64,000 nt of DNA from the NCBI GenBank assembly GCA_949317995.1, contig OX439050.1, positions 47,741,777 to 47,805,776 on the forward strand. The letters are read 5' to 3'. The notes under the pieces were generated by a model that was not told the DNA's origin, searched no databases, and saw only the letters and a list, made by a program, of their open reading frames with translations. The translations under genes were made by a program, and so were the position numbers. This stretch comes from Acholoe squamosa. Taxonomy: Eukaryota > Annelida > Polychaeta > Phyllodocida > Polynoidae. Shown piece by piece: positions 1-64,000 of this stretch (the first letter of the stretch is position 1; each line of letters starts with the position of its first letter).

Positions 1-1194
1 GTAGGGTGATAGGCAAATCCCATCTAATTCTCAAGATGTATTGAACATGCAATTAAACGGAAAACGATGACCGACCCTGAGGTTTGCAGAAAGGAAGTGC
101 ATCAATGTCCTATCAAAAAGTTCCAATATTCAGTACTTGTATTGTCCTCTCCTCCCATGCACCTCCTATTTCTCACTAACTACTTTACTGACTTTGTGTC
201 CGCACCTATTGTTCTCCTCTGTAATAATACCAGGCCCTTGCCTATTCATCACCCCACCCCCTACCCCTGCTTTCCCTTTTGAGGCTCATATCTTTGTTAT
301 AATACAAAATCCTTTAAATCCTTGTAAAGGTGTACCAGCTGCAGGCTCTATGTATTTGGAATATCTCTAACCCACAAACCAACCACATACTGCCAATGTC
401 ATATGAAACTATATAGTATAACTTGCAAATGATTTGTTGGTTACCATAAAGCGTAGATTCTTAAGACTAGGTTAGTAAAACCCCTGCATTATCTTACAGA
501 ATCACCAGATGTCCAACATAAAAACATCAGATTATGGTCATTATAAGTGGTGGATCCCCTGCTGCAAATTTCTTGCAAATTGTACTCACACCGAGAATAT
601 CTGACAGTTGTCACAAATATCAATTCATTTTGATATCTGCGAATGTAGTCACATGCCACCCGAATGCTGCATGAACGTTCTCACAGAGGAGTTTGAGTTT
701 GAAACAAGTTTATTGGCCAACAGTATCTGAAGCTTTTATAACATAACTGTCAGCTGATATAAAGAGAATAATTCAATGATAGCATGACTGTATTGTACAA
801 TAAGACTTACATTCAGTGTTTGACAAAGTGGTTTCCATGAACAGTCACATAATGAAGTTTTGTCCTATCCATATTATAACCCATACATAACTCTAGTCTT
901 TAACGCCCTGTTCATACTATTATTTCACACAAGTGTTTCTTAACCATTAGCATGTTGTCTGCAGTCTGTACATGTACCGGAGGTCCACTGCTGGAATGTT
1001 TACTGTGAAAAAAATGCATGAGTACAAGTCGCAAGTAACTCGCAACAGTGGATCCATACTGATGTACTGCAGTCCTGATTGAATCAATCATGCCACTGAT
1101 TATACCACGATTTGTGGGTTACACAGTGCTTTTTGGGGTCTATTCCCATCCACATATCTGTCAATATTGCACACCCTATAGGCTGTACCATCAA

Positions 1195-1276
1195 TTTTGG
1201 AAGGCGTGTGGTTATCCAGGTAAGGCGTGCGGTTATCCAGGTAAGGCGTGCGGTTATCCAGGATAACCGCACGCCT
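1195..1276. repeat. ~21-23 bp direct repeats ending in a perfect hairpin
   Basis: Three successive copies of an AAGGCGTG(T/C)GGTTATCCAGG unit are followed by an inverted copy. The last copy (1244-1259) and its reverse complement (1261-1276) form a perfect 16-bp stem with a one-base spacer. No coding potential is seen. Confidence 0.85.
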
Positions 1277-1304
1277 CTCATGTCATATGTTACATGTTAA
1301 AACC

Positions 1305-1385
1305 CATGATAACCTTGACCAGGACAGGGCTCGAACCTGCAGCCTCAGATCCCTAGTCCAACCCCCTATGCAGTGCGCCACAGGG
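1305..1385 (-). mobile_element. tRNA-derived SINE-like head
   Basis: On the minus strand there is an A-box-like TGGCGCACTGCAT (plus 1369-1381) and, about 35 bp later, a B box GGTTCGAGCCC (plus 1328-1338). Spacing fits a pol III internal promoter. I cannot fold a full cloverleaf, so a SINE head fits better than a functional tRNA. Family unknown. Confidence 0.5.
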
Positions 1386-1432
1386 ACTGAGGAGAAATGC
1401 TCGGTTCGAACCAAGTCTGGATATGATACAAA

Positions 1433-1850
1433 GCCGTGAGCGCTGTCGCTGTCCGCTGCCGGGCGACGAGGTGTATTGTACACATAGCCAAGCCGAGAAG
1501 GGAGTAGACGCCATGGCCTAGCGGTTAGCGCTTTGCGCTCAGCCGTGAGAGGTACATGGATCGCGCCCCGGTCCGGGCGCATCTTTTTTCGCCGTGTGCG
1601 CTGTCGCTGTCCGCTGACAGGCTAGGAGGTGTATTTTATACACAAACATAACCGCGAGAAGCTTCTTTTTTGCCGTGTGCGCTGTCCTGTCCGCTGCTGG
1701 GCTAGGAGGTGTATTTTATACACAAACATAACCGCGAGAAACATCTTTTCTTCGCCGTGTGCCGCTGCCGCTGTCCGCTGCCAGGCGAGGAGGTGTATGT
1801 ACCTGTGTACACACACTATGGCTGGCTTCAATCGAGTCCCGGGGAGGGGG
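1433..1850. repeat. Four imperfect ~75-80 bp tandem units mixed with tRNA-like segments
   Basis: Units starting near 1433, 1591, 1672 and 1756 share GCCGTGTGCGCTGTCGCTGT, then a GGAGGTGTATTTTATACAC-like stretch with its own short palindrome, and AACCGCGAGAA. Between the first two units, 1506-1580 has an A-box-like TGGCCTAGCGGTTAGCGC, a degraded B-box-like GGATCGCGCC and a run of T. A second B-box-like GGCTTCAATCGAGTCCC lies after the last unit (about 1821). This looks like an amplified SINE-type composite. No gene is present. Confidence 0.6.
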
Positions 1851-1927
1851 AATAATTTTTATTTTCAACTTGAATTTATTGGTATAATATTGATTATTTA
1901 TTGGTTTCGTGGTATAAAATAAGTAGA

Positions 1928-2035
1928 CAATGGCTAACACATGACTCGTGGGTGTTATCGACGGATAATGACACGAGGCCGTAGGCCGAGTGTCATTATC
2001 GTCGATAACACCCACGAGTCATGTGTTAGCCATTG
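1928..2035. mobile_element. Foldback (long inverted repeat) element
   Basis: CAATGGCTAACACATGACTC at the left is repeated in reverse complement at the right. The arms are about 46 bp and match except for one extra G in the left arm. The loop is short and GC-rich with GGCCGTAGGCC. No convincing target-site duplication. It resembles the other short foldbacks in this window (15893, 39480, 46748, 55585). Confidence 0.75.
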
Positions 2036-5000
2036 ATTACTTGTTCAGTAATTTTTGTTATGGCCATCATAAACTGAAAATAGCATTGGTTGAAATGTGT
2101 TATATTTCACAACTGGTGATTGCTTAGAAATTATGATCAGATGATTGGCTGAGGAAGTTAACCGTTACCAATAGACAAGCATTCCTTAGCCATTCTTAGA
2201 TACTAAAATAGGCTCAATGTTTTTATCTAAAAGAAAACAAAGATAAAAAAGGGCATGGGGTTAGAATCACTTGAATGAGTGTTGTATATCACTTACGTCA
2301 TTCATGTCATTGAAAAGAACTAACAGAAAACTCCAATCTCTTTTCATTAACTGTAATATCCCACTTATAAAATGAAACCACGAATAAGATCCACCCTGAC
2401 TTTAAAAGGTCACAAGGAGTAGCAAACAAAAAGGATAGCAAATGGGAGGTCTCATCGGCTATCTCTCCTCTCTCCTCAATTACTACCAATTTTGAGTGTC
2501 TATAGTCACACTCTATGCAAATATCATCTTGGCTATTATACAAACTGACTTTTGTTGGATTCTATGGGCACCTGTAAATCTTGTGGACTTGTGTATAAGC
2601 AGCAGTTTCAATGTAAAGCCTGCATGAAGGACTAGGAGGGCATTTGTCAAGATGGTACGGCTGCACACAGCCGCTATGACGTGAACCTGTCAAAATAAGA
2701 GTGAGTGATTGTAGGTATATGCTCTGCAACTACTCTGTAAGATCAGCACTTAGTGTTGTAATTACATAAGCATTTGTACCATTGCAATCGTCAGTTATCA
2801 CTTGCAGGGCTGTAATGGAATTAGAGTGAGGGATCCCACTACGACTTGAAGGGGTCTAATTGTGTCAAGTTGAGAAATGCCTTCCTGGGCAGTGTCCCTG
2901 CCTGCATGTTGATATGATACCATATTAATCAGGGAAGGTTGCTGATTAACACCTGACTACTAAGGGTGGGGCGAGTGGTAACCCTGGATCCAAGGGCTGA
3001 TTTATTACCCATTTGCATGTATCCCTCGTGTAATTTCGGTAGGGTATGTGCATCTAGATGTACTATCCCTAAAAGGTGGCTTGAGATTATTCATTTCATG
3101 TGAATAACAACAAACAATTGTGAGCCAGCAAGCAGAAATGGGGGTTCCTGCAGGATTTAGTACCTGTTTTAGCCACCAGGGTGCACCACTATGGGCTAGA
3201 ATAGGAAAATATGCCTAAAGCTATTATAGGGTAATTTTTTATGGAGAATTCAATGATTTTAGATAAAATGGGTGGAAAGGTTCCAAATTAGGCATGTAAA
3301 AAGAATGTTTTTGGGCCTAAATAGGCATTTTTGTTGATGTCTGTTGCCATGGAAACATGATTTTCATTCTAAATAGGAAAATCATTTATCCCATTTGAAG
3401 GAATTTCTCACTAGGTTTACTATGGTGAAAACAGAACGAAAATACCATTTCTAGATCAAAAGTTATAGGCAAAAGAATGAAAAATTATGCTAATTTAGCT
3501 AATTAGCATAAATTATGCTAATTATAGATGTATCTCATGATCAATTAGGCATAGGGCTTATTGCCATTCAGGAAATGGTCACGCCTACCTACGTTTAGCA
3601 AGCCATTCCTCTAAAACTAACAGGAGTATCTTCTCTTGCAATATATCACTGAAAAGCCAGTGATCTGAATTTTAAAGTTGACTTTTAGCATGGAGCCCCC
3701 TTTCTCCTTGCCTGTGTCATATAGTAAACATTACAGTGCAGACCCCCCCCCTGTGCAATGGCATGTTGTGATCACCACTTCTGGTCATGTGACTTATCTA
3801 GATGTTAAATCATGTGAATTCAAGCGCTTTTATGTCAAAATAATTTGTAATACGGAGAGGAACTCCCTGGCATTACAAAAATACTTAATGTAGGCTTAAT
3901 ATTTAAAAATCCTCTCACCCTCCCCGATTTTTTTTTCTATTATACTCTGAAGTTCTATTTTAGAGAGTTTTTATGACAAAAGAGATCATACCAATGCTTG
4001 TAGTGTTTTTCGTGCATTCTAGGCCAAAATATCATTTTCCATGGCAACACACAATAAAATCAGTAAGATTTCAAAATATGTCAAAAAATAGAAAAAGAAA
4101 ATCGACAATGTGCTCTTTATTTCATCTCAATTGATAGGTTTGAGCAAGTCACGATCTTTGTAATATACATGATGACTGTACTATGAGAATCATAATTATT
4201 TTCCTTATTACGATAGATACAGACAATCAGGGTTCTATGATTTTCTGCCCACATCCTTAGCTTATACCACCACTAACTGGCTTTTAATAGGAATACCAAC
4301 ATGATTCCAGCAGCTTTTTGTTTAAGATAATGACATCCCCTTTAGACCGAAAATCAGCTCAAAACACCTTGGTAAAGGAAGAGTGAAATCAAACTTTATC
4401 TTTTAAGCATGTAATGAGTGATCCCTGCTGTTCAGATGGGCGATAATAAGGTAATTTAGCCTCGTGCTACCATGTCACTATGCATATAGTCATAGCTACT
4501 GAAATATTCACAAGCCACTGACAATGACTGAAAGTTCTGCTCGTTGGCATGAGAATCCACTACCATGTTCATCGAATGGACCCTCTTATGCCATGGTCAT
4601 TGGTAATTTGACCTGCATGACTCGGAATTACCCATCTGGGACCTCAGCACTGCCAAGCCTCGATGGCTTTGATTGGTCAGCACCAAAGCGGCAAACACCC
4701 CATACCACTCGCTATCCACATGTCCCTGCTTCCTTTATGCACTTTTGTGGTCCCAATTTCTACTTATCACTTGAGGAAAGGTTAGCATTTTGGCCAAATA
4801 AGTAGATAACAAATATAAGTGTACCTACAAATATGTATACGATTTTTCAAAAGTATCAAAAGCGTTATCAGGTAGCGCCTTGTGAAGTAAATTCTGGCTT
4901 ATAAGGAGTTTCTGGCAGGAGCCTAAGTGAGGTGACCTTGAGATAATTATTTGGCGCGCCATGGATTTCCCGGCGGGAAGTAGTGACAGGTTCCCATCCC

Positions 5001-6940
5001 CCACAATACATCATTACAAGCTGGTTTCCTGTGCAGGTCTCCTCAACCCGTGTAACTCAATATGTCTGGTCAGGAGCATAAATAATTTCTTTTTATGGGT
5101 TATCAGATTTCAATATATGTGATAGCTAGTTCTTTATTTGAGAAAAACTTTCAACCCCCCAAAAAAACCAAAAAAACAAACAAAAAAACACACATGTAAT
5201 TGATTGATTGATTATCTATTTTCCTTTTAAACGGAGGTGAAACATATTACCACGTATTATGAAAAGAAAAAATAATGTGTTTATTGTGTCCCACAGTTTT
5301 ACAATGAATATCAAATCAAACCCCAAAGTAGGCCATTGTTTATGTACAACATGTACGAAAGGCCTGGGATGTAATATGGCAAGTTTGGACAGTGATTAGA
5401 TTTACATCAAACCTGTTCAAATTAAGTAGCCTAAAAAAAACTCGCCATAACTAAAGAGCAACCTTGGAACTAGATATGATATATTTTGTGTTGCTAAAGG
5501 AACCCATGGACTGAATGGATGATCACAATATATTCTGATTAGACGTATTTCAGCTAACACAAGGTAGCATAATACAAGGCCGACCTTAGCTTTCTATCGA
5601 ATATTATAAAAAAAAAAGAAATATTAGTATTTCTTTTGTTTTTTGTAAAGAGTGGGTCATGTCGGCAGCCTGCAAGTAATTGGACCACATAACCTGAAAC
5701 ACACTTTTCTGCTCTTACATGTATGGCTACTTATTCAACTATACTCTTATCACTATTCATACGATTACCTGATTACTACTTTCTTATTGGCTCTATGACT
5801 ACCTGTCCAATTATCTGGATGGCTAGTGGCGTTTTCCAGTCCAATTACTTTAGTACTTTTCAAGAGATTAATTCTCCTGATATATGTATACCCACTCTTG
5901 CTTCGCAGATGCATGTCATATCTTCTCAGTTCAAACAATCTCTCGGGAGAAAAGGGGGGAAAGAATGTTTGTAAATATAAAATCTTCATAGGTTCCACTG
6001 GTCTCTCCAAATATATCGGCCGTTTGATTTTAGGAATAGTTTACTTTCATAACGGCATCTGAAGTTTGGTCAGTAATATAAGTCTATAGTTTGGGAAGAA
6101 CTGTCAGATCTGTTTGGAGAGTGGCATTCAACACTGCATTAAGTCCAGAAAGTCGAGGTAAATATGATACAAATGCTAGACATCAAGCTCATATTTGATA
6201 TATGAAAAAGAGTGCAAAGACAATAGTATTATGACCCTGCCATTGAGCCTGATTGGCGTAAGGCCGAGGGAGCACTTTAGTCGTATGAGAAACAAGAGAT
6301 GTGTAACTGATACACCAGTCTATATCAGTCTAGACATCGTAGGCTGAGGCTGAGGTCATGGCCACCTTGTTTCCTTTTCTTTCCCTGAATAGCGACAGAT
6401 CGAGAGACTTTCTAAAAGGATTATAAGATGAAGTATTCTGATTATTAACGTTGCCGACATTGCCTAATCCCCTAGTTATTGATACTTGATATCTTGTTTG
6501 CACATATCAATAATTAAATTCAAGAACAACTATTTGTCATGCAGGACTGTGAATCGAAATATATACATGCATTATAATTTTGTTGTTAATTTTCAAATTT
6601 GATATTGATACAACCATGATAAATCTGTGTGTCCCCTTGATATGTACTTGTATGATGCATATCGTAATGCATTGAAAGGACATTAAAGAATCATTACTCC
6701 CATATATGACCTTTGCTGTTGCATTAACATTATATAGGCAATGATCACTCGCTTACTTGTGAATACTGCGTCTTCTCTCGGTCTCTTGAACCAAACTAAG
6801 ACGACCCTTATCAATGGTCCCTAAGCCTAGTTTTAATGACTAGGGATGTGAAGCCTAGACCATGGAATGAATTGAACTCGATTTCTGAGTGAGCAATTAA
6901 GGTCAATTTAGATGTCAGATGATGTTGTAACCAGGGCACG
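2036..6940. other. No gene recognised
   Basis: I see only short chance reading frames without recognisable domains or consistent splice structure. Minor features are an AT-rich self-complementary stretch built on TAATTAGCATAA (about 3486-3530) and A/C-rich low-complexity DNA (about 5155-5195). Confidence 0.6.
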
Positions 6941-7164
6941 CACTGTAAAATAATGTCGTTAAAATAACGACGGATTCCTTGTCCGAAAGTTGCCAGAGAT
7001 CCGTTGTTATTTCTACAGAGATGTTGTTATTTTCACAGAGATTTCTGGTCGCCACCTGGAGCTTCTTGTAGAAACTACTCTGTCTCCCTGTTGTATAATG
7101 ACGGTGGTTCACTGTTTAGTTTAACGAGGGTCCCTGATAGATTCAACAGTTATTTCTTACAGTG
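6941..7164. mobile_element. Possible MITE with CACTGTAA termini
   Basis: The left end CACTGTAAAATAA is matched by the reverse complement TTATTTCTTACAGTG at the right end, enclosing 224 bp with no coding content. Internal TTGTTATTT and ACAGAGAT motifs repeat. No clear target-site duplication, so the class is open. Confidence 0.45.
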
Positions 7165-8158
7165 TGCCTTTACTGGAGGATTCAGCTTCATGCATTGGCA
7201 TTGGTCTGACCACTTTGTGCCTGTACATGGGTGCTTAGAATTCTCAGAATGTCTCGCCCTCACTATTTAAGAAGGATAGAGTGTCACTCTACCACTTTTT
7301 ATGTATATGCTTTTTACGTACTGAGATCTGTTGAAATCGTTGCCGTCCATCGTTTTTTAAAACCCCTGTGTCACAACGTCACTTGATGGATAGGAACCAC
7401 TTTAGATATCTCACTGAAATCTCATCATTAGCCTAATTAGAATAGTGCTTAATTTTTCTGAGGTAAAAATAATTGCAGTGACAACAAATTTTACTGTTTT
7501 TCTGTCATGAAAGATTTTCTGTCATCAGCTGGCTTTTTGATGGACCTAAAAAGGGATGTGATTTGGGGATGTAATTTGATAATTGATTGCGGTATTAAGC
7601 AGTCACATGCTTTTGACATTGCCCTCCGGTGCTTCACTTGCGCCAAGTTGTCAAACATGACTCCACTCTCAGAACATCAGTACGAATTATTTGATTAATT
7701 CATTCTCATTTGCGGGATGCTCAGAATTTGGAAACAAACTAAATAAAGATACCAAAGAAAAGACATGATTAGGGTTTTCTGAGATCAAAGGTTCCACAGA
7801 AGGAGATACATTAGTAGCATTAGTTGGTGTTCTGTCTTTAACACCATACACCAGCTTTATTGTGACAGGATCCGCAAAAAGGGCCCTTAGTGTAGGGTGC
7901 ATTAAGGTCCCTATTCCCAGTACATGTCACTATTTTCAAGACTGATGAGAGCTAATTACTTCATCTCAAAATCTAGATCATTTAAATTGTTTCAAATCAA
8001 AGGTATGAAAGAACATCAGAAAATGCAACAACAAAAAGAGAAAAGAATATCAATTCTAAAATTGTCTCAATTCTAATCTGTTATCAAATGACCAATTTTA
8101 GTCGAAATGACCCGAAATATTGAAATACTGATATCGAAGGGTCCTATGCCTATAACTA
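7165..8158. other. No gene recognised
   Basis: Nothing supportable. Short open frames occur on both strands without domain signatures or splice sites. Confidence 0.55.
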
Positions 8159-9077
8159 CACTGCAAAAATAGTGTTTAGATTTTAAACATGTTTAGGTCT
8201 AAACATGTTTAAAACCAACATGTTTAAAACCTAAACATATACGTCAGTTAGGTGTATCATCGACTACACATTTAGGAAAATAACACTTTTATTCTAAATA
8301 CATAAACATTTTTGCTAAACATGTTCAGACGTTTAGAGTTTAAACAAATGAATATTAGGTGTTTAGATTTAAACATCAATATGTTTAGATACTTGGATGT
8401 CAAATCCACACCAGGTAGCAGCACTACCTCTGAATGGACTATCTGCACAAAGTTATAATCACTTGTTGTGATAAATATCCCCAAACTCCTTGTTTATCAT
8501 AATGTCATTTAATCAAATGTTATGAAAATAGACACAACAATAGAAAATTAACTAAATTCAACTTACACCACCATCATTACCATAAAATAATTGATGAGCT
8601 CCATAACTTACACCTATGTCATGTTATTTTGTAAAGTATACAGCAATGTCTTTCCTGCCAACCTGTTGTACTTTCTCAAGTCTCCTATTCTAATGCAGTG
8701 TGTACATATAATATGTGTATATATCTGTGGCTGACATTTTTTGGGACTTTGCAGTGCAAACACCTGCTAATGTCCTCCAGTAAATGAGAAAACAAACAAA
8801 AGATATTTCTTTATTCTTTTTAACGGATACATGTCTGCAAACCCTTACTTCCCACCAAATCACTTAGACATCTAAACACAAAAAATCATAAACATCTAAA
8901 CGCAAAATTTCATCGATATCTAAACACAAATTTTGAACCTAAACACCTAGATTTCTTAACACTTGAGCTAAGCACATTGTTTAGCTAAACATGTTTAGGA
9001 AATTAATGTGATTACAAAAACGTTGCAAGAATATGTTTAGAATTGTGTTTAGGTTCTAAACACCATTTTTTGCAGTG
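8159..9077. mobile_element. Non-autonomous TIR DNA transposon (919 bp, TA-flanked)
   Basis: Terminal inverted repeats start CACTGCAAAAATAGTGTTTAG at the left, and the right end read in reverse gives CACTGCAAAAAATGGTGTTT. Each end is flanked by TA, consistent with a TA target duplication. TATGCCTA also occurs near both outer sides (8146-8153 and 9078-9085). Both subterminal zones are packed with variants of the palindromic AAACATGTTTA and TTTAGxTxTAAAC motifs. No transposase reading frame, so it would depend on a helper in trans. Confidence 0.7.
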
Positions 9078-9085
9078 TATGCCTA

Positions 9086-11288
9086 CTAGATTTTGGTCTA
9101 TTCTAGCAAAGATGGGTTATATGCACAGGGACCTACGCAGTGGCTTAAAATCCAATGGTCCGACCCGCTTTAAACAAGTAAGACTAACTCACTGGCCCTC
9201 CTTGCTCATTCTACACTGGGTGGCACCTCACCGTGTCCTGAATGTATGTAAATATGATGATTATTTTCATAGGTTCCTATCCACATTGTGATGCTGAAGG
9301 TAAGCTGGGGTAACAGATCTCAGATACAATAGATTTGAATGGCTCCTTGCCATACTTGCCCCTTTGAAATGGCCTAGTGATGTAGAGCAATTTGTTCATC
9401 CTGTTTACACATGCACACACATTTCAGCAATCGTAATGCGTCTACTCACAAGAAAGAGTTTGTGCATCATACCGATCAGGGAGTATATTAACCCGACAGA
9501 TTCTACATGATGTGTGGATTATGAAAATCAAAAGCAATATAGCATTTTGTTGCTCTCAAAGGGTTAAGACTTGACTAAAGTGGCTTCATTGATTCATGTC
9601 TCCTGGTCATGAACCTTATGGGAATGACCTTATGTAACATCAAGGAGGGCAGTTAGACTCTATGCACTGTGATGAGGAATTACTGAGGCACACTGAACTC
9701 CTACATAACATCTAATCAGACTTCTCTCTGATTGAATTACTTCATGTTGACAAGGCGAGGTCAGGCATTTAGACCACAAGGAATTAATACTTTGGGATCT
9801 TGAGCCAGGTCCATCGAATTCACCTCTCCGACTTATTCAGATTTCCTCAATTGCAAGTCCCAGTCAAAATGGGTCATCACAATTTTGGAATCTTTAGGGT
9901 ATATGATAATATTGGAATATGTTGATGATTCACCCATTCATCATACTGTTGTGACATGGAGTATTGAAGACTAAGATGATAATTCTTTCGTGTCCTTCTG
10001 ACGGCCAAGACACCTGAGATAGATCATCTGCTAAGTCACAAATTGAACATTATTGTCTTTGAAAATATAGGCCAATTACCTGAAATAACGGTCTTGTAGT
10101 CTAAAAAGATTCAGGGTTGCTGTCACATGGTTCCTCGTGAATGATAACTGTGAGTTTTCCGACCTTTGATCAATATCCGAATTTCTATGTTTAATTGTAC
10201 TGAACATCTTCAGGTCCTATTCTAATGATATTGGACATTTTGGAATATACCTCATTATATATCCAAAATGGCCATTAACCGTCATCTGTCAAGTGACTGA
10301 CTTCTTACATTAAGAATAATAAATCCAAAGTCATGCATTGTTTGATAAGATCCTGACACATACCATTGGAAAGGTATTCAAATATTTCAGTGATGACATC
10401 TTTAGACATTCAAAATGGCTGCCACTTAGGTTTTCAATTTGAATTCCCTGACCTCAGAAATGTATATTTTAAACTTGAAAATCATCTTTCTATCTTGATA
10501 ATGACCAGAGATATATCATATAAGATATTTTGACATGTCGGTGGCTGTCTTGAATAAGAAAAAGGTAAGAAAAGACAAAGAATGGGTCAATCTTGCCATG
10601 ATTGTTGACCTAAAACATCAATATCAAAATAATGCAAACCAAATTGTTATACATAACCATATACTCTTTAGAGAGTTATATGAAGACGACTGTTTCTTAG
10701 AGTTATCTCCTGTCCTCAGCAAAGATCGTATTGACCTATAGATTTACCTCTGTCCTATGGCTGACTTGGTAAGACAAAAATCTTATGGCTTCATTGGTGA
10801 GCATACCTCTCTGCCCTGAGAGCTGCTTTACACCGTCTGGAATCAGGTAACAGTGCTTCAGCCACCAAGCCCTTGTACCATACTCATTGCAGAGAAATCA
10901 TGCAGATGCCTGATATAACCATAATCTAGCTTTGATCTCATGTATAGAGTACAGGCTTTAGTATGTAGGTGGGTGTCCTGCCTGTGGCTCAGAATCATAA
11001 AGTGTAAGGTTGAGGGAGATGCACGATGGCTGTGAGAAAATTTGCTGATCATAATGTCTCATGTATACCAAAAAAAGTTTTTGGAGTGCCCCAACACATG
11101 CCCCACGGTGGTAATAACTGAGTTGACCAATTTGGATACAAATTGGCTAAGATCCTAGCAATTTGGGCTCTTGTTGGGCTTAGCCATGGTTAAAATGACT
11201 CTTAACAACTTATATTCTGTTTTAAGCAAGTATGGACATAATTCCTCTCCTAACATGGTGAGATGCATAAGGAATATCCTGATTGCAA

Positions 11289-11348
<60 letters not shown>

Positions 11349-14300
11349 ACAAATGATTAAGGCCAATCTTAGATAGATTAATAAAGCTGAAAGCTTTAAG
11401 TATCAGGTGTATGCGTAGTCAGTTTATGATCATCAGGATGTGTCAAGGTAACAAGAGCAAAAGAACAAAGGAAGATCTTAAATTCCTTATCTCACTTTCC
11501 GACTTGGAAGACATCTGCCTCATTGAGAGTAATATTTCAGACCACTGCTATCAACACTATACTTCGTCCAACGTGTTGCAGACAGGATGGGAAAAATCCA
11601 ACATAAGAACCAAAAATGAATGTTCAGTAATTTCGGTTGTATTCACCACAAGTTGACTTATGACTTACAGGACATGAGGAATGGATTACACATGTATAGC
11701 AAAAAAGAAAATAGATTCTCTCAGAAAACCCACATTTTGAACAGATTTCCAGGCCCCTTCCTAACCCAGGGCATGTCAGTACCCTTTAGGCATTAATTGC
11801 CCCTGTAATGCTATCAACTCTGCCAACAATCGTTACATTAATCCTTTACAATGGCCTGTGATTTAAGTAAGCCATAATAACCAGTCAATATTTCCAGAGA
11901 AACCAATACCGATACTTGAATAAATGCCCAATTTTGAAACATCTTGACAAGAGCTTCCAACCGTACATCTAAACTTCTAATCATACTTTTGTTTAGATGT
12001 ACAGTGACCATTCTGTCAAGGCATTGTCTATCTCATTCATGATAGACCTAAGGGAGGTCCATTGTCTTAGTGCTTTTTCTTTGGGCATAAACTCAAGGTT
12101 AGATGAAAGGCTGGCTATCAGGTGCAATCTCGGTACATGATAACATACATGGGACTTTCGAGTGATTAATATGGCTACTTTTGCCTCGGGAGTAGTGTAC
12201 ACATGCATGGTTTTATATTTTTTTTTTTGCCAGGATATTATTTTCATTACTTATTGTTGAGTTTGTTGCGAGTGGACGTTTTTCAGCTCACCATTAATAT
12301 GTGAACATATCGACCTAGTGCAGCGCATGTGGAATAGATGATCCAAAAGCAATCATTGCCATAACAGATATGTCAGGTATTGCCTAATGTAGAACTGTCA
12401 GAACCAGCTTATGATACATTGAATGCGTATAGGTGCAAAAATGAACATACCTGCTCCAAACTATGATGAGACAATAGATAACACAGTATATCTTTGTTTG
12501 CTAACTGGGATAAGGGCATTTCACCTTTTCAACTTCACATTTCGGCAGTAAATGCAATTGACTAATAATAATCCCGTACAAGCCAGGTCAATTGATTAAT
12601 GGTACCTATACAGCTGCTTTTGTTTGATGACAAGTAAATGACGCTGATGTAATTGAACCTTTGTAAACTTGGTTAGTATACATACCGTAGTTGCCTGTTA
12701 AAGCGACAGGTCTCTGAATGAACACCATTTATAAACGTTGCCATTAAACCTTGGTATATCATTCATATAAAAAGAAAATCATAGACAGTTCTCACATTCT
12801 CTTTTTTCACACTACTTTCACCTATGATATTTCAAACAGCATATGATAAGTTCTGCCTTGGACTACTGCTGGAGGGAAATGCTCTAATTGGCAAAAGCAT
12901 TTGTCATCATGTGTGCCAGTGGCTCAAGATGTGGAGATAATAGATGATGGTTAATGAGACACATAGAATGCAGGCCTGAGTGCATGGCCAACTGCTCTTA
13001 TCATCGCCCACATGTAGCTAAAAGCCTACGGTGTGTTTAGCCTGTGGGATAGCGCCATGATTTACCGTTTTATGGATGGATTTAAATTCTAGCTGCCAAA
13101 CATATTAATTACATAATGACAGACATTGTATGTTGGTTTATTTTAATGCCAGGGACACTCACTGCTTCAGATGCTATCCTTCACTTAGGATGTACATACA
13201 AGATGTCACAGTACTAATAGGGCCAAGGACGTTCTGATTTTGTCCCCTTCCAGCATAAAACTGCCATAGATCAGGTTCTACATTGATGGCGTTCATAAAT
13301 AAAGGCTTACATTAAAGCTAAAGTCATTCCTGATTTTTAAGTATGGTCAACAATTACGGAGTCAGATCCACTTTTGCACCAGTTGCCATTGAAACCACCA
13401 TATTGAAAAAATTAAATGATTCAGATGCCCCTGGCAGGTCATACATGTGACCTTTGACCCCTCTCTGACACAGTAGATTTCCATGGTGACATAAAAATTG
13501 TCCCCAAATTGTTTCCTTTCTTCTGGTACCAGAATTATTAATCTGCAATAAAAATAAGGTCCCCTGGCTCTCATCATAACAAGCAAAACACTGTCTTTAT
13601 TTGGGACTATTTAACTCCCCTAGGTTTACTGGGGCAGATTAGTACTGTGACACCACAAGAGAGAGGGGGCTTATTTGAAACACACAACACAATGGCCTAT
13701 TTAAGTGTCGCCGTCTAAAATAAGCACCAGTCTCAAATAAGTGCTAGGATTTTTTAAATTAAGCTTAAGCACTAAGTACCATATTCAAATAAGCATCTGT
13801 CTCGTGTAAGTACCGGGGTAAAGCGGGATTGAAATCAATGAGCGCCCGGTCCATATATATGGATCACTACGGTAGGTGTCACACATATCAACATGTCAGT
13901 GCTTATTCGAAGCCAGCTCTTGAGTGGAGTCATACACTTTTGATCTAATATAACATTATGTGGCCAGTAAGGTATTTTTTTAACCCAAGCCCAACGACGA
14001 GGTAAACAAAGACATTGGACGATAAGACTGGGCCAACATGATTTCCGGTCAAGGAATGTAGGGGCCGGAAATACGTTATCAGACCAGAAATAGGTGATCC
14101 TGCTTTGTAAGGTCATCTACAAACAGCAGCCACTGTAAGGAGGCAACAAGGACATGGTAGAACCATTTACAAGTCTTTTTATCTATTTCAGACTTTCTTT
14201 CGACAGTCAAACTTCTCCATACAGAAACTGGTCTCATTCTTTAAAAAGCTCCATTCTGCACTGAAAATAAAATCAAAATAGTCTCAAACCCCTTATTCAA

Positions 14301-15213
14301 ATCCAGTTTGTTTATTGATGAATATTGAAGTAGCCTAAAGTAAATTACAGATATACACTCTTGTTGTTCCAAACTAAAAGTTTGTTTTTTTTATTTGTTA
14401 TCCCTCAAGCTGTTTTACTTAAATACGTATTACTTCCCTGCCTCCCTGCCCCAGCTTCATCTGTCCTCCCCATTCTCGTCCATAGATGTCTTCGTGAAAA
14501 TTTTATATGATATATTTTAATCCTTTTACTTGGTATTTATATTCCCCACCTTCACAATTCCACCCTCCATCATCGAAGTAGGCCTATCCCAATTGAACAG
14601 ATAGTGCCTTTTCTCCCAACTTTTATTTTACAAATATATCAGACTCATCAAACAAGTATGCTGAATAACATACATTCTCCAAATGAATGTAACATTAGCT
14701 TTGGGCATGGCGTTAAGCATTCGCTAGCTACTCATTCGTTTGAACCCAGGCCTCCTGGGTCTTTATGTGATATGATAGTCTACTGCTGATCTGCTGCTGC
14801 AACAAGTAAACACCAGCGCCACCTAGTTTGTATTGACCAAACTGTAGGTCCCCTTCTTCATCTGAACAAACCAGCACAAGGGGGCAGTGCCAATGCGACT
14901 TTGTGAGACGATATCTGGGTACCGTTTAAGATCTCATTAAGAATAGATCTAAAGGTTATCAGGTCGTCCTGGTGATGGCGTCAATTTTCAGATATTGTGA
15001 CCTCTGCCTTATGCACAATGTATCATGCTCTGTTGGGGATGGAGAATCATAATCATATGGAAAATTTATAGGATGAAATTGATATCATACCTACTGAACC
15101 CTGGACACTGAGCTGTTAAGTTTAAGGAATTTAGCTAGTTCCTCAATGCTCACAGTATTTAAGTGCACGTCACGTAAACTAGAAAAGATCATCCATATTT
15201 TACATACTACCAT

Positions 15214-15247
<34 letters not shown>

Positions 15248-15892
15248 CATCTATCGTAAATCTACTACAGGAGTGACACATTAAATCAATCATGTATTCC
15301 TAGGACTCCCTAATGCATAAAAGATTTAAATAAAAGTTTCTATTGTGGTAGAAAGTTTAATTTTTTTTTTTTCATGTATCCATGGCAAACCCAACAAAAG
15401 GGGTCCCTGTACAAATATGACCACCCCCAAAATGGTGACTTTCATAGACCTCAGGAATATAATAATAATATAATAAAATCTGTTTCAGCATCAAGACCAT
15501 GGCTAGATACTATGGACCCTGAGTTTCAAAGCATTCTTGAATAGCAATCTAAGAACGGCAGGCAGCCAACCTTTCCAACCCTTGTAGAAGACAATTCTTA
15601 AGCATCCAAAGGTTCTGGGTGATGCCGGAGCAAGAACGTTAGGACCAGTACATCGACCGCTGTTATCTTGGTACATGAGAAACTGGCCTTCATTGGGAAC
15701 CTTTTTTATCTCCAACCTATTGTGCAATCTCTGGCATTTGGCTTTCATGGACCGTTTGCAAAACCTGTAGGTCGTCTGGCACTTCCTGCACACCAAACAT
15801 TATTTTACATTGATGAAAAACATGTAATATGTGGGTGGTGTTTCAGGTGTGGACTTTAAAAGTTTTGAACCTACTAAGAATGTAATATATGA
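9086..15892. other. No gene recognised; simple repeats only
   Basis: I found no credible exon chain. Recognisable items are a (TA)n tract at about 11290-11346, degenerate AAATAAGC repeats at 13660-13830, and a poly(A) run at about 15217-15247. Short frames, including about 15503-15796 on the minus strand, show no domain I recognise. Confidence 0.55.
11290..11346. repeat. (TA)n microsatellite
   Basis: Uninterrupted alternating TA for roughly 55 bp. It explains the poly-Ile/Tyr frames on both strands here. Confidence 0.95.
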
Positions 15893-15994
15893 TGATTATG
15901 CATGCACTAGTGCCTTTTAGGTACTGATAGAGGCACGGGACAGAGCCGAGTTACTCTATCAAGTACCTAAAAGGCAGGCGTGCAAGCATAATCA
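15893..15994. mobile_element. Foldback element
   Basis: The left arm TGATTATGCATGCACTAGTG continuing to TAGGTACTGATAGAG pairs, with a few mismatches, with the right arm CTCTATCAAGTACCTAAAAG continuing to GCATAATCA. Arms are about 40 bp. The roughly 20-bp loop is GC-rich and ends in CCGAG, as in the foldback at 1928. Confidence 0.7.
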
Positions 15995-16162
15995 CTTCAC
16001 ATTGTGTTTATACCACGGTCTGAACCTTTAGGATGCATTAGAATGCATTTTGCATTCACTGACATACAAACATATATATGGTATCCATAGGGTCTCAAAT
16101 ATAAGACTCATCTAACCAAGCACCACGGTCCAGCCCCATGGCCTAATGGACTGTGAGTCCAT

Positions 16163-16617
16163 GGCGGAGCAGTTGCAACTGGATCTCAATCGGGTGACTC
16201 GCTGGTGCGATGCCTATAAGCTCACTATCAATGTAGAAAAATCAAGATAATGTGGTCCTACATTGATAATGCACCTATGGATACCTCAGAATGTGGAGTA
16301 TTCCTTCATGGCAATGAATTAGAGAAAGTGAGTGACTTCTCATATCTAGGAGTGGATATTGACGAGTCACTAAAGTTCAAGAAATTTTGTGCTAAAATTA
16401 TAGGTAATGATAAAGCAAGAATGTACCAAAACTCAAAAAAAATACGGAAATACATAGACACCAATCTGGCGATTGTATTTTATAGGCAAATGATCCTACC
16501 TTCATTTGACTATGGGGATTATAATCACTGATGGCTTCTCGAAACGATGGAAGAAACATCTTCAAACATTGCAAAACCACTGTCTGCAAACATGCCTACG
16601 TGTTATTAACACTACAG
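16163..16617 (+). pseudogene. Non-LTR retrotransposon (LINE) 3' fragment, 5' portion
   Basis: Broken frames encode pieces typical of the C-terminal end of a LINE reverse transcriptase: a DLNRVTRWC...LTINVEKS segment followed by a stop, then FSYLGVDID...LKFKKF, then a WKKHLQTLQNHCL segment in another frame. Several stops and at least one frameshift show decay. The reading frame is interrupted at 16617 by the Harbinger element and resumes at 25503. The clade (CR1/Jockey-like) is not determinable by eye. Confidence 0.75.
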
Positions 16618-16800
16618 GAGGTCGTTGCACAAACAGCTAGATCTCGTTGTTAAAAAAAAGCCCAAATCAGCGAGATTCAGAAAGAGGTTTTTTTATAACC
16701 GTTGCACAAATGTTTCTGCCTTTCCACAGTTAGACTCGTTATGATTCTCGCTGTGATTTTCTCGCTGTTACCGATGTCCATAGCACAGCGAGAAAAAAAA
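16618..16800. repeat. Left terminal inverted repeat and subterminal motif cluster
   Basis: Outer TIR GAGGTCGTTGCACAA is followed by a second CCGTTGCACAA (about 16679) and several CTCGCTGT / ACAGCGAGA motifs in both orientations. They probably act as transposase or Myb-partner binding sites; that role is inferred from family knowledge. Confidence 0.7.
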
Positions 16801-16919
16801 GCCGGAGACCCTCGTAACTTGACCTAATTGAAGGAGAACGTCACTTCCGGCAAGGAAGGCGGGTCCGTGTTTACATGGTGTGTGGGCTTCGCTGTTTTGG
16901 ACGTAGCCGCTGACTGAAA

Positions 16920-19900
16920 ATGGAATTCCACTCGGCGGATGTAAGTATTGAAAGAACAAAATAGCCCATAATGACCCTCTTTTCAAGTAGAACTCATATG
17001 ACTTTAAGCAGGTAGCTGTCTTTGTCTTTTTCTGCTGTGAAGTCGTTTTCTTCTATGTACACGTTGGGCGATAATAGGGTAAAACAACCTTGCTGTATGC
17101 AATTTTTTTTATCTCTGTCACCCTTGCTCAGAAATAAAAGTGGAAGATAATCTTAGAGCATTTTTTCTCTTCCACTGGGGTAGAGTCCATGCATGAGAGG
17201 GTTTTTTATTTTATTTCTTGCCCCCAACATATAGAAATATGGACCTCTCCTTTCTTTCTCTGGTTTTATGATATTTTCCTTGAGCCATTCTTTATTAGAG
17301 TTATTTATTTTATTCTTTTATTTTCAGGAGCCCAGTAAGTATGCTGCTTCAACAAGTGAAGACTCGGATGAAGGGCAGGACATGGACCTACCGGACATCT
17401 TGAGGACGGGTTACGACAGTGGAGAGGAGGAGGAAAACGAGGAGGGGGAAGATGGAGATAATGGCGATGAAGAATACCAATACGAGGTAGAAGAATCTAG
17501 CTCTGTTTCTTCTGAAGGTAGCTCATCTAAACCACCACCCAAGAAAACTAAGAAATCCACTCCTACCCCTTCTACCTCATCTAACTTAACTTCGTGCGGT
17601 ACAGCCAGGTCGAGGGACCTTTTCTGGACTGAAAATGAACACAGAGCCTTGTTCTTCGTATGTTTGAACCAGAAAGCTCTGTTACGTGCTAGAGGAAAGG
17701 ACAGCTATCGTCTAAACAGAGAAGGATGGGACACAGTAATGGGTGAGTTTTACATCTTTTCTCTCCTTTTCTTAAAATTTACAGCAGTTGAGACCTAAAA
17801 ATATATCAAGAACCATGCTCTGTCCTTATCCCTTTGTAGCTTGTATATTTCTTTTTCTTTCTTTCTTCCCTTTATTTTAAAAGTAAATTGAATTTTTAAA
17901 TGAAACTTCTATTTTAATTTTTTTTCCTCAGCCACTGTCAACAGCATCAAAAATTCAAACCGTGACCTTGACAAGACCAGAAATCACGTTAATGACTACT
18001 TCTACAAGGTCAAAGCCAAGGTAAGCTTTCTAAGTTATTTCTCTGTGCTTTTCTATAAATAAGATATGACGTAAAAAGCAAGAATTACCTTCCCTTCTTC
18101 AGTCACCTTTCAATGGATATCCTATGCCTTGTCGTCATGTCAGGTGATATGAATGGGTATAACTAGGTCACACTACTCTTTACATAACATAACGTAAGAA
18201 CAGTCTGACGATTCACAACAGAATTTTTAATTTGTCTCTTCTCATCTCGTCCTTTTTTTATTGTTTGTGTGCTAAGATAAAACAAGACCTTTTTTTCCCC
18301 CTGAAAGAACGAGGAAATGCTGGAGCTGATTGACAAGGGGCATCAAGTCGAGGGGTGCACCTTCGTTGAAGTCATGTGCCTCAAGTACAAGGGGGTTCAT
18401 CGCATTGCCGGTAAGAAAAATTCAAACTTTCGTCTCTCCTCTCTCAGAAGCTATGTGATGCACACAAAAAAAAAGACACCTTACCTTCTCATATCTTTTT
18501 CCTCTCTCTTGTGCTAAGAGTCCTCGTAATAATCACGAACCTTCTCTGCTTAGCCTTTCCTTGTTATAATAAACCAAAAAAAATAAAGTACTTTCCTACA
18601 CTTCACCTTTTTGCCTTGACAACCCTTCTCTCGTTTAATTATCCTTATAATTTCTTTTTTTTTTCTCTCCAGACACGGGAGGCCGAGTGCTGTATTATAC
18701 AGACAAAGTCGAGGAGGAACGGAAAAAAAGGAAGCTAAAACAGTCTCCTTTGGGCAAAAAGAAACCGACAGGTGCAGGTCCTTCGCCGGGTAAGATACTG
18801 GTGGTTCCAACGGACGATGAGCTGTTGTCTGAAAATGTAATGGACTTCCCTGTAGTGAAGAAAGCGCAACCTGTCCAGACGAAGAAAACTCCAGTAAAGA
18901 AAGCAGTTGTCACCAAGAAAAAAAAACCCTCTCCCGCAAAAAAATCCCCGGCGGTTAGTTCTAAGGCAGGTGTTAAAAAGGTTCCAGTGTCCAAGGCAGT
19001 CCCAAATAAAGCAGACTCATCGAAGGCGCGTACCAATAAGGCCCTTACCTCGAAGACAGCTGCTTCTAAGGGAGGGACCTCTAAGGTCGGTGTCTCACAG
19101 TCTACATCTGTAGCAGAAACCAAAACTTTTAAGAAGCCGGGAAGGCGGGCTGTTCGTAACGTGGCTTCTCTTCAAATCGACCTCACAACAGATGACATGG
19201 AAGTAGACATAGTAGAACGTGAAGACGCCGATGAAGTTGATGTAGTTGACCTTACAGGCATAAAACAACAATTGCCTTACACTTCTATCCCAAAATCCGA
19301 TTCCTCTAAGTCAGAAGGTCCTTCCCCTAAAGGAAAAGCAGCACTGCTAGAAGGTCGGAGACGTAGCCCACAGTTAGCAGGACATAAAGCAGAACCGCCC
19401 AAGACGAACAAGAAGTTGACCTTTTCTTCTGGGGAACCGTCTCAAGACACAGCTGGAGAAGACGGTGGGCAGATGTTCCAGGTATCTTCAGCAATGGAAA
19501 CTCGCCTCGCAAAGATAGAATCTCTTGTTATCAGCATGGAAGAAAACCGACGGGCATCAGAGGAAAATCTTACGTCTGTTTTGAGGAGGTGTGCAGATGT
19601 GCTGGAGAACATTCAGGGTCAGAGGGAAGCAGTCATAAACACTCAAGCCATATCAAGCCGAAATGTGGCGCAGCTGATAAACGGTAAGTTTGGGGTAGCA
19701 AAACAACCGGGTCCAGAAAAAAGATACAGTGTAAATTTCATTGCTTTCAGGCACACAAGATTTTTGATGTGTTCTCTCGTTCTGTGAAAACTAAACAGGC
19801 AATTTCTACATTTTATTATCATAACAAAAAATATTTCAATGAAGAAGGTACACATGAAAGTGACATGTCCAGACCAGAGATGAGAAAAACTAAAATTCTG

Positions 19901-21719
19901 TTGTGTTATTAAAAAAAATATTGTTTGTTTAAAGTTTTCTGTCTTTTCTGTCTTCACAGTATGTGGAAAGCTGATTCATTTGACGGAAGGCCGCCAATTG
20001 CCTTTGGAGAAGGTGACTGAATCCAGCCAGACACCCGATTTACCACATCTAGTGACCCAACCTCTCGCAGTCCAGGAGAGCACCTCAGGCCAGTTGAAAG
20101 GTAGGTTTCTAGTCTGGTTTCTCTTCTATGTGACATCGGGCTTCCCTAGCCCACTTAAAAGGGTGTTTTTCTCCTCTTTTCTATCCCCTCTTATGTGTGT
20201 GGTGCACATATGCGTGGGAACTTACACATTCCTTTGTTAAATTGTGTGATGTAGTTCTCCCCATGAATATGACCTTAGCTGTCGAAATGCCGTTAAAAAT
20301 CTATCACTCAATCACTCTATGTGACATGTTTCTTGGGAGGGGGTTTCCTTGAGCATAACTAAGTGTCACATTTGTCTGTCACTTAAAACCTGACATGTCT
20401 TCACCTGGCTGTCATAAGAAGAAAGAAAATAAATACACCAAATATCCTCTCGCTCTTACATTTTCTTGTTGTGTTTTCCAGTTGTGTCGTTGGATGGGCC
20501 TAGCACAGACAACTCCACCTTGCTTCATGTTAATGATGACGGAAGGCTCGTTGTGGGTCCTTCTGTTCAAGCGGGGTCTCATCTCTCTCTCTTCAAGGCA
20601 GACTATATCCCAAGTGGACCTCAACCGGGTTCTAGTACAACAACAGAGGCAGAGCATCCAGGGGACCAAGAGGACACACAAGACGTGGGTATGACATTAG
20701 CTGCACAACAGTCATCTGCCCAAGACCTACAGTCCTCACAAGAGGGTGCTCCAACACAACAAGAAACGACAGAAGAGGCAGAAGCTATTTTGGACAAAGA
20801 CGGCACGCTACAGGAAGGTGAAATAAAAATCGACACAGAACAGCCAGGCACAGGGGAGGACCAGACCACACAACAGCCGCCTGCAGTGAATATAGAGCCC
20901 ATAGAAGAGCCCAGCACAGGAGAGGAACAGACCACAGAAGAGCCCGGCTCAACAGAGCACAAGACAGAAGAGCCAGGCGCAGCAGCGCAGCAGACAGAAG
21001 AGCCAGGCTCAGAAGAGCACCAGATGGAAGAAGGGACAGCAGAGCACCAGACCAATGAACAGGCAGCTGCTACAGAGCAAGAGACCACACAAAAAACAGC
21101 TGCCACAGAGCACCTTACCACAGAACACTTGTCAAAAGGTGAAAATCACACCACACAAGAAGTACCAGTTTCACAAGACATAAAACCTGTGGAGTCAGCA
21201 GGAACAGACCTACAGACCACACATACGCATGTAGAACAAGGTACTTTGGCCTCGGCAACGACTACCCTTAACACAGACAATTCTAATTCTAATGATTCTC
21301 TCTTGGGTGTCACCTCAGATGTGCATGAAGGAACTTTGGGATTGGGTATCATAATAGGATCTAGTGCAAGAACTAGATTGCGCCCCATAAAAGAACATTT
21401 TCATTCCACTCGACACAACATAGATTTGACGGAGGGCTCTGTGGCTGTGTATTGCAAATACCTTAAAGAGGGAACAACAAAACCTCATCAGAGTCCAGAA
21501 AACAGCGCAGTACTGGAAGCTGCAAAGACGTTAGGTAGCATGCATTTGGCTACAGACAATGATAACCCATCTCCAGAGGAGGAGAAAGCACAGGAAGTTT
21601 CCCAGGAGGAGGAAGAAAGGCCAGGCCCTTTGACAAGGAAGAGGGTGGCTGGCAACGGCAGTAACAGAACAAATAAGAAACCTAAGCGAGGGAGGGGAGG
21701 AAAGGTGACAAGGAAATAA
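16920..21719 (+). CDS. Large Myb/SANT-like protein of the Harbinger element (7 exons, 1005 aa)
   Basis: Exons 16920-16940, 17328-17742, 17932-18020, 18308-18410, 18673-19683, 19960-20100 and 20482-21719 join by GT-AG introns into 3,018 nt with one stop. Residues about 8-75 are acidic and Ser-rich. A Myb/SANT (trihelix) domain runs about 105-210, with tryptophans near 107 (LFWTENEH) and 141 (EGWDTVM), then KTRNHVNDYF and a CTFVEVMCLKYKG helix. A Lys/Ala/Ser-rich histone-H1-like stretch lies at about 235-370, a predicted coiled coil (METRLAKIESLV...) at about 480-545, Glu/Thr/Gln-rich imperfect repeats built on TEEPG at about 640-740, and a basic nuclear-localisation-like C terminus (KKPKRGRGG). 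It probably binds the element's ends and brings the transposase to the nucleus, as smaller Harbinger partners do; this is inference. An ATG seven codons before the first donor was chosen because exon 2 joins it in phase 0. A SINE sits in intron 6. Confidence 0.82.
20137..20315 (+). mobile_element. SINE copy 1 (in intron 6 of the large Harbinger gene)
   Basis: Begins CGGGCTTCCCTAGCCCAC, contains GAATATGACCTTAGCTGTCG and ends in an ATCACTCAATCAC tail. It is flanked by a perfect 12-bp target-site duplication TCTATGTGACAT (20125-20136 and 20316-20327). Homologous copies lie at 27716-27896 and 42598-42658. It postdates the Harbinger element. Confidence 0.88.
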
Positions 21720-22395
21720 AAAAAGTATCACATGGTGTGTTTCTCCAGGATAAAGTTGATACCTAAGTCAAAGAGAACATTTTTTTTGTTCAACCTTTTT
21801 TTTTGTCTGTTCATGACCGTCACTTCTTCACTGAGATGGAAATACCATGTTTGTTATGCTTCAGTTAAAGTAAAATCTCAGGTCTTATTTTTTCTGCCTT
21901 TCGTCATAGACGATTGAGATCTATAAGCATTAACATCCAAGACATTTAAAAGTGCCTTCATATATACAGCATGTGGTATGATTAAGACCACCGTTCATAA
22001 GGAGTGTAACATCAAGGGAATTTCATCTACAAATAGGTATAAGAGTTGTTGAAGGCAAACATTAAAGGTGTCTGCTCACAATCTTTAGAATTTCTTTTTT
22101 AAATAAAAATTGTGTCCTTGAACCTTATCTTTCCCTTATTCTTTCTTCCTACTTTTAAAAGAATGATTTTCCTTAAGAAAGAAAACATATTATACAGTAA
22201 ACAATTACAGTTAATAATTAAATCTAAATATAATGTCAAAGAAAAATGAAAAGAAAAGTCGAAATATTACTTTCCATGAAAGAACGAGACTTGAACAAAC
22301 AAACCTCGTTGTGCACAGGGGGCGCCACTGTGCACAGTAAGAGTGACGTCATTTTTGGTACGTCGTAAGCTACAGAAAGAGAGGAATAAGCGGAC
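21720..22395. other. Intergenic spacer between the two Myb-like genes of the Harbinger element
   Basis: An AATAAA overlaps the stop codon of the large gene and another lies near 22103. The region just upstream of the next gene has a short palindrome, CTGTGCAC around GGGGGCGCCA (about 22310-22338), near its likely promoter. No reading frame of note. Confidence 0.5.
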
Positions 22396-23205
22396 ATGGA
22401 GAGCAAAAAAGTGAAGGTGAGCACAAATAAAACATTAATGTGTCCATATTTTTCCCCAGGAAGGATAAAGTAAACAGAAATAGCCATATTACCTCCCTGA
22501 AAGGAGTCTAAGTCATAGGCCACCCGCCCCCACTTTCACGACGTTGCACAACGAGAAAATGCACGCAACGAGATTAGCATGACAAATCTTGTTGTGTTAC
22601 CGGTATTATGACACTTTAAACCTCCTTCTGCCTGCCTGCTATATTTCTTTTATGTGACACTTCATTGGGGAATAAGAGGGACCAAATGGGTTAAGCTTTT
22701 AATGGAGAATAGTTTTTCTTTTATTTCTTATGCACAGGTTACCCTTAGGAAGCCCATTCCAAAAAGGAAGAAGATGCAGATGATACTTAAACCAGTGGGA
22801 GATGTTTCATGTGATTCCATGGCTTCTACCGTAGAGTACATTCCACAGAACTCAGAGAACCCTGTAATAGACCATGACAATGAGACATTAGTGGGGGAAG
22901 CTAGTGCTGCAGCTGACCAAGAGTCTAATGCTAGCTCCTCAGACAGCGAGGACGAAGACCTGCCTCTGTGTGAGGATGTTCCTATTAACCGAGAGAGATG
23001 GTCCAAGCAGGAGGTTAAGGCGTTGATGGACGCTATCAATACAAACAGGCCTGCTTTGAAGTACCACTTCTCTGGGACTGGAGGGGGCCGTGATATCAGG
23101 AGGCAGGCTTGGAGAGACGTTGCACGTGAGTCATGTGATAAATCTTGTGTATGTGAGTTTATTCCACACCCAAAAAAAAGAAACAAACACACATTTTACT
23201 CATGA
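22396..23205 (+). CDS. Short Myb/SANT-like protein of the Harbinger element (2 exons, possibly truncated)
   Basis: Exon 1 (22396-22416) is ATG plus six codons, the same length as exon 1 of the large gene, and has a phase-0 donor. Exon 2 starts at 22738 after CACAG. The protein has a basic segment (PIPKRKK), an acidic Ser-rich segment and the first part of a Myb/SANT domain: RWSKQEVKALMDAI, then a tryptophan in RQAWRDVA. A good donor at 23126 interrupts the domain at exactly the place and phase (1) used by the large gene after WDTVM, but I find no matching downstream exon before the convergent transposase gene. Read-through gives 162 aa with a short Lys-rich tail. It may be a truncated duplicate, a natural short isoform, or an original partner gene that lost its 3' exons. 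Its 3' end overlaps the likely poly(A) signal of the transposase (TTTATT on plus, 23157). Confidence 0.62.
22541..22580. repeat. Internal TIR-like motif within intron 1 of the short Myb gene
   Basis: CGTTGCACAACGAGAAAATG is followed by CAACGAGATTAGC. The right terminus read inward has CCGTTGCACAAT then CACGAGATTAGC. The shared pieces suggest an internal copy of the terminal binding motifs or a remnant end of a related element. Confidence 0.55.
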
Positions 23206-23419
23206 AGAATTTTTAATGTGGACTTAGACGCTGCTACTTGAGTTAACTGTTTCTAGCTGTGCGTGTAACATAACAAGGACAAGCAGACTTACTTTGCATG
23301 CATACATTTGATGGTAGGAACTTAAGAATTATTTCTGATTTACTACAAGATGACGGTTTATATACAATTGAACTATTTACATAAGTCATGCTGATACAAG
23401 TGCTGTCAGGACACAGAAT

Positions 23420-25194
23420 TCAGAAGTAATTTTGGCAGTAGTCATTCCTGAAGGCCTTGATGCGGTTGTTTTCTTGTTCCCTTGTGCGCTGCCTGGGCTG
23501 AAGAAGGGGAAGCCTGACTGGAGTCCATGGATCAGCGGGGTCGTCCACTATGCGGATTCCATGATCTAGGGCGACATTATGGAGACACACGCAGCTTGTG
23601 ATGATCTCTGAACACCTTTTAGGCTTGTGCCGGAGGTACCCAGCAGAGGAGTCAAGTATTCTGAAATTTTCATGAAAAAAAAAATGTAAAAAAAAAAATT
23701 AGAAGTTCAAGGAGTAGGACTGATTACAAATTTTCCCAAGTTTTCCATGCTGGTATAAAAAAAAAGGGGTTCTCTGTGTGAAAACAAAAGGAAAGAGAAA
23801 AGAAGAAAGGGACATAAGGCCTTTCTTACCTCCACCGCTGTTTCAGGATCCATATGCTCTGTTCCACCCTGACACGACTCTTCTTGTGCCACTTGTTGAA
23901 GGCTGTTATCTTAGGCGACGTCTCATCCTTGAATGGAGTGAAGAGGTTGCGACGTAGGCCATACCTAGAAAAAATGTTTATTTTCACTTAAAAAACCCCT
24001 ATAAAATACAGCAAACTAAGGGAGAAATAATATTTCTGTTGTGCTGATTATTAACAGATGGCTTCTTTGTCTGGAACAAACATTTCTTTTTTTAATCTAT
24101 GGTGACAAAACAGACAAAAAAATTACTCACCCTGAGTCTCCAAGCAGGACGAAGTCTCCCCATTTCTCCTCCTCCAGCTCATCCCCTACCGGGCTGCAAG
24201 CCAAAGCGTATGAGTCGTGGACAGAGCCAGGGAAACGTGGATCGGCAAATATTATCCTCTTGTCGTAGTCACACACTATCTGAAGGAAGAAATAGACTAG
24301 AGTGAGAAAGCTGAAGAAATAAAATACATTCCTTACATGTTTCTTTTTATTTCATTGTCATAAACAAAAATTGTACGAAATATATAAAAGAAATTAAAAA
24401 TAAAAATAAAACATGAACAGAATACTTACTGTGGTATTGATAGAGTGATATCCGTTCCGATTCACATACGAGCTCTCGTTGTCTGAGGGGCACTGAATGG
24501 GGATATGGGTCCCATCCACGAATCCAAAAACGAAGGGGGTCTTCTGCTCAATCTCTTCTCCCCCGTTCCTTTTTACCTTGTGACGGTACAGCTTGAGAGC
24601 TGCTTGGAGCTTTGCCTCAAAACTGTTAGGCCATCTGATGAACTTGTTCCGGTTGCGGTAGAAGAACCCAGCCACATCCTTCACAGAGTTGCAGACTACA
24701 GACTTAGAGACCTTCTGTGAATCCCCAGTCAAGCTATAGAAGCTACCCGTGGCGAAATAGCGAATAACTAAGCAGAACTGCAAAAGAAAAAGAAATCAGT
24801 CTTTTTACATTGACGTACATGAAGAAGGATTTTTTTGCAGGACTCTATAGAAAATTAAGAAGAGGACTAAGACATGAATTTTATATGGGGGATCCCTGTG
24901 AACCCCCCCCCCCTAGCGTATGGAATGTTTTTTTTTTAATGAAACTAACCAAAGACAGACAAGTGAGGGGAGAGATAAGGTTCGATACATTACCCTGTCA
25001 ATGTAGGACAGCCCTCCTCCACGTTTGGAGCCCTTAAACTTGCTGAAGAGATTGTAGTCCTCTACCAGCTCCTTGACAACCTCTTTGCTCAACCGGTAAC
25101 GGGCAACAAACTCATCATCAGTGAAAAGAGTAAAGGGAGTGTCCCTTTTCTTACATTTCCTCCTCTTTCTTCCTAGTCTATCCCTGTCTGCCAT
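23420..25194 (-). CDS. PIF/Harbinger DDE transposase (HARBI1-like), 5 exons, 357 aa
   Basis: Minus-strand exons 25194-24994, 24777-24430, 24279-24131, 23964-23830 and 23660-23420 join in frame into 1,074 nt. Residues 1-70 are basic with a helical segment (YRLSKEVVKELVEDY). A helix-turn-helix-like part follows (RYFATGSFYSLTGDSQKVSK). The DDE_Tnp_4 core shows VDGTHIPIQCP (D155), DPRFPGSVHDS (D205), LGDSGYGLR and VRVEQSIWILKQRW (E267); these are the expected catalytic acids. HARBI1-type proteins are about 350 aa, so this is full length with no stop or frameshift. It would cut and reinsert the element at short CWG/TWA-like targets. The start is the ATG following a GKMADRD context; upstream frame extends but has no better ATG. 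It is convergent with the Myb-like genes. Confidence 0.92.
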
Positions 25195-25324
25195 TTTGCC
25201 GAGTTCAAATTTCCCTCCTATACTCTGGTTCCAGTGCGAAATGTCACAGCTAGACTCCCCATAGGGACCAATGTTAAACAACCAAAAGGCAGTACGTCGA
25301 GAGTAACTGCCTTTTTTTTTCTAG

Positions 25325-25502
25325 CTGTTGACATAAAAAAGTCGACACAACGAGTTTATCAGAACGAGAAAATGATTGTGCAACGGTTTTATTCTCGTTG
25401 TGCAAAAAGTGGAGGACAAAAACAGCGAGAAAATGTTTGTGCAACGGTAGAGGCAAAACACAGCGAGAAGAGAGCTAATCTCGTGGATTGTGCAACGGCC
25501 TC
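25325..25502. repeat. Right terminal inverted repeat and subterminal motif cluster
   Basis: ATTGTGCAACGG, TTCTCGTTGTGCAA, ACAGCGAGAAAATG, TTTGTGCAACGG and CACAGCGAGAAG occur in succession. The outermost TTGTGCAACGGCCTC is the reverse complement of the left terminus with one mismatch. Flanking trinucleotide is CTG at 25503-25505. Confidence 0.75.
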
Positions 25503-25735
25503 CTGATATGTCTAGAGTAGATTTGCACTGAAACACCTCTTGTAAATGGTTGTTTGAGCACAGAACCGGAACTTTACTGAGCTTGATGTTCAAACTGTCA
25601 AAGAATCCTGAGCTACTGGTGGTACCAGCTAGGAACCTGAAAAGCAATTATAAAATCATCTTTCTAGGGGTGTTTATCTATGGGATCAGTTACCTGGCGA
25701 TGTACAAAGAAGTGATACTAGGGAAGAATTCCTAA
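25503..25735 (+). pseudogene. LINE 3' fragment, resumed after the Harbinger insertion
   Basis: DMSRVDLH, an in-frame stop, then LFEHRTGTLLSL and LLVVPARNLKSNYK continue the LINE protein C terminus that stops at 16617. The frame is kept if one CWG trinucleotide and the 8,885-bp element are removed. Ends near the stop at about 25733. Confidence 0.65.
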
Positions 25736-25739
25736 GTAA

Positions 25740-26160
25740 ACTTGATAATGTAAATCTAGTTTATAGGTGGTAGAATAATGAGTTGGATAATAATATTTCT
25801 GGATGGCCTGAGGATGAATGAATAATGAGACGTGAGCAACAATAACAACTACTATATAGTAGCATCTTCAGATGTGATAACTGTGACATTGCCATGCGAT
25901 AAAGGGTTTTTAAACTGTCTATTAAATATCACTTAAATATGTGTCTACAAGCAAGCATCTGTTTACCAGCTATATTTCTCCTTTGTGTACCATTTCTGTT
26001 TATTTTTGGTTGAGATGAATATCGTATGTAACTATGACCCATGGTATAAAACTCACGAGATGTGGACGATGATTACTATACAAGTATGAATACATATTCT
26101 CATATACCCTACAATCTAAACATTATGTTTTATGTATCAGTATAATGTATAATTATATAC
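25740..26160. other. No gene recognised
   Basis: AT-rich sequence, nothing supportable. Confidence 0.5.
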
Positions 26161-26164
26161 TCAC

Positions 26165-26850
26165 AAAAATATGCTCCAGAAGTGCACTTCGGATTTCTTC
26201 TGCAACTGTGACTCCTTTGCCGATTCCTGAATACAGTTCATTGATGTATTCATTTGATGTTTTGAAGGCAAGGCCATATAGGAAAAGTTATGCCATGTTG
26301 AATTGTCCATAAACAGACAACTTCTTCAACGTCTCCGTGGACTTCTTGCCATGAACAAGTACACCCACCACAGATAAAAATTCCTGAATGGACAGATGAA
26401 CGAATTCCCCCAGCATTTGATTTTCACGTGTGTTTCGAGCAGTCTTGATGGATGCCACAAACAAGCCAGCTTTGATGACTTTTGAAACAGTAAACAAGGG
26501 ACCAAAAACAGTATTCAATCTTTGCAGAATCGATATCCCTAGAATAGGAAGACACATTTTTATCAGGAACTCTTTTGGAAGGAAATCTGTTATTTTGAAA
26601 CTGTGCAAATTACCGTGAAGTCAAATCAATGTTGAGACTGGCAGACACAATCGCCTCAGTAAAGATAATCCCCAATTTATTGGTTTTGTGTTTTCACTCA
26701 AGTCTCTTTTTGATGCACGCTGCAGCTGTTCCTCAAATTCATCGAGCTCATCTATAGTCCATCTAAAACTTTTAAACGCTTCGGCGTCAGAGTTTCTAGA
26801 TTCAATAAGAAATTCTGATGAGCTAGCCTACTATAACCTTTAGACATCAC
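26165..26850 (-). pseudogene. Possible NACHT/NLR-type fragment, decayed
   Basis: Minus-strand frames give a segment with WTIDELDEFEEQLQRA and PINWGLSLLRRLCLP, then MCLPILGISILQRL, AGLFVASIKTA and GEFVHLSIQEFL, then after a stop YGLAFKTSNEYINELYSG. The F-x-H-L-S-I-Q-E-F-L block is characteristic of the helical region after NACHT domains in NLR-like proteins. A stop and frame changes interrupt it, and no P-loop is seen nearby, so it looks like a pseudogene piece. Alternative: exons of a real gene read wrongly. Confidence 0.4.
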
Positions 26851-27637
26851 ATAGTTAGGTAACTGCTCCATGAGTAGAAAATTCTTAAAACATTTAATAT
26901 AACTTTACTAAGTCCCACACACGTATAAGCCGCAGCACACCTCTGAAGTGGTCTATATTTAAGCCATGGCTTATGCATGGAGTTATATGGTAGCAACAGT
27001 TTAACTTGGTTAGAGGTTTTTGGGATTTAGATTTAGATAAACAGGCATTCCTATGGATTTTTCTATACGGTCATTAGTGCTCATAGGCAGACCAGACCAC
27101 CTTACAAAAGAAATTTGTGGGTGCAACTGTCCTAAAATGCTGAAATGCCAGGCCCCTTTTAGATACAGGTGCAGAGATGCCCCTGTTTGAACAACGATGC
27201 CTATCCAAGCAATAAATTTGGGGGATAAGAATTACCCCTCCTTGGAACCAAAGCTACCACTGTGAATGATGTAAAACCTCCATAGGCCTACATCAGCTGA
27301 TGCTCACACGCAATACCATACCATATGTGTGTATACAATACGTTTGTGCACATCTGTGCTTCCTTGTGAAGGATTACACTAAGGCTACTCATGGTGGGAT
27401 TAAACCAAATTAAGTACAGGAAATAAATGCAAGGTACCAGCCAAACGCCACTCCCTGCTCTACTTGTGTGGGTTAAAGTGAGAGGATTACATATATAATA
27501 TTTTAGTCTGGAGAGGGGGCAGTAGGTCCACTAGAGGTTACAATACCATGTAAGCCCAATGCTTGACACAGTAACTTCACCTATGTATACAAACCATTCG
27601 ACTTTTTGAAACAAAGAAGGAACATACACAAATTACA
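26851..27637. other. No gene recognised; upstream region of the vWA gene
   Basis: No exon seen. The promoter and 5' UTR of the vWA gene probably fall here, but I cannot place a start site. Confidence 0.45.
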
Positions 27638-30600
27638 ATGGAATTCAGGGGATATTACCTTCAAATACTACTCTTGTTTGGACTCTTTGCACATCCCATA
27701 TCAACAGGTAAGTGGTGGGCTTCCCTAGCCCACTTAAAAGGGTCTACTTCTCATCTTTCCTATCTCCTCAGGATGTGTGTGGTGCACATATGCGCGGGCA
27801 CTGACACATTCCTCTGTGAAATTGTGTAATGTCGTTCTCGCCATGAATATGACCTTAGCTGTCGAAATGGCGTTAAACATCTATTACTCACTCACTCAGG
27901 TAAGTGGAATTGTTGTGATTAATAAAAGCACGTCAGATAACAGTATAAGTGTACAAGGTATTCGCACTGAAGAGATTTTATACCAAGGTACACCAAACTA
28001 CTTTTATTTCTGTTTAAAACAAGCCATTTACAAGCAAATCCTCTCTTGGTGGACTGGTTTTTCCGTTCTGCAAAATCATTTTCCTATTTCTTACTCCTTT
28101 TGAATCTATTATAAGAAAAACATTTCTTTTATTTCTATATATCCTTGCCTTTAGGCAGCATGTTAATCTTCGTAAGCTATTCCAATTGCAGTATTCCTTT
28201 TGAATCTACTTTATTTTAGAGATTTTATATTCATTTTTTTATCAATTTATCTATTCATATTAGAAAAATTAGAGAGTCGATTTTAGAAGGTTTATACACT
28301 AACTAGTGCGACCTTCCTACCCTATGTTCCAATATTCAAATCAGGACGTAGTCTTCTACCAATCATGCTGCTATTTGTCAAAGAGCTACGGTATCTAGAT
28401 TAAATGTCACCGGAGTTAGTTTTTCAGTTTCCACAATTTCCTTGTCCCATATTTGACCGTTCTTATATACAGCTTTGTTTATTTTTCAAATCGTCCTTCA
28501 AATATGGATTTCTTACATGTTTAGACATTCCAGTCCAGCGCAGTCAGGTACCCTATGCACAGATTTATCTTCATAGAATCCATAAAATCGGAATCTATAA
28601 ATTTTCCATGCATAATTATAGAATATACTCTTGATGTGAGGGCCATTAAATCGCTTCAGATTCCCCTCAATAACATTTTCTACTAAACTAATATCCCTTT
28701 AAATGGGTATTCATCTGCACTTAGCCCCTTGCCTTTTGGACGCATAATCATTGATACTCTTTACTCATACCATTAGTTACTACCCTTTTTGAAAGGATGG
28801 GAAAGAACCCCCTTAATTGTCCCTCCTCTCTCCCAGACATGATATGTGTGCATAGTGCTTAAAGGTCGAATCCAACATGGCGAAAATTGCCTCAAATATC
28901 TCTGCGATTTTGTTATTTGTGTTTTATGGTCTTCCTGGTGTCCTAAATCATAAGGAAATCAGATAATATCAAAGTCCCAATGCAGGCTATGGTAAGCTTT
29001 TATATCCTTGTGATTTTGGGATATTAAACATGTCAGACACAGATATATCCATTGACCAGGACAATATATCGCAAATGTCTTACAATAAAACAGAACACGT
29101 TCCTTGTGTTCTATGTTCCCTATTGTACTTATATCCCTTGTAACTCTGGGGTTAGACCCAAAATCACAAAGGATTCGAAATCGCAGAGATATTTGAGGCT
29201 TTTTTCGCAATGTGGGATTCGACCTACAGATTGAATCGGCAAGATGCAGCCCATTTATGTTATAACTTATAATGTTGTCATCAAAATGCATTGGGATGTG
29301 TGAACTGACCTTTCTACGCTAAATGTAAGATGCTTTGCTGTACACGTATACACAAGTTCACGCCAAAATTCACCTAAATCCCCATACAAGGCACCGACCC
29401 AAGTCATTAACCAGGAAACTCTGAATCAGCTCCCTAGTCACTATACTAGGGATTTGCACCTATTAAAGTCTCAAATCCACAACACAATGCGCAGTGACTG
29501 TCAACTACGTTTTTTGGATAACTGTCAATTACTCATGTATTGGCAATCTCCCTTTTCTTGGCATCTATTTCGGACAAAGCAACTTGCCCCAACCACTGAT
29601 TTTGGCTTCTAGAAAGGGGCATTTTTCATTAAAAAAAAAAAGAAGAAAAAAAAAAGAGGCCTGATTTTGGGTAGAATTGTTTTTAGAGTTCTAAAGGGGT
29701 AATTTGGGTGTGCTGAATCCAAGTCTACTGTATCCTTGGAAACGTAAAAACAAAATGACAAACAATTCTACTCTAAACTGGCTTACCAAGACTGGTTTCC
29801 TGAAAACTGCCCCTGACTATTCAGAAAATATGATAATGTCATCACCTCATGTAATGCACCAGCACTAACACTCTAAGTCGCTTGTTTGGGCTTGCGTGTT
29901 GCTGTCACAGGTGGAAAATCTATTTTGAATAATTTTATTTTGTTTAAGCACTTTGGTGCTTGATGAAGTCAGCATCTGATAGATATTTTCTTTTTGTTGC
30001 AGCTTCAACATGTACAGCAGCTGCAGATCTATGTATCATCCTGGATGAATCTGGCAGTATCAGCTCTGCAGAGTACAGTCTCATGTTAGATTTTGTCACC
30101 AGTATCATCAGCAATATCACGGTATCAGTAGACAGCTCCAGGGTGGCCCTTGTCTCCTACTCCTCCAGTGCCAGAGTAGAGTTCCACCTCAATAATTACA
30201 CAACCAAGGAGGAGGTGAGTATAGGCATTATGTGTGAATATAGACATTGTTTTAAATTTGATGTTCTCCTTTCCTCTTCTTTCTGTTTTCACTGTTTCTT
30301 TAATATACCTGCATGGTGCCAACATGTCCAACCACTTGCTCTCATTCCGCAATGTCCTGAAAATTGCTTTTGAAAAAAAAGACGCTGTGATTCCAGTTTG
30401 ACTATCAATCTTGTTCCAATATGATTACTAGTTGTTCAACATTGATTAAATTGGTAGGAATTACTGCTGACCATATCTGTAACTGTGATTCTACTGATGA
30501 TGGTGTATATAATATTTATTACTGAACATATCATATAGGAATTGTCATACAAAACATGCTATTATCGTCAGCAGTGAAGTATTGATATAGAGAGAAACAT

Positions 30601-32358
30601 CGGCGACTACAGCCTCATGTCCACACATGGAACATGCATGCATTTTGCTCAGATAATTTGCAAAATGCATGCAAGCTGCTGCTAAATTGTTAGACCAAAA
30701 GAGTGCAATGCTATTATCATCTTTGTTGATCCTGGATACAGTGATATCCACTGCATTTCATAAGTTATAAATCCTCGCGCACAGGCCACAACCCATATTA
30801 TCAGACGCACCCTGACTTTGTAGACTTGCAAAACAAAAAAAAAAAAAGAGAAGAGAAACAAAATGACATAACTTCTGTTTTACTGAATGGATTTTCAAAA
30901 TTCAAAAACCCCTGTGTGAGTATTGCATTGAGCCCAGTACCATGTTGGACTTGGAGGTAACGTTATAAAGAGAGGCCCTGGGTGACCCCTTCCCCACCCT
31001 CATTTACCCTCCTTATTCTGACTGAGTAGGTCTATGAACAAGGACTTACTGAGTTGGTCTTCGTTGTAGGTTTTATCTGCTGTAAGGAGTCAGAGCAAGC
31101 AGAGTGGTGTTACATACACGGGTAAAGCATTAAACCTGCTGGACACAAGTGTCTTCACCACAGCCAATGGCGACAGGGCTGATGTTCCTAATATAGGTAT
31201 GTATTAATTGATCTGACACTTATCTTCAATACAAAAGCAAATGGATCCACTTTATTGATAGTATTAGGTGCTACCTTTAACCTTTGGAAGACACAATAAG
31301 AGATGTATATTGAAGTATACATTATTATCATAAGGAGCAACCATTGGTAGCTGCTACAGATTTAACACAAGGATTGTCAGTTAGAATAGCTCATATCTCA
31401 AAATGACACATTCTTTGATTAGCATGAGTCCATTAATGTATTTCAGTTATCCTTGTAACTGATGGATATTCAACAAACCCTACAAACACACGAAATAAAG
31501 CAGATCAATCACGGGCAAATGGTAACTTCATATTTGCCATTGGTGTTTCTGGTGCAAGGGACAGCGAACTTCAAAGTAAGCCAATTCTTATTCACTATTT
31601 TTCACTCCAAGTGGGTTGGTTTCTTTTCTACATGTATCTTTATTCTAACTAAGCAGTTTATGTTACAGTACATAGATACAAAAGGGTTTTCACCATGCAG
31701 TCGCCTTGGTCCTGCACATTATTTTGATCTGCAAGTCGCTTTGAATAATTTTCTTTATGATTAAAAACAAGAATGCATATTCCATTTCAACAATTATTCA
31801 GTTCATTTAAAATTTGATATGAAACTCTTGGGAATAATTGACAAATTGACAATGCCTTTTAATCTTAACCTACACAGTAAAACCTTAATATCAGTCCAAT
31901 CCCAAATAATTTTCTATTAGGGAATTATGTATTCTCATTTTACAGATATAGCCAATGATCCTGATGAGCTCTATAAGTTCAACATTGCCCAGTTTGATTA
32001 TCTTGCCGATGTTGCATCCAAGATACTTCCAAAGGCATGTGCAATTGCACAGACAGGAGGTAAGAGAAATCACCTTTTGTAACTGATAGAGAAATATCTA
32101 GAGCAACTATATTGATTTAAAAGAATAACATCCCTTTTATGTTCATCAAACTTGTTTGGACAGTTATGTTTAGGAATTTAATCACAATTTAGTATTGTGA
32201 TGCATCTATCATAGTATGTTGTATCAAATATGCTATAGCATCAAAATATTAGAAACAACTCTCAGCTAATGAACACAGGTCCTCTCTTAAATGGCCACCA
32301 CTGACAATAATCAAATGTAAATGTCTCTCTGTTTCTCTGCCTCTTTCTTTCTTTCTTC

Positions 32359-32456
<98 letters not shown>

Positions 32457-33132
32457 GGCTGTGGAACCAACGCTTAAGACAAAACATGGAGACAAGATAT
32501 AAGGTATAGATCTAGGAAGGGAGATTAGGTGGGGGCAAACCCTTGTCAAAATGCAGTTGGTACCCAACTATTGATCATAACTGACTTGAAATGATCGTAT
32601 AGATTATGACCAATAAATGGTTTAAAACCTTCCAAGAAAGTATGCTTTGTTAAAAAAAAACTCACCAATCGTGAACTGTTGATTCAAGGCCCAAGTGCGC
32701 CATATAGCATTTCCTTCAAGCCAGGGTGCATCTTGTACTGTGTGCATAGGATGCATCTTATCCACGAGGACTTACTGTATTTCCATGAGGGATGGGCAGG
32801 GTGAGTGGAGGGTAAGTGACTGGGCAGACCCTTTGACTGGCGATATGAACTTTCTCTGTTTCCTCACTTAGCTTTACATTATTCTATTGGCTCCCTGCAC
32901 AGTCAATATCCACCCTTTTACTGATGGCTTGAATCCCCTGGGTTGTCCCTTTTGTTCAACTTCCTGACATTCTGAATCCAAACACTGAGAGGAAAAAGTG
33001 TTATATGGCTTGCAGCCACTGGTCCCTTTTTCTCTTATCATGCCTCCACATCCCTTTTGTCTCATACCTTTTTTTTCTTCGTCTTTAGTTCTTTAGTAAT
33101 TTTTCCATGTTACTGCGTGTCTGTAATCTTGC

Positions 33133-33187
<55 letters not shown>

Positions 33188-36100
33188 CTTCTGCCTCTCT
33201 GCCTCTCTGTCTCTGTCTGTCTGTCTCTCTCTGTCTCTCTCTGTCTGTCTCTCTCTGTGTCTCTCTCTGTCTCCCTCTCTCTCTCTCTCTGTATGTCTGT
33301 CTGTCTGTCTCTCTCTCTTGAATATATGTCATTCACCGTGCCAATGTGTGACCACAGTAGAGTGGGTTGATTATGTGCTTAATCATTGAATAACCAATAA
33401 CATTTTGGTCTGGAAACTTTTTCATTGAATTTAGGTAATATTGTTGGAATTGCCTGTCCAAATGACACCTTCTGTTCGAGTCGCATTGCCAACACAGCCT
33501 GTGACAATCAGCGCACCTGTCAATGCAGTCCAGGATACTATGTCTATGATGTGGACACACTGTTGTGTCGTTTTCGACATGTTGGTGATCCCTGCTCAAG
33601 TGACTCCGACTGTGCAATGGAGGCAAATTCAACATGTATCTCAAATACCTGTGGCTGTTCATCCCCTTATGCAGTCTATGAAGCCAACTGCCAGCTTTGT
33701 AATTTGACATCATATTGTCCAAGGAATTTGGACTGCTCTGGTGTCATAGCCAACTCTGTGTGTATTGATGGGGTGCTAGGTTGCTCTGGTGGGTATGTAG
33801 TATCAAATGATGGTACTACCTGTAGAGCAATGATATTACTGGAAGATCCCTGCACACAGACCTCAGAATGCACCACAGGGGCTACTTGTGTGCATGATGG
33901 AGTGTGTGCCTGTGGGATAGCTTACAAAATGAGCACAGACCACACAACTTGTGTACCTAGACCACTCGGTTCGGAGTGCGAGGGCTCAGCGGAGTGCGAG
34001 GGGATCACAGGTGCAGAGTGTGGTCCAGCGGGTAACTGTACATGTGGACAGGCATACCTTGAGAATGGCAGCATATGTCGTCCACGGGGAATAAATGAAG
34101 TCTGCACTGAAACACCTGATTGCACTGGGATAAAAGGTAAAATTTTTCTTTTTCTTTTCTTTTTTTTTTGGGGGGGTGGGGGGTGGATTGCATAAGGAAA
34201 TAATTATTGTGAAAATTGAAGGAATACCTGAATATTTCAAAACACTCAATTTGAAGCTGGTAAAGTAATTACTGCTTCACTGTTCCTCCAAAAGACAATC
34301 CACATATGATTTAAAATAGAAATAGAAAGTGACTTTTGAGGCCGATTTTAAACTTTGGAATCATGTCTAAATAATTTCTGTATTAACTATTGTTAACAGG
34401 AGAGGCTGTTTGTGATTCCTCTGTCTACACTTGTCAGTGTGACCCTGGTTATATTGTCACTGACACAGTCACATGTAGAGCAAGAGGTATTGGAGAAGCA
34501 TGCAACTCAACCAGTAAATGTGGCCTCACCTATTCCTATTGTAAAGAGGGAAAGTGTGTATGTGAACCTGGAGCCTCAGCTGAAAATACAACTTGTGGTA
34601 AGTTCCATTCATTTCTGGATTTCTAAAAGAAATATTTTTTATCTTCCATTATCCTCATGTGACTAAAGTTGCTTAGCCCTGCCCTCCAAACCTAATTGTT
34701 ATTCATGTGTCCAGGAAAATGGTTATAAGTGTTTAGCCGATATTTCCATATGTCAGATTTTACATTACCAGCAAGAAAAAAAGAAATAGCATCATTTTAC
34801 AAAACTCTAATGTTATACACATTGCTGAATCATTGAACAGATAATAAGTGTTTCTATAAGAATGACAAGAATTTAAAAACATATAATTGTCTTATCTGAG
34901 ATCTCAATAAATTGTTGAATTTACAGTGCTAATAGGAGCAAGTCAGTCAAGGTCAGTGAACTTCAATATCAACACAATTTTGTTTCCTGTTACCTAAAAT
35001 AAAGTTTTAACACTTCTTTTTGTGTATTTGATCAGGCAGTATCAAGTATCATTTAAGATGCCCAACAATGACAACTCAACTGATTACTGTTGCATTTACT
35101 GATAGATATAACATAACTAAGAGCTATAATTCTTAAGAGAAAAGGGTAAGTTTCAAGTATTTGCCCATAAAACTCACAATACTCTCACTAAAACAAAAGA
35201 AATTGCTTTTTCATGCATGCCTACATCATGATGGATTACTTCATTATTTTAAACAGCACGAATGTTGGAGGTATGTTTGAAAAAATTACTTCAATCGATT
35301 TGTAAATGTCCCATATAATCATTATTCTTGTTCATTATGCTTTCTTTTTTGTTATAATCTTTTGTTCAACTAATAGATACGACTTTGCTGTAGATGCAGT
35401 ACGTACAGTTGTGAATGACAGTGAAATCAATCTTAATCGGCTGATTAAAATTATGACTAGCATTGCAATACATTTAACTTATATCATATATATGTTAGAT
35501 TTGATGGCTCTGAGTATTTCTTTCAGGAATTGTTGGCGGTGTACTGGGCGCCTTGGCAGGACTTGGAGTTGCATGTGCGACCGGTGTTATGGCTGTTAGC
35601 ATGTCAGCGTAAGTATTACATGAACCTAATTAAAATAAAGACATGTAAATTATATACATACTTGTTTTAAATAAATTGCTAATACTACTTAATTATTTGA
35701 AGTGAGTTGCTTATACCATCCCTGGTAACTGAAATGAATAGTTCATGTGGCTCAACTCTTGGAGGATCTAGAGAATTATATATGACCCCTACAATCAGCT
35801 GACAATGGTTAAGGCAATTTCCTGAATAGGCCTAATGCTTGCCAATAAGGTCTGCATATTGCCATACCATGAGAATTAATTCAGGCACATAGTTTCACTT
35901 TGAATTAATTCCTGACTAATGATAAAGCTACACTATCATGAAACAGTGTACAATATTTATATCCCATTATTCTTCAGGAAAAAACTTGATAAGAACGTGT
36001 TGGATGAATTTTCAATGAATTTGATTGAATACTTTGATATTGCTTACTAACATAGGGAACTTCAAAGACTTCTCGGGAGGTCAAGGTCAGTTTTATAATG

Positions 36101-38436
36101 AGCAGGAGTGCAAGAAAAACACAAAGATATCTAGTCTGGGGGTTATTTTCCTCATTTTATTTGTGCATTGTGTATCATTAAATGTTTGCATTTCTTCTCT
36201 CCCAATGTGTATGATTAATTCGCACTCAACAGGAAAAGAAAACAAAGGTAGTACATCATTCCCTCCCCAATTTGTTTTGGAATATATCAGGATATAGCAT
36301 AGATAATGATGATTAAAGGATTGTTAATTACTACTTTTTAAACACATATTACTTAGACAAGGCGATCAATTCACATAACCTTAAATCATAGCCGAAGATA
36401 ATATCCTTGCATGTCGTTTTATTTTCTTTATCTCTTAAGGTTCCTTTTCCTTTCTCTCTTAAGGCAAAACTTTTTTCTCCATTGAATAACAGCTCGACCA
36501 CCTCTTGTTGTGTCAATTTAGGTGTAACTAAATTTCAGAATGAGTTAAAACAACAATAGCTAACAGAAAAGTATAGGCCTACATTTACGCCATGGCTGAT
36601 ACGTTCATTACTATAAATTAGAACTACTCACGTCGTATTCAATGGGGGGATGGAATATAATGCTTGCGTATTCAATGGCGCCATTTTGGATTTTGTACAG
36701 AGCTAGTTAGTTTCGTATTCAGGTATGGTTTTATGCTAAAAACTTATTGTAACCAGTTAAAGGGGGGCTGGCATGGAAAATTAACATGGGTACCAATTCA
36801 AACAGTGATCATAAAATCGCGGGAACCAGCGGAAAAATCGCGACACCCTGATTGGTCAAGGGGTGATCACGTGACTTTTTAATGCGGGCATGCATTACCA
36901 TGCCAGGGCCCCTTTAATGATATTATGTTATGAATTGTTTAAGGTATATTCCTTATATCTAAGTATAGGCACCATGTTAAAAAGAGAAAATATTGCCTTG
37001 CGTAAGTAACATAATATCCTAATCTAAAAGTGCTTGGCACCAGCGGCTAGCTCTGTAAATGTGACCTAATTCATTGAGCAAGCCAAGATGGCGGATCAAA
37101 ACAAACCACGATGACTTGACGTCTTCAAAATCAGTAAATTTGTTGTGATTCTTTATTTACAAGCAAATTCATCCCATTGGGCCATGGCATAAATGCAAAT
37201 GTCAACTCGGCCTATAAGGCCTCGTTAAATACGGGCAGAACCACCTCTGGGAATACGATGCAAAAATATCCTATGCCCGTTGACATTTGCTTATGTATCA
37301 GACATAATACATTATATTCCACTTGGTCAACTATTATATACTCTAGTCAACCACAGAGGTGGGAATGTACCAAATTTCTTTTATCCCTAAGAGAATTTTC
37401 AGTAATGATTTTGTTTTAATTTGGCTGTTTTTAAGTCGAACTCCAAAATTTGCATACTTCTACAAAATCGGATGTCAATTGTTAAACATAACAAAATCGA
37501 CGCTGGGGGACGAGTAAATCATGTGTAAAAACATTATCCTTTCTAATTTTAGTACTATCGTGTAGAAATAATTATAATTAGCACAGCGCAGTACTAAACA
37601 TATGTTAAGATAACACCTCCCCTTTCTGCCAAATAAGTTGATGGTCTCTGGACTGACGCTTTTGTTAATTTTCAAATATTTTGGAGTACAAAGAGTGGGA
37701 TCAATGTAAATTTTAATCACATACAGGAAAAATTTTCTTGTTATGGACGCCATTTGAGAGGCCCCTCAAAATCAATGGAGTCTGGAGCTGCCATTCAAAC
37801 AGAACAACCCAATTTCCTAAGCTGTAGCTTGGGATATTGGGATTTACAAAAATCAGCAAATGAGGCCCATAAAGCGAGTTGGATGAAATTATATAGAGGG
37901 GGGCTGGTATGCTCAGACTACTCCATAATATTCCTTTAATCTTATATACTTTTACATTCTGCTTATTTCTGTTTCCTCTTTAGTTAGTCTATTTAAGTTT
38001 GTAGATCTAAGATACTCACATTAGCACAGAATCCTGTGTCTGCTTCACAGTAGGAAATTTATTTTCATAAAAAGAAAATTCGTCAAGCTTATTCATGAAC
38101 GGCATGAAATCATTTAAGGTAAATTGTTATTTTCAACAGAGGGTATACACATTATTTCAGCCAGTTTGAATGAATTGCAAAGGTTATGGAATATTTAAAA
38201 AAAAAAGATTATAAGTTGCCATTGTTTTAAGTTTTATCCTCCAAGGCATTACCCTTGTCCCTGTTCTTTTATTCTATTTCCAGAAACAAAGCTTATCTTG
38301 CGAAAGCCCTCGACGCTATGTGCATTCAGACACAGATGACAAGAGAGTGTGTGGAGAACGCCTTCCCTGGGATGACACCCGGATGTTGTAATGCCTCCTG
38401 TAGTGCAGCACCCATGTCTACAAGGTTCTGTGGTTA

Positions 38437-38437
<1 letters not shown>
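27638..38437 (+). CDS. vWA domain / cysteine-rich EB-EGF-like membrane protein (9 exons, 595 aa)
   Basis: Exons 27638-27707, 30003-30214, 31070-31196, 31447-31575, 31946-32059, 33435-34136, 34400-34597, 35527-35608 and 38284-38437 join to 1,788 nt in frame. Exon 1 is a signal peptide (YYLQILLLFGLF). Residues about 30-215 form a von Willebrand A domain with a MIDAS motif (ILDESGSIS), a threonine loop (GVTYTGKAL) and VILVTDGYS. The large exon 6 and exon 7 hold about six Cys-rich modules (CQCSPGYYV, CVCEPGAS and similar) like EB/EGF repeats. Exon 8 is one hydrophobic Gly/Ala-rich transmembrane segment (GGVLGALAGLGVA). Exon 9 is a short Cys-rich tail (TPGCCNASCS). It is probably a type I surface protein for adhesion or matrix/ligand binding; I recognise no orthologue. 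AATAAA overlaps the stop (38436-38441). Most introns are phase 1, typical of extracellular modules. Confidence 0.85.
27716..27896 (+). mobile_element. SINE copy 2 (at the splice donor of vWA exon 1)
   Basis: Same family as 20137-20315. Flanked by an 11-bp target-site duplication CAGGTAAGTGG (27705-27715 and 27897-27907). The duplicated bases are themselves the CAG|GTAAGT donor of exon 1, so there are now two identical donors. The tail is a (TCAC)n-like run. Confidence 0.9.
28864..29224. mobile_element. MITE-like element with ~46 bp inverted repeats
   Basis: GGTCGAATCCAACATGGCGA at the left continues through CCTCAAATATCTCTGCGAT; the right end reads the same in reverse complement with few mismatches. 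It encloses 361 bp, lies in intron 1 of the vWA gene, and has no evident transposase or clear target-site duplication. Confidence 0.7.
32343..32453. repeat. (CTTT)n-(CT)n microsatellite
   Basis: Pure CTTT repeats run into pure CT repeats. Lies in intron 5 of the vWA gene and accounts for Arg/Glu and Ser/Leu frames on both strands. Confidence 0.95.
33137..33319. repeat. (CT)n / (CTGT)n microsatellite
   Basis: A pure CT tract is followed by interrupted CTGT and CTCTGT repeats in the same intron, about 110 bp before exon 6. Confidence 0.95.
36761..36913. mobile_element. 153-bp MITE with TTAA target duplication
   Basis: Terminal inverted repeats AGGGGGGCTGGCATGG and CCATGCCAGGGCCCCT are flanked on both sides by TTAA (36757-36760 and 36914-36917), typical of piggyBac or Kolobok type insertion. 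Internally it carries an inverted CCAAT box (TGATTGGTCA) and an E-box (TCACGTGA). Lies in intron 8 of the vWA gene. Confidence 0.78.
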
Positions 38438-38441
<4 letters not shown>

Positions 38442-38467
<26 letters not shown>

Positions 38468-38530
38468 TGTATCATTGCACTGCACTGTCTCTAATAGTGC
38501 AGTGCCCTTGTCTACAAGGTTCTGTGGTTA
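38442..38530 (+). repeat. (CAA)n tract and partial duplicate of the vWA last exon
   Basis: After the stop codon there is an (ACA)n run to about 38467. Then 38495-38530 repeats the end of the last exon (AGTGCAG..CCC.TGTCTACAAGGTTCTGTGGTTAA) with a few differences. This is a local duplication of about 36 bp including a second TAA. Confidence 0.85.
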
Positions 38531-38539
38531 AACCAAACA

Positions 38540-39479
38540 CCAATTTTACATACAATGTCTTTGGCGAATGGTGTGGCTTCCCCATGGGCGTGGAAAGCAG
38601 GGGGGACAGGGGAACATGCCCCCCCCTATCCCCCCTGACCTTCCACTTCTGGCCAACTCCTCAAAAGGACAAAACTAAAAGGTCAAGCAAAGGGAGGTCA
38701 AAATTTGCAGAAAACCCCCCTGGTCCCACCCACTCTGAAACTGCTTCCAACGCCCGTGTTCCCATATGCATTTCACTACGGCACAATATGAAAATGCTAT
38801 GGGTTACAATTGCAATAAGAACCATGTTGACCCGGAATCTGGAGTAAGATGAGTATTGAATCAGGTATTGGACTTGGACTGAATAAGAGACTGGCCTATA
38901 AAACACGAAGAAACGAGAAGAATACCATGGTTAAGGGTCATTTGCATATTTTTGCGTTCAAGTTTAAGGATAGAACTCATGCAATTAACCATGGCTAGAA
39001 TGAACAGTAGTTGACACTAAACCGAAACACAACTTTGACAGCGAGTTGACGACAGAATATATGAGCCATTTTTAGCTTTTGCATACCGACTCTGACGAAA
39101 AGACTTGAAGGGAAGATGGAGGTTAATTTAAGCAGCACTTTGGTAGAATCCATGATATCAATCCTATATATGTTGAAAATTGACTCGTAAACTTTCGAAG
39201 CGGGCGACCGGCTGCTCGTCTCCGCCATAGTGTCAACATCCCCTGCCGCGGCTGTCACACCAGCTGGTGTATAGAGAAAGTACTAGGCTTCTTGTCGGAC
39301 AGCGAACCGGGACCGATCATATTTTTGCCATTTTGAGGGAATATAGCCTTAAAATCATCTATAGAAACATGGGAAGACTAAGAAGAAGGCCTATTCTTTG
39401 TTTTATTAGGCTGTGGAGGACACAAATGCTCTATAAATGGTGGAAATTGAATGTTATTCTCGAGGTACCCTAATACGAA
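38540..39479. other. No gene recognised
   Basis: Repetitive-looking C-rich DNA near 38580-38740 and nothing supportable after it. Confidence 0.5.
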
Positions 39480-39566
39480 GCTCGTTGACTTTAGGCCCTA
39501 TAGATACAATGAACTCAGGCGTATAATGCCCTCGTTCATTGTATCTGGGCCTAAAGTCAACTCGTG
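39480..39566. mobile_element. Foldback element
   Basis: CGTTGACTTTAGGCCCT..AGATACAATGAAC pairs with GTTCATTGTATCTGGGCCTAAAGTCAACTCG. Arms are about 30 bp and the loop is CTCAGGCGTATAATGCCCTC-like. An 18-bp direct repeat GTACCCTAATACGAAGCT lies just left (39465-39482) and again at 39936-39953. Confidence 0.7.
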
Positions 39567-39721
39567 GATAAATAAAGCTTATAAAAATATATCCTCTAAC
39601 TAATGAGTAGTTCGCTTAGCGGATGTGTGTCCAATTCAAAAGTAGTATCTAATACTGTCCACTAGGTGTCCCCATAATGGTGTCTATTACTGCCCATCTT
39701 GCATGTGAGGTAGAGTAACTC

Positions 39722-39935
39722 ACCCCTGGGCATGTTGGTACCCTAAGTCGACCACCCTAGGATAACTTCTTTCAGATAGCACATGCCACCCAGTTGACTT
39801 TGTGCAATTAACTAAAATATGAATATCCTACACTTGATACCAAAAATCTAGATTTATTGTGAAAATATGTTGAAATAAGGCAGGATGGTCGACAAAAGGT
39901 ACCAACGTGCCTAGTGGTCGAGTCAGGGGCGAAGT
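39722..39935. mobile_element. MITE-like inverted-repeat element
   Basis: CCCCTGGGCATGTTGGTACC at the left is mirrored by GGTACCAACGTGCCTAGTGG at the right, and GTCGACCACCCT by AGGATGGTCGAC. Termini are imperfect, and no target duplication is certain. It sits between the two direct copies of GTACCCTAATACGAAGCT. Confidence 0.5.
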
Positions 39936-40532
39936 ACCCTAATACGAAGCTATTGCACGACATGCGGTAGGCATCATCAAGTTCATTATAATCTAGGAAA
40001 CCTGATGTCCCTTCAATTTGTGTCCTTATGGTTCACAAATGCTTCTCTCACACAGTCCATGAATCTTCAATAAAGCATTCATCCAAGTTTCATGTGGCCT
40101 TGCATGGATCCCCAAATCTCTTGATCTGTACATTAAATCGTTAACGGCTTGTGTTGCCCTGGACACTTTTCATTTCACACTTCCTGAATCTGAATTTTCC
40201 TTCAAGTTTAAAATCCCTTTGTAATCTTTTTATGTCAAGCTTTTCAACCTGTCGATTTTTACATAGGGCCCATGTATAATTATAGGCACCTCAATATAAT
40301 TGACTTATAATGGGGAAGTCACAGCCTTTTTTTGACTACATTTATGCATGCCGCTTTAGACAGATTTGATAACACCTGATAAATTCTATTGTGATCCTGA
40401 GTTGAGGAATCAGCCAATTCAGAAAGTGGTCAAAATCAAATAGAACCAAATCAGAGATTCATTTCTCATATTTTCATAATCAAAACCCTCAATGGAATGA
40501 ACATGAAGGAAAGGCAGTCTGAATTAAAAGCC

Positions 40533-40538
40533 TTTATT
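40533..40538 (-). terminator. Poly(A) signal of the MFSD6-like gene
   Basis: TTTATT on the plus strand reads AATAAA on the minus strand, 83 nt after the stop codon at 40621. Confidence 0.6.
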
Positions 40539-40620
40539 CCTAAATGATGTCAAAGAATAATGAACACCCTTTCAATAGAATATATACAAATTATTGCAGA
40601 TGAGCTTAAGACCAGATAAG

Positions 40621-43600
40621 TCAGTTTGTGTGCACTGCCATTTCCTCTTCTTCGTCTTCATCGTACATGTACACAGGCTTGACACTTAGCTGAAATAATA
40701 CAGAAATGAATGATGTAGAAGTACTGCACATAAGCCATAGCTCAAAGACTAGTGGGAGGGGAGGGAGGATGGAGGGTAGGCACATCTTTAATAATTCTGC
40801 CAAGGCTTCAGCCACCGTGGTTTCAACTATGACCAGATTTAATTATACCCAAATTAAAATATAAAGATGATAGAAATGTTACTGCACACCTAGGCTTTTT
40901 ATAATCAAGTTTCACTTTTACTTGTCTGGATTTCAACCTATGATTTCATAAAGCTATATGAAGTGGCTTGCCATTTTCGCTGCATAGATTCATTCAAGGT
41001 AATTCAACAAGGTAAAAGTGAGAGAAAATTACCCTTTGTGCTAAAACAAAGAAGCCTGTGAACACCAGCGTCACTGCAATGAACAAGGCAAACATGCTCT
41101 TGGCCCCAATGGCGTCTATGGTAACACCACCTATAAGGAAGCCACAGCCATGGCCCAGGCCCCAGTAGAGGCCATGCAAGGTTCCCATAATGGCGGCAAG
41201 GTAACAGGGCGGTAGGGCATCAGACGCGTGCTGAACAATGGCTGCCCATCCAGCCGCAAAGGTGAACCCTGCAAAGTAATTATGTTAGAAATAAGACAGG
41301 TAAACTTTAAGTGCTGATGGTGCCTCAAGGCATCTTGCCTTTTTGTTGCCTTGTTGCATACATGCATACCTTCATGCATTTTACCGACCCTACAGGGTTG
41401 ATACACTCTTGGAGGGTCGGGATGATGCACCAATATGCACGATACTCCAGTGCATTAGTGGTCTATGCAGGGTTAAGGCGACCTGAGAACTTCAGGAGCT
41501 TTCATCTTATGTATAGTATAAAGACTTTTGTTTAAATTCCGTCTAGTTCTTTTTCTTTTATATGACTTTATATTGCTAAATACAGAGATCCTCTCAGATT
41601 TGGATGGACTGCCTTCTATGTGAATATGCACAATAGGTTATGACCACTAAACATATCTAAACTGACTTCTATTCTTCATCTTATTATACCACACAGCATG
41701 CAACAGTGTGCCTAAGGGAGTGATCATTTTTTAACAACAGGGGGGGCTGGTGGGTTTGGCGCGGACGCGCGGAAAAGATTTCGACCCCCCCTCTCGAGGG
41801 GGTAAAAGTTTTTCAACCCCCCCCCCATAAGGGACAAAAATAGCGTGTGAACGTCCCCTTCTAGCCTATAGTAACGCGCGGGGTTTTCCACTGAAATCAG
41901 GTGAAATTATTTTGACCCCCCCCCATCAGAGGTATTGAAAAAATTCTGACCCGCCCCTGGTCAAGGGGTTGAAAAAATTCTGACCCCCCCCTCAAACGCA
42001 CCGCCCCCCCTGTTGTTAAAAAATGATCACTCCCTAACACAGACATACCTTGTAGCACCTCAGATGGAAGTACCAACCAAGGGTTTACCATCAGTGCATA
42101 GTTGGTGAAGCGCAGAGCGTAGGTGATGAGCGACACATACAGCATGTTTATTGTACCAAGTTTGTTGATGAACCAGAACGAGACGTAGAAGAACAGGAAC
42201 TCTGTACCAGAGGCTGTACCTCCAGCAACTCCCATCAGTACATTATCACCTCCTGAAATATGGACATTCAAAGTTTTAAGCATAATGTTTTGAGTTTTGG
42301 ATTTATACAGGGTTGATTGATTAATTTGTTTAATGTCCAAAAGTGGGATCCCTGCATGCCTCATGGGAGTACCTCCTTAGTTTATGGACATTCCGGCCTT
42401 TCTTTCTCAGTCTGGACAGATTATGTGAAAGCTGCTTGTCCAAAACAGCTAGACAGGTATTTATATGTTGCTTGTCTATCACAGTGGTGACTGCATCTGT
42501 GGATGACTGAATCTATGAGATGAATGATCGAATCTATGAGGAGGTGTGAGGTGGAAAGCTGCTACTGGGACTTCAGTCCCCTACTCTTGCAGAAGGAGTG
42601 AGTGAGTGAGTAATAGATGTTTAACGCCATTTCGACAGCTAAGGTCATATTCATGGCGCTTGCAGAAGGATTTAAACGGGGATATGGGAGACGCGTGTCC
42701 TCTACTTTCCCCCTGTACATGTCCTTAAGAGTTTATTTACCAATCCTGATCCTCAAATTAAGCCATAAAGAGGGACGAAATGAGGAGCTTGCCTCTCCTT
42801 CTCAAAATCCTGTGTCTGCCATGCTTTAAAGGTCAATGATGCATAGATTCTATGTCCTTTGGTCATGATGATACATGGGTGTAGCTCTAGTATCAAAGTT
42901 ACTAACCATACCCACTTACCAAGTTCCTCGAGGTACCAGAAGAGGAAGCCCAGGATGATGCCATTACAGAAGCCCATGTATGCTATACAGAGTAACCACG
43001 ATCCGTAATGCACTGTACACAGCAATCGAACCTAGAACAATTAAGCCAAAAGGAAAACATTACCTTATGGAATGTATGCCGAGAAACTCATGTAGGTATC
43101 ATAATGTCATAACAAGCTGCCCTTTTTGGTGCACAATCATCATCCCCCTTTTGGCCCTTGGCTCTCAAGGTATTGTCCTGTGTCTGGTGCATTCATCTGT
43201 GACCAGCCCTTCACTGCATGGCATGCCGGGCAGCAGGGTTGGGCAGTGGGGCGTGGTAATCGAAAGTACAGAAACTGCTCAGGCAGATTATTGCATCCAG
43301 CTTGGGCTCAGTGGATAGATACAATATTTTTATGCTAGCCACATACAACTTGCAATGAGTCCTGTGGATACTTACAAACTTGTAAAGACTGAACTTGGCT
43401 TGTTGTGATTTGACCGTGACTGGACTCTGGATAGATGCTGCCATCTGAACAACACTATCAGACTCCATGACAGAATTATCTGATGTTGATTTTATTCCAT
43501 TTATAAACTCTGATAGTTCCTCCTCTGAAGGCTTTACTTCTTTTTTAGTGTCATACTGAAATATGAAAGAGAATGTTTTGAAAAATGTAAAAATTGATGG

Positions 43601-45280
43601 AGGAAGTATTACAGGCTGACTGGTGTTGACTGTTAGTGCCGTTATATTCATTTTTTCGTGTTTTTATTTATGTTGCCAGAAAGTCTTGGATATTATTCTC
43701 ATTTGTTAGTATCTTTTTCATTTTTGGGTCAAATTCTGACCCCAAAATTGAAGTTGCCTCCATTCCCACGAACACGTCATTTCTAACACCATAATTATGA
43801 ACTATAATCGACATTTTATGGCCACCTGCTCCTATTATAATGTCTTTACAGCGTTTGGAGAAAATTGAATGGGATAGATACATGAGAGAAATAATGACTA
43901 TTTCACTTGAGCTTACCCTAAATTTAAAGAATGTTGATATGATGAAGGTGACACAGAGGGCGCCAGTGAATATGTAAACAGCTACTTTATAGTTTGTAAA
44001 CCTCAATGTGAGACCACAGATATCTCTGTAGTGTATGGTGGTCTGTAACACTGCTCCTGTAACCAACTGACTGAAAAAGGGAAAATAAGCATTGAAGTTG
44101 AAAGAAAAAATAATAGCTTAGGTCTTAAATAGGCGCCAGTTTTGGGTAGAGCTTAGTTAAAATACATTAGTACCAGATCACTTATGCAGGACTCTATGGT
44201 ATCAGTCTTCACTTAATTACAACCATAATTTGATTCATGCTTCTGGTAGATGGCTGATATAGTGAGAAATAATTGTATGGGTGACTGCATCTATATTATA
44301 TAAGTAACTAGATCTTGGACACTCAATTTACTGATTGTACTGGAGTCAATTTTCCCCTAATCCTGAACCACGGACAGGACTTCAAGAATCATTGAATCCC
44401 AAATTCGCTTATGAGAATGTAAGCATCAATTTCATCAACTTTTGAAGAATAAAAATTGTTTTCCAAACAGCCATTATTTTTCAATTGGTTTTGTAAAGTC
44501 AATTCAGCCCATTCTCCACCATAACAAACCTCTACCTGATTTGATTAACTATTTAGTTTGCAAATATATCCCAGACTTCATAAAGATCATATAATTCATG
44601 CAGATAACCACTTTGTCAATTTCCTATACTTACAAGGTGGCCATTGCTAGAGCACCCCAGGACCTCTGTCTGGAGTATTTATGCATTTCTGACTCATCCA
44701 GGACTGAGAGTAAGGCTGCATCTCCGAGCGCCCCGATCGGTGACCAGAAAAACTCCCCGATCATTACACACACGAGAATTATTACAAACAGGTGAGATAC
44801 ATCACTCTCAACATAAATCCAATTGATGACTAGTTTATATCCATGTACCAACTCAGACTCTATTTCACTGGTATTTGTCCTGGGAGGCAACCCTGGTGGG
44901 CAGGTGCTGGAATCTTCTGGTGTAGGCAAATTACCAATAATAAGGAAACTTGATATCAAAACTACAATGGAAAGGAGTAAAACCCCTTTTCTAATCCTAA
45001 ACCTGTCTCCTATGGCACCCCATAGAGGTGAGGAGATAGTGCCAAGGACCGGCTTAATGCCATATAGTACTCCGATCTTGGTCGGCGACATGCCGATTTG
45101 TTTGTAAAATACAGATAGGAAGGGAAACAAGCTGGAAATAGCTCCATAGAAGAAGAAATACTGTGCCTTGTATGGCACTAGTCTCCACTCAACCCTCAAT
45201 GCCTCAGGACATCCCCTACAACATGAGTGTAAAGAGTCTGAGACCAATTTTGTCTTTTCATTTTCCTGTTCGGTTGCCAT
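40621..45280 (-). CDS. MFSD6-like major facilitator superfamily protein (7 exons, 533 aa)
   Basis: Minus-strand exons 45280-44634, 44070-43917, 43555-43376, 43031-42920, 42252-42049, 41268-41033 and 40689-40621 join to 1,602 nt in frame. The product is a polytopic membrane protein of the MFS_1_like/MFSD6 group. Exon 1 has a short Cys-bearing N terminus, then YKAQYFFFYGAISSLFPFL (helix 1), IGVLYGIKPVLGTISSPLWG (helix 2 and loop) and SPIGALGDAALLSVL. Exon 4 has the family-like LGFLFWYLEEL. Exon 6 has GTLHGLYWGLGHGCGFLIGG. A cytosolic loop in exon 3 is Ser/Glu-rich (KPSEEELSEF) and the C terminus is acidic (MYDEDEEEE). Vertebrate MFSD6 is longer (about 790 aa), MFSD6L about 590 aa, so orthology is to the family only. 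Substrate unknown. No break seen. Confidence 0.88.
41716..42034. mobile_element. 319-bp MITE with TAA target duplication, copy 1
   Basis: Terminal repeats GGGAGTGATCATTTTTTAAC and its reverse complement at the right end continue for about 32 bp. Both ends are flanked by TAA (41713-41715 and 42035-42037), the 3-bp class used by PIF/Harbinger. The interior is C-rich with repeated TTTTGACCCCCCCC-like segments. Lies in an intron of the MFSD6-like gene. Confidence 0.85.
42598..42658 (-). mobile_element. SINE copy 3, 5'-truncated
   Basis: Reverse-oriented 3' part of the SINE family (TTAACGCCATTTCGACAGCT) with the GTGAGTGAGTGAG tail. Flanked by a perfect 12-bp duplication CTTGCAGAAGGA (42586-42597 and 42659-42670). 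Lies in an intron of the MFSD6-like gene. Confidence 0.9.
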
Positions 45281-45611
45281 TGTGATGGACGAGAAGTTAT
45301 TTGACTCAGCCTTATGGTTTATCAGTTTCTGGTAGGTGCATCGTATCTAAAAAAAAGGAAAGTAGAGATATTATATGGGTGAGATTGACTCATGCAGCGG
45401 AGGCTACAAACATATTTTGACCTTGCTGGTTGGTGTATTGCAGTATTTCATATCTCTTAAGATGGAAATAATTATACCTAATAGAAATGTACTGGAAAAA
45501 GAAATTTATGTATAGGTGGTACATATTCAGGAACAACCGTTGAAAAGGTAATTATGACCAAACTGTATAATACTATGGTCCCACCTTAGAAATAAAGAAA
45601 CAACTCACTTT

Positions 45612-45861
45612 GACTGGGGGGTCAGAATTTTTTCAACCCCTCTGATGCGGGAGTCAAAATAATTTCACCTGTTTTCAGTGGAAAACCCCGCTTGTTACTA
45701 TTACTATAGGTTAAAAGGGCACATTCACGCATGATATTCGTCCCTTAAGGGGGGGGGGTCCAACGAATTTTACCCCCTCGAGAGAGGGGTCAAAATCTTT
45801 TTGGCACTCCACACGCAAACCCAGCAACCCCCCTCCCCGATGTTAAAAAATTATCACTCCC
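45612..45861. mobile_element. MITE copy 2, reversed and truncated
   Basis: Matches the reverse complement of 41716-42034 (shared AGTGGAAAACCCCGC, TAATTTCACCTG and TCGAGAGAGGGGTCAAAA-like blocks) and ends GTTAAAAAATTATCACTCCC followed by TAA. The opposite terminus is missing. Lies just upstream of the MFSD6-like gene. Confidence 0.8.
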
Positions 45862-45869
45862 TAACTGTT

Positions 45870-46747
45870 CAACACTCGCCTATAAGCTGCATATCTTTCC
45901 AATCTATTAAAGTAGTCTACGGTAGAAGCTAAATCTTTGTGAGTAATATGTATATCTGTATCCTAATCAGTAGAAAATCCAATATGTATATATTATAAAT
46001 ATATAGGTGTATTACTTGAAATCAACAAATATAGTACAAGTATTCTCAGAGGTCCTTACCCTTGCCTTGGCTCTATTTCTATACGACCCTTTCATTAGGT
46101 TTGATACAGCAGATGGCACTAGTGGCAGCCATCCCAATTTGCTACTCCTACAGGGGCATAGATGATTTTGCTCCAGTACCTGTATTTAGGTCCGCATGTC
46201 TGTGTTGGTCTGCCTTGTTTTTGGCTCACCATTTTCTTTAAATATTGATTGTTTGTATAGCAGTACTATTTCTCTGTGTACAGCTTCGATTTATAAGACC
46301 TGGAGCTTTATTCTAGATTGCAAATTGTCTTTCAGTGAGGGGTGTCTGTGCACAAAGGATAACCCCATGGGGCCCTGGGAGTGGATGCTGGACATGCCCG
46401 TGTAAGCGGCGGGGCTACTGGAGCACCATCTAGTGTATTTACCTATGATGGCCTTGCTAATCCCCTTGAGAGTATTTCAATACAATATAGCGTCTTAGTT
46501 GTTAACAGTGTATCATGTATTATTTTATGTGAATAACTTCTTCCCATAGAGATAGCATTGCAGGGCCGATCCACACACCCCCAGTGGCGTAATGTGTGCC
46601 GATCCACCACAGCGGCCGATCCACCACTGCAGCCTCGTTCTGGGTGCATGTAAACATTCAAAATGGCGGACCGGCGCTTGTCCGGGGAACTACAGTACCA
46701 GATTTTGATAATTTTTCCTTATTTAAACCTCTAAAAACATAAAATAA
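45870..46747. other. No gene recognised; upstream of the MFSD6-like gene
   Basis: Contains repeated GCCGATCCACC motifs (46565-46630) in both orientations. No exon recognised. Confidence 0.5.
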
Positions 46748-46880
46748 ATATAGAACTAAACTCCCCTGGTGTCCTCGGTGGCTGATCCATCCCTCGGGGG
46801 GTCTAACGCCCTCGGGGGAGACCTCCCCCTCGTGGTGGATCGGCCACCTCGTACACCACGGTCGTTTAGTTCTATCTATA
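46748..46880. mobile_element. Foldback element with GATCCACC core
   Basis: ATAGAACTAAAC at the left mirrors GTTTAGTTCTAT at the right, and GGTGGCTGATCCATCC mirrors GGTGGATCGGCCACC. The loop is CTCGGGGG-rich. The same GATCCACC motif is seen at 46565-46630. Confidence 0.65.
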
Positions 46881-49070
46881 TATCCGAAATTTTTGAAGTG
46901 GGTATATGCTGTATGCTATACTGCTAGGGTGCAGTAAAGCTTGGCTGGTGACCAAGAGCCAAAATAAGGGGGCAAACTGATAACTGGATGACCCTCCATT
47001 ATATTGGCCAGGTTGTCATATATATTGAAATGGGCCCCAGGTGACTTACGTTCTAGCCCTGCATGTCTGCCGTACTGGCGATGGGTTTTCTTAGGGTAGT
47101 CAAGATGCACCGATGCAGGTCAAAAGAGGTCAGAATTTGCCAAAGATCTCCCTTCTTATGAAAACCTCATCAGCTTTTATCAATTCAGTTCTCCCCAAAA
47201 CTGCTTCCCATGCCCCTGTAAAAAAATATTAAAAACGTACACGGGGAGTTGACTATATACTTACCATTTGCCGTCCCAACTATATGCCAAACATAGTATA
47301 TGGGTGCACCTTAAACACCGGGTATGTCCTGTGTATACAAGTCAAGATACACCATATATACATGATTTTACTTCACATAAAATCACAGATGCCCTAGGTA
47401 TCCTGGCTTCTAAGTTTATAAAGCTCCAGTGGTTGTCATACAATCATCTAACGTACAGTGTCCATCACTCCCGTATATAGTGTGCCGTCAGGGGAGAGAA
47501 CTATAATGTATACATCCCCGAGGTGTAGGGGGGGGGCACTCTTCAAGTTTTTTCGTCCAAGGCATAAACACGTACTATTTCAGCGTTCCCTTTGGAGCTC
47601 TCGGCGTGAGCCCTGAAAAGGGATTTATCGATGCAAATTTTAGTAGAAAGGGGGCTAAAAATATTACAGCGACTTAGCTCTCATTCAGTTCCTTCCCAGG
47701 CTTAGCAGGGTAGACATTTTAAGGGGTGGTTTGGCACCCTCCCCCCCTGAAAATTTGATGTGTTTGCACCCTTCAGGCTTCATTAGAGAGGAAGACACTG
47801 GGGTGTGTTTACACAGAGTTAAAATACAGGGAGTGCCCTCCTCTCCGCATATGTATATATAGATCGTACCATTTTATATACAGAAACACCTGTCCCTGAT
47901 CCCTGATCAACCAGCGGATCGGGCTATTATGGTACACGACCACAACCCCTCGACTGCCTACCGAAAAAACACAGACCCCCTCCCCCCCCACACACACACC
48001 TCACCAATACAGACCAAAACGGACCTTGTGTTTAGGTCTATTATTATTTGAACTGCATTAGTACATCTGAATATCGAGGGAGGGAGGGAGGGCGTATTTA
48101 GTGGTCATTAACCCTTAAACTTGGGAATTAGTGAACCCTTTTGAACCCATGACTATTTGGTCATTGTCACCTGTGGTTACCTTGATTTTGGATATAAATT
48201 TTAAAGCATGGTTCACATTACATTATTATATTCTGACTAATTTTGGAGTACACATTTCTTCAGTGCCGGTACATATCAAATTTAACATTAAAATGTCTTT
48301 GGTAATTATTGACTAAAACCAACACAAAGTAATGTTTGGACTAAAAGGTCATGTTTATTCCATTGAATTAATGGAGAGTATACATTATACATGAACTTGA
48401 GCATGGCCAGCGGACCATGAGTCGTATTCAAGCATGAAAGATTATAATGCTACCCGTGACTATATGTTGTGCAGTATATAAGTCTGAAATACTCTGACCC
48501 TGCCTTGCTTATATAGTTTAGGTGCTGTTGAAAAGTATAGAAATGTAAAAAAAAAAAAAAATACCACTTTTTGGTCTCTTTGTCAAAATTGGAAGACCAT
48601 AGCTTGAAAAATCCTTGATGGAATGATAAAAAATTTACATTTTTCTACTAGCCCTACCTGTGCCTGGCCTAACAGGATCGTGGAAGACCAGCTTAGGTCG
48701 TAAAAATTTGTTACAAAACCATCCAAACCCAAAAAGGCCTAAAACCACCAAATGTGATGGTTTCTGGCGACCTGACCCATAGGCACAATTAAGTGGTTAA
48801 CTACCGTTAAGTATGCCAGGAAACCAGTAATAGTGGGTCATAACACAAATGGGCAGTGGGCCCTGTATAATGACAGTAGGCAACCTTTGCTAGAAGGTAA
48901 AGTACTAGTTCTAGAGATACTTAAGTGGGGCAGACATATTACATTAACTTTGATCCAGACAGATTCTCTAAGGCAGGGCTAGAATATAACCAGCGTTGCT
49001 ATGTTGCTTAATATTGCTTAATGGTCACTTGCAAATGATTAATCTCATACTCATGGAATGTATAAAAAAA
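46881..49070. other. No gene recognised
   Basis: No exon or clear element found. G/C homopolymer runs occur near 47530, 47735 and 47975. Confidence 0.5.
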
Positions 49071-50623
49071 ACTTTATTAGGTCATTGCAAACATTTTTTT
49101 CCATATAAAATATATCATTACATCATGAAATATTCACCAAATGATACATAAAAATGCAACTATATTAATGCAGGAACCAAATAGCATGTCCAATTTTCCA
49201 TGACGATGCATGATTATAGTCCTGATATAAAGACTCATTAGGACTATATCTCAGTTTCAGGAGGGTAACGATCCAAAGGATCGTGTTGATACATTCAGAC
49301 ATTGAGTATTGTGTAGCCCTTAAAAACTTAAAAGGTTAAAGATACATAAATCTACTTGTGCAATATCATCACAGTGAGGGGAGAGAACTTCTGTCCTCAA
49401 TAAATGCAGAATTATCAGTCAGCTAAATCGACTGTCAGTTAGTATTAATATGCACAATATAAAGTCTTCCACTTATCAAAATTATCAATAAAAATTAATA
49501 TAATAGTTCACCCTGAAACCAAAGACAATACATAGGATGGTCCTTTGCTTGGTATATCAATATGTAAGTCCAGGTGATACACATGTCAGATTAAAAACCC
49601 GTCACTTATAAATGTGTCTATGCCTATCAACCTTGAACATGCTTTTCAGGTTTCTCAAGTCGCATTAGTGGTACAAAGCATAAATGCAGTCCTGGAAGGT
49701 ATTTCTCAAGCTGATACGACTAGACCCCCTTCAAGTCGTAGTGAGGTCTCTCAGTTAAATACAATTACAGCCCTGCATCTATTGGTCGCTAATAATTGCA
49801 CTGGTATGACTCCCCTACCAAACCCTATGTAATTACTGCCTTAAGCGCTGATCAATACAGAGTAGTCGTAGTGTGTTACCTATGATCACCCACTCTAATA
49901 TATAGGGTTTCAAGTCGCACTGGTTGTGTCTAGTCATACCATCTTGAGAAATGCCCTCCAGGCAAACTACCATCGATTACATGCCATAAAACTCTGCAGA
50001 ATTATAATCCACAACTTCTAAACCTCCTCAGACACTTGGCCCTGCTAATGAGACTGCATTAATAAGTTCAGAATTCAGCTTTTATGTGGGGCTTCATGGT
50101 AAGGTACATGTAATATACTGTCAAATTTCAGCAGTATGTGTTGAATGACAGGGTGGCACACTTATTAGGTCTGCTGAAAAAAAGGCTTGATCATACATGC
50201 ATTCATGACACTAACAGGATTTGAACAAAAATCAATCCACTGATGGCTAATGACTCGGGATTTTCGTGACAGATGACCAATTAATTTATAAAAGTTTTAA
50301 CTGATAGCACACAGAAATATCTTGTGTAAATCTCTTCATCTATCTGGAAAATAGATACACATTCCTAAAGTTCACTAAACAAAAGCGTTCACATACGTAT
50401 CAGAATTGTCGTTATGACTAAGAAAATATTGCATGATTGATTGTAAAGAATGTTGTTGTTATTGTAGTAAAGATTGCTTGTAAAAAAGACATTCAGTTTT
50501 ACCATAACATATTGGGAGTAAAGTACAGCCATTTGCGAGGCACATCCCAAACTCAATCCGGTCTTATAAGGCACATTTTTGTTCAAATCCTAAATTGTGA
50601 TTTTAGTACTGCTCTATAGTACA

Positions 50624-50932
50624 CATGGACATGGACTGGTTGTCAGGTTGAGTCTCGTAGGTGTTATCCATATTCTATAATAAGGGTGAGACAGTAAAGG
50701 ACTTGTGCTGCCCTCTGCCAGCTCTATTTCTTATGCATAGACCTTGATTACGGAGGTGAGAGGGTACTTTGGCAAAGTACCCCTTCACCTCTCTAATCAA
50801 GGTCTATGTGTAGGGAATAGTTCACAGGGTATCTGGCAGAGGGCAGCACGAGTCCTTTACTGTCTCACTCTTAATTATAATATATGGATAACACCTACGC
50901 AGACTCAACCTGCTAACCAGTCAACACCCTTG
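50624..50932. mobile_element. 309-bp foldback MITE with 8-bp duplication (hAT-like)
   Basis: Almost the entire element is two inverted arms of about 140 bp (GACTGGTTGTCAGGTTGAGT at the left and the matching ACTCAACCTGCTAACCAGTC at the right). It is flanked by ATAGTACA on both sides (50616-50623 and 50933-50940). An 8-bp duplication and CA..GG termini suggest the hAT superfamily. It probably lies in the 3' UTR of the monooxygenase gene. Confidence 0.8.
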
Positions 50933-51157
50933 ATAGTACATGTATACAATCCTTATAAATTAGACACCCCAACTTTGTTTAATCCTATAACAATATAAGC
51001 CCCATTGGGGGCCTTTCCTAATGTGCAGGGTACTATGCATGTGTGCATATCTTTTATTCTTATCTTAACTTTTAAAAACGTTATAAAGTTGACAAGATGA
51101 TAACTGTACTAGGAGCATGTAAGTGACAAGGGAGTTGTTTTAAAACATCCAAAATAT

Positions 51158-54100
51158 CTACAAGCTAATTGTGTAGACAATGGCTGACACCAAGAGGATC
51201 ATATAGAGGACAGGCGTGAAATTCTTCATGTTGTTTGACGCCCCGGAGCAGTCTCCACAGGTACAAGGTGGTGTGTATGGAGACGTGATCTTAGGCACCT
51301 CGATAACCTTAGCATGTGACTGCAAATGTAAAAGAAAGAATGGCTTTATTTTGTCACTTGTCCAGAGAAACCAAGTCTACTAGTGGGTATAAATGTTTTG
51401 AATAAGGTCACTGTACTTAGTATATGATTGGGGATATTGAATGTGTTATTATAATTATATCAGGAATTCACGATTTTATAGATGCACTATGGGGAGTAGA
51501 TGAACCAGGACTGTATAGGTGCACTATGATAAGTCACCAGGACTGTATAGGTGCACTATATGTGATGAGCCACCAGGACTGTATAGGTGCACTATGATGA
51601 GTCACCAGGACTGTATAGGTGCACTATGATGAGCCACCAGGACTGTATAGGTGTACTAGGATGAGTCACCAGGACTGTATAGGTGCATCATGATGAGCCA
51701 CCAGGACTGTATAGGTGCACTATGATGAGCCACCAGGACTGTATAGGTACACTATGATGAGTCACCAGGACTGTATAGGTGCACTATGATGAGCCACCAG
51801 GACTGTATAGGTACACTATGATGAGTCACCAGGACTGTATAGGTGCACTATGATGAGTCACCAGGACTGTATAGGTGCACTATGATGAGTCACCAGGACT
51901 GTATAGGTGCACTATGATGAGTCACCAGGACTGTATAGGTGCACTATGATAAGTCACCAGGACTGTATAGGTGCACTATATGTGATGAGTCACCAGGACT
52001 GTATAGGTGCACTATGATGAGTCACCAGGACTGTATAGGTGCACTATGATAAGTCACCAGGACTGTATAGGTGCACTATATGTGATAAGTCACCAGGACT
52101 GTATAGGTGCACTATGATGAGTCACCAGGACTGTATAGGTGCACTATGATGAGTCACCAGGACTGTATAGGTGCACTATGATGAGTCACCAGGACTGTAT
52201 AGGTGCACTATGATGAGTCACCAGGACTGTATAGGTGCACTATGATAAGTCACCAGGACTGTATAGGTGCACTATATGTGATGAGTCACCAGGACTGTAT
52301 AGGTGCACTATGATGAGTCACCAGGACTGTATAGGTGCACTATAGTGAGTCACCAGGACTGTATAGGTGCACTATGATGAGCCACCAGGACTGTATAGGT
52401 GCACTATGATGAGTCACCAGGACTGTATAGGTGCACTATAGTGAGTCACCAGGACTGTATAGGTGCACTATGATGAGCCACCAGGACTGTATAGGTGCAC
52501 TATGATGAGTCACCAGGACTGTATAGGTGCACTATGATGAGTCACCAGGACTGTATAGGTGCACTATGATGAGTCACCAGGACTGTATAGGTGCACTATG
52601 ATGAGTCACCAGGACTGTATAGGTGCACTATGATGAGTCACCAGGACTGTATAGGTGCACTATGATAAGTCACCAGGACTGTATAGGTGCACTATATGTG
52701 ATGAGTCACCAGGACTGTATAGGTGCACTATGATGAGTCACCAGGACTGTATAGGTGCACTATAGTGAGTCACCAGGACTGTATAGGTGCACTATGATGA
52801 GCCACCAGGACTGTATAGGTGCACTATGATGAGTCACCAGGACTGTATAGGTGCACTATAGTGAGTCACCAGGACTGTATAGGTGCACTATGATGAGCCA
52901 CCAGGACTGTATAGGTGCACTATGATGAGTCACCAGGACTGTATAGGTGCACTATGATAAGTCACCAGGACTGTATAGGTGCACTATATGTGATGAGCCA
53001 CCAGGACTGTATAGGTGCACTATGATGAGTCACCAGGACTGTATAGGTGCACTATATGTGATGAGCCACCAGGACTGTATAGGTGCACTATGATGAGTCA
53101 CCAGGACTGTATAGGTGCACTATGATGAGCCACCAGGACTGTATAGGTGTACTAGGATGAGTCACCAGGACTGTATAGGTGCATCATGATGAGCCACCAG
53201 GACTGTATAGGTGCACTATGATGAGCCACCAGGACTGTATAGGTACACTATGATGAGTCACCAGGACTGTATAGGTGCACTATGATGAGTCACCAGGACT
53301 GTATAGGTGCACTATGATGAGTCACCAGGACTGTATAGGTGCACTATGATGAGTCACCAGGACTGTATACTTGCACTATGATGAGTCACCAGGACTGTAA
53401 AGGGTGCACTATGATGAGTCACCAGGACTGTATAGGTGCACTATGATGAGTCACCAGGACTGTATAGGTGCACTATGATAAGTCACCAGGACTGTATAGG
53501 TGCACTATATGTGATGAGCCACCAGGACTGTATAGGTGCACTATGATGAGTCACCAGGACTGTATAGGTGCACTATGATGAGCCACCAGGACTGTATAGG
53601 TGTACTATGATGAGTCACCAGGACTGTATAGGTGCACTATGATGAGCCACCAGGACTGTATAGGTACACTATGATGAGTCACCAGGACTGTATAGGTGCA
53701 CTATGATGAGTCACCAGGACTGTATAGGTGCACTATGATGAGTCACCAGGACTGTATAGGTGCACTATGATGAGTCACCAGGACTGTATAGGTGCACTAT
53801 GATAAGTCACCAGGACTGTATAGGTGCACTATGATAAGTCACCAGGACTGTATGGGTGCACTATATGTGATGAGTCACCAGGACTGTATAGGTGCACTAT
53901 GATGAGTCACCAGGACTGTATAGGTGCACTATGATAAGTCACCAGGACTGTATAGGTGCACTATATGTGATGAGTCACCAGGACTGTATAGGTGCACTAT
54001 GATGAGTCACCAGGACTGTATAGGTGCACTATGATGAGTCACCAGGACTGTATAGGTGCACTATAATGAGCCACCAGGACTGTATAGGTGCACTATGATT

Positions 54101-57100
54101 AGTCACCAGGACTGTATAGGTGCACTATGATGAGTCACCAGGACTGTATAGGTGCACTATATGTGATGAGCCACCAGGACTGTATAAGTGAACTATGATG
54201 AGTCACCAGGACTGTATAGGTGCACTATGATGAGTCACCAGGACTGTATAGGTGCACTATAATGAGCCACCAGGACTGTATAGGTGCACTATGATTAGTC
54301 ACCAGGACTGTATAGGTGCACTATGATGAGTCACCAGGACTGTATAGGTGCACTATGATAAGTCACCAGGACTGTATAGGTGCACTATATGTGATGAGCC
54401 ACCAGGACTGTATAGGTGCACTATGATGAGTCACCAGGACTGTATAGGTGCACTATGATGAGCCACCAGGACTGTATAGGTGCACTATGGTGAGTCACCA
54501 GGAATGTATAGGTGCACTATGACGAGTCACCAGGACTGTATAGGTGCACTATATGTGATGAGCCACCAGGACTGTATAGGTGCACTATGATGAGCCACCA
54601 GGACTGTATAGGTGCACTATAGTGAGTCACCAGGACTGTATAGGTGCATCATGATGAGCCACCAGGACTGTATAGGTGCACTATGATGAGCCACCAGGAC
54701 TGTATAGGTGCACTATGATGAGTCACCAGGACTGTATAGGTACACTATGATGAGTCACCAGGACTGTATAGGTGCACTAGGATGAGCCACCAGGAATGTA
54801 TAGATTCAGTATGGTAGCAAACAAGCTTGAACCGGATGGCATAATGCAGCCTAGCGACAGCTAATCTAGTGAAAATGGTATATTTTAGAAGTAATAAAGG
54901 CAATGGTCTCAAAATTAGAATCAACCTGAGTGAATCGACCTGAGTAGTAAATCAAAATACTGCCTATACTTACATCCAGTGGGTATTCCCCCTGATGACA
55001 GCCCAGTTGGACCTTGCCAGAGGTAACAGCCTTCTGGTACTTAGCCTTTGTCTCTGCATCACTGAACGTTCCAAGGGCCACTAGATAATTGTGAACTGGT
55101 GTGAACTCGTAGTCGGTGAGAAGAGCAAGCTCTCCTAAGAATTCAACATTGTATGGACTGCAGAGAGAGAGAGACAGGGAGGTGAGAACTTCCAAATATG
55201 GAATATATAGAAAAAGGAAACATTGTTTTGATGGATGTTTGAATAACCCTTTTGATCCACTGACGCATCATTGCAATATGCATGTACTCCCTCACTCATT
55301 CGCATAACCACTCAACCAGTCACTCACTCACCCATTCACCCGCTCAACTGCCCATTCACTATCCCACTCACCCATTCACTCACCCACTCACCCCATCACT
55401 CACCCAATCACTCACCCACTAGCTCAACCACCCTTCCATCTACTCACCAATATACACTCTCTCATTGACTCACCTACTCCCACAGCCACATATTTGAGGA
55501 CTACACCCCTTGCCATCTGTGTATGTGTAACAACAAAGTTGGATGTAACTATTAAGCTAATAGATGATGCATATCGGGGCCCTAGGGCTGTATATGCTGT
55601 ATATACCTGAGCCGCGGAGCGGCGAGGGTATATACAGCATATACAGCCCGTGGGCTCTGCGCGAAGCCATTGTTTTTGTTCCTTGACGGGACAGGTACCG
55701 CCGTGTTTACAGTCACTTTTCGTATGGAATCCAGCCATGACACGTCTTCAAAATAAAACATATACATCCTTAGATAGTCTAGATGATCCCTCCATACGTA
55801 TTATGTCCAATATATTCAAAATAAAGGAGAATCCATTGATTTTCCCAACGTACGCGAGTCGCGGTCCGGCCATTCCCACCCGCCTCCTTGTCCGGCGAAA
55901 GTGTGTCAGTGGCCCGGATGTAGATATAGGTCAACTGCTCGTCGTACAAGAAAGACGCCGAAACAATGGCTTCGCGCAGAGCGGCCACGGGAAAATCAAT
56001 GGATTCTTATTTATATCGAAGAAAATGGAGACAATTAGCACGCATTCCTCTTCTATGGATCAAAAACTTCTTAGGATTTCGATATTATAACATGAAAAGG
56101 TTGGTTTCAAGACGAAAACTGATTGAAAACATACGACTAGGACTCCAGGTTAGAAGTTATTTACCTTCGCATTGATTTTCATCACCGTTCAGTGTGGCGC
56201 TATGGCTAAGGCCTTCGCCTACCACCACTGCGGCCGGGGTTCGATCCTCATACGAGTTGGGACGATTTTTCACCATTGAAACAAAGGCGAGACAAAATTT
56301 CTATGTCCGCCAGCGTCTCCAAAAGTATTCTAAGTCCAACTTGACCTCGAAAAAGTATATACCAAAAATTTCAAAAATGCACATGGGTGGTATATGCAGA
56401 ATAATGCACGGCTAAAAGTTCTGCATATAAACCCACCGGAAGTGCCGAAATCGTGGTATAATAGTATTATATCCTAAGGGTAACACTTACACATATTTGA
56501 GGTCTAGACCCCCTGCCATCTGTGCCTGGGTTGGGGCAGAGTTACAGTTGGAAATGCTGAGTGCTGGGTAGTAGTAGAGGAAGGCGATGCACATCTCCTT
56601 TGTTGTCCCCAAACCTGCCTGTGTGAGTGAGTGTGAAGTATTAGGTAAAGACTAGTCTATTTTATGTTAATACAACAACCCCATAGGTTTAACTAAGGAA
56701 TGTCAGTCCTTAAATACACTCTCAGACCCACACCTTTGGTCAAATGACTTACTTGGATGCAGAATTAAATCGAGGGCTAGCGTCAACTATGGTCGACACC
56801 ATGGTGGGCCTAGCGTTGATTATAGTCTATGTCCATTATATAAGTTAATATGTTCGTTGGGAATATAATAATAATAATAAATATTATAATAAATATTATA
56901 ATAAAAACACAAGTGGAATAAGGAAGGAGACAGTGGGTTTGGTGAGAATTGACTTAGTCAATATCAATTTATTATTAATAAGACAATAATTTAATAATGC
57001 AATACAGTAATACAATATAACAAATATAACTACAATATATACAATAATAGATACAATATAACAATATAAATACAATATACAATGATAAAGATTTAAAAAT

Positions 57101-60100
57101 TAAAATTCCCGGCACCACCCAGCGTGGTGTGTGCCGCTCGAAGGATATACGCCAACTGACGGTTAATTTGGATCCCGCAGCTTTTATAGGCGCTCACTGT
57201 TTACTATGACGTCATACATACCAATGCGCGGCTGGAGGAAAAGTAGATCCAACCACTGCACATATTAATTATATATATATACACGGGTGTATATAGTCCC
57301 ATAAGTTAATATGTTCGTTGGGAATATAATAATAATAATAAATATTATAATAAATATTATAATAAAAACACAAGTGGAATAAGGAAGGAGACAGTGGGTT
57401 TGGTGAGAATTGACTTAGTCAATATCAATTCTGTACATGCCAAAAACCGCCAAACACAATGGATACACCATTCCACACTATAACATCACATCCAGAGCTA
57501 GTAGGTCTTGCTTAGAATCATGTAAATAATTATATACCACATTAGACTTCCAATTTGCTCTCTTTTTAATGTCATCGACCTTTAACCCAGAGTTCTTTAG
57601 AAGTGTAGCCCCACCATGTCGGAGTGAATGAGTTGAAACTCTGTAGGGAATATCACATTTTATAGACATAGCCTTCAACCTGGTATTAATATAATTATAA
57701 GTTAACGGTTTGTTACATATATTGAATAATAATCTACTTTTAGACTTCTTACAAATTTCCAAGTATCTAGCTGGACAAAGACCAGAATAATCATTTCTCT
57801 TCAAATACACCACATAAGGTTTCCTACCATACTGGTCAGTTTTAGAAGACTTGACATCAATGCGAATGCAGTCAACAGAGATAGAAACATTTTTAGATTC
57901 AAAGTTATGAGGGGAATCGACTACATGACCCACCCTGAACACACCTCGGTAGCACAATAGGATAGCTGACCAGAAGACTACATCCTCATACACAGACAAA
58001 TTCAATTTGGATTGATCTTCAGCATATCACTTGGAGTCAAAGGATTAGTTTTAATAGAAGAACATTTATAATTACGTTCAATACCATCCAGTGTCTTTTT
58101 TACAATAAAATTACCACTATAATCAGAATAACCTTTTAATTTCTGATAATACCATAACGCGGACAAGTAGTTCCGAACAGATACAGGTTTCATTTTATCT
58201 GACAAGTATACACTATACAAAGAGGCTTGAGAAGGAGAACAAGGTAGGGGAGTGAGGTCAAAAATTTTACAAAATTTTTTGTACCTACTAAATTGATGTT
58301 TGCGAACCTTACGTGTGGACTCTGCCACGCCCCTATACAAAAACCTTCTCCTTCTCCGCTCTAGCTCCCTCAGGCCTGGAATTATAACAGCACATGTTAT
58401 ATTCAGTTAAAACATTTCTACATTTCTTTGGGACACCCCTGTAATTTAGCCTAGACAAATGATCAGCTAAAATATTTTCCTCCGACCTAATATAAGTAGA
58501 ATATATTTCAATGTTATGTATAAAACATAGCCAAAAAATTTCCCTCAACCAAGACATACACAACTTATTCTTAGACCTACCGGTATTCAACATGGCCAAG
58601 ACTTGCATGTTGTCCGTAATGCAATGAACTCTGGTATTAGAAAACTTTTTCACCCAGCGCTTAAGGCCTATCATTACTGGATACAGCTCGTAAACATTTA
58701 TATTTCTATGGTGAAGTTTGATATTATCAAGGCTAGGGGCACGAACGAAATGATCTGTACAGTCTACCATAGGATTAGAGTCATTCCAAGTACCATAAAA
58801 ATAGTCTTTATCGAACCAGGCTCCAAAGCCCTGTACAGAGGAATCGGAATACATAGGGGTACATTCATTATCATTTAGAATAATATTTCTACAATTGAAA
58901 ATTCTACAAAAATCCCTCCACCACAGTAGGTCATTTTGAGTTTCCTCATTAAGTTTAATAACACCCCTACTCCTGGCTTTAGCACAAAGATCGAACAATC
59001 TCCTGCTGAAAGTTCTGCCACCACGAACTACTTGGGAGCAGAAGGACATCAAACCACCAATCTTTTGTAATGTCTTCTTAGATACGAATTTTCTACCCAA
59101 ACATTCGTCTATAGCCGAGCTCATTTTATCTAGCTTCTTCTGTGGAAGCGACAACTCCATAGCCGTAGAATCAATGGTTATACCTAGAAAAGTACACACC
59201 TGGCTGGGCTCAGTCACCTTCTCTTTAGATACCACAAACCCTAGATATTCCATACATTCAATCAGGATGTTCCTTTTATGTAAACAATCCTCCTCAGTCC
59301 GAGCTATGATAATAAAATCATCCAGGTAATTTACTATTCTATCTACACCATAAAATTTTGCAATAATAGTCAAAAAATCAGATATTCTACTGAATATATA
59401 TGGAGCACACTTTAGACCAAATGTCAAACGGTTACTTTCAAAAAACTCATCTCCATTGCCAAAATTCCACCTGAAGCCTTGATAGCCTACATGTGGGCCA
59501 TAAACGTTAATACTTCTATATGCAGACTTCAAATCCACCACACACATAAAGTCATTTCTATCAAGTTGGCAGGTAACAGTGTTAATAGAGTTATACGAGA
59601 AGCTTTTGGACGTTGTACTCATAAAGTTATTAATAGAGATATCCGCTGGCATACTGCAATCAGTGATGGGACGAAGCTTACCATTAGATTTTTCCACACC
59701 CCCTAGGGAGTGAATACATTTGGGTTTACATTCAGTTTTAGTAACCAAGCCTTGGTTCAACTCCTCCACAATAATGCTACACATCTCGTCATAAAATCTA
59801 CCTTCTAAAATAGACTTATAATTTTTACAATCATACGTTGTATCACACCCTGGGTCAATAATTTTGAAACCCTCGGTAAAACCACACCATAGAAAATCAG
59901 ACTCAATCTGATTGATATTAATAAGGTCTGACTGCCTGAGAAAACTAGCCAGCCGACACGGGAGTATCTGAGCCTTCCTACCATAAATGAAATGCTCACA
60001 CATACATACCCCATTTACACAACTGTCATAGACCCTGATGCTGGGTCTATTTAAACATTCCACCGTAAAAAGTGGTTCAGCCTCGCCCTGTACTGGGCAG

Positions 60101-63100
60101 CTATGAGAAATAAATAAATTCTTTGACAAATCACAAGAATTATAAATATTTACACTATCATTATTACCATTATCACCCGGAACGATAGAAACGGGGGGCT
60201 TAGGAGGGTCTACCGTACATACTAAATTAAAATCAGGCATCAAATTTTCAGATTTTAAAGTAGGACCCTGCCTAAGGGCTACACACTAATCCTTTTTGTT
60301 CTTCTGGCATTTTTCCTTGCCATGGCTAGGAGAATTACATACATCACAAACATGACGGTATTTACAGGGATCCTCCCTACAGCCTTCAGCTCTATTAAAA
60401 GCAAAACAAGTACGAGCTGACCTAGATTTGGAAGACTTGGACTTTGCCACCTGCCCCTTCTGGGCCTGAACGGTCCCGTCGTAAGACAAATACCTAAGGA
60501 TATCAGAGTTGTCCACCCTCTCAAATGCCTTCAACCCGTTTTTGTTTGCCCTATCCTTTACAGACTTGTCATATTTTGTTAAAGCTGATACCGTATAGAT
60601 TCTTGTACTCGATTTTTCGATCAGCATTTCAAGGTGGTCGAGCAAATGGAAAATATCCTCGCCCTCCTCATATTTGTCTTTCGCAAGACGTACATTTACC
60701 AGCATTAACCGTTCGATACAATCAATTTTAGACTTTTTATCTAAGTAATTCTTCTGATCGAACTCACCCCGGTGCCTTTTACGTGTAGAACGTGTGGTAT
60801 CAGTAGAGGAATCCCTTGAACAAGACGAATTTTTATCCCAATCCGACGACGTAGAACGGTCCCGTCGCCATCTTGGATTCTTGTCGTCATGGCTCCTCCG
60901 GTCACTAGGCGAGCGCTGTCTACGTCTCCCCCGTTGCTTGGTTACAGTGCATTTGGAATCCTGCGTCAAAACATCCCCACGTGAGTCCGCTCGACACGCC
61001 CCTTCTACCGGATTGTTCTGTTTAGCTGCTATGGTCTCAAGCAGATCTTTGATATCAGCAAGCTGGTCTTCCATTACCGTAGTCCTCTCCTCCAAATTGA
61101 TGAACGTCTGGTCAGCAGCTAGACCCAAATTAACTCCTGAAGCTTTTGGAATAGGTGACACTGGGTCAACCATATTTGGATCCGAGCTGCTCGAAGTCCT
61201 AGAGTTGGCCTTATTCCTCGTATTCTTTGTAATTTTCTTGGTACCAGGCTTAGCATTAGCCCCACCTGTCGATTTCCTACCCATATTGCAGGGTATTGTA
61301 CCGTAGAATTCGAAAAAACAAAGATTAAAATTAAAATTCCCGGCACCACCCAGCGTGGTGTGTGCCGCTCGAAGGATATACGCCAACTGACGGTTAATTT
61401 GGATCCCGCAGCTTTTATAGGCGCTCACTGTTTACTATGACGTCATACATACCAATGCGCGGCTGGAGGAAAAGTAGATCCAACCACTGCACATATTAAT
61501 TATATATATATACACGGGTGTATATAGTCCCATAGGATTTGTATAGGAATTGAAAATAGGCTCGTCCTCTGGGCACTATACTTTTTTCAGAGACCGTCCC
61601 TATGGCCAGGACGACTATCTTTGCTCTGCCCTCAAAGGGTTAAGGCATGCTCATGGTCTAAAAGCAACTAAATCTTTACTAATCGGATTAAATCCTTTTT
61701 ATCATAAGGCCCTAATTACAGGCCCATTTGACTGTCAAAAAGAAACGGGAGGGGGATCCCAGGATAATTTCAAAGATTATTCCATCTTGCAGTTTGAGTG
61801 ATCTTGTAATAGAAAATTTGGAATGCATAACATTGGTAACAAATGTTCAGAGAACGATATTTACCTAAGAATTATTATCATTAGGCCTATCTCTGTAATT
61901 CACTTAGAAATATATAGATTTTAATGTAACTCGTTCTGAAAGGTTAATTTGAACATGCCACGTTTTATGCATAGTCTAAAGGTTTTTGGCGGCATTTGAA
62001 ATAAGGATATGATACATTGTAATTATGGAAAATAATATTGAGTGGGCTACATTTAGAACCTTTAGCACTAAGGTCTGTGTTTTTCTGTTTGACTATGCAT
62101 TGGAAGGCTGAGAGTTTGGTTCTTGGTCTGGCCCAGCATGTTGCATTGCAAGTTTAGGATATACCATTCTGGGGCTGGCTACAAACACCTCCAGGAACCT
62201 TGTGGTAGTTTGAGAATAAATTCAAATAGGCAAATGCAAGAACCCTGCGCAATGAGCATGCCTAATAGGGGAATGGCCGACTGAATCTAAGCACTACTGA
62301 GTACAGATACATAGGGTACAAAGACTGCGGTAAGACCATAAAGATGACAGGGGATATCAATCCATCCTATAAGAGCAAGAAGAGTACAGCATGCATTATA
62401 AATGGTACCTACCACAGTTGCATAGTTCTTCTTAGATGTGTCATAGATGCACTCTACAAGAAGGTTATCTCCCTGCAACAGGAATATTCGATACATGTAT
62501 ATGTTGGAGCTATTCTGAATATGGCTAGCATCAAAAACCTGCTTATTATGGTGATTTTTTTTTTTTTAATAATCTTTCATTAAACTCATAAATCTAACAT
62601 TCGTTGTTTATTATGAAGGTACTTCATGAGGAAATATTCTATGGTTACTTTAGAAGATGATATAACTAGTCTGGTTTAACTATACTGGGTGCTTTTAAAT
62701 GCAGCTAGATTTTAAATGCAGCTAAATAAAAGCTTACATTTATGATTACCCTTCCCAACAGTGCTAAGACCACTCTGACAAAGCCTATTCAATTAGTGAT
62801 ATAATCGTATAGAGGAAGTGTAAGTTATTATCTATGAGCACCTGCTACAATCTACAGGATTTCAAACCATATTGACCATTGATCACAACATGTTGGGAAG
62901 GAACCTCCTGGAGAGAACAGGACTGTAATCCCTCAAACCATGTGGATGTTATATGTAGTTAAAATATAGCAGTGCACATTAGGCCTAAAAAATATTCTTG
63001 TGTTCAGATAACATAGCTGAAAAAATTAGAGTAGGTAGGTCGGATTTTATTTTTTTTTTAGATTGTTTTTTTTAAGTTCCTGGATGCCAAAAATGATATA

Positions 63101-63735
63101 AAACATGGCTCAGCATATCAAACAAATTAAAATATATAAAAATGTTGGTTATTTTAAGCTAGTAGCATTCATAAGACTGTGGGCTTTAATTTGATACCAA
63201 ACATGCCTATATGTTGAGATTTTGTTTACATTTTTCTTGATTTTTGGGTCATTTTTACCAAAAAAAAAATCTAAAAAAGAATTAAAAAAAATTAGGGTCG
63301 GCCAAATAACTAGGGTCGGTCGAGATACCTGAACACAACTTTTTTTTTTTTAGGCCTTAGTGGAAACTAGCTCATACTCTGCTACAACAGTCCTATACCC
63401 AAGTCTATGGGATGATGACATTAGGGCTAACCAAGTTCTCAATTCTCCCAAGATAGACCAGTCTTGGGCACCCTCTACAATCACCCTGGACAATAAGGCA
63501 GTTGTAGGATGTTGTGCAGTAACCTCCTGATGGGTACAATACTGACCTTGGAGACTGTGACTTCTGGACTTAAAACTCTTGTCTCCTGTAAGTTGAAGTC
63601 ATACGTCATGTCTTCATCTAGCATTGGTTTCTCCACTCCATCCCTGAAATGGCGCACACGGACCCCGGTTCCCAATAGATGGGTGTGAAGATTGGTGGCA
63701 AAAATCTTGATCTCTGGCACTGTGGGACCCATAGC
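51158..63735 (-). CDS. DBH-like copper monooxygenase (MOXD1 type), 3' half; 5' end outside window
   Basis: Five minus-strand exons are visible: 63735-63547, 62472-62409, 56614-56491, 55157-54974 and 51319-51158 (stop). They join in frame to 240 codons. They cover the C-terminal copper type II ascorbate-dependent monooxygenase domain: LHTHLLGTGVRVRHFRDG has the HxH ligands of the CuB site, TYDFNLQETRVL follows, GDNLLVECIYDT precedes the KEMCIAFLYYYP segment that contains the methionine ligand, then EFTPVHNYL. The last exon ends with a Cys-rich stretch (PPCTCGDCSG) and a hydrophobic tail (VLYMILLVSAIVYTI), so it is membrane- or GPI-anchored. DBH-family enzymes hydroxylate substrates with ascorbate and O2; MOXD1 substrates are not settled. 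Introns hold a retrotransposon, a minisatellite and MITEs. Confidence 0.88.
51478..54803. repeat. ~3.3 kb minisatellite, 32-bp unit, about 100 copies
   Basis: The unit has the core GGACTGTATAGGTGCACTAT followed by GATGAGTCACCA. Variants carry GATAAGTCA, GATGAGCCA, AGTGAGTCA or a 4-bp longer ATGTGATGAG form. A 13-unit block of exactly 420 bp is repeated in tandem (about 52100-52520 and 52520-52940), and the segment at 51651-51780 recurs at about 53147-53276. It sits in the last intron of the monooxygenase gene. Most units contain TGAGTCA, the AP-1 consensus. It is not a CRISPR array: the DNA is eukaryotic and there are no unique spacers. Confidence 0.95.
55288..55480. repeat. Degenerate (CACTCACC)n simple repeat
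   Basis: Repeated CACTCAC, CCCATTCA and CACCCACT words for about 190 bp, in an intron of the monooxygenase gene. Confidence 0.85.
55585..55988. mobile_element. Nested inverted-repeat element
   Basis: A perfect 23-bp palindrome (55585-55607 and 55627-55649; GGGCTGTATATGCTGTATAT) surrounds the loop TGAGCCGCGGAGCGGCGAG. Immediately after it, GCTCTGCGCGAAGCCATTGT is inverted at 55961-55982, and GAGAATCCATTGATTTTCCC near 55830 is inverted at about 55990-56010. Together these make a compound foldback with GC-rich segments. Confidence 0.7.
56189..56265 (+). mobile_element. tRNA-derived SINE-like head
   Basis: A-box-like TGGCGCTATGGCTAAGGC is followed about 35 bp later by a B box GGGGTTCGATCC. The body does not look like a functional tRNA. 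It belongs to a repeat that may include the foldback just upstream and ends near 56460. Confidence 0.55.
56841..56969 (-). repeat. Split direct repeat B2 (outer)
   Basis: 129 bp beginning TAAGTTAATATGTTCGTTGG on the plus strand, identical by eye to 57302-57430. Confidence 0.9.
57100..57303 (-). repeat. Split direct repeat A2 (inner)
   Basis: 204 bp from TTAAAATTCCCGGCACCACC to GTATATAGTCCCATA on plus, identical by eye to 61331-61534. An AT-rich spacer with ACAATATA repeats (56970-57099) separates it from B2. Confidence 0.9.
57302..57430 (-). repeat. Split direct repeat B1
   Basis: Second 129-bp copy, directly abutting A2 and ending 48 bp before the recombinase stop codon. Confidence 0.9.
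57478..58340 (-). CDS. Tyrosine recombinase of the PAT/Ngaro-like element (one frame change)
   Basis: The N-terminal half (58340-58002, about 112 aa, SAM-like helical core-binding region) ends in a stop, and the catalytic half continues in the -1 frame to 57478. The catalytic part shows LLCYRGVFRVGH (Arg), STHSLRHGGATLL (His-x-x-Arg) and a Tyr in VVYNYLHDS; these correspond to the R, H, R and Y of phage-type integrases. The junction is near 58002-58010 at AAATTGA. It could be a one-base deletion that inactivates this copy, or a programmed frameshift. The first part overlaps the end of the RT ORF by 8 bp without its own ATG at the start (TTG), so translation coupling or frameshift from the RT ORF is possible. 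Confidence 0.82.
58333..60240 (-). CDS. Reverse transcriptase / RNase H of the PAT/Ngaro-like element (635 aa)
   Basis: Intact frame. RT motifs in order: LRPITDCS, VVDLKSAYRSI (catalytic Asp, about residue 235), LTFGLKCAPYIFSR, VNYLDDFIIIA (YLDD box), then FLGITID. The RNase H part follows: MYSDSSVQGFGAWF (Asp), NVYELYPVMIGLKRW (Glu), CITDNMQVLAML (Asp) and ENILADHLSRL. YLDD and this RNase H arrangement fit DIRS-order elements. No methyltransferase domain follows, unlike many DIRS1 elements. Start taken at the ATG 60240; the preceding TTG is less likely. Confidence 0.93.
   Translation of the reverse strand: MPDFNLVCTVDPPKPPVSIVPGDNGNNDSVNIYNSCDLSKNLFISHSCPVQGEAEPLFTVECLNRPSIRVYDSCVNGVCMCEHFIYGRKAQILPCRLASFLRQSDLININQIESDFLWCGFTEGFKIIDPGCDTTYDCKNYKSILEGRFYDEMCSIIVEELNQGLVTKTECKPKCIHSLGGVEKSNGKLRPITDCSMPADISINNFMSTTSKSFSYNSINTVTCQLDRNDFMCVVDLKSAYRSINVYGPHVGYQGFRWNFGNGDEFFESNRLTFGLKCAPYIFSRISDFLTIIAKFYGVDRIVNYLDDFIIIARTEEDCLHKRNILIECMEYLGFVVSKEKVTEPSQVCTFLGITIDSTAMELSLPQKKLDKMSSAIDECLGRKFVSKKTLQKIGGLMSFCSQVVRGGRTFSRRLFDLCAKARSRGVIKLNEETQNDLLWWRDFCRIFNCRNIILNDNECTPMYSDSSVQGFGAWFDKDYFYGTWNDSNPMVDCTDHFVRAPSLDNIKLHHRNINVYELYPVMIGLKRWVKKFSNTRVHCITDNMQVLAMLNTGRSKNKLCMSWLREIFWLCFIHNIEIYSTYIRSEENILADHLSRLNYRGVPKKCRNVLTEYNMCCYNSRPEGARAEKEKVFV
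60286..61284 (-). CDS. Gag-like protein of the PAT/Ngaro-like element (332 aa)
   Basis: Starts MGRKSTGGANAK; the upstream in-frame extension lacks an ATG. Basic Ser/Lys-rich N terminus, a short coiled-coil-like part (NLEERTTVMEDQLADIKDLL), an Arg/Ser/Asp-rich segment (RRRQRSPSDRR), and a helical domain (MLVNVRLAKDKYEEGEDIF). At the C terminus is a Cys/His cluster of the form C-x8-C-x4-C-x3-H-x-C-x2-C-x5-H-x4-C (CREDPCKYRHVCDVC), a zinc-binding signature found in DIRS-order gag-like proteins. Expected role: RNA or particle binding. Intact. Confidence 0.85.
   Translation of the reverse strand: MGRKSTGGANAKPGTKKITKNTRNKANSRTSSSSDPNMVDPVSPIPKASGVNLGLAADQTFINLEERTTVMEDQLADIKDLLETIAAKQNNPVEGACRADSRGDVLTQDSKCTVTKQRGRRRQRSPSDRRSHDDKNPRWRRDRSTSSDWDKNSSCSRDSSTDTTRSTRKRHRGEFDQKNYLDKKSKIDCIERLMLVNVRLAKDKYEEGEDIFHLLDHLEMLIEKSSTRIYTVSALTKYDKSVKDRANKNGLKAFERVDNSDILRYLSYDGTVQAQKGQVAKSKSSKSRSARTCFAFNRAEGCREDPCKYRHVCDVCNSPSHGKEKCQKNKKD
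61331..61534 (-). repeat. Split direct repeat A1 (5' end of the retrotransposon)
   Basis: Identical by eye to A2 at 57100-57303. It starts the element on the minus strand and probably holds its promoter; a TATA-like TATATATA run and the inverted ATACACGGGTGTAT lie at the outer end. Confidence 0.85.
61535..62408. other. Intron sequence of the monooxygenase gene, nothing recognised
   Basis: No reading frame or repeat of note. Confidence 0.55.
62982..63356. mobile_element. 375-bp MITE with TTA target duplication
   Basis: Termini GGCCTAAAAAATATTCTTGT and, in reverse from the right, GGCCTAAAAAAAAAAAGTTGT share GTGTTCAG further in. Both sides are flanked by TTA (62979-62981 and 63357-63359), typical of PIF/Harbinger MITEs. 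A GTCGGxCxAAATAA motif recurs inside. Lies in an intron of the monooxygenase gene. Confidence 0.75.
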
Positions 63736-64000
63736 CTGTGAGAATGAAGTCAATAAAGGTTCATCGCTATCGTAGAATCAAGTCTTTACAGGCTTTACAG
63801 ACTTACAGAGAAAGGTAAATGTCATCAGGCAGTTGAAAAAATAAATCCTTTGATCACTGGTTTTACTAGACTTTACAGAAATCGTTAAATCCTCACCCCT
63901 ACGTCAGGAGTCATAGATTGAATGTAAATCCTACTCCTTGATCTTATCAGCATTTACATATGTTTCTGTTTTTTGTTCAGCTTTTAGTGCAATGAGGACC
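63736..64000. other. Intron of the monooxygenase gene, no further exon seen
   Basis: The upstream exons of the minus-strand gene must lie beyond the right edge; I see no convincing donor-bounded frame here. Confidence 0.5.

Follow-up and report, generated by a model that had tools for sequence, protein, structure and literature searches.

The question raised by this locus is whether a Harbinger element of an annelid can carry three genes instead of two, and what the additional gene would contribute. The available parts of two sources (PMC2836001, PMC9710019) present Harbinger elements as transposons with two genes. The window, i.e. the whole analysed stretch of 64,000 nucleotides from Acholoe squamosa, contains a NuwaI-like Harbinger element of 8885 bp at positions 16618–25502, which a preliminary description had called intact. 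The anatomy of the element was determined by computation, and the copy in the window is a deletion derivative of a ~10.1-kb family.

The termini match, as had been described. The left terminal inverted repeat (TIR) GAGGTCGTTGCACAA is located at 16618–16632 (plus strand) and its inverted copy at 25488–25502 (minus strand), with 14 of 15 bases equal. The left boundary was common to all 39 other copies scored: their match to the left kilobase began at 16617 or at most 7 bases outside. The TIR starts with GAGG in the family of the window copy and with GGGG in L050, a copy of a sister family in the same genome.

The window copy is flanked by CAG on the left (16615–16617) and by CTG on the right (25503–25505), meaning that the triplets are unequal at the W base. 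When the flanks of 12 copies were compared, a CWG triplet was found on the left in all 12 and on the right in 10. Both triplets were equal in seven of the 12 copies, which corresponds to seven of the ten with CWG on both sides and is hardly more than chance would give for a single base with two options. The putative 3-bp target duplication is supported mainly by the reading frame of a LINE, which continues across the joined flanks of the element. The flanks of the only sister-family copy with both ends read were CAA and CAA. If the TIR began one base earlier, the window flanks would be ACA and TGA, and this was the source of a suspicion that the element was Spy-like and lacked a target duplication. 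The candidate was dropped as the 12-copy comparison yielded CWG triplets.

The subterminal motif arrays were confirmed as well. Two GTTGCACAA sites lie at the left end (16624 and 16701, spanning 16624–16709 on the plus strand, 77 bp apart) and three at the right end (25376, 25437 and 25488, spanning 25376–25496 on the minus strand, with a spacing of 61 and 51 bp). Allowing up to one mismatch, 11 occurrences were counted in the element versus 2.4 expected (maximum of 6 in 40 Markov-simulated sequences), and 10 in the remainder of the window. The second motif, AGCGAGAA, occurs five times in the whole window, and all five sites are inside the end regions of the element (0.1 expected in the element). 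Three of them form the left array (16745–16794; 16745 and 16759 on the minus strand, 16787 on the plus strand) and two the right array (25424–25469; 25424 and 25462, plus strand). The site geometry was computed for one copy per family, L026 and L050, and the 77, 61 and 51 bp spacing of the five terminal GTTGCACAA sites was identical.

The transposase gene of the window is complete and encodes 357 aa in five exons with GT/AG borders on the minus strand. Exon 1 (24994–25194) contains the start codon and an RKRRK basic cluster, exon 2 (24430–24777) D155, exon 3 (24131–24279) D205, exon 4 (23830–23964) E267 and exon 5 (23420–23660) the stop. The DDE transposase of the preliminary description thus held up: Pfam DDE_Tnp_4 was matched over profile positions 1–158 of 158 (E=1.6e-34), and the three catalytic residues are unchanged in the sister family. 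More distant relatives of the transposase showed 70, 71 and 56% identity. A solved-structure search with the transposase returned no match.

The large gene, here gene A, does close in frame over seven exons, as had been stated. It is open in the window with 1005 aa, all borders are GT/AG, and it lies on the plus strand. The start codon is in exon 1 (16920–16940), and exon 2 (17328–17742) encodes an acidic N-terminus and the beginning of a SANT-like domain, which continues in exon 3 (17932–18020) and corresponds to residues ~107–168. Exon 4 (18308–18410) is followed by exon 5 (18673–19683) with a basic, K-rich stretch and the motifs IDLT and VVDLT near aa 377–381 and 400–404. Exon 6 (19960–20100) precedes exon 7 (20482–21719), which contains acidic repeats, the C-terminus and the stop. 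Gene A of both families retains the two VDLT-type motifs, which we take to be SUMO-interacting-like; neither gene C (the second SANT gene, see below) nor the transposase has them.

The idea that gene A encodes a multifunctional helper, combining DNA binding, chromatin contact and oligomerisation through a putative coiled coil, stays hypothetical. In both families, its Myb/SANT-like matches (20.2 and 19.3 versus 21.7; 20.0 and 19.4 versus 23.6) fall short of the curated Pfam score, and the H1-like basic stretch, kept in both families, is compositional only. A solved-structure search with the SANT part gave two chance-level matches only (E 0.56 and 1.2) and no solved relative. A scan of viral_contigs for relatives of gene A produced five pattern matches, none of them confirmed.

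The second, shorter Myb/SANT-like gene (gene C) exists, but it is truncated in the window copy. Exon 1 (22396–22416) and exon 2 (22738–23125), both on the plus strand, are what remains, and exon 2 covers the first half of the SANT domain. A private deletion at 23209–23210 of ~1.24 kb (1239–1243 bp compared with the four full copies measured) removed exons 3–5 and the AATAAA-bearing 3' end. A search of the 1.48-Gb genome that allowed up to two mismatches located the deletion junction only once. As the last three exons of gene C are present in 15 of the 20 copies fetched, the term 'intact' has to be rejected for the window copy. To move, this copy would depend on another one for the gene C protein.

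In other copies, gene C encodes a SANT protein of 365–367 aa; judged from these sequences, the family is therefore ~10.1 kb long with three genes. The isolated SANT part exceeded the Pfam cut-off (PF13873, 27.2 bits versus 21.7), and so did that of the sister family (PF13837, 31.7 versus 27). No Pfam Myb match was obtained with the whole gene C protein of either family, and a solved-structure search with its SANT part returned no match. Gene A and gene C showed no significant similarity in BLASTP, and recent duplication of one from the other was rejected for this reason.

The claim of three genes instead of two is correct for the family, and it is strengthened by the sister family, in which the same three genes occur. 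The preliminary description regarded many copies without the large gene as evidence against its reading. Instead, 39 of the 46 transposase places listed for the family had a gene A no more than 20 kb away and, like the window, on the opposite strand. At the other seven, no gene A was listed, and of the 52 gene A places listed, 14 lacked a listed transposase. None of the 20 fetched copies of the window family, nor the window copy, showed all three genes complete and open.

Three-gene conservation in two families was established computationally. The sister family is 74–78% identical to the window family in transposase exon 2, and the layout A(+), C(+), T(-) was also found in two of its copies. 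In L050, each of the three genes is open after splicing (A 977, C 364 and transposase 357 aa), with the exon structure and gene order of the window family. Between the families, pS was 0.75–0.87, and pN was 0.40 for gene A, 0.28 for gene C and 0.125 for the transposase. Synonymous sites are hence near saturation, with all three proteins still conserved; gene A evolved fast for the most part (24–66% identity by region). Computation also showed that the sister family, with all three genes, was active very recently: 17 of 40 scored copies (the query's own place counted) were identical over 1001 bp and spread on eight contigs.

Within the window family, we calculated the site-corrected ratio of nonsynonymous plus stop to synonymous polymorphisms for variants seen in one copy, in two, and in three or more. 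The ratios were 0.69, 0.98 and 0.37 for gene A (20 copies), 0.67, 0.49 and 0.08 for gene C (15 copies), and 0.57 and 0.42 for the transposase (15 copies; no variants in the last class), whereby counts are small and the middle class of gene A breaks a clean trend.

Our preferred explanation, which we consider probable, is that the feature is a copy of a ~10.1-kb cut-and-paste Harbinger of the NuwaI type (CWG targets) coding for three proteins, with gene C as the usual helper and gene A as a second one. Gene C, a SANT/trihelix protein of ~367 aa, would be the usual Harbinger DNA-binding helper, likely binding to the GTTGCACAA repeats near the termini and carrying the transposase there. Gene A (~1000 aa) would probably act as an adaptor, whose SANT-like domain, basic stretch and two VDLT-type motifs would link the complex to chromatin or to nuclear sites rich in SUMO; alternatively, gene A may read the second motif class, AGCGAGAA. 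What gene A does, and what each protein binds, is inferred. More tentatively, and with considerable doubt, an animal Harbinger machine of three components can be envisaged. Two separate Myb/SANT-type proteins would read the two motif classes, GTTGCACAA and AGCGAGAA; the smaller would bring in the transposase, and the other, of ~1000 aa, would anchor the complex to chromatin or SUMO bodies. The lineage would still be jumping in this animal.

Gene A could also be a regulatory or anti-silencing gene, which keeps the element expressed in chromatin and acts outside the transposition complex. We regard this as possible, although somewhat short of probable. The H1-like stretch and the two VDLT-type motifs kept in both families are consistent with it, and other DNA transposons bear genes linked to epigenetic marks, according to the available part of PMC12730594. 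However, Pfam found no enzymatic domain in gene A, and the SANT-like domain equally fits DNA binding at the ends.

That gene A was captured from the host and is a mere passenger is unlikely. Its unusual size and mostly fast evolution fit a passenger, but two families with nearly saturated synonymous change both have it, with the same seven exons and a pN far lower than pS, and it occurs at most of the listed transposase loci. Moreover, no separate host copy was evident among the matches listed, which fall within the identity ranges of the two families. A composite origin of the window copy alone, from a two-gene Harbinger and an inserted Myb gene of another element, can practically be dismissed: the two SANT genes do look unrelated, but the same three genes recur in fetched copies and the sister family, and what sets the window copy apart is a deletion and no insertion.

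Gene A therefore looks like a conserved part of the element and not a passenger, because the three proteins are conserved between families whose synonymous sites are nearly saturated, and the terminal spacing is kept. Common descent may nevertheless explain why gene A occurs in both families of this genome, even if transposition itself does not need it. The division of labour among Harbinger proteins is still partly open, and a conserved third gene, in a lineage of which many copies are identical, is a natural setting in which to study the role of a second SANT-like helper, be it in end recognition, target choice, silencing escape or nuclear placement. Harbinger proteins have repeatedly been turned into host genes, e.g. 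HARBI1/NAIF1 (PMC9710019, available part), so that the third protein might likewise give rise to such genes. If Repbase already holds such three-gene families, the finding is an ordinary new member.

Among known systems, the element belongs with the PIF/Harbinger superfamily (PHIS) by its DDE_Tnp_4 transposase, its TIRs and the Myb/SANT partner, gene C, of full copies. Spy, which targets AAATTT without duplication, was rejected given the CWG flanks. ISL2EU has a THAP domain in the transposase, a YqaJ partner and an AT duplication; it was rejected as neither domain was among the Pfam matches and the flanks are CWG. The NuwaI group (Han et al. 2015, PMC4482050) agrees in the DDE_Tnp_4 transposase without other domain, a Myb/SANT partner (here gene C), flanking CWG triplets, a TIR within the 12–61 bp range and an animal host. 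In contrast, most NuwaI members have two genes (here three in two families), an average length of ~4.5 kb (here about 10.1 kb) and a TIR usually starting with GGG (here GAGG, or GGGG in L050).

Genes beyond the usual pair are described, in the accessible text of PMC12730594, for TET+ Harbinger/PHISTA of Puccinia fungi and HarbingerS of Phytophthora. In the former, the extra proteins comprise a TET/JBP dioxygenase and a third protein that lacks Myb/SANT; in the latter, the addition is a SET methyltransferase. Gene A, in contrast, encodes a SANT-like protein and has no known enzyme domain. The same text states that a protein encoded by plant Vandal elements acts on the elements' own silencing. 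Zebrafish Harbinger3_DR (PMC9710019, PMC2836001) likewise combines a transposase, a Myb-like helper and repeated 9-bp sites near the ends, the putative counterpart here being GTTGCACAA. Its Myb-like protein binds the 9-bp subterminal motif and is required for nuclear localisation with the transposase (PMC9710019). The element described here differs from Harbinger3_DR in its second helper gene of ~1000 aa.

The PIF/Harbinger element occupies window positions 16618–25502, and the coordinates given in the preliminary description proved exact. It is bounded by a CAG triplet on one side and a CTG triplet on the other, and the two 15-bp ends agree at 14 of 15 positions, in keeping with the matching termini first described. 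The element sits within an old LINE-like fragment, the reading frame of which is uninterrupted once the flanks are joined minus one triplet. Another copy, L003, is flanked by a LINE-like stretch with similar residues (CLxTCL...TD) at the insertion point (a weak match, E=0.061).

The genes were spliced by hand with GT/AG borders. The DDE transposase (− strand; 357 aa, five exons) and a large Myb/SANT-like gene, gene A (+ strand; 1005 aa, seven exons), are both open in the window copy, as had been proposed. The transposase matched Pfam DDE_Tnp_4 over the whole profile (E=1.6e-34). Gene A stayed below the curated scores of Myb_DNA-bind_5 and Myb_DNA-bind_3, both as a whole protein (15 and 14.8 bits) and as an isolated domain (20.2 bits vs 21.7 and 20.0 vs 23.6, respectively). 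Of the shorter SANT gene, gene C (+ strand), the window holds exon 1 (22396–22416) and exon 2 (22738–23125). When read on to the next stop, it covers positions 1–45 of 89 of Myb_DNA-bind_4 only (16.9 bits vs a cut-off of 27).

Further copies were sought in the genome (1.48 Gb, 63 contigs) with the left kilobase as the query. The best 40 of 372 candidates, the window among them, were scored; identity among these was 96–100%. From the other 39, 20 were fetched. Gene C exons 3–5 were present in 15 of the 20 and absent from the window; they were missing in L009, L014, L024, L025 and L028 through other losses or a match ending earlier. Measured against L026, L017, L023 and L018, the window copy has lost 1239–1243 bp (L012 was left out because its right-hand anchor was not found), and the deletion junction was found once in the genome, in the window (≤2 mismatches allowed). 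The window copy, initially called intact, is thus truncated.

Both ends were located in 12 fetched copies. Nine of these are 9,996–10,145 bp long, counting one flanking base per end; the others are L011 (9,777 bp), L021 (10,839 bp) and L028 (7,317 bp). Gene C was stop-free (365–367 aa) in L012, L021, L023, L026 and L027, five of the 12 copies that carry the complete set of its exons. Its SANT region taken alone exceeds the Pfam cut-off, and the whole protein had no Pfam match. Gene A was open in the window and in L009, L013 and L018, three of the 14 fetched copies in which none of its exons is missing; the transposase was open in the window and in six of 13 (L015, L017, L019, L022, L023 and L027). 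In none of the 21 copies (20 fetched and the window) were all three genes complete and open together. Ten copies compared pairwise over their left 2 kb diverged by 0.65–2.05% (median: 1.35%).

Flank triplets were compared in the window copy and in 11 of those fetched from the genome (of 20). CWG was found on the left in all 12 and on the right in ten. Both triplets were equal in seven copies, W differed in three (L015, L021 and the window; CTG/CAG or CAG/CTG) and another change occurred in two (L010 and L018). An unequal middle base is not predicted by simple target duplication.

Genomic copies with the same gene order do exist. Among the matches listed for the window family, gene A lay no more than 20 kb away and on the other strand at 39 of 46 transposase places (7.7–8.4 kb away at 27 of them), and 14 of 52 gene A places lacked a listed transposase. 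The transposase search also revealed a sister family (74–78% identity in exon 2). Both members in which the layout was read, L049 and L050, carry gene A, gene C and the transposase in the same order and on the same strands. Gene A and the transposase were linked in at least 20 of 60 sister places among the matches listed, a lower bound, as L049 carries gene A and was counted as without. More distant transposase relatives lie at G000:C6:26780391, C18:28104250 and C4:1843876 (70, 71 and 56% identity).

In L050, which is flanked by CAA on both sides, all three genes are open: gene A (977 aa, seven exons), gene C (364 aa) and the transposase (357 aa). Amino-acid identity to the window family was 43, 59 and 81%, respectively; within gene A, it was 66% in the SANT-like part and exon 4 and 24% in the acidic repeats. 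All three genes have been under constraint, gene A least, because synonymous difference (pS) is near saturation (0.75, 0.87 and 0.83 for A, C and transposase) while pN is 0.40, 0.28 and 0.125. Judging from the sequences, the three-gene layout is old. With a 1001-bp query from L050 (4000–5000), the best 40 of 136 candidates were scored; identity was 99–100%, and 17 of the 40, the query's own place included, had full-score identity over 1001 bp (eight contigs). These identities indicate very recent jumping of the sister family, in a burst.

The subterminal motif arrays were also confirmed: GTTGCACAA and AGCGAGAA are concentrated at the ends of element copies. GTTGCACAA lies at positions 8, 85, 10013, 10074 and 10125 in L026 (10140 bp) and at 7, 84, 9740, 9801 and 9852 in L050 (9866 bp), with one further internal site in each. 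The spacings (77, 61 and 51 bp) are identical, and the distances to the element ends are equal within one base. For the second motif, AGCGAGAA, five of five (L026) and four of five sites (L050) lie within 400 bp of the ends, and only one keeps its position (distance to the right end: 79 and 78 bp). All five AGCGAGAA sites of the window are inside the element (0.1 expected).

Gene A comprises, besides its acidic N-terminus and SANT-like domain, a stretch of basic composition (K 0.22, A 0.10, P 0.09), an IDLT/VVDLT pair, acidic repeats and a C-terminus that is conserved in part. Motifs of the IDLT/VVDLT type may bind SUMO. The pair is kept in both families, and no such motifs were found in gene C or the transposase of either. 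At least two matches occurred in 0 of 2000 shuffles for the window family; for the sister family, the rate was 0.0005. The pattern itself had been picked with the sequence in view.

Elsewhere in the window, a retrotransposon-like block (57478–61431, − strand), which we take to be of DIRS/YR type, has open frames for a reverse transcriptase (RVT_1, E=1.2e-16) and a tyrosine recombinase (Phage_integrase, E=3.2e-10); an adjoining 381-aa frame had no Pfam match. An exon encoding part of a cysteine-rich protein and matching the EB module (33401–34195, + strand; Pfam E=4.5e-13) and a major-facilitator-like transporter exon (44630–45346, − strand; MFS_1_like, E=7e-35) probably belong to host genes.

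According to the literature, Harbinger transposition requires a transposase and a Myb-like helper; in Harbinger3_DR, the helper binds a 9-bp subterminal motif, and helper–transposase contact is needed for nuclear localisation (PMC9710019; PMC2836001). Gene C fits such a helper in size and domain and, by analogy, would be the usual one, with GTTGCACAA, nine bases with fixed geometry, as its likely site. Gene A is additional to this pair. We prefer to see in it a chromatin or SUMO adaptor, or a reader of AGCGAGAA; the main rival is an anti-silencing role.

The Harbinger type itself is known. An animal Harbinger with two SANT-type genes is apparently new, as none was found in the titles, abstract openings and passages covered, Repbase and Dfam aside. 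Rust-fungus Harbingers encode, alongside a TET/JBP dioxygenase, a third protein without Myb/SANT, and a HarbingerS bearing SET is mentioned (PMC12730594). NuwaI families (CWG) are described as mostly having two ORFs and averaging ~4.5 kb (PMC4482050), whereas the window family has three genes and most of its fetched copies with two located ends measure 9,996–10,145 bp.
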